Below are positions 1-25,454 of a DNA stretch of 25,454 bases, one piece after another. The stretch's first letter is position 1; every line of letters begins with the position of its first letter. The stretch lies in IMG/VR virus record IMGVR_UViG_3300043464_001613, positions 1 to 25,454 of that record. The stretch is one strand, 5' to 3'. The translations under genes were made by a program, and so were the position numbers. The notes below the pieces were generated by a model, which worked only from the letters and a program-made list of their open reading frames with translations, was not told where the DNA came from and searched no databases. This DNA is from a virus.

Positions 1-178
1 TTCCGTTCTTATTGGGAGTATCATATTTTTGTAAAACGGCGTAAAGGATTAAATCTTGTGAAAAATCCATTTCCTTAGCCTCTCTAATGATTTGTTTGTT
101 CTCTTCTGGCGATACGTGTCCAGCATCAAATTCAATTAAAATTCCGTGTCCAGTATCTTTAGGTCCTAATATCTTCAT
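1..178 (-). CDS. Prohead core protease, gp21-like (N-terminal fragment)
   Basis: This is the first 59 codons of a minus-strand gene cut by the left edge. Its start ATG lies at 176-178. The peptide begins MKILGPKDTGHG and ends, at the edge, in YAVLQKYDTPNKNG. The stretch 'LQK.DTxNKNG', normally followed by R[IV]YP, is the hallmark N-terminal motif of T4 gp21-type prohead proteases, which cleave scaffold and capsid precursors inside the prohead. Position supports this: it follows the portal gene with two small genes between, as gp21 follows gp20-67-68 in T4. The catalytic region lies outside the window and cannot be checked. The call therefore rests on one motif plus synteny. Confidence 0.7.
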   Translation of the reverse strand, partial: MKILGPKDTGHGILIEFDAGHVSPEENKQIIREAKEMDFSQDLILYAVLQKYDTPNKNG

Positions 179-194
179 CTATAGATTTTATTAC

Positions 195-202
195 TATAAA
201 TA
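195..202 (-). promoter_or_regulatory. TATTTATA element upstream of the protease gene
   Basis: Read on the minus strand this is GTATTTATAG, ending 16 nt before the protease ATG. The same 9-mer GTATTTATA precedes the portal, PspC and 8445-9404 genes. It is a candidate phage late-promoter element, by recurrence only. Confidence 0.4.
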
Positions 203-216
203 CACGGATATCCCTA

Positions 217-642
217 TTATTTTTTTGATTTATAAAAATTGAATAATTTTTTATCATTTAACCCTTTATCAATCACATTAATTAATACGTCTTTTACGTT
301 ATTTTTTATTTCCTTTGACTTTACATCAAATTGTCTATCAACGTATAATGTGATTTCAAGGTTCATAAATGACCTCTTTTCCATTTTAATACCCTTAGTC
401 CTAATGTCTAAATCAACAATACATTGTTGTTTAAATAATGGATTTTTTAAATTATAAATTATTTCTTTTACTTTACGTCTTGATTTATGTATTGTGACGT
501 CAAAGTCATCTGTTTCATTCTCAGGTTGTAACCAAGAGTTGAATTTTAAATAAATGGTTTTAAGATTTTTAAAATCTACGGTACCGTAACCGATTTTTAC
601 TTCATCGTAAGTCCCTAATGGGATATACTTACCTGTTTTCAT
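217..642 (-). CDS. Hypothetical protein between portal and prohead protease
   Basis: The 141-residue product is basic, has no signal peptide or membrane segment, and I do not recognise its family. It has a mixed alpha/beta look, with a lysine-rich C-terminus (KLFNFYKSKK). It lies between the portal-side genes and the gp21-like protease, which is the slot of the small prohead-core genes (67/68) in T4, but there is no sequence evidence for that role. Its ATG at 640-642 faces the bS21 gene across a 104-nt divergent region, so its promoter should lie there. The stop at 217 is close to the element that serves the protease. Confidence 0.6.
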   Translation of the reverse strand: MKTGKYIPLGTYDEVKIGYGTVDFKNLKTIYLKFNSWLQPENETDDFDVTIHKSRRKVKEIIYNLKNPLFKQQCIVDLDIRTKGIKMEKRSFMNLEITLYVDRQFDVKSKEIKNNVKDVLINVIDKGLNDKKLFNFYKSKK

Positions 643-656
643 TAATTCATAATATT

Positions 657-678
657 ATTAACATTTTATGGTGTTAAT
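657..678. repeat. Inverted repeat in the divergent region before bS21
   Basis: ATTAACA and TGTTAAT form a perfect 7-bp inverted repeat around an 8-bp spacer. It sits just upstream of the minus-strand gene at 217-642 and about 70 bp upstream of bS21. It could be an operator or a weak hairpin. No T-tract makes it a convincing terminator for either strand. Confidence 0.35.
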
Positions 679-734
679 AAAAAAATACACAAATTTTATT
701 ACAATTCCAAAATTATTTTCATATATTCGCAATA

Positions 735-742
735 TATTTATA
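735..742 (+). promoter_or_regulatory. TATTTATA element of bS21
   Basis: TATTTATA ends 4 nt before the bS21 ATG. No TTTG box lies 19-20 bp upstream, so it does not look like a normal host promoter. If it is a -10-type element, transcription would begin at or very near the ATG, giving a leaderless mRNA. Portal, terminase and PspC show the same spacing. Confidence 0.4.
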
Positions 743-746
743 AATT

Positions 747-938
747 ATGATTATAATAAACTTAAACAACGAAAAAAGTATTGAATCTGCTTTAAGAACT
801 TATAAACAAAAAGTTCAAAAAACAAAACAAATTCAAAAATTAAGAGAAAGACAAGAATTTGTAAAACCTTCAGTTAAAAAAAGAACTGAACGTTTAAAAG
901 CGATTTATGTACAACAAATAAAAAATGGTCTTAGTTAA
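747..938 (+). CDS. rpsU: Ribosomal protein bS21, Bacteroidota type
   Basis: The 63-residue basic protein aligns along its whole length with bS21 of Bacteroidota: start MIII, then ESALR.YK..V.KT, LRERQEF, KPSVKKR and AIYVQQ near the C-terminus. bS21 is a loosely held small-subunit protein next to the 16S rRNA 3' end. In Flavobacterium it helps form the pocket that hides the anti-Shine-Dalgarno sequence, and a tyrosine at position 54 has been implicated; this protein has Tyr54. It lacks the longer C-terminal tail of the proteobacterial protein. It is the only plus-strand gene in the head module, has its own upstream element, and ends inside a palindromic terminator shared with the convergent gene. 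Function in the phage (replacing host bS21 to favour phage mRNAs) is inference; the family call is firm. Confidence 0.93.
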   Translation: MIIINLNNEKSIESALRTYKQKVQKTKQIQKLRERQEFVKPSVKKRTERLKAIYVQQIKNGLS

Positions 939-949
939 GACCATTTTTT
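920..949. terminator. Bidirectional palindromic terminator at convergent gene ends
   Basis: A 14-bp perfect inverted repeat with only GT at its centre (core AATGGTCTTA/TAAGACCATT), flanked by A- and T-tracts, terminates transcription from both sides. Both stop codons lie inside it: bS21 TAA at 936-938 and the minus-strand TAA at 931-933. The two CDSs overlap by 8 nt, and both proteins consequently end in KNGL plus S or N. Confidence 0.85.
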
Positions 950-1668
950 AATTCTGATAACCTGTAGTAGTTATATCTTGAAGGTGACATTTCATTCACT
1001 TCCTTTTTAACATTATCTAATTTGTTTTTCAATTCCAAATCATTTGATTCTGTTAATAAACTATCAACCTTAGTTAAAACCGATTCTTTTAATTCTTCAG
1101 TTTGTTTTGTTAAATCCTCATATGATAATGAAAGTATAGTCTTCAATTGTCCTTGTTGTTCCTCATTTAATGTATTAGAATAAAGAACATTAAAGTTGTT
1201 TGCTAAAACAGCATGTAATAAATTTTCATTTGAAATTACTTTAGACTCTCCAATAACTTTAGTTTCTTTTTTAGTTGTTAAATGATCAACTAATTTTTTC
1301 TTCGCAATAACTTTACTCTCAATATTAGATAATGTGTCCTTAACCATTAATTGGTCTAAGGATTCATATAAATCATTTGTTGAAATTTCAATGTCACCTA
1401 ATTTCACATCTAATGATTGACAAAATTCAAGTAAGCTATTATTTTGTTGACTCAACATTGTTTCTACCCCCTCAACAAATAATTTAGCGGTTTCTTTATC
1501 TTCAATATACTTGTTTTCAATTTCTTCATAGAACAAATACATTTCTTTAAAATCTTTATTTTCCTTTATTGTTGATAAAATGTCTTTAACTTCGGATTTA
1601 TTTTCTTTAGTATAAGATTCCGTAATTTTAGTTAACATTTTAGTTTTTAGTGTTCCAAATTTGTTCAT
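931..1668 (-). CDS. Helical, acidic protein after portal (putative prohead core component)
   Basis: The 245-residue product is highly charged and predicted almost wholly helical, with long Leu/Lys/Glu heptad-like stretches and no Cys, signal peptide or membrane segment. I recognise no family. It starts 2 nt after the portal stop, so it is co-translated or co-transcribed with portal. In T4 the genes after portal encode prohead core proteins, which are also small, charged and helical, so a scaffold/core role is a fair guess from context and composition only. Its 3' end forms half of the palindromic terminator shared with bS21. Confidence 0.65.
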   Translation of the reverse strand: MNKFGTLKTKMLTKITESYTKENKSEVKDILSTIKENKDFKEMYLFYEEIENKYIEDKETAKLFVEGVETMLSQQNNSLLEFCQSLDVKLGDIEISTNDLYESLDQLMVKDTLSNIESKVIAKKKLVDHLTTKKETKVIGESKVISNENLLHAVLANNFNVLYSNTLNEEQQGQLKTILSLSYEDLTKQTEELKESVLTKVDSLLTESNDLELKNKLDNVKKEVNEMSPSRYNYYRLSELKNGLN

Positions 1669-1670
1669 TT

Positions 1671-3491
1671 TTAATCGTTTAAAATATCATTCAATTTATT
1701 TTCTATTTCATAAATATTACGTTGAGCCTTATCCATATCAAATAAGTCACTAAAATTTTGTTTTTCTTCTCCCAACATACCTAATATCTTTGATTTTTTA
1801 GATTTAGTGGATTCACTTAATGGTTCACCTCCACCTTCAGCCGGTGGCGGTGGTGCTCCTCCACCTAAATCCATTCCACCCATATCACCTCCAGCTTCTG
1901 CAGATGCCGCTTCCATTGCCTTTTCTCTCTCCTCTTCAGGAATACCATATTTCTTATCAACCTCATCAAATAAACCAGAACGTTTAATAACATTTTGTGT
2001 ATTTGTTAATTCAAATCCTAATGCACGTTCTAAACGTTGTTGTTGTAAATCTAACAACACTTCACTTTCACTCATACCAAGAATATTTTTCTTAGCCCAC
2101 GTATGTGATACAGGTAATATACCCATTTGAGATTGGTCAGATGTTGCGTCTTTATATAACGTAATTTTTTCTTTCCATTGTTCAATTTTCAACAAATCAG
2201 ATTGTGCTGATGGGTTGGTTAAAGACAATGTAAAATTATTTAATTCATCTTCCATACCTAAAAGGTATAAATGAATTAATGCAATTTTATTTAATTCTTG
2301 TATTAATGATTTTTGAATTCTATTGATTGTTCTTGCGAAACGAATATCCATCATCGCTAAACTCTTACCTTCACCAACAACTTCTTCAAATCCTAAAAAT
2401 GCTTTTGGAATACGTAAAGCGGCTAATAACTTCTTTTGAATATATTCAATATCTGCAATCTCACCTAAGTTTTGTGCTCCCGGTAATGTTTCAATTGGAT
2501 TTGTTTGTGATGGGTCACGAACAGGAATGAAATAATCTTGGTCAACTGCCATTTGATTATATCTCATATCTACCTGTCCATTATTTGGATTTTGAATTTG
2601 GTCTCTTTTGAATTTGTTCGCAACACGTTGTACATATGGTTCAATATCCTTATCATCCATATTTCCAACAAATATTTTAAATACACGTCTTTCAGGGGCT
2701 CTTGATGTTCTGTAGATTAACATTGCATCTTCAGCAAGTAAAAGTTGTTTCCAAATTCTTCTAATCTTATCTAACATAGAAGTACCATATGGTAACTTTC
2801 TATCATCACCCAACAATCTAAAGTGCGCAATTTCCCATGCTTGAAATTCCATATCTTTATTTTTCCACATAAATCGTAATTCACGACTTGGCATTTTTGA
2901 ATCTGCAATTTGTCCGTGGTTTCTTGCCGATGCACCTTCAATTCTTTCTATTTCAATATTTGGTAATTGTTGACAACCAACAATACCTTTTTCAGGATCT
3001 AATTTTAAATAAACAAAATCATCACCATACTTACAAACACCTCTTGCCCACATTTGTAGGTTGGTGTTAATATCTAATTTATTATTAAATAAATCTTCTA
3101 ATAGTCCTTTAATTCTATCTGACTCGGAATAGACTGTAAGAATTTCACCTTTCTCCGACATAGTCGTTGACTCTTCTGCGTAGATATCTAATGCCGCTGA
3201 AATTTCAGGAGTAAACTCCATTGATTCGTAGTCATAATATGCCGCCAATCTATTTGGTTCATAATAAACCGATTGATTATATAAAGATTGGTCTAATTTT
3301 GCCCATTTATCTGCAACGTATTGGCTTTGTTTTGCCTGTAACATTGCATTCTCATAATCTTCTCTATTATCTGTTTTTAATAATTCGTCTTTGTTAAAAT
3401 TAAATGATGGAGTGTTTTCCTGTTTTACTTGACCAGGAAACCCGAACATTTTAGTTAGTTTCTGAAAGACGGTTAAATTTTGATTTGCCAT
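1671..3491 (-). CDS. Portal vertex protein, T4 gp20-like
   Basis: The portal forms the dodecameric ring at the special capsid vertex, through which DNA is packaged and to which the tail joins. The 606-residue protein matches the gp20 family in length and in typical blocks: NRLAAYYDYE..EFTPEISAALDIYAEE (about residues 80-107), KYGDDFVYLKLD, EIAHFRLLGDDRKLPYGTS, IYRTSRAPERRVF.I.VG and LPGAQNLGEIADIEY..KKLL..L.IP. It differs from T4 gp20 in a Gly/Pro-rich linker (about 533-555) that includes a run of four prolines, before a helical C-terminus. It lies directly after terminase, with the tail sheath and tube genes that separate gp17 from gp20 in T4 absent. A TATTTATA element sits 4 nt before the ATG. 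Confidence 0.93.
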   Translation of the reverse strand: MANQNLTVFQKLTKMFGFPGQVKQENTPSFNFNKDELLKTDNREDYENAMLQAKQSQYVADKWAKLDQSLYNQSVYYEPNRLAAYYDYESMEFTPEISAALDIYAEESTTMSEKGEILTVYSESDRIKGLLEDLFNNKLDINTNLQMWARGVCKYGDDFVYLKLDPEKGIVGCQQLPNIEIERIEGASARNHGQIADSKMPSRELRFMWKNKDMEFQAWEIAHFRLLGDDRKLPYGTSMLDKIRRIWKQLLLAEDAMLIYRTSRAPERRVFKIFVGNMDDKDIEPYVQRVANKFKRDQIQNPNNGQVDMRYNQMAVDQDYFIPVRDPSQTNPIETLPGAQNLGEIADIEYIQKKLLAALRIPKAFLGFEEVVGEGKSLAMMDIRFARTINRIQKSLIQELNKIALIHLYLLGMEDELNNFTLSLTNPSAQSDLLKIEQWKEKITLYKDATSDQSQMGILPVSHTWAKKNILGMSESEVLLDLQQQRLERALGFELTNTQNVIKRSGLFDEVDKKYGIPEEEREKAMEAASAEAGGDMGGMDLGGGAPPPPAEGGGEPLSESTKSKKSKILGMLGEEKQNFSDLFDMDKAQRNIYEIENKLNDILND

Positions 3492-3495
3492 TCTA

Positions 3496-3503
3496 TATAA
3501 ATA
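3496..3503 (-). promoter_or_regulatory. TATTTATA element of portal
   Basis: On the minus strand GTATTTATA ends 4 nt before the portal ATG (3489-3491). No terminator separates terminase from portal, so this would be an additional promoter inside the late unit or a translation-start signal. Confidence 0.4.
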
Positions 3504-3545
3504 CTTTTCTTTATAATATAAACTAAAAACTTGACATTAGGAAGA

Positions 3546-5324
3546 TTATCTACGACCTCCAAACAACCAAGAATGTTCCCTATATGTTTCTTTATTAACA
3601 TTCATTTGTCCATTTTGATGTATGTTATGTCCCATACCATCAATACCCATCGCACCTATTTGGTCAAATGCGGTCCCATATGAATAATGTGATTTGTTAA
3701 CTTCATAAGTTCTTTCTGACATAGTCCAAGATTCTAACATGGCCTTATTTGCATTTTCACTTTTTTGTAACTGATTGAAACAGGTATCCGCAGCATAAAG
3801 AGCCATTGATAGACTCATAATTGCATCATCATGAGCACCTTTCATGTGGTCAGGTCTACCGTTGATATAGACAAAGGTATTTAATTCATTCAATAATCTA
3901 CTTGACCTTACCGCAAATCCTTTTCTTAATTGTTCTTCAAAGGCAGCAACTATCTGAGTACGTTTATTGTTAAAACTAATACCAGGTATTTTATCCATCG
4001 CCTTTTTATTATACTCCCAAATGTTTTGAGTATTAATACCGTCAATATAAAGATTTTTATAATTCATTTCTTGCAACTTTCTTGATGTTGCAACACCCAT
4101 ACCACCTGTTATGTCAGTAACAATAAAAGCACTATATAAAATACCCCATTTGTATGCTACTGAGGCTAAATCATCTGGCGGTATTTTACCAATATATTCA
4201 GCAACCTGTTCTCTTTCATCAAAATCTACAATACTAATAGATGAGAAATCTTCACTATCACCTCTACTAACATCAACTCCCATAATATAACGATGACCTT
4301 GTATTGGTTCTTTCCATTGCCAAAATGTTCCCTGCATGTATTTTTCAATAGGGATACGAATCATATTCTTAGCGATATTCTCTTGGACATCACCCGGTAT
4401 AACACCATCTCCCGAACCTAAAAAGTCACATTCCAATTCCTGTGCAATCTTACGTCTATCGTATTTAAATTTCTTAGACATAGACTCAAACCAAGATGAA
4501 TATGGTTTATAACCCAATTCAATATATTCATTATATTTTTCTGAATCAAAATCTTTTATTACAACTTCATCATCATTATATTGTTCTCTGTTTAACATAT
4601 AATGACAAATGTCATTACATTTAACCCAATGTAAATCTTTAGTATAACGAGGGTCATTAAACCATCTTAAGTCGGTAATGTGAAAATCATTAATACCACG
4701 TAATGCTTGATCATAAACACCGTAATATATGGGGTCATAACCATTTGGTGTGGAGATAAGAATAATCTTACCACCCGTTGATAGGGACGCCATAGATGCC
4801 GCCCAAAAATCATCACCTGCTTCAATATATGCAGCCTCGTCAAATACAAGTATTGTTGGTGTATAACCACGAAGGGCATCCGCCGATGTTGCAACCGCCT
4901 TAACTTCACAACCATTATTTAATCTAAATCTACTTTCAGAGTTTTTATCAGGTGAAAACCCAACATTAATCCAATCAGGCCACTGTTCTAAAAAGTGACG
5001 AACTTTATTCGCCATTTCCACCGCCGTATCTCGTTTGTTTGCAATTAGTAGAACTCTTTCAGGTTCATCAGGTTTTGCGGTTTGTAATTTCTTTGAAATC
5101 CATGCAGCAGTTACCGTAGTAACCCCTGCCTGTCTATATTTTCTTGTAATGTTCTCATTGTACTTTTCATAATCCTCAATCAATTGAATTTGGTCGGGAA
5201 ACAATTGTAACGGAACATATTTTTTCTGTGTATTATCGTAAGTCTGTAAATATGTTTTTAACGCATAAGGTGCGTCTTTCATTATTCTTGCATATTCAAT
5301 TAACTGTTCTGCTCTACTATTCAT
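3546..5324 (-). CDS. Terminase large subunit, T4 gp17-like
   Basis: This is the packaging motor ATPase and headful nuclease. In the 592-residue protein the N-terminal ATPase has a degenerate Walker A YRQAGVTT (63-70), of the gp17 'RQxGxTT' kind, Walker B ILVFDE (158-163) and coupling motif STPNG (191-195). The C-terminal RNase H-fold nuclease shows its acidic triad at Asp351 (GVDVSRG), Asp404 (VTDITG) and Asp499/500 (AHDDAIMSLS). Length is close to the 610 residues of T4 gp17. It is preceded by a terminator and a TATTTATA element 3 nt before the ATG, so it probably starts its own transcript, with portal downstream. No small terminase subunit is seen here. Confidence 0.96.
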   Translation of the reverse strand: MNSRAEQLIEYARIMKDAPYALKTYLQTYDNTQKKYVPLQLFPDQIQLIEDYEKYNENITRKYRQAGVTTVTAAWISKKLQTAKPDEPERVLLIANKRDTAVEMANKVRHFLEQWPDWINVGFSPDKNSESRFRLNNGCEVKAVATSADALRGYTPTILVFDEAAYIEAGDDFWAASMASLSTGGKIILISTPNGYDPIYYGVYDQALRGINDFHITDLRWFNDPRYTKDLHWVKCNDICHYMLNREQYNDDEVVIKDFDSEKYNEYIELGYKPYSSWFESMSKKFKYDRRKIAQELECDFLGSGDGVIPGDVQENIAKNMIRIPIEKYMQGTFWQWKEPIQGHRYIMGVDVSRGDSEDFSSISIVDFDEREQVAEYIGKIPPDDLASVAYKWGILYSAFIVTDITGGMGVATSRKLQEMNYKNLYIDGINTQNIWEYNKKAMDKIPGISFNNKRTQIVAAFEEQLRKGFAVRSSRLLNELNTFVYINGRPDHMKGAHDDAIMSLSMALYAADTCFNQLQKSENANKAMLESWTMSERTYEVNKSHYSYGTAFDQIGAMGIDGMGHNIHQNGQMNVNKETYREHSWLFGGRR

Positions 5325-5327
5325 ATA

Positions 5328-5335
5328 TATAAATA
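5328..5335 (-). promoter_or_regulatory. TATTTATA element of terminase
   Basis: On the minus strand TATTTATA ends 3 nt before the terminase ATG, just after a terminator hairpin. The order terminator, TATTTATA, ATG is repeated at 21,017-21,050 and 22,223-22,260. Confidence 0.42.
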
Positions 5336-5360
5336 TAAAAAAAGGGAGTTAAAACTCCCC
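5336..5360 (-). terminator. Terminator between 5366-6982 gene and terminase
   Basis: In minus-strand sense GGGAGTT-TT-AACTCCC is followed by seven Ts. It lies 5 nt after the stop of the upstream gene and just before terminase, so the terminase transcript needs its own start. Confidence 0.8.
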
Positions 5361-5365
5361 TTTAT

Positions 5366-6982
5366 TTATCTTGTACCATTTGGTAATTCATCATCCTCAT
5401 CTTCTTCATTTTCATCATCTTCATCAGATAGACGAACTCCTGGTATATTTTTTAATAGATTTAATAAATCATCGTCTGATGTTTCATCATTTATGTCATC
5501 TAATTCTTCTTCATATTTTGCAATTGCATCTTGATAATCTTCGTCCGCCAACATTTTTTCTATTGATGATACTAAGGTTACTATAATCTGTTTTGCTTTC
5601 GGAGTACCTGCAATAATTTCTTTCATTAAAGATAAGAATTTACGAGCAGGTAATTTATAAATGTAACTTTGTACCCAATGCTGTAATTCAATTTTTTGGT
5701 CAGGGTCAATTACTTCAGTTGGATGTGCAAGTCTATATCTCTGCCAAATTGATGGGCCTAATCTTAAATCCCACATTTCATATTCCAAAACATCTTCATA
5801 TTGTTTTACTCTTTCAATAAAATCAACGTGTCTCGGATTTGATGAATCGTAACCAGGAAATGTACTACCGTGTCCAGCAATAACTTTCTGAATACCCTTC
5901 ATAGTTTCATGAAATAGAACTGGAAAATTTATACCATAAACATAAACCTGTGGTTTTGATAAATCAATTTCATTTCCTAATGTATCAACATTATTTTCTT
6001 GTCCTCCATCGTCATCTCCACCTTCTTCTTCATCATCCCCACCCTCATCTCCACCTTCTTCACCATCACTAGGAAATTTAACATCCGCCTTACCAGCAAT
6101 AGAACTTTGTAATGCAACCACTTGTTGGTCTGACATATGCCAATAATTTGTATCATTAATTGACATCATTGTTGCATATAAATCCATAATATCGGTACCA
6201 CTTGGAGTTTCAGGTACAATTTGTCTGATTCTGTCTGCAACATATTTGTATAAATTATATGCAGAATGTGCCGCCCCTTGAGTCATTGCATTTATTAATC
6301 TTCTCTTAGCTCTCTCTAAATCAAAATTTTCTAACTTACTTACATAATCCTGTTCCACTTCCATATCATCAATATCATTTACATTCATTGATTGTGGATT
6401 TTCATCACCTACTTCAGGTGCCTCAGGGTTTTCATTATCTTGTTTATGTAAAAAATCATCAGTTGGAATTCCTCTTCTACCACTTATTGAAATTAATTTA
6501 ACAAATATATTTACACTATCTTGTGGTATTTTATATAAATTAAAAACCGATTCTGCCGCTAATCTTTCTAATTCTTCCTTATGTTCCATCTCTGCAGAAT
6601 CAACTTCATGAACCGCGTTCATCATGATAGTTAATAAATTATTTGCATCAATTCCAGTCGCTTCTTTTACTCTTCTAATAATTTCTTGGTACGTTTCGGA
6701 AGCCAACATTTCTTGGAAATTTTGATTTCCTTGACCAGAAGGTAAAGGGACTTTTTTTATTGGAGTATCTTGTCTTTGTAATTTGTTTTGTATATCAACA
6801 TTAGGTCTCTCGTTAAAAGGAACCTCAACCTCAATACTTTTTGGATTGTCGTCGTTCTCTTCTCTGTTTGGATCATAATTTGGATTTGGTCTTCTCACAT
6901 TAAGTGACCTTGGAAATTCCATTGGCATCTCATTCAATTTTTGTTCTACCAAATATAATAAATCTTTCTTTGATATTTTCAT
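5366..6982 (-). CDS. Acidic structural-type protein of unknown function
   Basis: The 538-residue protein has no signal peptide or membrane segment, and I do not recognise its family. The N-terminus (KKDLLYLVEQKLNEM) is a short amphipathic helix of the kind seen at the start of several phage structural proteins, followed by a Pro/Asn/Arg-rich linker. The middle holds a helical domain (about 85-300), then a very acidic Gly/Glu/Asp stretch (about 305-335), a second ordered domain (about 345-480) and an acidic tail rich in Asp/Glu. Its place upstream of terminase and portal in the late unit suggests a head or neck component. AAGGAA 4 nt before the ATG is one of the few Shine-Dalgarno-like sites in the window. 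Confidence 0.65.
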   Translation of the reverse strand: MKISKKDLLYLVEQKLNEMPMEFPRSLNVRRPNPNYDPNREENDDNPKSIEVEVPFNERPNVDIQNKLQRQDTPIKKVPLPSGQGNQNFQEMLASETYQEIIRRVKEATGIDANNLLTIMMNAVHEVDSAEMEHKEELERLAAESVFNLYKIPQDSVNIFVKLISISGRRGIPTDDFLHKQDNENPEAPEVGDENPQSMNVNDIDDMEVEQDYVSKLENFDLERAKRRLINAMTQGAAHSAYNLYKYVADRIRQIVPETPSGTDIMDLYATMMSINDTNYWHMSDQQVVALQSSIAGKADVKFPSDGEEGGDEGGDDEEEGGDDDGGQENNVDTLGNEIDLSKPQVYVYGINFPVLFHETMKGIQKVIAGHGSTFPGYDSSNPRHVDFIERVKQYEDVLEYEMWDLRLGPSIWQRYRLAHPTEVIDPDQKIELQHWVQSYIYKLPARKFLSLMKEIIAGTPKAKQIIVTLVSSIEKMLADEDYQDAIAKYEEELDDINDETSDDDLLNLLKNIPGVRLSDEDDENEEDEDDELPNGTR

Positions 6983-7013
6983 TTTCCTTATAATATTTTG
7001 AAAATACTTCTAC

Positions 7014-8045
7014 TTATTTTTTTGTTAATTCAGCCTGAGGTCCTGGTTTTGGTTTAGGACCTGGATTGAATGGGGTGTGTCTTGGTTTAGTAGGTTTGGT
7101 AGTTGGTTTTGTTGTTGGTTTTGGTTTCGTTGTTGGTGCACTCTCCGCTTGTGGACCCGGATTTGGTTTAGGACCTGGATTTAATGGATTGTGTTTAGGT
7201 TTACCAGGTTTTGTATCTGGTTTAGTGGTTGGTTTTGTTACAGGTGAAGTACTATTTTCGTTATTTTGCATTTTCTTAATAGATTTTGATGTTAGAAAAT
7301 CAGGTAAGAGTATTTTCTCAGAAATAACCTCATTATTTAATTTAGTTTGGATAAGTTCCATAATTTCATTCTTTGAAGTAAAGCTATGAAATTGTTTTGT
7401 TTCTACCAAATTTTTTACCCAATTTTTTACCTCACTAACTTCTTCTTTTTTATCTGAATGTCTAAAAATACCAACTGTAGTATGTTTACCCCAAAGTTTT
7501 GTTTGAGTTTTATCCGTTTTTGGATTTTTTACCGTTACATCAGATTTACCTGATGGCGTTTTCGCTCCTGAAGATACACTGACCACCACTAATTTAGAAC
7601 CAATTAAAATGTCTCCTTTTTTCAATTCGGAAACTTTAACTGTCATTCTCTCTTTATTATCACTTACCTCCTCATCTAAATGAGTATGGTCACATTTACA
7701 ATCTTTTTTATCTTCACCACAATCAGGACATTTATCTGTAGATTTCTTTTTCTTCAATAATTTAAAGTCTTCCGCATCAATTTTACCATTCTTATTAGCG
7801 TCAATTTTCTTTTGTCCACCTTTTAATTCCTTTTCTCTTAATTCAACGTTTAAACCTTGGTCTGTCATTTTTTTAACATCCATAGGATTTGTACTTGTTT
7901 TTGGCATTACAACACTACCTTTTTTAACCTGCTCACTTAATATTCTTTCAGATAAGTCAGTCAATTGTTTATCGGTAAAATTAACCAATGTTTTTTCTGA
8001 GAAACCTTCGTTCATTAATTTCTCAACGATTTCATTTCTTTTCAT
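7014..8045 (-). CDS. Modular protein with EF-hand-like loop, Cys/His cluster and Pro-rich C-terminal repeats
   Basis: The 343-residue product has no recognised overall family. The N-terminal helical part contains LSERILSEQ. An EF-hand-like loop, DANKNGKIDAEDF (82-94), follows, with calcium-coordinating Asp/Asn at 82, 84, 86, 90 and Asp93. A small Cys/His cluster (Cys106, 109, 116, 118; His120, 122) could hold zinc. A globular middle domain (about 130-210) precedes a Lys/Thr/Pro-rich tail with two near-identical 20-residue units built on NPGPKP.PGPQAE. It overlaps the next gene by one nucleotide (8045), so translation is coupled. The composition suggests a structural or scaffold-like protein with a flexible tail; this is inference. 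Confidence 0.6.
   Translation of the reverse strand: MKRNEIVEKLMNEGFSEKTLVNFTDKQLTDLSERILSEQVKKGSVVMPKTSTNPMDVKKMTDQGLNVELREKELKGGQKKIDANKNGKIDAEDFKLLKKKKSTDKCPDCGEDKKDCKCDHTHLDEEVSDNKERMTVKVSELKKGDILIGSKLVVVSVSSGAKTPSGKSDVTVKNPKTDKTQTKLWGKHTTVGIFRHSDKKEEVSEVKNWVKNLVETKQFHSFTSKNEIMELIQTKLNNEVISEKILLPDFLTSKSIKKMQNNENSTSPVTKPTTKPDTKPGKPKHNPLNPGPKPNPGPQAESAPTTKPKPTTKPTTKPTKPRHTPFNPGPKPKPGPQAELTKK
7030..7206 (-). repeat. Two imperfect copies of a Pro/Gly-rich coding repeat
   Basis: Copies at about 7030-7093 and 7147-7206 encode KPRHTPFNPGPKPKPGPQAE-type units, separated by a Lys-Pro-Thr spacer (TKPTTKPT). The repeats are in frame and differ mainly by conservative changes. Confidence 0.7.
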
Positions 8046-8443
8046 TATTCTTCGTTTTTTATTTCTTCGTTTAGTAGTGTGTAACCTCTTCCTTTTAATT
8101 TTTTATTTACAGATTCAACCGATTCTCCGAATTTGAATGTTAACCTCTCAAATTCATTTTCAAAATCAAATTTTTCCCATGCCATTGAAACTACCCCATC
8201 TACAGCATCAATAACTCCGAAATAATCGGAGTCTTGAACTAATTCTAATTTTAAATCTGTATTTTTTAATAACCCAACCAAATTCACATATTCTACGTCA
8301 GGTGATTTACTTCTTTGTGTTGCAGATGCTGGTATTTGGAACCAATCTCCCATATCAATTTCAAAGGTCTCACTAAAAATAAATTCATATTGTTTTTGAC
8401 CTTTATAATCTGAACCAATTTCATTGATATAGATTAGATGCAT
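8045..8443 (-). CDS. Hypothetical phage protein, 132 aa
   Basis: I do not recognise this protein. It is acidic and probably alpha/beta, with no signal peptide or membrane segment. Features are a Trp-containing segment DWFQIPASA near residues 33-41 and an acidic C-terminal tail (NEEIKNEE). It is tightly packed in the late operon: its ATG is 2 nt from the stop of 8445-9404 and its stop overlaps the ATG of 7014-8045. Such packing suggests it is made together with these two proteins and may work with them. Confidence 0.6.
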   Translation of the reverse strand: MHLIYINEIGSDYKGQKQYEFIFSETFEIDMGDWFQIPASATQRSKSPDVEYVNLVGLLKNTDLKLELVQDSDYFGVIDAVDGVVSMAWEKFDFENEFERLTFKFGESVESVNKKLKGRGYTLLNEEIKNEE

Positions 8444-8444
8444 T

Positions 8445-9404
8445 TTACTTAAAGTATTTGTGTAAGGTGCTGTTGATACTGTTGTTGATTTCTTTTTTGA
8501 TTTCGTCTAAATCTAACTCTTGAATATCTTCGTCACCTTCTTCTTTAATTGCATATTTTGATAAATCAATTTCATTTGAATCAACTGGTGTGTTAATGAA
8601 CTCATCTAAAGCTGCCATTGAGTCGTACTCAGCAACTTCTTGTTCAGGTTCTACAGCTGGTTCTTCAGATGGAACTTCCGCAGTTGGTTCTTCTCCACCT
8701 ACTTCTTCTTCTCTTTCAAACTTCTTACCAATTTCTTCAATATCTTCATCGTCTAATTTATCTAAATCAACTGCAGAAATAATCATATTCAAAATATATT
8801 TGATATCATCACTTTCCATTTGGTCTTGTAAATCTCTTAATTCTTGACCTAACTTACCTGCAAATTTTTGAGCTTCAGCCATATAAGATGACCTTTTACT
8901 ACCTTGTTCACCATCTACTGATGGAGTTTCCATTCCTGGCTCTTCATCCGGTACTTCTGCAGTTGGTTCTGCTGGTGGAACATCGCCCATTGCATCCGCC
9001 TCAGGTGCTGGTGGCATATCCATAGATGGTTCAGCCATTGGAGCTTCCTGTTGAGGTTTGTTTTGTTTTAAAACATATTTTGTGGCTTCCTGTAATTCTT
9101 CTTGTCCTCTCAATAATTCCATTCTTTTTAAAGCTTCGGCATATGAAGAAAACTTATTTTTATTCTTCATAAACATTCCACCGATATAATCAAGTGAAGA
9201 TTCGTTTAATCCTCTTTTTACATAATAACCGTCTTTTTCTTTAACGATACCATATAAACCACCTGTTGTTGATTCTTTAACCAACTCAGGTTTAGATGAT
9301 GATGAACTTTTATTGTTGTTTTTGTAGTATGTTAATTCAAGGATTCTTTTTAATTTGTCGTCCCCGTTTAATTTTTCACTACCAAGTGGTTTTAAATCTC
9401 CCAT
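8445..9404 (-). CDS. Acidic, Pro/Glu-rich structural-type protein
   Basis: The 319-residue product is unrecognised. The N-terminal ~115 residues are ordered and basic to neutral, with a serine run at about 36-40 and the segment YGIVKEKDGYYVKRGLNE. Two disordered Pro/Glu/Ala-rich linkers (about 120-170 and 235-260) flank a helical segment, and the tail is acidic and helical. It is the first gene of the 9404-5366 block and has the GTATTTATAG element 36 nt upstream of its ATG. Alternating ordered and acidic disordered parts are common in scaffold or internal head proteins, but there is no direct evidence. Confidence 0.6.
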   Translation of the reverse strand: MGDLKPLGSEKLNGDDKLKRILELTYYKNNNKSSSSSKPELVKESTTGGLYGIVKEKDGYYVKRGLNESSLDYIGGMFMKNKNKFSSYAEALKRMELLRGQEELQEATKYVLKQNKPQQEAPMAEPSMDMPPAPEADAMGDVPPAEPTAEVPDEEPGMETPSVDGEQGSKRSSYMAEAQKFAGKLGQELRDLQDQMESDDIKYILNMIISAVDLDKLDDEDIEEIGKKFEREEEVGGEEPTAEVPSEEPAVEPEQEVAEYDSMAALDEFINTPVDSNEIDLSKYAIKEEGDEDIQELDLDEIKKEINNSINSTLHKYFK

Positions 9405-9440
9405 TTTTAATAAATTGTTAAGATATACTTATTCTTATCC

Positions 9441-9448
9441 TATAAATA
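9441..9448 (-). promoter_or_regulatory. TATTTATA element before the 9404-5366 block
   Basis: On the minus strand this is GTATTTATAG, 36 nt from the ATG, leaving room for a short leader. It is the same 9-mer as at the protease, portal and PspC genes. Confidence 0.4.
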
Positions 9449-9477
9449 CATAGATATATAGAAAAAAATAGGTCTAT

Positions 9478-10257
9478 TTATTGTGTTATAGACAATTTCT
9501 TATCTACAATGTCCGTTTTTAGTTTTAAAAGTTTTTGTATATAACCATTTCTACGTAGTAATTTGAAGGTTAAGTTCTCATATGAGTACTCTCCACCGGA
9601 TTCAAGACCACTTTGTCTAAACTCTTTTATTTTCTTTCTTAGTATTTCAATTTGAGGTAAGACGTCTTTTTTACTTCCAAGATTAATCAATTTATCAATC
9701 TTTTTAGCGTACTCCTCACCCTTTTCTAAAATTTTCCTATCGTCAATATTTGGTTTCTTTTGTTTAGGTTCAACTATCCATTCATTATGTAATATTGAAT
9801 ATACACCTGAAGATATATGTTCTTCATTCACGTCTTGGACATATACTTCCACATCAAAACCTTTGATTTTTACATCATGATTGTTGTTCCAAACGTTTTT
9901 CTTTGCATCAAAAAACTCTTTAATTATATTATGTAAGTAAACGGTGTCCTTATTTTTAGAACCATCAAATTCATCAAAATCAATTAAAATATGTAAATCA
10001 ACATCTGAAAATTGTGACCAATTGTAGTTTGCTAATGATCCTGTAAGTACAATATCGTGAATAAAAAATTCAATACCGAAGGTGCCAATAAAATCGTCCG
10101 ATATCTCTAAAAGTTTTTTTCTAATATCATCACGCATTTTATATTCGTTATCTGTTAATTCAAAAATATTATCAGATAAAGTTTCCTTTGATTTAAATGA
10201 CTTAACAATTTTTTTGTCAAGTTCTTTGTCTTCAATTAATTCCTCAAATAAACTCAT
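9478..10257 (-). CDS. Pol-beta-superfamily nucleotidyltransferase
   Basis: The 259-residue protein carries the nucleotidyltransferase signature GS(x)n-DxD: LTGSLANYNWSQFSDVDLHILID at residues 71-93, with Gly73-Ser74 and the metal-binding Asp85 and Asp87. A third acidic residue on a following strand is seen in FDVEVYV (Asp135/Glu137). The C-terminal ~100 residues are helical and basic. Enzymes of this fold transfer a nucleotide to RNA, protein or a small molecule; the substrate cannot be read from the sequence. It overlaps the KTSC gene by one nucleotide at 10257, so the two are co-translated. It could modify a host factor or RNA; a minimal-nucleotidyltransferase-type toxin is less likely because the protein is longer. 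Confidence 0.8.
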   Translation of the reverse strand: MSLFEELIEDKELDKKIVKSFKSKETLSDNIFELTDNEYKMRDDIRKKLLEISDDFIGTFGIEFFIHDIVLTGSLANYNWSQFSDVDLHILIDFDEFDGSKNKDTVYLHNIIKEFFDAKKNVWNNNHDVKIKGFDVEVYVQDVNEEHISSGVYSILHNEWIVEPKQKKPNIDDRKILEKGEEYAKKIDKLINLGSKKDVLPQIEILRKKIKEFRQSGLESGGEYSYENLTFKLLRRNGYIQKLLKLKTDIVDKKLSITQ

Positions 10258-10499
10258 TATAATTTTTGGTACTTATGTGCTTTTCCGATATTCTCGTTAA
10301 AGAACTTCCCCTGAGACTCAGCCATTCTAAATTTAGTGAACTTAGCCCAAGGTACTTTATTGTATACATAAATACTTCCGTTATTGAAAGTAACGGTTAA
10401 ATCCTCCGTTTCAGTATTATACGAAGCATTTTTAAGATTTGATGATTGAATGGTAATCTCTATAATCTTACCTTCAATTTTTTCTGATATTATACCCAT
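10257..10499 (-). CDS. KTSC-domain protein A
   Basis: The 80-residue product is essentially one KTSC domain (named for its occurrence at the C-terminus of some lysyl-tRNA synthetases): SSNLKNASYNTETEDLTVTF, GSIYVY.KVP, then SQGKFFNENI near the C-terminus. The domain's role is unknown; small stand-alone versions are frequent in phages and bacteria. It is a close paralogue of the next gene upstream. It overlaps the nucleotidyltransferase start by one nucleotide, and its own ATG follows a terminator. Confidence 0.85.
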   Translation of the reverse strand: MGIISEKIEGKIIEITIQSSNLKNASYNTETEDLTVTFNNGSIYVYNKVPWAKFTKFRMAESQGKFFNENIGKAHKYQKL

Positions 10500-10533
10500 A
10501 ATGTATGTTTTATAAATTATAGTTAATAAATAT

Positions 10534-10564
10534 CAAAAAATAAACCCCTCATTTAGAGGGGTTT
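10534..10564 (-). terminator. Terminator between the two KTSC genes
   Basis: In minus-strand sense AAACCCCTC-TAAAT-GAGGGGTTT is followed by TATTTTTT. The 9-bp stem lies 7 nt after the stop of the first KTSC gene and separates the paralogues into two transcripts. Confidence 0.85.
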
Positions 10565-10570
10565 AACTAC

Positions 10571-10822
10571 TTAAATACTTTTTACCTTTTTATAGGTGAA
10601 GTTCTTTGAAATATTTTCATTGAAGAACTTTCCTTGTGATTTCGCTAATCTAAACTTAGTGAAAGTTGTTGATGGAACTTGTTTGTACTCATAAGCCGTT
10701 CCGCTGTTAAACAAAACTCTTAAATTTTCATTTAGCGTATCATAAGACGCAGACTTAAGACTGGTTGATTTAATTGATGTGTAAATCATTTTACCAGAGA
10801 TTTTTTCATTTTTTACTGACAT
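10571..10822 (-). CDS. KTSC-domain protein B
   Basis: The 83-residue product is a second single KTSC domain: STSLKSASYDTLNENLRVLF, GTAYEYKQVPS, FRLAKSQGKFFNENI. It matches the downstream copy along its length and clearly arose by tandem duplication. A near-match of the late element (AATTTATA) ends 4 nt before its ATG, as for bS21 and portal. A terminator directly follows. Function is unknown. Confidence 0.85.
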   Translation of the reverse strand: MSVKNEKISGKMIYTSIKSTSLKSASYDTLNENLRVLFNSGTAYEYKQVPSTTFTKFRLAKSQGKFFNENISKNFTYKKVKSI

Positions 10823-10889
10823 GGTGTATAAATTTTATATTGTAATTTACACAAAATAATTCGTAAAAAAAAATTTTAATAGACTTTTT

Positions 10890-11246
10890 TTAGTTCAGTG
10901 AAATAAGTCTTTCCAAACTCTTTTTCTTATCAATTGGTAATGTGAGTGTTAGGATACCATTTTCAACTTTACCCAAAATATCTTTTTCTTTTACATCGTC
11001 AGGTATTGAATAGCTCTTTATGAAACTACCAACAAAATGATTACGATTGTCCGAATCAGACTTTTCGTAGGTGATTTTCAAAACACCTTCTTTAGTCATA
11101 ATTTTCAAATCATCTTTTGTTAGGCCAGGAACACTCAATGAAATTAAGTACTCTGTTTCAGTTTTTTCAATGTTAGTTTCAGGAGTTGATAAAAATCCCT
11201 TAGTATCAAATCCTCTGTAAAACGGGTCTTTAAATAATGTAATCAT
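10890..11246 (-). CDS. Small heat-shock protein, Hsp20/alpha-crystallin family
   Basis: Small heat-shock proteins are ATP-independent holdases that keep unfolding proteins soluble. I choose the start at 11246 (MITLFKDPFYRGFD, 118 residues). A longer reading from 11288 adds 14 basic residues but begins at the likely transcription start. The alpha-crystallin domain is visible: ETEYLISLSVPGLTKDDLKI, the 'GVLKITYEK' strand, IPDDVKEKDI and the closing NGILTLTLP motif. Only a short tail follows, and the usual I-x-I/V C-terminal motif is not obvious. The gene is divergent from the ClpC-like unfoldase, so two chaperone-type genes share one control region. Hsp20 genes are common in T4-like marine phages. 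Confidence 0.92.
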   Translation of the reverse strand: MITLFKDPFYRGFDTKGFLSTPETNIEKTETEYLISLSVPGLTKDDLKIMTKEGVLKITYEKSDSDNRNHFVGSFIKSYSIPDDVKEKDILGKVENGILTLTLPIDKKKSLERLISLN

Positions 11247-11285
11247 AATATATAATTTTTTATTTCTTATAATCAAAATTTTTAC

Positions 11286-11293
11286 CAAACATA
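11286..11293 (-). promoter_or_regulatory. Possible host-type -7 box for hsp20
   Basis: On the minus strand TATGTTTG fits the Bacteroidota -7 consensus TAnnTTTG, 40 nt before the chosen hsp20 ATG. The expected TTTG box 19-20 bp upstream is not evident, so this is a half-site only. Confidence 0.35.
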
Positions 11294-11347
11294 TTTTTTA
11301 GACAAAATGTCCTATTAATTAAAAGTATTTTGACACTTTGACATAGA

Positions 11348-11379
11348 TTTGTTTTTTAGTATTATTTGTGTTATGTTTG
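11348..11379 (+). promoter_or_regulatory. Bacteroidota-type promoter for the clpC-like operon
   Basis: TTTG (11348-11351), a 20-bp spacer and TATGTTTG (11372-11379) match the Bacteroidota primary-sigma consensus (TTTG near -33, TAnnTTTG near -7). Transcription would start roughly 15-20 nt before the ATG at 11404. This points to expression by unmodified host RNA polymerase. Confidence 0.7.
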
Positions 11380-11403
11380 TATAGTAAACTAAACTTATAG
11401 CAT

Positions 11404-13434
11404 ATGTCAGTAGATTTTTTTGAAGATGGACCAACCACAAATCCTAAAAAAGGACGTAAAGGTTCTACAACCCCTATCTTAGATAACTTTTCTCGTGATT
11501 TAATTAAGATGGCGGAAGAGGGTAAAATTGACCCTGTAGTTGGTAGGGATAATGAAGTAAAAAGAATTGCACAAATTCTTTCTCGTAAAAAGAAAAACAA
11601 TGCGGTTATCGTTGGAGAATCGGGTGTCGGCAAATCCGCACTTGTTGAAAAACTCGCATTAATGATTTACAAAGGAGATTGTCCACCAAATTTATTGGAC
11701 AAAAGATTGGTTGCTCTTGATTTAACTTCCTTAGTTGCCGGTACAAAATATCGTGGTCAATTTGAAGAGAGGATAAAAGCAATTATTAATGAATTACAAG
11801 AATCCCCGAATGTAATTGTCTTTATTGATGAATTACATACAATGGTTGGGGCAGGTAATGCGAGTGGTGCGATGGATGCAGCTAACATTCTTAAACCAGC
11901 TTTGGCTCGTGGTGAAATGCAATGTATTGGTGCAACAACATTTGATGAATTTAAAAAACATATTGAAAAGGATTCCGCATTGGTTAGACGTTTTCAAAAA
12001 GTTATTTTAAAAGAACCGACTATTGACGAAACAATTGAGATTCTAAAAAACTTACGTGATTCTTATCAAGGATTTCATAAAGTAGAATATGAAGAAGGCG
12101 TTTTGGAAACAATTGTAAAACTTTCACATCGTTATATTACGGACAGACAATTTCCTGATAAGGCAATTGATGTATTAGACGAATTAGGTTCTGAAAAAAG
12201 AGTTTCATCTAAAGTTCCTGAAATTATTGAGAAATTAAAAAAGGAAATTGATTCTGTAAGAGATAAGAAAGTACAAGTAGTAAAAAGTCAAAATTATGAA
12301 CAAGCGGCCAAACTAAGAGATGAAGAGAAAAAAATTGTAACTAAATTAGAAGAAGAAAAGATTAAGTGGTCTAACAAACAAAAAAACAATAAAATACCAA
12401 TCACAATTGATGACGTATATGAAATTGTTTCTGAAATGACCGGAGTACCTATTACAAAATTAGATACGAAAGAAACTCAAAAACTTTTAAACATTGAGGA
12501 AACACTTTCATCTAAAGTTATTGGACAAGATGAGGCGATTGCAACAATATCAAAATCAATTAGAAGAAATCGTGTTGGTATCAAGGAAGCAAATAAACCA
12601 ATCGGTTCATTTATCTTCATTGGTTCAACTGGTGTGGGTAAAACATTTTTAGCCAAATCAATTGCTGAAATTTTATTCGGAGACCCAAATAAAATCATCC
12701 GTGTTGACATGAGTGAGTATATGGAAAAACATAATGTATCAAAATTGATTGGTTCACCACCAGGATATGTTGGTTATGATGAAGGTGGTCAGTTAACTGA
12801 AAAAGTTAAGAACAATCCATTTTCTGTAATCTTGTTTGATGAAATTGAAAAGGCTCATAGAGATGTCTTTAATATTCTTTTACAAATTTTAGATGAAGGA
12901 CATTTGACCGATTCCTTCGGTAGAAAAATTAATTTCACTAACACGATTGTTATAATGACTTCTAATGTGGGAGCTAAAAGAGTTTCTGAATTGGGAGGTG
13001 GAGTTGGATTCTCAACGACATCAAGTGAAAATCAAAAAGTTGAGGTTAGGAAAACTATGATACAAAAGGCCTTAAAACAACAATTTAATCCTGAGTTTTT
13101 AAATCGTATTGATGATGTTATTTTATTCAATTCATTAAACGAAGAAACGTTGAAAAAAATAATTAATCTTGAAATGGTTAGATTAAATAATAGATTGAAA
13201 GATAAAGGATATAAAATCACCTTTGATAAAACTGTAATCAATAGAATTTACGAATTGAACAAACAAGAAGAATACGGTGCTCGTCCTTTAAAAAGAATCA
13301 TACAAAATTTATGTGAAGATTTTTTAAGTGAGGAGATTTTAAAGGGTAACATAATTGAAGATGAGTCTGTTACAATAAAATATAAGAATGATGTCTTATC
13401 AATAAATAAATCAGCTAAAAAAGTCATTGAATAA
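11404..13434 (+). CDS. ClpC-like AAA+ unfoldase lacking the N-domain
   Basis: Hsp100 proteins thread substrates, feeding ClpP if they carry the docking loop. The 676-residue protein has two AAA+ modules: first Walker A GESGVGKS (71-78) and Walker B VIVFIDE (about 137-143); second Walker A GSTGVGKT (407-414) and Walker B VILFDE (475-480). A UVR-like middle segment (QNYEQAAKLRDEE, 297-309) marks it as ClpC rather than ClpB or ClpA. The ClpP-docking tripeptide is present as VGF (534-536). Compared with cellular ClpC (about 810-850 aa), the double Clp-N repeat domain that receives adaptors is missing, but the linker (VDFFEDG...TTPILDNFSRDL) is kept. It overlaps the next gene by one nucleotide (TAATG). 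Confidence 0.93.
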   Translation: MSVDFFEDGPTTNPKKGRKGSTTPILDNFSRDLIKMAEEGKIDPVVGRDNEVKRIAQILSRKKKNNAVIVGESGVGKSALVEKLALMIYKGDCPPNLLDKRLVALDLTSLVAGTKYRGQFEERIKAIINELQESPNVIVFIDELHTMVGAGNASGAMDAANILKPALARGEMQCIGATTFDEFKKHIEKDSALVRRFQKVILKEPTIDETIEILKNLRDSYQGFHKVEYEEGVLETIVKLSHRYITDRQFPDKAIDVLDELGSEKRVSSKVPEIIEKLKKEIDSVRDKKVQVVKSQNYEQAAKLRDEEKKIVTKLEEEKIKWSNKQKNNKIPITIDDVYEIVSEMTGVPITKLDTKETQKLLNIEETLSSKVIGQDEAIATISKSIRRNRVGIKEANKPIGSFIFIGSTGVGKTFLAKSIAEILFGDPNKIIRVDMSEYMEKHNVSKLIGSPPGYVGYDEGGQLTEKVKNNPFSVILFDEIEKAHRDVFNILLQILDEGHLTDSFGRKINFTNTIVIMTSNVGAKRVSELGGGVGFSTTSSENQKVEVRKTMIQKALKQQFNPEFLNRIDDVILFNSLNEETLKKIINLEMVRLNNRLKDKGYKITFDKTVINRIYELNKQEEYGARPLKRIIQNLCEDFLSEEILKGNIIEDESVTIKYKNDVLSINKSAKKVIE

Positions 13435-14072
13435 TGAAAAAAAAATTATGGATTTTTGGTGACTCTTTTTCGGTTCCATTTAAAAAAGTTGCAGATGTTC
13501 ATCCATATATCCCATATAAAGGATATCTCCCAAAAATACATTCAGATATTATCTCGGAAAAGTTAGATATGGAGATAATGGATATGTCACATGGTGGATC
13601 ATCAAACTATGATATTTTTCATACCTATGTAAAGTGTATGCGTGAAATTAATGAAGATGACGTGGTAATTTTTGGTTGGACTCAAATAATAAGATTTAGA
13701 ATTGCATCTAAACGTAATGATTTCTATGATGTAATTATTGCTGTTGTTGAACATATGAAAGATTTGATTGATATACCTAGTAAATCTTTATGGGATATCA
13801 CGGTAAATCGTTCTAACAATTCAATATATTATGATGAACTTTGTGATTTTATAAAAATTATAAAACAATCAAATCCAAAATGTAAAATTCTACATTGGAC
13901 ATGGGTTGAACCAATTTTTAAAGACAATTTTGAAAATAACTTTTATAATTTACTTATTCCTTTTAAGAAATATAAAATGATAAAGGAAGAAACAAATAAT
14001 AATGTTGATGATTTCCATTATGGGGAACATGCACATGCTGAGTTGGCTGAAGATTTATTAAAATTTTTGTAA
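13434..14072 (+). CDS. SGNH/GDSL-family hydrolase
   Basis: The 212-residue protein shows block I FGDSFS with nucleophile Ser11, a block II/III-like GGSSNYD, and C-terminal block V with Asp192 and His195 (DDFHYGEH). This family removes acyl groups from lipids, polysaccharides or other carbohydrates. No signal peptide is seen, so it acts in the cytoplasm, in the virion, or after lysis. It is translationally coupled to the ClpC-like gene, which gives no clear clue to its substrate. A second SGNH-like gene lies at 16085-16906. Similar intracellular SGNH proteins occur in many environmental phages without known targets. Confidence 0.78.
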   Translation: MKKKLWIFGDSFSVPFKKVADVHPYIPYKGYLPKIHSDIISEKLDMEIMDMSHGGSSNYDIFHTYVKCMREINEDDVVIFGWTQIIRFRIASKRNDFYDVIIAVVEHMKDLIDIPSKSLWDITVNRSNNSIYYDELCDFIKIIKQSNPKCKILHWTWVEPIFKDNFENNFYNLLIPFKKYKMIKEETNNNVDDFHYGEHAHAELAEDLLKFL

Positions 14073-14100
14073 ATACTTTATTTTTTTTAAAAATTATATA

Positions 14101-14147
14101 TTCGTTTTTTTCATAAGTAAGTAGGGTTGAACCTACCGAAAGACCTT
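14101..14147 (+). ncRNA. Possible structured RNA leader before terminator
   Basis: Between the SGNH stop and the next promoter lies GTAGG-GTTGAA-CCTAC (14121-14136), a small hairpin, then a purine-rich linker and a strong terminator. It may be only the 3' UTR of the operon or a small processed RNA. I could not match it to a known riboswitch or ribozyme. Confidence 0.25.
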
Positions 14148-14177
14148 AAACCCCGACAACTCGTTGGGGTTTTTTAT
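14148..14177 (+). terminator. Terminator of the clpC-like/SGNH operon
   Basis: AAACCCCGAC-AACTC-GTTGGGGTTT forms a 10-bp stem with one G-T wobble, followed by a T-tract. It ends the transcript begun at the 11348-11379 promoter. Confidence 0.85.
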
Positions 14178-14183
14178 TAGAAT

Positions 14184-14214
14184 TTTGTTTTCTGACTTAT
14201 TTTTCATATATTTA
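14184..14214 (+). promoter_or_regulatory. Bacteroidota-type promoter of the small lipoprotein
   Basis: TTTG (14184-14187), exactly 19 bp, then TATATTTA (14207-14214), one base from the TAnnTTTG consensus. The box ends 6 nt before the lipoprotein ATG, so the mRNA would be leaderless or nearly so. Confidence 0.6.
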
Positions 14215-14220
14215 CTTTAT

Positions 14221-14451
14221 ATGAAAAAATATACATTTATTTTAGCTTTTGGTGCTATGTTAGCATTGACAGCATGTGGTTCAGGGTCAACCGCAACAGA
14301 AACAACTGACTCAACGGTATCTACAGTTGATACAACAGTAGTACCAGTATCAGACTCAACATCAGTACCCGTACAAGGTGGTGCAGGTGGGGGTGTGGTA
14401 GATGAAAATGGTAAGAGTGATTCACATTCTGCTGTTGAAGAAATTAAATAA
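14221..14451 (+). CDS. Small secreted lipoprotein, Thr/Ser-rich
   Basis: The 76-residue precursor starts MKKYTFILAFGAMLALTAC: a classic lipoprotein signal with lipobox LTAC and the acylated Cys at position 19. The mature part is low in complexity, rich in Thr, Ser, Val and Asp, then a Gly-rich stretch and an acidic tail (SAVEEIK). No domain is recognised. The start at 14221 is chosen because the preceding reading frame runs back into a terminator and lacks an ATG. It forms its own transcription unit, with a host-type promoter and a terminator. A role at the host envelope, such as blocking superinfection, is possible but unsupported by sequence. Confidence 0.75.
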   Translation: MKKYTFILAFGAMLALTACGSGSTATETTDSTVSTVDTTVVPVSDSTSVPVQGGAGGGVVDENGKSDSHSAVEEIK

Positions 14452-14458
14452 GAAATTT

Positions 14459-14489
14459 GGGGTTGGAAAATCTCTAACCCCTATTTTTT
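14459..14489 (+). terminator. Terminator after the small lipoprotein
   Basis: GGGGTT and AACCCC form a 6-bp stem with an 11-nt loop, followed by TATTTTTT, 7 nt after the stop codon. Confidence 0.75.
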
Positions 14490-14506
14490 AACTTTAAATC
14501 TCTCCT

Positions 14507-14935
14507 ATGGATAATGTAAACGAAACACAAGGCGAATTAATATTATTACGAGGTTTACCTGGTTCAGGTAAATCAACATTAGCAAAAATTATCTTACAAC
14601 TTAGAAGTACGGACGAACCTGAAGTTTTATCTGCTGATGATTTTTTTGAAGATAAAGAAGGTGATTACAATTTTGATGTGACTAAATTAAAAGAGGCACA
14701 TAACTACTGTCAGTTTAGGTGTTCTGAAAGAATGAGACAACAAAAGGCTAGAATTGTTGTTGCAAACACTTTTACTCAAGAATGGGAAATGGATGAATAT
14801 TTTAAAATGGCTGAAAGATACAATTACAGAGTTCATACAGTAATTGTTGAAAATAGACACGGGAATGAAAATGTCCACGGAGTACCCGAAGATAAACTTC
14901 AACAAATGAAGGATAGGTTTCAAATCAAATTATAA
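14507..14935 (+). CDS. P-loop kinase, polynucleotide-kinase-like
   Basis: The 142-residue protein is an AAA_33/zeta-type P-loop kinase: Walker A GLPGSGKST (16-24), the acceptor-side acidic pair in SADDFF (Asp44, Asp45), and VVANTFT with Asn87 on a later strand. T4 polynucleotide kinase has the same kinase fold in its N-terminal half, but its C-terminal 3'-phosphatase domain is absent here. The RNA ligase starts 13 nt downstream, and a cREC protein follows two genes later, which suggests 5'-OH RNA phosphorylation before ligation. Other small kinases of this fold act on other substrates, so the RNA role rests on context. Confidence 0.78.
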   Translation: MDNVNETQGELILLRGLPGSGKSTLAKIILQLRSTDEPEVLSADDFFEDKEGDYNFDVTKLKEAHNYCQFRCSERMRQQKARIVVANTFTQEWEMDEYFKMAERYNYRVHTVIVENRHGNENVHGVPEDKLQQMKDRFQIKL

Positions 14936-14948
14936 GTGAGTCAATTTA

Positions 14949-16088
14949 TTGAATCTTATTTTAAATCACAATACCCACCTCAAAAAACACCACTCAAAAA
15001 CTGTGTTAACCACATTAGAAAAATATTACGAAAATGGTTTGTTACATAAACAAACCCACCCAACTCTTGATTTAACTATTTGGAATTACTCACCAAAAGT
15101 TCAATATGAAAGATTGTGGGATGATATTACCATACAATGTCGTGGATTAGTTACAAATTCAAAAGGTGATATTGTTGCAAGACCATTTAAGAAATTTTTT
15201 AATTACGAAGAACATAAACCAGAAGATATTCCAAATGAACATTACGAAGTGTATGAAAAAATGGACGGTTCTTTAGGTATTCTTTTTAATTATGAAAATG
15301 AATGGGTAATGGCAACTCGTGGATCATTTACCTCACCACAAGCAATTAAAGGAAAAGAACTATTAGAGAAATATAATTTCAAAAGATTACATACTAATTA
15401 CACATACTTGTTTGAAATAATTTACAAAGAAAATAGAATTGTATGTGATTATGATTATGAAGATATTGTCTTATTAGGTATGATTGAAACAAAGACAGGA
15501 AACGAAGTTAATATTCATAACAACAACGAAGATATTCGTTTTAAAAATATGATTTCCAATATTGGATTTCGTGTTGTTATGTTATATAAAACATGGGGGG
15601 AGACTTATGATTTATTAAAAGAAGAAATACAAAAGGATAGAGAAGGATATGTAATTAAATTTAAGAGTGGTTTTCGTATGAAAATTAAAGGAGAAGAATA
15701 TAAAAGATTACATAAAATATTAACAAATTTTTCATCCAAAGATATTTGGGAATTAATGAAAGAAGGAAAACCTTTAGATGAATTTTTAGATAGAGTTCCT
15801 GACGAATTTTACAAGTGGGTTAAACAACAAGTAAGTTCTTTTGAATATGCCAAATATAGAATTAGGGAACATTGTGGTAAGATACATGATTATTTTAGAT
15901 ATGGAAAATATGGAGATGTATATCCCGAACCAACAAAAAAAGACTTTGCATTACATTTAGAAAAATGTAATACCGAATCACACTATAAATCAATATTATT
16001 TGCAATGTGGGATGGAAAACCATATGAACATATGATTTGGAAGATAATGAAACCTAAATACGAAAAACCATTTAAGAAAGACGAATGA
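14949..16088 (+). CDS. RNA ligase, T4 Rnl1 family
   Basis: ATP-dependent RNA ligases seal 5'-phosphate to 3'-OH ends; T4 Rnl1 repairs tRNA cut by host anticodon nuclease. Residue numbers assume a TTG start at 14949 (379 aa; T4 Rnl1 has 374). The nucleotidyltransferase motifs are in place: nucleophile Lys104 in EKMDGSLG (motif I), FEIIY with Glu156 (motif IIIa), EGYVIKF (232-238, motif IV) and KIK (245-247, motif V). The N-terminal QCRGLV and RPFKKFFNYEE blocks are typical of the Rnl1 family. No ATG is available in frame before motif I, so the start must be TTG, or GTG at 15003. The stop overlaps the next ATG (ATGA). Confidence 0.92.
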   Translation: MNLILNHNTHLKKHHSKTVLTTLEKYYENGLLHKQTHPTLDLTIWNYSPKVQYERLWDDITIQCRGLVTNSKGDIVARPFKKFFNYEEHKPEDIPNEHYEVYEKMDGSLGILFNYENEWVMATRGSFTSPQAIKGKELLEKYNFKRLHTNYTYLFEIIYKENRIVCDYDYEDIVLLGMIETKTGNEVNIHNNNEDIRFKNMISNIGFRVVMLYKTWGETYDLLKEEIQKDREGYVIKFKSGFRMKIKGEEYKRLHKILTNFSSKDIWELMKEGKPLDEFLDRVPDEFYKWVKQQVSSFEYAKYRIREHCGKIHDYFRYGKYGDVYPEPTKKDFALHLEKCNTESHYKSILFAMWDGKPYEHMIWKIMKPKYEKPFKKDE

Positions 16089-16906
16089 GAAATATTGCAC
16101 TATTTTCCGGCGGTTCGGTGACTTTAGGACTTGGTTTGGAATTGGAACTAAGACCGAAATATAATGATCATCAATGGTTGAGTGAAAACGGACTTATGTT
16201 ACCATTAGAAAGAGAGAAAGAAGATGAAGAATACTGGAAAAATTATAGATATTCAAAAATCGTATCTGATGAATTAGGTTTAATTGAATATAACGTACAT
16301 GACCATCACGACAAACAAATAGGTGGAAATTCAATTGATACAATATGGTTAATTAATAGGAATATAAAAAAATTTTCGGAATTACTTAATCAAGTAAAAT
16401 ATGTTTTTTTAGATATTGGATTTATTAGATGGTGGGACGAGAATTTACATGGAATGGATAACCCAAATAATTTACCTAACACAATTAACGAAGTTATTGA
16501 TTTTATTAATAATCCAAATAGTGATTATGGTGCAACATTTACCGCACTACAATGGTTAGAAAAATTAGATGTTGATACATATTGGGATGAGACAATAAAA
16601 AAATATTACGACTTAAAAAACCTTTACCCTGAAATACAATTTATCATTACTCCTTGGGTTTTTAATGGTGAAGATACATTGATGAATAAAAAAATAGATG
16701 ATGAATTAAAAAATGATATTGTTTTGTTTGATGAAGAAAAATCAATGTTTAATTTTTTAACTAAAAATAAGTTGATGGTTGGTGATGTTGCGAAGGGTTT
16801 TAATGGTAATTATAGATATACTTATAAAGACATGCACCCTTCAGTTGATGGTCATAAAAAAATTGCAGAAATATTAATTAAATTTATAAATGAAAAAAAA
16901 CGATAG
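16085..16906 (+). CDS. SGNH-hydrolase-like protein with altered GDS motif
   Basis: The 273-residue protein has SGNH-like landmarks: block I FSGGSVTLG with candidate nucleophile Ser11, GGNS with Asn82, and a C-terminal DMHPSVDGHKKIAEIL with His251. The usual GDS is GGS here, and Asp249 is two rather than three residues before the His, so activity may be altered or the Asp replaced. The middle (about 100-200) is divergent, with many aromatics. It overlaps the RNA ligase by 4 nt and the cREC gene by 17 nt, so it is embedded in the RNA-repair operon. The substrate is unknown; an intracellular role is likely, as there is no signal peptide. Confidence 0.6.
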   Translation: MRNIALFSGGSVTLGLGLELELRPKYNDHQWLSENGLMLPLEREKEDEEYWKNYRYSKIVSDELGLIEYNVHDHHDKQIGGNSIDTIWLINRNIKKFSELLNQVKYVFLDIGFIRWWDENLHGMDNPNNLPNTINEVIDFINNPNSDYGATFTALQWLEKLDVDTYWDETIKKYYDLKNLYPEIQFIITPWVFNGEDTLMNKKIDDELKNDIVLFDEEKSMFNFLTKNKLMVGDVAKGFNGNYRYTYKDMHPSVDGHKKIAEILIKFINEKKR

Positions 16907-17372
16907 GTTAAGACTTTATTTGGATGATGTTAGAATTCCGCTCGGTGAAGATTGGATTTTAGTGAGAAATTATGATGAATTTGTTGCTAAAATAAAATTA
17001 CATGGTTTAGGTTCATTTGAAGTCATATCTTTAGATCACGATTTAGGTGAAGGAGCAATGACGGAATATTACACCAACACCAAGAAAAATTTTGAATTAG
17101 ATTACAGTAGAATTCCTGAAAAAACTGGCATGGACTGTTGTAGGTATTTGGTTAGTGAAAGTATGAATGAAAAAATACCTTTACCTCAAATATACGTACA
17201 TTCAGCAAACCCAATCGGTAGTGCAAATATGATGGGTTATATTAACAATTATTTAATGAATCAATCATTACCTCAGACATGTGTTAGAGTTAAAATTGAA
17301 CACACAATAGATGAAAAAGCTCAACTTACACCTGAAGAAAGGAAAAAGAAATGGGATAAGAATAAAGAATAA
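16890..17372 (+). CDS. Cyclic-phosphate-processing receiver (cREC) domain protein
   Basis: The 160-residue protein matches the cREC family, a variant receiver fold that has been predicted to process 2',3'-cyclic phosphate RNA ends. The diagnostic motifs are LRLYLDDVRIP (Asp12, Asp13, Arg15), SLDHDLGEG (Asp49, His50, Asp51), TGMD, and VHSANPIG (His104, Ser105, Asn107). It is a stand-alone domain without a histidine-kinase partner, so phospho-relay signalling is unlikely. Its position behind a kinase and an Rnl1-type ligase fits RNA repair: it could open or remove the cyclic phosphate, a task done in T4 by the phosphatase half of Pnkp. Family assignment is good; the biochemical role is predicted. 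Confidence 0.82.
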   Translation: MKKNDRLRLYLDDVRIPLGEDWILVRNYDEFVAKIKLHGLGSFEVISLDHDLGEGAMTEYYTNTKKNFELDYSRIPEKTGMDCCRYLVSESMNEKIPLPQIYVHSANPIGSANMMGYINNYLMNQSLPQTCVRVKIEHTIDEKAQLTPEERKKKWDKNKE

Positions 17373-17433
17373 TTTTTTAATTTAAAAAATTGTATTATCT
17401 TTATAACCCTAAACTAACCTTAACTAAATTTTG

Positions 17434-17757
17434 ATGAAAAATCTTAAAACTAAACCTCACAAAGAACTGATAATCAAAGGTAAATACAAAGAATTTAGTG
17501 ACTTCTATGAAAAAAATAAAGAAATCATCTATAAGTCAATTATTGAACTTTTTGGTGAGTTTAAAACTTCAAAAGAAGAAACATTAATTTTACATCTGTG
17601 GGCTAAAATTGATGGTATGGAATGGGACACTGAGTTTAGTTTTTCACGTCAAGAATCGGTAGTTTTGAGTAGGGATATATTACCTTATTTTGAGGAAAAT
17701 GAAGATTATGAGGTGTGTGCTGAAATTTTAAAATTAAAAAAAGAATTGACTTTATAA
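17434..17757 (+). CDS. Hypothetical protein, 107 aa
   Basis: The start is set at the ATG at 17434 rather than the TTG three bases earlier. The product is helical and acidic, with no signal peptide, membrane segment or recognised motif. Trp-containing segments (LHLWAKIDGMEWDTEF) occur in the middle. It follows the cREC gene after 61 nt and is the last gene before two tandem terminators, so it is probably the final cistron of the RNA-repair unit or a short unit of its own. No function can be given. Confidence 0.6.
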   Translation: MKNLKTKPHKELIIKGKYKEFSDFYEKNKEIIYKSIIELFGEFKTSKEETLILHLWAKIDGMEWDTEFSFSRQESVVLSRDILPYFEENEDYEVCAEILKLKKELTL

Positions 17758-17777
17758 AAAAACTTATTTAAATTTAT

Positions 17778-17811
17778 AATGTATCAGGAGAGAGGTACAT
17801 TTTATTTTTTG
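17778..17811 (+). terminator. First of two tandem terminators
   Basis: AATGTATC and GGTACATT form an 8-bp stem (one G-T wobble) with an AGGAGAGA loop, followed by a T-rich tract. Confidence 0.6.
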
Positions 17812-17815
17812 TCAT

Positions 17816-17847
17816 ATCCCCGTAGTTTTTACTTCGGGGATTTTTTT
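17816..17847 (+). terminator. Second tandem terminator
   Basis: ATCCCCG and CGGGGAT form a 7-bp stem, extended by AGT/ACT inside the loop, followed by seven Ts. It ends at the stop codon of the convergent outer-membrane protein gene and insulates the two arms. Confidence 0.85.
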
Positions 17848-19276
17848 ATAAGGTCATTCTACTACCAATCAAGAAGTTATGTAAAATAGGGCTATATGGT
17901 TGTGTGGACCCATTCATTCTATAGTTAAAACTAAATCCAAATCTTTTACTTAATTTATAATCAAAAGAACCTCCAACCAAATATCCTGCATGTCTATTAA
18001 CCATACTTACTCCCGTAACTGTGTTATAAGATAATGGTGAAGACATAACAAATAATTGAGGTGATATAGAAAGTTTCTTTGAATAAGCATATGGTTTAGT
18101 CCAAAAAGCAACTGCGGAACTTACAACACTATAATTAAATTTACCTTTTTCATCCTTAATAAATAAATTTACAACACCAATATTATATCCATAAGTTCCA
18201 AATTTAGGATGTGGTTTTATGTAGGTATATCCGAGTAAACCCATATAATTACCATTCAAATATGCGGTTGTAACACCATAAGAATGAATAGCATTTAATT
18301 TACCACCACTAAAGTCCATTTTGGTATAACCACCACCTAATGCAAATTGTTTTAGGTTACTCCATATAATAGCATTTGCAGAAAATGATTCGTCACCCAT
18401 TAATGATGACTTACTCCAACCTAACCCTAACATTGAACCAAAACTTTTATCTGCGTTTTGAGCTACAGTATAATCTGAGGCAATTAACATAGGATTTAAT
18501 ACACCACTTTTCTTTTTTTCTTTCTTGTCTTCTTTTTTGTCCTTCTTCTCCTCTTTCTTTTCCTCTTTCTTCTCTTCTTTCTTTTCTTCAGATTTTTTCT
18601 CTTCTTTTTTTTCCTCACTCTTACTTTCTGATTTTTTTTCTTCCGATTTACTTTCAGATTTAGATTCACTCTTTGTTTCAGATTTTGATTCCGACGATGA
18701 TGATGAACTACTTTCAGTCTTTGATTCAGAAGATGATGATGAACTACTAGATGATGAACTACTAGATGATGATGAACTACTAGATGATGAACTACTAGAT
18801 GATGTTGTACTTGAACTTGATGTTGCAGCAGAACTACTTGATGCTGATGAACTTGCGGCGGTTGATGCTGATGAACTAGCGGCGGTTGATGCAGACGAAC
18901 TTGCAGCACTACTTGCGGCGGATGATGCAGCATTACTTGCGGCTGTTGATGCGGCGTTACTCGCCGCGGTCGCCGCCGCTTGTGTAACCGTATTTTGTAT
19001 TGTTTGTTGAACTACCTGATTTGTTGGACAGGCCATTGAGTTGTATGTTGCATAAGTTGTTTGTAACCATAATTGTAATTGTCCTGTTTGAACTTCTAAA
19101 GGTGTAAATGTTTTACTTTGATTATAAAAAGACACAAATGCATTACCACTAATATAAGTTGTTGTTGCAACTTTAACTTCACCTGTACATTTATCAATAA
19201 ATGTTTGTGTAAATGTTTGAGATTTAACAGATAAACTAGTAAAAATAATAATAACAAATAAAATTAATTTTTTCAT
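17846..19276 (-). CDS. Outer-membrane beta-barrel protein with Ala/Ser, poly-Ser and Lys/Glu linker
   Basis: The 476-residue precursor has a signal peptide (1-20, ending VKSQ), a small N-terminal domain (21-95) with Cys30 and Cys83, an Ala/Ser-rich repeat (99-157), an almost pure serine run (about 153-183), a Ser/Glu/Lys then Lys/Glu repeat (184-255) and a C-terminal beta-rich domain (257-476). The last part alternates aromatic and polar residues (LALGGGYTKMDFSGG, SISPQLFVMSS, RFGFSFNYRMN) as in outer-membrane barrels. It shares the 'SPQ[LI]F.MS' and 'K..KRF' blocks with the barrel at the right edge. The linker could span the periplasm or extend at the surface. It overlaps the oxygenase gene by one nucleotide. 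Function is unknown. Confidence 0.75.
   Translation of the reverse strand: MKKLILFVIIIFTSLSVKSQTFTQTFIDKCTGEVKVATTTYISGNAFVSFYNQSKTFTPLEVQTGQLQLWLQTTYATYNSMACPTNQVVQQTIQNTVTQAAATAASNAASTAASNAASSAASSAASSSASTAASSSASTAASSSASSSSAATSSSSTTSSSSSSSSSSSSSSSSSSSSSSSSSESKTESSSSSSSESKSETKSESKSESKSEEKKSESKSEEKKEEKKSEEKKEEKKEEKKEEKKDKKEDKKEKKKSGVLNPMLIASDYTVAQNADKSFGSMLGLGWSKSSLMGDESFSANAIIWSNLKQFALGGGYTKMDFSGGKLNAIHSYGVTTAYLNGNYMGLLGYTYIKPHPKFGTYGYNIGVVNLFIKDEKGKFNYSVVSSAVAFWTKPYAYSKKLSISPQLFVMSSPLSYNTVTGVSMVNRHAGYLVGGSFDYKLSKRFGFSFNYRMNGSTQPYSPILHNFLIGSRMTL
18512..18982 (-). repeat. Low-complexity coding microsatellite (Ala/Ser, Ser, Lys/Glu)
   Basis: Short imperfect repeats of GATGATGAACTACTA type (plus-strand reading, about 18690-18805) encode serine runs; GCGGC-rich units encode Ala/Ser; CTTCTT-type units encode Lys/Glu. 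Large antisense and out-of-frame open frames in this stretch are by-products of the repeats. Confidence 0.85.
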
Positions 19277-20010
19277 TAGTTATGTTGTAGTTTTTCTTGA
19301 TAATCTTTTATAGTAAATGGACAGTATATTGAATACCTTACATCATCCACTAAATTCAAAGTAACATCATGTGTTAAATTATGTTTCTGATGTTCTATAA
19401 TAATACAATTTTTATAATTTGGAATAACATTAACAATATCATCTTGTTTAAATAATCTTAACAATGACCCTTGTTCCTCTGTTCTATCTCCGTTTAAGAA
19501 AAATAAAATAGTGAATAATCTTTGTCCATCAGGATCATTATCTTGATGTTTTTTAATAAATGAATTTTTCGGGTAGATATTAATGTGACCTATCATACTT
19601 TCTTGATATTCTGATTTAATTCGTTTACCAAATAAATCAAATATAATATTATTATGTGCCTTTTTTATATAATCATAAATTCCAACTTTTCTAAATGACT
19701 CATTTGAATAAGTTAGAAAAAAATTAAAATAATCGTCGTCATTAAAATCATATTCTTTATTTAATTCAGATAGAAATTGAAAATCATTAAACGTTATATA
19801 TTGTTTACTAATAATTTCATTATATCTTATATAATCTATTTCTTTAACTTTACTTTGAACATTTTCAGACCAACAAAGAAATCCTAAAGTAGTTTTAATT
19901 TCACTTAAATCAACGTCAAAACTCATAATTTTTTCATCCAAAGAAATCATTTCTTCTTCGGTCAAATAATTTTTTAATTCACATATTTTATAATCAAAAT
20001 TTATTTCCAT
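19276..20010 (-). CDS. Fe(II)/2-oxoglutarate-dependent oxygenase (prolyl-hydroxylase-like)
   Basis: The 244-residue protein carries the iron facial triad and 2-oxoglutarate site in order: HxD as KKHQDND (His155, Asp157), distal His214 in LTHDV, and Arg225 in RYSIYCPF. The LFTILFFLNGD and QGSLLRLF strands between them fit the double-stranded beta-helix of prolyl-4-hydroxylase-like enzymes. The N-terminal 130 residues are helical and unrecognised. Such enzymes hydroxylate proteins, nucleic acids or small molecules; the substrate is unknown. The gene overlaps both outer-membrane protein genes by one nucleotide each, so a target made in this operon is a possibility. No signal peptide is present, so it acts in the cytoplasm. 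Confidence 0.82.
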   Translation of the reverse strand: MEINFDYKICELKNYLTEEEMISLDEKIMSFDVDLSEIKTTLGFLCWSENVQSKVKEIDYIRYNEIISKQYITFNDFQFLSELNKEYDFNDDDYFNFFLTYSNESFRKVGIYDYIKKAHNNIIFDLFGKRIKSEYQESMIGHINIYPKNSFIKKHQDNDPDGQRLFTILFFLNGDRTEEQGSLLRLFKQDDIVNVIPNYKNCIIIEHQKHNLTHDVTLNLVDDVRYSIYCPFTIKDYQEKLQHN

Positions 20011-20837
20011 TATTTGTTATTTAATCCTATTGATATTTGATTATAATTCCTAATTGGGTCTCTATCTAATTTTAATGTGAAGAATTTGAAATCTCTTATA
20101 ATACCAAATTTAACTGTTGTGAAATTTGTATTTGATTTAGGAAAGGAAATACCACCTAAATCATCTCTACCTTGGTATCTAATAATTTCATTTCCAAATC
20201 CAACCATTCCATGAACCCCTAATTTACCAAATCTTTTACCTCCACCGAGATATAGTGTACCTTCTTTTAGAAAATCATTTTTACTTAATGTAAAATCTAC
20301 TTCATTAATTTTACCGTTTGGATAATATTGGTTGCGATCAATTTCATAGGTCATAACGTAATCAACAATAAAATATCCTTTATTACCACCTACGGCACCC
20401 CAAAAAGAAGCTTGATTGTTATTTGTATGTCCAATACCCAAAGTATAATATGTCTCCTTTTTAACAGTATCTCTTTTTCCATTTTCATAAACACGAACTA
20501 CACTTCTATGTCTCCATCCAAAATCATCATACCATATATAAGGAAAAGGTTGATACCAACCCCAATTACCCCACATTAATCCATATGGGTTTAGTAAATT
20601 ACCTCTCCACCTTCTTACTAATGGTTGATTAGGTACTCGTTGTCCTGGTCTAATTGGTTCTGTTTGAGTTCTCCATCTACTAACCTCATTTCTTTGTGAA
20701 GTTGATGGTTGGATTCTTGGTGTTGTTGTTCTTTGTTGTGAATTATTTCTCCAAGAACTTACCTGAGCATTTAACATTATTGAACAAAATAATATTAAAA
20801 TCAAAATTAAACCCGTAATTAACAAAAATTTTTTCAT
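20010..20837 (-). CDS. Secreted protein with Trp-Arg repeats and outer-membrane barrel-like domain
   Basis: The 275-residue precursor has a signal peptide (about 1-25, ending NAQ). Residues 26-80 are Gln/Arg/Thr/Pro-rich and disordered, with three [SR]xWR units (Trp29, Trp55, Trp77). A Trp/Tyr-rich stretch (86-110) follows, then about 165 residues of beta-rich sequence with alternating Gly, aromatic and charged residues (TYYTLGIGHT, TLYLGGGKRFGKLGVHGMVGFGNE), as in small outer-membrane barrels. It lies between PspC (4-nt overlap) and the oxygenase (1-nt overlap). The family is not recognised. Confidence 0.7.
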   Translation of the reverse strand: MKKFLLITGLILILILFCSIMLNAQVSSWRNNSQQRTTTPRIQPSTSQRNEVSRWRTQTEPIRPGQRVPNQPLVRRWRGNLLNPYGLMWGNWGWYQPFPYIWYDDFGWRHRSVVRVYENGKRDTVKKETYYTLGIGHTNNNQASFWGAVGGNKGYFIVDYVMTYEIDRNQYYPNGKINEVDFTLSKNDFLKEGTLYLGGGKRFGKLGVHGMVGFGNEIIRYQGRDDLGGISFPKSNTNFTTVKFGIIRDFKFFTLKLDRDPIRNYNQISIGLNNK

Positions 20838-21013
20838 ATGCTTTTAGTTAAAATTGTAGTTAATAAATAACCTGTTATTATTGGGAATGGTGAGAAAATT
20901 AAGAAAAAAAACAATAATCTCCAAACTAATGGGTCAACGTTTGTTATCTGACTTAATCCACTACAAACTCCAAAGAAAACCTTATCATCATATATTCTGT
21001 AAAACTTTTTCAT
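20834..21013 (-). CDS. PspC-domain membrane protein, 59 aa
   Basis: This small gene starts at the ATG at 21011-21013 and ends in TGA at 20834-20836, overlapping the next ATG (ATGA). The product is almost entirely a PspC domain: KKFYRIYDDKVFFGVCSGL, then NVDPLVWRLLFFFLIF and a final hydrophobic stretch. PspC is an inner-membrane protein of the phage-shock response, which protects the membrane when secretins or other pores mislocalise. No PspB or PspA is seen here. The residue pattern DxxxxGVCxGL..xxxxDPxxxRL is clear, so the family call is strong despite the size. It has a TATTTATA element 3 nt before the ATG and lies in an operon of outer-membrane proteins. Confidence 0.88.
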   Translation of the reverse strand: MKKFYRIYDDKVFFGVCSGLSQITNVDPLVWRLLFFFLIFSPFPIITGYLLTTILTKSI

Positions 21014-21016
21014 AAC

Positions 21017-21024
21017 TATAAATA
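21017..21024 (-). promoter_or_regulatory. TATTTATA element of the PspC gene
   Basis: On the minus strand GTATTTATAG; the octamer ends 3 nt before the ATG and follows a terminator. Same terminator-element-ATG order as at terminase. Confidence 0.42.
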
Positions 21025-21050
21025 CTAAAAAAGGGGTTATTCAACCCCTT
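21025..21050 (-). terminator. Terminator overlapping the end of the FeoA-like gene
   Basis: In minus-strand sense AAGGGGTT-GAAT-AACCCCTT is followed by TTTTTT. The FeoA-like stop codon (21037-21039) lies in the stem-loop, so the stem encodes the last residues (KGVE). Confidence 0.82.
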
Positions 21051-21270
21051 TCAAACATATTCTATCTAATTCCTCTTGTCTTAAAGCTACCACAGAGGAA
21101 ACATTATCATTTTCGGTTAATATATTAACCGTATATAACCCTAATCTTTTTTCGCCAAATTCAATTCTTTCACCTGTAATAAACCCCATTTCCATAAGTC
21201 TTATTCTTAAACATGGGGCACATCTTTCACAATTTTCAGGTTGTGGAACATCTACAACTTCGTATTTCAT
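21037..21270 (-). CDS. FeoA-like domain protein with CxxCxxC motif
   Basis: The 77-residue protein has the SH3-like FeoA layout: RIRLMEMGFITGERIEF, then a beta segment and the typical C-terminal VVALRQEELDRICL. FeoA is a small cytoplasmic partner of the ferrous iron transporter FeoB; the same fold serves as the C-terminal domain of DtxR-type regulators. Unusually, a CxxCxxC cluster (Cys14, Cys17, Cys20) precedes the core, which could bind a metal or an Fe-S centre. No FeoB is present in the window. It overlaps the CsgG-like gene by one nucleotide. It lies upstream of an Fe(II)-dependent oxygenase, but a terminator stands between them. Confidence 0.78.
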   Translation of the reverse strand: MKYEVVDVPQPENCERCAPCLRIRLMEMGFITGERIEFGEKRLGLYTVNILTENDNVSSVVALRQEELDRICLKGVE

Positions 21271-21989
21271 TATTTTGTGAATATACCTTTTTTAATCATT
21301 CTATCAAGAATATTAGCAACCGCAATATCTAATGCTTTTTTGGTTGAAATACTGATAGTTGATTGATTAAATTTTATTGGGTCTATTGTTGCGTCGGATA
21401 ATAGAGTTAATTCTCTTGTTGTTTTAGCTTCACCTAAACCAGAACCTGCAAATACTAATCCTGTCTCGGCATCGGTAAAACGAACTTGTAAACCTATACG
21501 AGTTACCATATTATCTTGTACACCGTTTTTAAGGTTTACGGTTTCATCCTCCGATATTGAATAATCATAACACTCTATGGTAACAAAATACTTTGCCAAA
21601 TTGATTTTACCGCGTCCATCCAATTTATTCTCGGATATACCTGCTTGTGATGCTTTAAATTGGAGAACCATCCTATTTTTTATCTCGGTTTGACTTTCAG
21701 TAAATTTGAACCTGTTTAGGTTTTCAAGGTATTCCATAGAAATATTAGCAACACCCAAACCCACACGTTTTTCCTTTAGTTCTGGATACATTTCATAAAC
21801 TTCGTCAGAAATACCACATTTAAGGATTTGAACGGGTATTTGAGGTCCGTCATAATCTAAGTAAGCACTTATGTCTCTTTTCTTTTCAAAGTCCGCCTTA
21901 AAGTCCTCTGTCTTAGTTTTACCTATTGTTTGACTATTTGCAACAAGACTTACGAAACAAACAACTAATAATATTAATAATTTTTTCAT
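21270..21989 (-). CDS. CsgG/LpoB-like secreted protein
   Basis: The 239-residue precursor has a signal peptide (1-20, ending ANSQ); it lacks the lipobox of canonical CsgG. The mature part has the layout of the CsgG/LpoB-type fold: a first strand-helix unit (VGLGVANISMEYLENLNRFKFTE), central strands (INLAKYFVTIECYDY), then ITRIGLQVRFTDAETGLVFAGSGLGEAKTT and a closing amphipathic helix (ALDIAVANILDRMI). In this group the 'D..TG.v..s..g.g' segment followed by a final helix is typical. Family members build curli export pores or act as periplasmic activators. Which applies is unknown; transmembrane hairpins of true CsgG are not certain here. Confidence 0.6.
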   Translation of the reverse strand: MKKLLILLVVCFVSLVANSQTIGKTKTEDFKADFEKKRDISAYLDYDGPQIPVQILKCGISDEVYEMYPELKEKRVGLGVANISMEYLENLNRFKFTESQTEIKNRMVLQFKASQAGISENKLDGRGKINLAKYFVTIECYDYSISEDETVNLKNGVQDNMVTRIGLQVRFTDAETGLVFAGSGLGEAKTTRELTLLSDATIDPIKFNQSTISISTKKALDIAVANILDRMIKKGIFTK

Positions 21990-22003
21990 ATATTATTTTA
22001 ATT

Positions 22004-22210
22004 TTATTTTTTTGAATACCAAATGTTATCTGGATTATTTTTAAATGTTCCGTCAAATTTCCATGTTAAGTAGTTTCCTATTTTTGTGTTTAATTTAGGA
22101 TTTACAAAAGTTGTAACCAACATGAAGATTTGGAACGATAACCCAAAAATAGTCCACCCAATTACTGAATACAGTAAACCATGTACAATTTTTTCTTTTA
22201 TATTTTTCAT
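22004..22210 (-). CDS. Small membrane protein, 68 aa
   Basis: One long hydrophobic segment (about 11-36: LLYSVIGWTIFGLSFQIFMLVTTF) follows a basic N-terminus (MKNIKEKIVHG), and a soluble C-terminus with several Trp/Lys follows. I know no family. It follows a terminator and a TATTTATA element (12 nt before the ATG) and precedes the CsgG-like gene by 14 nt, so it heads that operon. A role in the membrane next to the CsgG-like protein is possible. Confidence 0.6.
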   Translation of the reverse strand: MKNIKEKIVHGLLYSVIGWTIFGLSFQIFMLVTTFVNPKLNTKIGNYLTWKFDGTFKNNPDNIWYSKK

Positions 22211-22222
22211 ATATTCTTTTTT

Positions 22223-22230
22223 TATAAATA
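22223..22230 (-). promoter_or_regulatory. TATTTATA element before the 22210-21037 operon
   Basis: On the minus strand TATTTATA ends 12 nt before the ATG and follows directly on a terminator. A near-match (AATTTATA) at similar spacing (11 nt) precedes the 23167 gene. Confidence 0.4.
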
Positions 22231-22234
22231 TAAA

Positions 22235-22260
22235 TAAAAAAAGGGAGTTTTTAAACTCCC
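22235..22260 (-). terminator. Terminator after the 22267-22539 gene
   Basis: In minus-strand sense GGGAGTTT and AAACTCCC form an 8-bp stem followed by seven Ts, 6 nt after the stop codon of the upstream gene. Confidence 0.85.
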
Positions 22261-22266
22261 AATTTA

Positions 22267-22539
22267 CTAACCTTCTTCAGATTCAGCATCTAATTTGTTC
22301 TTATCGTGTTCCGCCTTTCTATTGATGTATTTATCAACCGAAGCGATACCAAATGATCCCAAAGTAATTACCAAAAATCCGTTAAAAATATATTCATTGA
22401 TTAATAACTCTTTACCCATCCAACCTGTAATAAGGTCTACGAATAAAGCAATTACCATCATAGTGAATGACAAGAAACCAACTACTGATTTTTCGTTGAT
22501 GTCATTGTTGTCTTTAAATAATTCTTTCCAAAATCCCAT
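22267..22539 (-). CDS. Two-helix membrane protein, holin candidate
   Basis: The 90-residue protein has two probable transmembrane helices (about 18-40 and 48-66), joined by a short loop, and a strongly charged C-terminal tail (KYINRKAEHDKNKLDAESEEG). Size, topology and charged tail fit class II holins, which time lysis by opening the inner membrane. No endolysin or spanin is recognised next to it, so lysis remains a topology-based guess. It is the last gene of a group of small membrane proteins (23495-22267) that ends in a terminator. Confidence 0.6.
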   Translation of the reverse strand: MGFWKELFKDNNDINEKSVVGFLSFTMMVIALFVDLITGWMGKELLINEYIFNGFLVITLGSFGIASVDKYINRKAEHDKNKLDAESEEG

Positions 22540-22567
22540 GTTTATTTATTTTTTGTCTTTATGTTTA

Positions 22568-23167
22568 TTACCCTTCCATATGGTCATCGGGGTCTGGGTC
22601 CTTAATTTTACCACACTTTAGACACTCTAAATCACCATCACCGTCTGAGTCACCCCAAACGTGTTCACATTGTCTATGTGCGAAATATTCGTCAATTTTA
22701 CCATCTCCGTCAAAATCTAAACCATCCATAACACCATCACCATCCTCATCAATTTCAACACCTTTCTTTTCTACTTTTGGTGTTTCAACTTGTATAACTT
22801 CCTCTACAGATGATTCAGATAAAACTAATGGTGCGGTTGACATTGGTACTATTGGTGTATTTGGTCCATCATTAGTGTTACTTAATGAAACACCGTCTTC
22901 TTCGTCCATTTTTTGAACTAACATTTTATCCTTATCGGTGTCACTAAACCAATAGTCAATAATTTTACCATAACTACCAATAAATGCACCCAATAACAAT
23001 AATAGAAGTTCTTTCCATTCACCTTCAATTGCGGATTTATTTAGGATTGCCCCAAATATACCCATAATGATTATCATGAATCCACCTAATACGATGGCAG
23101 TAATGAACCATCTACGTTTCATCATATTACTTAATAATTCCTTAAATCCACTTGGTTGTTCTGCCAT
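22568..23167 (-). CDS. Membrane protein with calcium-loop and zinc-ribbon-like C-terminus
   Basis: The 199-residue protein has two transmembrane segments (about 20-42 and 52-70), a linker of about 65 residues, then a chain of DxDxDG loops (DEDGDGVMDG from about 141 and DFDGDGKIDE from 151) like those in dockerin and thrombospondin type-3 repeats. A Cys/His group follows (Cys167, His169, Cys182, Cys185; CEHVWG...CLKCG), with a third DSDGDGD loop inside it. The membrane part (LLLGAFIGSYGKIIDYWF) is reminiscent of phage holins, but the large C-terminal domain is unusual for one. Calcium and zinc binding are inferred from motifs. The topology of the C-terminal part is not clear. Confidence 0.65.
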   Translation of the reverse strand: MAEQPSGFKELLSNMMKRRWFITAIVLGGFMIIIMGIFGAILNKSAIEGEWKELLLLLLGAFIGSYGKIIDYWFSDTDKDKMLVQKMDEEDGVSLSNTNDGPNTPIVPMSTAPLVLSESSVEEVIQVETPKVEKKGVEIDEDGDGVMDGLDFDGDGKIDEYFAHRQCEHVWGDSDGDGDLECLKCGKIKDPDPDDHMEG

Positions 23168-23189
23168 TCTCTTTTTTTTTATAAATTAA

Positions 23190-23495
23190 TTACCATTTTG
23201 GTGCTTCTTCTTTAAACTCATCACCTTCTTTCTTCTTAGGTTTTGGTTGTTCTTTAACAGTTTCTTTTTCTTTAATAATAACTGTCTTACCACCCGCAGC
23301 TTGTTGTTGTTGGTTTGAGTTTGTAATGTTGATTACAGGTGCTGCTTGTTGAACGGGAGCCTCTTTTTCGTCACCACCTGTTAATTTTGTTGTAAACCAA
23401 CCACCTACACCTAATGTGATGGTACTTACTAAACCGATTATGATGTTCTTAATTGAACCACCTGTACTTTCTGATTTTTCTTGTTCTTCTGCCAT
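23190..23495 (-). CDS. Single-span membrane protein with Gln-rich and charged tail
   Basis: The 101-residue protein has one hydrophobic segment (about 15-37, IKNIIIGLVSTITLGVGGWF) after an acidic N-terminus. The segment VINITNSNQQQQ follows, then a Lys/Glu-rich tail ending in EAPKW. No family is recognised. Its position next to two other small membrane proteins suggests a shared membrane or lysis function. An inner-membrane spanin-like role cannot be excluded, but the tail is short and Pro/Gln-rich rather than coiled coil. Confidence 0.6.
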   Translation of the reverse strand: MAEEQEKSESTGGSIKNIIIGLVSTITLGVGGWFTTKLTGGDEKEAPVQQAAPVINITNSNQQQQAAGGKTVIIKEKETVKEQPKPKKKEGDEFKEEAPKW

Positions 23496-23555
23496 TGTAT
23501 TTTTTTTAATTTTTTATTTTATTTAATTATCATCCTAATACTCAAATGTTTAATA

Positions 23556-24239
23556 TTATGAACCAAACGCTTTAGTAAATCCTTCAGGACAAGTTTTTTT
23601 ACATATTAAATCTGCAATAACAGGTGCAATTGCTGCCCCAATTGCGATACCAACACCAGCCGGTGTTGCCCATAACTCTGCCGAATCTAAACTTTTAGCT
23701 AAACAATTTGAAATTATATTTTTTAATAATGTATGATCTACACTATCACTAACAAATGGTATTAGTAAAAATCCATTTGTTATAATTTCACTCATTTCCC
23801 CCACTACCGCAACTTTAACCGCCATGCTAGTAATAGTTGATGCCATTACCGATAGAGTAGTTGATGTTGCCACCGCAGTTGGGTTTGCGGGTTCTGGTGT
23901 AAATGCATAAACAACTCCCGCTGAGATTGCAGCAGTTACTGCTATATTACAAGCATTTGCGTCCACCCAATTGTATGCGTCTATTACACCTTCTTTTACT
24001 TCTTCATAAACCTCTGTCAATACTGGCATAACTTCTTCATCCCACTCTCTACCCACCACATCTTCAAGTCTATGATTTATTTCAGGATGGTCGTGAATAT
24101 ATCTTATTGCTTTATTGGTAAGTCCCCATGTGTCACATGATGAACAAGGACCATCTCCACCAAATCCATACCATCTTACATAATTATCACCACAATCTGA
24201 GCGATGATAAACAACTCCGTCTCCGTTTCTGTCTGCCAT
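23556..24239 (-). CDS. Cys-containing protein with hydrophobic helices, unknown function
   Basis: The 227-residue protein begins with DRNGDGVVY, a calcium-loop-like segment. The Gly/Cys-rich N-terminus (Cys16, Cys32, Cys35) is followed by an acidic helical part (about 55-95) and then hydrophobic, Ala/Val-rich helices (about 97-165 and 190-213) ending in CKKTCPEGF. There is no signal peptide. The layout, a polar head followed by hydrophobic hairpins, recalls pore-forming or membrane-inserting proteins, but I recognise no family. Near neighbours are lipoproteins on one side and small membrane proteins on the other. Confidence 0.6.
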   Translation of the reverse strand: MADRNGDGVVYHRSDCGDNYVRWYGFGGDGPCSSCDTWGLTNKAIRYIHDHPEINHRLEDVVGREWDEEVMPVLTEVYEEVKEGVIDAYNWVDANACNIAVTAAISAGVVYAFTPEPANPTAVATSTTLSVMASTITSMAVKVAVVGEMSEIITNGFLLIPFVSDSVDHTLLKNIISNCLAKSLDSAELWATPAGVGIAIGAAIAPVIADLICKKTCPEGFTKAFGS

Positions 24240-24269
24240 AATTTTTGTTTTTTATATACTATAATTATC

Positions 24270-24638
24270 TTATAATTTGTTAAAATCAGTGATTCCTATC
24301 ATATTACCGGCAGCACCATATACGGCAATTCTATATCCTGAAGATGGTAATGATGAAGTGTACACCTTTAATATATTATCACCTGACTTTACATCGCTTG
24401 TTGATTTAGACACTACTCTATTTGCAATATCAAAGATTCTGATAGTAACAGTCTGAGATGTTTCACTTTTTATGTTCATTGAAACTTCACTTGTTACAAA
24501 TGCAGTTTGTAATTTTAATCCTGATAAACTAGCAATTTTTAAATCATCACTAATTGATTGGGGAGGCGTTGGAAAATCTGTTTTTCTACATCCTACAAGG
24601 AGAATTAAACCAAAGAGTACGAGAGATACTTTTTTCAT
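24270..24638 (-). CDS. Lipoprotein with T9SS sorting-domain-like C-terminus (A)
   Basis: The 122-residue precursor starts MKKVSLVLFGLILLVGC: a lipoprotein signal with lipobox LVGC and Cys17. After a short Pro linker, residues about 55-122 follow the pattern of type IX secretion C-terminal sorting domains: VTIRIFDIANRVVSKST, KSGDNILKVYTSSLPSSGYRIAVYG..GNMIG. In Bacteroidota that domain directs proteins through the outer membrane and is then cut off. Here the export route would be the lipoprotein path, so the domain could be a plain Ig-like module or an interaction mimic. It is a paralogue of the next gene upstream (both GCRKT..PTPP at the mature N-terminus). Confidence 0.72.
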   Translation of the reverse strand: MKKVSLVLFGLILLVGCRKTDFPTPPQSISDDLKIASLSGLKLQTAFVTSEVSMNIKSETSQTVTIRIFDIANRVVSKSTSDVKSGDNILKVYTSSLPSSGYRIAVYGAAGNMIGITDFNKL

Positions 24639-24651
24639 TTTTTGTTATTTT

Positions 24652-25026
24652 TTAATTTATAATTATTCTTGTTTTACCTATCTGTTGATTATTTTGATCC
24701 TTTAAAACGACACTTAGGTATTTTGTCGGTAAGGTTTTTGTAAATATTTTAAGTGAGTTTACTCCGATTTTACCCGTGAATCTTTCCTTGGTGACAACTT
24801 GATTTTGAACCGTATCAATCATTGTCAAAGTATAAACACCAACTGTGGTTAAATTAAAATTAATAATATCCCCATTTTTAACGTTGTTTTCGGGTGAATT
24901 AAAAAATTCTTTATTTATCGGTGGTGGTGTTGGAATAGTCTGCGTTTTTCTACAACCACTAAATAATATTGCAAATGTGGTTAATAAATAAATTACTATG
25001 AATGATATTAAATCTTTTTTACTCAT
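24652..25026 (-). CDS. Lipoprotein with T9SS sorting-domain-like C-terminus (B)
   Basis: The 124-residue precursor has a signal with lipobox FSGC and Cys25. The mature N-terminus CRKTQTIPTPPP mirrors that of its neighbour. The C-terminal ~65 residues (VGVYTLTMIDTVQNQVVTKE, GVNSLKIFTKTLPTKYLSVVL, GKTRIIIN) have the same beta-sandwich pattern, more divergent from the sorting-domain consensus. It overlaps the outer-membrane protein by one nucleotide, so barrel and lipoprotein are made together and may form a complex at the outer membrane. The acidic lipoprotein-export signal that sends lipoproteins to the cell surface in this phylum is not seen after the Cys. Confidence 0.7.
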   Translation of the reverse strand: MSKKDLISFIVIYLLTTFAILFSGCRKTQTIPTPPPINKEFFNSPENNVKNGDIINFNLTTVGVYTLTMIDTVQNQVVTKERFTGKIGVNSLKIFTKTLPTKYLSVVLKDQNNQQIGKTRIIIN

Positions 25027-25454
25027 TAAAATTGAAAGTTTGTTCCTATCATAAACATTATTGGGTTACTTTTTTTATAACCAACTGATTCTGATAATTT
25101 ATCCCAAGTTGTGTTATATCTAATATTTGTATTCAACACAAATCTTTTAGTTATTTTCCAATCAATAGATGTACCATAATATAAGTCCAAATTGAAATCC
25201 TTTAAATATGCCAAATCCGATTCAGTATCATCTTTAAATACTTTGTAGATATCACTCATTGCGAATATCTGTGGTGAGATGTTTACTCTCTTTGTTTTCA
25301 ATGTATAAGTGTACATCATCATACCTCTATAACTTATTTCACTTGATGCCGGTATCATTGGATATATTAAATCTTTAAAATCACCATTTTCATCAACCGT
25401 ATATTTTCCTTCCCATTCACCTTGATAAGTTCCCCAAAATGATTTTGATGCTGT
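25026..25454 (-). CDS. Outer-membrane beta-barrel protein (C-terminal fragment)
   Basis: The frame is open to the right edge: at least 20 codons continue beyond the Met at 25358 (..KSFWGTYQGEWEGKYTV..), so the gene starts outside the window. About 142 residues are visible. Alternating strands (VNISPQIFAMSD, FNLDLYYGTSIDWKITKRFVLNTNIRYN, IMFMIGTNFQF) and a C-terminal Phe are typical of outer-membrane barrels recognised by the BAM machine. It shares SPQ[LI]F.MS, K.[ST]KRF and [KD]SFWG/KSFG-type blocks with the barrel of 17846-19276, so the two are probably paralogues. It overlaps the lipoprotein gene by one nucleotide. Confidence 0.75.
   Translation of the reverse strand, partial: TASKSFWGTYQGEWEGKYTVDENGDFKDLIYPMIPASSEISYRGMMMYTYTLKTKRVNISPQIFAMSDIYKVFKDDTESDLAYLKDFNLDLYYGTSIDWKITKRFVLNTNIRYNTTWDKLSESVGYKKSNPIMFMIGTNFQF

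Follow-up and report, generated by a model that had tools for sequence, protein, structure and literature searches.

Among the ribosomal proteins reported in phages, bS21 is to our knowledge the commonest, and we know of no established use that phages make of it. The locus described here poses this question in a specific form: what would a phage achieve with a bS21 gene of the Bacteroidota type that retains Tyr54 and sits in the middle of its head genes? The window, by which we mean the entire stretch of DNA that was analysed, is a fragment of 25,454 b from an IMG/VR virus record, and its ORF list contains a gene running from ATG to TAA, the product of which is recognized as bS21 by several criteria. 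Pfam Ribosomal_S21 (PF01165) matches over its full length (E 1.7e-12; 47.2 bits versus a curated cut-off of 27; residues 4–56 on profile positions 2–54 of 55), PHROG 21469 'ribosomal protein S21' is a further match (E 9e-6), and the best solved relative in a phmmer search is the bS21 of Flavobacterium johnsoniae (7jil_z, E 1.1e-11, residues 1–62). Residue 54 is Tyr both by count and by alignment to the F. johnsoniae protein, with which the phage protein shares 44% identity. The initial annotation had proposed a 63-aa phage bS21 with Tyr54 at positions 735–938, and this identification holds, as does the end of the gene, whereas the start codon lies at 747, 12 nt downstream of 735.

This bS21 is not a chance reading frame, since 278 IMG/VR stretches encode a relative and pN/pS is 0.21 over codons 1–57 of 76 distinct genes, from which it also follows that the protein is under purifying selection. 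Eighty of the 278 stretches were kept from the first scan, and with the addition of four further scans and five INPHARED loci, bS21 was present in 304 of 321 viral loci. Counting identical stretches (from 30 nt upstream to the stop) only once and excluding L131, which has no start near the expected place, reduced these to 151 distinct bS21, 123 with the 245-aa neighbour found in the window and 28 others. Most of the 17 portal loci without bS21 end at or near its expected place. The only one in which both flanks are present is L150, where the neighbour gene and a 141-aa gene adjoin without an intervening bS21 (8600–8708), providing an example of a natural bS21-less state.

The genes around bS21 are arranged on the minus strand in the order TerL, portal, 245-aa gene, 141-aa gene and prohead protease start, with bS21 inserted on the plus strand between the two hypothetical genes (Table 1). 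Accordingly, its convergent placement within the head module, as originally annotated, can be specified as a site with portal-side genes on one flank and protease-side genes on the other. It overlaps the convergent 245-aa gene by 8 nt and diverges from the 141-aa gene; among relatives, every one of the 142 loci with both bS21 and the 245-aa neighbour shows the two genes convergent. This neighbour, which may be the bS21_CN of Chen et al., has no Pfam or PHROG match, and a search by fold was equally unproductive (AF2 pLDDT 81.6, i.e. locally confident, pTM 0.47, best PDB E 5.1). The 141-aa protein likewise lacks a Pfam or PHROG match above the cut-off, while the full protease homologue encoded in L002 matches PF03420 (Peptidase_S77, E 1.1e-22).

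Table 1. Positions of the features in the window
Feature	Position	Strand	Basis or remark
Prohead protease, N-terminal piece, ends at contig end	2–178	-	Homology to L002 protein
141-aa protein divergent from bS21	217–642	-	Conserved neighbour in relatives
-7 box TATATTCG	722–729	+	One mismatch to Bacteroidota TAnnTTTG; 17 nt before ATG; predicted leader ~13 nt
ATATTTATA element, putative phage promoter	734–742	+	4 nt before ATG; also at portal, TerL and other genes
Phage bS21 (rpsU-like), 63 aa, Tyr54	747–938	+	ORF; PF01165; 7jil_z; pN/pS in relatives
Palindrome, two-way terminator-like hairpin	919–950	both	Spans both convergent stop codons
Convergent 245-aa all-helical protein, function not assigned	931–1668	-	No Pfam/PHROG match; AF2 model
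T4 gp20-like portal	1671–3491	-	PF07230 E 1.7e-75
Large terminase (TerL)	3546–5324	-	PF03237 E 4.4e-11; phrog_2 E 8.5e-36
RTATTTATA copies	195–203 (-), 734–742 (+), 3496–3504 (-), 5328–5336 (-)		Putative promoter
RTATTTATA copies, continued	9441–9449 (-), 21017–21025 (-), 22223–22231 (-)		Putative promoter

Such an arrangement has been described previously. Chen et al. (2022, PMC9723584) reported 47 genomes of Bacteroidetes phages, described as myophages and grouped in clades a–e, which carry bS21 on the reverse strand in the neighbourhood of TerL, portal, protease and MCP; Tyr54 was found in 54 of 61, and the complete genomes measured 293–331 kb with a GC content of 31.0–33.7%. In lake metatranscriptomes, bS21 was co-expressed late together with capsid and structural genes, and the phage protein was proposed to replace host bS21 in a late takeover of the ribosome. 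In the window, too, bS21 is on the opposite strand and flanked by conserved hypothetical genes, TerL and portal are nearby, and residue 54 is aromatic (Tyr). Protease and MCP lie within about five genes in the published group; here, the protease start was recognized by homology at 2–178 and the MCP would fall past the contig end. The GC content of ~30.6% (mean of 25 full 1-kb bins) is slightly below that of the complete genomes, as measured on a fragment, and the largest related contigs reach 335,630 b (L033). The gene is a real, selected bS21 of the published group. The gene itself, its place, Tyr54 and the takeover idea were all described by Chen et al., so none of these is new. Both its kinship and the host-type -7 box found in relatives (see below) point to a Bacteroidetes host. 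Its position in the head module could also be taken to indicate mere cargo that does nothing in translation, or a role away from the ribosome such as that of a protein packaged in the virion. Given the purifying selection, the invariant Tyr54 and the conserved transcription signals belonging to the gene itself, we regard such a role as very improbable.

Several other genes in the window are worth recording. A Clp-type AAA+ ATPase with a UVR motif (11404–13434, +) adjoins an Hsp20 gene (10890–11288, -), and McNutt et al. (2023, PMC9976891) have speculated that a phage protease might act on host bS21. Two similar small ORFs lie in tandem at 10257–10499 and 10571–10822 (-), the first of which encodes a KTSC-domain protein (PF13619, E 8.3e-18). 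A T4 Rnl1-like RNA ligase (14949–16088, +; PF09511, E 3.1e-21) is found beside a P-loop kinase-like gene (14507–14935; PF13671), possibly constituting an RNA repair pair, and the protein encoded at 17846–19276 (-) has a signal-like start and a long Ser/Ala- and Lys/Glu-rich low-complexity stretch.

The phage protein retains Tyr54, which is present in 123 of 123 distinct relatives of the same gene setting as well as in 80 of 80 host loci; the 28 other phage bS21 have Tyr in 26 cases and His in two (for residue comparisons, three loci with portal/TerL that lack the neighbour gene were treated as a separate group). The C-terminal half is host-like in the 123 relatives, with K40, S42, R46, K51, A52 and Q56 largely kept. 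For the traits expected of a bS21 that hides the anti-Shine-Dalgarno (ASD) sequence, namely Tyr54 and the residues contacting the 16S 3' tail, bS18 and bS6, the comparison extends to Tyr54 and the C-terminal half, both of which are kept. The initial interpretation allowed the phage protein either to keep or to loosen ASD occlusion, and the constancy of Tyr54 together with the largely kept C-terminal residues favours the former. The N-terminal residues K7, G9, R21, F23 and G27 are fixed or nearly so in the 80 host loci, but mostly replaced in the phages: F23 by V in 100%, G27 by K or R in 99%, position 28 by Q (T28Q) in 99%, and R21 mostly by Q, N, S or Y. Chen et al. (PMC9723584) reported divergence in the same N-terminal helix and hypothesized a specialised ribosome, in which the altered helix would confer a preference for phage mRNAs. 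Replacement of residues that are invariant in the hosts speaks for such a role. However, phage and host start regions resemble each other in being rich in A/T and having no SD, and the only feature found to be peculiar to phage mRNAs is their very short predicted leaders. We consider this explanation possible, though rather unlikely.

Bacteroidota hosts lack SD sequences on nearly all of their genes. The window was initially noted to be almost devoid of SD sites, and indeed none of its 33 ORFs of at least 60 aa pairs with the ASD at -7 kcal/mol or better, while 11 of 525 ORFs among 80 relatives reach this value at the first ATG. This scarcity had been cited as fitting a phage bS21 that either keeps or loosens occlusion and so changes which mRNAs are started, but it is uninformative in this respect, because the hosts exhibit it as well. 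The informative contrast lies within a single gene. In the host, rpsU is autoregulated via an extended SD that is read by bS21-lacking ribosomes, and F. johnsoniae ribosomes with truncated bS21 initiate inefficiently on mRNA that has no SD but do better on rpsU (McNutt et al. 2023, PMC9976891). We scored SD strength as the pairing energy between the 16S tail and the 25 nt preceding each start, using tails taken from the genomes (GGAACACCTCCTTTCT in Flavobacterium and an altered ACATCTCATTTT in a Chryseobacterium). An extended SD is present in all 18 Flavobacterium-type rpsU loci, with energies between -19.9 and -20.9 kcal/mol, and six Chryseobacterium rpsU loci score -14.6 kcal/mol with their own tail. 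For the phages, only genes ending in KNGL and having 25 nt upstream were included. These comprise 53 distinct start regions with a median of -0.6 kcal/mol, of which two get as far as -7 (strongest -7.1 kcal/mol) and none as far as -13; the window itself scores +1.5 kcal/mol, far from an extended SD better than -13. The wider set of 123 gives the same result (two at -7, none at -13), and AGGAG, GGAGG or GAGGT occur in positions -30 to -1 of 0 of 83 phage bS21. Fisher tests on this contrast, like those on the stem covariation discussed below, ignore kinship. Loss of the SD is a trait of this group relative to Flavobacterium-type hosts rather than of phage bS21 generally, since, of the 56 remaining host loci (from Bacteroidales and other groups), 41 have no SD at -7 and 7 have one at -13, and 8 of 25 phage bS21 outside this setting reach -7 and two of 25 reach -13. 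Four bS21 outside the group (L333, L261, L255 and L265) have SDs of -12.1 to -13.6 kcal/mol, and in L333 and L265 there is no other SD gene among those counted in 10 kb, making them possible examples of phages that keep the switch.

The upstream regions of the phage genes also contain transcription signals of two kinds. In the KNGL-ending set, 49 of 67 distinct upstream regions carry TAnnTTTG within 60 nt, mostly 16–20 nt before the ATG, whereas for five neighbouring phage genes a single one of 355 upstream regions does. Flavobacterium-type rpsU has the same type of box 29–31 nt before its ATG. As the box spans -12 to -5 in F. johnsoniae (Baez 2019, PMC6847099) and is also found in F. psychrophilum (PMC9723704), the predicted leaders are ~25 nt for the host and 13–14 nt for transcripts that would arise from the phage TATATTTG box. 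With a predicted leader shorter by ~11–12 nt, the part bearing the SD would consequently be absent. TAnnTTTG is not enriched over the whole window (34 found versus 45 expected); what makes it informative is solely its constant position ahead of bS21 in relatives. A sigma-70 promoter scan yielded nothing (7 found versus 4.6 expected), and this promoter type is inapplicable to Bacteroidota (PMC6847099, PMC9723704). The second signal, RTATTTATA, which characterizes this phage group, lies 3–36 nt before a same-strand gene in all seven of its copies in the window, often only 3–4 nt from the ATG, and no more than 40 nt upstream of one in 203 of 233 copies in relatives. It is located 3–6 nt before the portal and TerL ATG and mostly 13–20 nt before the protease, while the form RTAYTTATA is present in 34 of 67 bS21 upstream regions, mostly 4–5 nt before the ATG. 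If this is a -10-like promoter element, the AUG would be at, or immediately beside, the 5' end of the portal, TerL and bS21 mRNAs. RTATTTATA is a putative phage promoter that may yield leaderless or near-leaderless messages.

At its 3' end, bS21 shares a palindrome with the convergent neighbour. A terminator scan matched this segment on the minus strand (0.1 expected), T runs are present in both directions, and the two strands fold at -14.9 and -16.0 kcal/mol (z -4.6 on both). The two arms belong to different genes, the 8-nt overlap aside. In 31 of 32 distinct stems the third bases of the paired Gly codons match (26 GGT/GGT and 5 GGA/GGA; the exception is GGC/GGT), and those of the Asn codons similarly match in 31 (26 and 5, with one exception), all covarying changes being synonymous in both proteins. 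Mapped onto an 86-row portal tree, they amount to three (Gly) and five (Asn) independent changes in the same direction and none in the opposite direction, with one Asn pair showing no difference; neither site alone reaches 0.05 in this tree-based analysis. Over the last six codons, divergence at synonymous sites amounts to 0.28 versus 0.60. It is very likely that a DNA or RNA stem is under selection here, and conservation of the C-terminus therefore need not signify ribosome function. Where Chen et al. (PMC9723584) took the conserved phage C-termini as a possible sign of such function, the terminator-like stem offers an alternative reading. That the stem alone accounts for the KNGL ending could not be sustained. 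In hosts, bS21 of the Flavobacterium type mostly terminates in DGLES (15 of 80 host loci), so KNGL may partly reflect ancestry, and in L121, L154, L155 and L156 the neighbour keeps LKNGL while the bS21 ending differs and no such palindrome is seen. Both endings differ in L145, L147 and L161. In L151, L153 and L159 the genes do not overlap and a hairpin lies in the gap of 73–76 nt, where it is preceded by a conserved GGCGGCTACCTTAGAGGT-like stretch.

Based upon these features, the explanation we favour, and to which we would assign about an even chance judging from sequence, is that the phage supplies a bS21 that hides the ASD and whose synthesis lies beyond the host feedback loop, thereby keeping ribosomes replete for SD-less phage mRNA. 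The protein would be made from its own SD-less transcript; lacking an extended SD, its synthesis should be independent of bS21-lacking ribosomes and thus escape the feedback. It would then enter 30S subunits, bS21 occupying a late-assembled and exchangeable site, where the C-terminal half with Tyr54 would keep the 16S 3' tail hidden in the manner of host bS21; the complete retention of Tyr54 together with the conserved C-terminal half supports this explanation. So do the SD contrast with Flavobacterium-type rpsU, the shared -7 box, the pN/pS of 0.21, the behaviour of F. johnsoniae ribosomes with truncated bS21 (McNutt 2023, PMC9976891) and the late co-expression with capsid genes (Chen 2022, PMC9723584). 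Ribosomes would presumably remain fully supplied for SD-less phage mRNAs even if expression of host rpsU fails or is repressed. The initial interpretation is supported in part: that host bS21 is replaced late can reasonably be supposed, as Chen et al. already did. A narrower version, which we consider unlikely, is that a feedback-blind, ASD-hiding bS21 of host type, translated from an mRNA that has no SD and may be leaderless, both supplies bS21 and holds host rpsU off; if true, the phage would be taking over the sole Flavobacterium gene circuit that still uses the SD interaction. In a rival explanation, ribosomes carrying the phage protein, with the ASD hidden, might keep host rpsU repressed such that host bS21 is permanently displaced. 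The retention of Tyr54, the missing SD of the phage gene and the finding that ribosomes lacking bS21 are the ones that translate host rpsU best (McNutt 2023, PMC9976891) are all compatible with such a self-locking state, but host shut-off may render it irrelevant and the same authors suggest the reverse role, i.e. autoregulation as a host counter-measure; we therefore judge it quite improbable. Other observations weigh upon the favoured explanation of bS21 supplied outside the feedback loop. Firstly, absence of the SD is the default for phage genes of this group and may simply reflect drift to the norm. Secondly, if the true host is Bacteroidales-like, there would be no loop to escape, as only 7 of 56 such loci have an SD at -13. 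Thirdly, a plain top-up of bS21 leaves the near-fixed F23V, G27K/R and T28Q unexplained. Lastly, the bS21 of pelagiphage HTVC008M enters E. coli ribosomes, which speaks for this explanation, but it lowered translation to ~5%, which counts against it (Mizuno 2019, PMC6375957).

What is added here to the published description is the invariance of Tyr54 among all 123 relatives, the SD contrast, the shared -7 box with a shorter leader, and the covarying two-way hairpin. The leader, -7 box and terminator of phage bS21 are not treated in the main text of Chen et al. (PMC9723584), the available portions of McNutt et al. (PMC9976891) discuss phage bS21 with no analysis of its start region, and a non-exhaustive literature search found no other paper plainly on this subject. 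The host gene in Bacteroidota has a measured feedback switch, for which reporters and mutants exist in F. johnsoniae. A phage copy with Tyr54 but without the switch turns a general takeover idea into a simple reporter test, and the missing switch suggests how a phage may keep ribosomes working for itself.

In comparison with known systems, HTVC008M likewise encodes a bS21 and is a myovirus, but its protein is presumably not of the Bacteroidota ASD-hiding type, given its Pelagibacter host, and differs in this regard from that of the window. Much closer are the phages of Chen et al., which share with the window group the opposite-strand bS21 between two hypothetical genes near TerL, portal and protease, the aromatic residue 54, low GC and Clp/chaperone genes, although theirs are complete genomes and the window is a 25 kb fragment. 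The host counterpart in F. johnsoniae has Tyr54 and a TAnnTTTG-type box in common with the phage genes, whereas its rpsU has an extended SD that phage bS21 lacks, its predicted leader is longer, and its N-terminal helix is different.

Follow-up and report, generated by a model that had tools for sequence, protein, structure and literature searches.

How might a phage heal the 3' end of a cut RNA when its kinase carries no phosphatase domain? This question is raised by positions 14507-17372 of the window (the whole stretch of viral DNA that was analysed, 25,454 nucleotides), where a sequence-only reading had described an RNA-repair operon with the end-healing work split between a kinase for the 5' end and a cREC (cyclic-phosphate processing receiver) protein for the 3' end. 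The coordinates of the genes confirm the overlapping or close order that it had described.

14507-14935, plus strand: stand-alone P-loop kinase, predicted RNA 5'-OH polynucleotide kinase (142 aa; AAA_33, phrog_2071)
14949-16088, plus strand: Rnl1-type (T4 RNA ligase 1-like) ATP-dependent RNA ligase (379 aa from TTG; RNA_lig_T4_1, phrog_562)
16085-16906, plus strand: SGNH-like protein, between ligase and cREC (273 aa; weak sequence basis)
16890-17372, plus strand: cREC, predicted cyclic phosphoesterase (160 aa; PF20274, phrog_1479)

The window sits within a 47,058-base IMG/VR fragment (IMGVR_UViG_3300044616_001090, approximately contig positions 5563-31016) from a tailed phage, in which terminase and portal genes were identified with PHROGs and four tRNA genes lie at 38-39 kb. 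The hosts of the window family are probably Bacteroidota; the closest isolated phage with a cREC gene infects Flavobacterium. Analysis with PADLOC assigned no defense system, the kinase giving P-loop matches only.

The predicted kinase matches Pfam AAA_33 (61 bits, cut-off 27) and phrog_2071 (1e-40). In an alignment, its conserved residues are the P-loop (G16..G21 K22), D44, and R117, with the P-loop and D44 invariant. Since Pfam found no HAD or other phosphatase domain in the 142-aa open reading frame, its description as a P-loop kinase without a phosphatase domain holds. When an AlphaFold2 model of the protein (pLDDT 84) was searched with Foldseek, the kinase domains of CthPnkp (Clostridium thermocellum Pnkp) and T4 Pnkp took the top ranks (E 3e-6 to 1e-4), and from this model the protein is predicted to be a 5'-OH polynucleotide kinase with a Pnkp-type fold.

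The ligase matches Pfam RNA_lig_T4_1 (76.7 bits, cut-off 28.3), phrog_562 from end to end (4e-70, residues 20-377), and the T4 Rnl1 structure 2c5u (E 1e-12, in an alignment that stops at residue 306). Its motif residues (K104xDGS, E156, E232, and K245xK247) are invariant among 26 sequences, in agreement with the earlier description of an Rnl1-family ligase with all motifs. The true start is likely GTG 15003, which would give a protein of ∼361 aa, because the ligases of relatives begin there. An insertion of ∼40 residues after motif I, present in the ligases of loci L104, L120, and L121, is absent from the window's ligase.

The cREC protein scores 77.1 bits against cREC_REC (PF20274; cut-off 27) and matches phrog_1479 at 4e-26. 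The LDDVR, SLDHDLG, and HSANP motifs noticed in the sequence-only reading are present, and their key residues (L11 D12 D13 R15, D49 H50 D51, and H104 S105 N107) are invariant among 58 sequences; the invariant aspartates (D12, D13, D49, and D51) include those that close strand 1 and strand 3. An AlphaFold2 model (pLDDT 93) aligns with CheY-like receivers (Z ∼10 over ∼100 residues); with this model, Foldseek by itself gave zero matches below 0.001, and the cREC sequence had no match among PDB sequences. The protein is thus predicted to be a cyclic-phosphate hydrolase with a receiver-like fold, in a family that was called experimentally uncharacterized in a 2022 paper (PMC9503650).

The kinase, ligase, and cREC genes recur together in other phages, where the sequence-only reading had proposed looking for them. 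Four single-gene IMG/VR scans gave 218 viral loci; once five loci from phage records and the window itself were added, these formed 83 non-redundant clusters. All three genes are present in 48 of these 83 loci, a majority of the 48 having the window's backbone (terminase, ClpA-like, and Hsp20), which was counted as one lineage. The order kinase-ligase-cREC is found in the window and in G010, the largest genome of the window family. Other backbones include a gene for a calcineurin-like phosphoesterase (MPE), whose nearest solved structure is 1xm7 (aq_1665), in the orders kinase-x-MPE-ligase-cREC (L104), MPE-cREC-kinase-(Prs, NamPT)-ligase (L072), ligase-MPE-kinase-cREC (L127 and L136), and cREC-MPE-ligase (L137 type); G021 and G045 have SAK-MPE-kinase, with cREC ∼20 kb off. 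With all three genes in 48 of 83 loci recruited with single genes, in several orders and backbones, the trio is not a chance arrangement but a recurring RNA-repair neighborhood. In L072 (11656-14026), the genes between kinase and ligase encode phosphoribosyl-synthetase-like and nicotinamide phosphoribosyltransferase proteins, a possible link to NAD salvage.

As a measure of linkage, component positions were obtained by genome-wide searches of 50 records, and distances were compared in 15 representatives, one per apparent lineage. Pairs lay closer together than under random placement, with Fisher P values that are approximate because the lineages were picked by gene order, with no tree (kinase-ligase 1.6e-4, ligase-cREC 3.4e-4, cREC-MPE 2.2e-5, and kinase-MPE 1.0e-5). 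A distance of 5 kb or less was seen for ligase and cREC in 6/8 representatives, for cREC and MPE in 9/13, and for kinase and MPE in 6/8. Kinase and ligase also persist without cREC (G028, G031, and G032), and cREC occurs without a ligase in several contigs, so cREC is not a strict ligase partner.

The SGNH-like gene overlaps the ligase by 4 bases and cREC by 17 bases, and the sequence-only reading had suggested that it may belong to the system. We rejected it as a member since only 2 of the 48 trio loci have it at this place and other SGNH-like genes occur elsewhere in the same contig. The SGNH assignment is itself weak (GSCFA, E = 0.05), and relatives numbered zero in annotated phages and one, besides itself, in IMG/VR. 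The 47-kb contig encodes more than one SGNH/GDSL-like protein (window 13434-14072 and 16085-16906; L250 8130-9197 and 13381-14328), and these are possibly surface- or glycan-related.

To detect a T4-type Pnkp phosphatase, PF25109 (HAD_PNKP) was used, with phage pT24 as the positive control. None of the 48 related viral contigs, among them contigs of 335, 349, 251, and 217 kb, had a HAD_PNKP match; this observation holds for the group and is no proof for any single phage, because these contigs are mostly fragments and the window's own genome is incomplete as well. To that extent, the result supports the sequence-only reading. The control phage pT24 contains Pnkp and lacks cREC, and its Pnkp, used as a query in the viral scan, retrieved only itself. 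Two other candidates were discarded. Hits to PF08645 (PNK3P) were partial, covering positions 1-55 or 1-24 of 161; the proteins hit in G007 and G027 are HAD-like but lack the layout of Pnkp, and the G006 hit covers the same 55 positions. 2H phosphoesterases, as the cyclic-phosphate enzyme, gave no match above the cut-off in 50 records.

Mutual exclusion of cREC and the Pnkp phosphatase was rejected as a general rule, as, of 12 cREC phage records tested (isolated phages or complete genomes), 4 also contain HAD_PNKP (Aeromonas phages avDM6 and P19, Serratia phage BF, and RaK2). Given that these phages have a full Pnkp phosphatase as well as cREC, and that kinase and ligase occur elsewhere without cREC, cREC is no general stand-in for the Pnkp phosphatase. 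The proposed split in end healing therefore survives in part: the trio neighborhood, the Pnkp-like fold of the kinase, and the absence of HAD_PNKP from the related contigs agree with it, whereas cREC as a general phosphatase replacement does not. The assignment of the whole 3' end to cREC alone is also not supported. When a 2',3'-cyclic phosphate is opened, the phosphate is still there, and Rnl1 cannot use such an end. Because the opened cyclic phosphate still blocks Rnl1, a further phosphatase step is expected, and the leftover phosphate would more plausibly be removed by calcineurin-like or Swiss-army-knife HAD phosphatases.

Genes for both kinds of phosphatase are present among these phages. 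MPE was matched in 22 of 50 records (one match being weak) and lies inside the cluster in backbones other than the window's; HAD_SAK_2, described by Pfam as the HAD domain of Swiss Army Knife RNA repair proteins, was matched in 17 of 50. Neither was found in the window's own 47,058-base fragment. In G010, MPE and HAD_SAK_2 lie at 319-324 kb and the trio at 107-109 kb, a separation of more than 200 kb, with the gene for an MPPED-like phosphoesterase at 88 kb; homologues of the genes that neighbor MPE and HAD_SAK_2 in G010 were not found in G003, G012, or G007. The window's contig also encodes an MPPED-like metallophosphoesterase (∼42.1-42.9 kb; L250 11221-11970), ∼20 kb from the trio, and several relatives have this gene at a similar distance. 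In L080 and L084, the gene for a relative of the MPPED-like protein is immediately adjacent to cREC, and in the Flavobacterium phage immuto such a gene lies ∼0.9 kb away. In a scan based on MPE, in which the other genes were not selected for, the 80 phage loci contained kinase (30), ligase (41), cREC (27), and HAD_SAK_2 (22). As a source of the missing 3'-phosphatase activity, the calcineurin-like phosphoesterase appears from these comparisons to be the better candidate.

When bacterial genomes were searched with the cREC profile, the loci recovered came mainly from Chryseobacterium, which is one genus and a cellular setting apart from the phages. In the chromosomes of this genus, 57 of 80 loci contain both cREC and MPE and 57 contain a T4 Rnl2-type ligase, the ligase and MPE genes lying after cREC in the same orientation. 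The Chryseobacterium cREC is shorter, stopping before strand 5, and the strand-5 lysine of the receiver family appears, as we read the sequence, to have no obvious counterpart. In L307 (7001-11436) and most of L308-L383, the genus-conserved order is cREC, DinB-like, T4 Rnl2-type ligase, MBL hydrolase, calcineurin-like phosphoesterase, and DEDD exonuclease. We tentatively propose, at somewhat less than an even chance, that a distinct 3'-healing route is common to Bacteroidota phages and Chryseobacterium: the cyclic phosphate would be opened by cREC and the phosphate removed by an MPE of the aq_1665 type, the two enzymes being equivalent to the Pnkp phosphatase and operating with Rnl1 and a stand-alone kinase in phages or with Rnl2 in bacteria.

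Based on these results, we consider it fairly probable that the cluster is a phage RNA-repair (counter-ribonuclease) module in which the 3' end is healed in two steps by separate proteins. In the order of steps that we infer, the stand-alone kinase would phosphorylate the 5'-OH end of the cut RNA, cREC would open the 2',3'-cyclic phosphate at the 3' end, a separately encoded phosphatase, not a Pnkp phosphatase domain, would take off the remaining phosphate, and the Rnl1 ligase would join the 5'-phosphate to the 3'-OH. Candidates for the phosphatase would be MPE and the HAD "Swiss army knife" protein (both in G010, away from the trio) or the MPPED-like protein of the window's contig. The substrate may be tRNA, and a PrrC-type nuclease may be the activity that is countered. 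Evidence against such a module comes from the >200-kb separation in G010 and from the three genomes with kinase and ligase but no cREC; in addition, cREC also accompanies sirtuin, nudix, and NAD genes and occurs where there is no ligase, a distribution that fits a different substrate.

In Clostridium thermocellum Pnkp, the metallophosphoesterase domain is both a cyclic phosphodiesterase and a phosphomonoesterase. It is conceivable, although we regard it as unlikely, that MPE alone performs the whole of 3' healing by both activities and that cREC is accessory, for example in sensing or binding cyclic-phosphate ends. Such a division of labor would fit the position of MPE, which is the component closest to the kinase across lineages (including the SAK-MPE-kinase arrangement of G021 and G045, with its distant cREC), the retention of the receiver aspartates by cREC, and the behavior of known receivers, which are mostly switches and not hydrolases of outside substrates. 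Nevertheless, cREC and MPE co-occur in Chryseobacterium and in many phages, where cREC would be unneeded if MPE sufficed, and in the window family no MPE turned up in the vicinity of the trio.

A role for cREC in NAD-derived signaling is a published proposal (PMC7824862 and PMC9503650); in Serratia phage BF and RaK2, nudix and Sir2 genes adjoin cREC or are fused to it, and in L072 NAD-salvage genes lie between kinase and ligase. We nonetheless think it quite unlikely that the substrate of cREC is ADP-ribose cyclic phosphate or some other soluble signal derived from NAD, with cREC being only a neighbor in an anti-defense island that does not work with the ligase: sirtuin (PF02146) was found in 0 of the 48 related contigs, which are mostly fragments, when the Serratia phage BF control was positive, the tight linkage of cREC with kinase and ligase is kept across rearrangements of gene order, and the bacterial cREC adjoins an Rnl2 ligase. 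The name of phrog_562, RNA ligase and tail fiber attachment catalyst, also brings to mind a ligase with a non-repair function (tail-fiber attachment, as for T4 gp63) in an incidental run of small genes; with the nucleotidyltransferase motifs intact and the ligase linked to the polynucleotide kinase and cREC in several backbones, such a role is very improbable. Two-step 3' healing by separate proteins is the reading that we favor.

The core of this reading is not new. Opening of cyclic phosphates by cREC and its pairing with a kinase and a T4-like ligase were proposed by Iyer et al. in 2021 and 2022 (PMC7824862 and PMC9503650), and in V5-type phages the trio is known together with a sirtuin (PMC9503650). 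The interpretation from sequence alone is partly supported, being right in outline and incomplete as to removal of the 3'-phosphate. V5/Mydo-type neighborhoods resemble the present one in combining a T4-like RNA ligase, cREC, and a nucleotide kinase, and occasionally a calcineurin-like phosphoesterase (PMC9503650), but they are sirtuin-centered and include MazG, whereas no sirtuin was detected in the 48 contigs and the hosts here are probably Bacteroidota. The 2021 jumbo-phage paper predicted that cREC clears 2',3'-cyclic ends for ATP-grasp RNA ligases, as is predicted here, and named PNK-HAD and Swiss-army-knife HAD as the usual linear phosphatases (PMC7824862); in the present set PNK-HAD was not found and the main linked partner is the calcineurin-like family. 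The T4 Pnkp and Rnl1 tRNA-repair system shares the Pnkp-fold 5' kinase and Rnl1 ligase, but here no HAD phosphatase of that type is on the kinase or was found in related contigs. The Clostridium thermocellum Pnkp (kinase, metallophosphoesterase, and ligase in one chain) has the closest kinase fold in the PDB, and the window's relatives likewise have genes for a calcineurin-like phosphoesterase and for a ligase; it differs in that the genes here are separate, the ligase is of the Rnl1 type, cREC is extra, and the phosphoesterase is of the aq_1665 type. By these comparisons, the system would be a form of a published kind of RNA repair that lacks both the sirtuin and the Pnkp phosphatase.

This analysis adds comparative evidence that the recurrent partner is a separate calcineurin-like phosphoesterase, together with the test that found no T4-type phosphatase in the 48-contig group. 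If the proposal is true, cREC, a widespread phage domain, would acquire a concrete partner set, phage RNA end healing could be assembled from separate single-activity enzymes, and host nucleases that leave cyclic phosphates would be a pressure on these phages.

Other genes of the window were noted in the course of this analysis. A 108-aa protein (17431-17757) is encoded after cREC, or after the ligase if cREC is absent, in most members of the window family. A nucleotidyltransferase gene (9478-10257, minus strand; phrog_36119, with a weak MTPAP-like match) is kept upstream family-wide. FeoA-domain and PspC-domain proteins (21037-21270 and 20834-21013, minus strand) are host-like and rare among phages.
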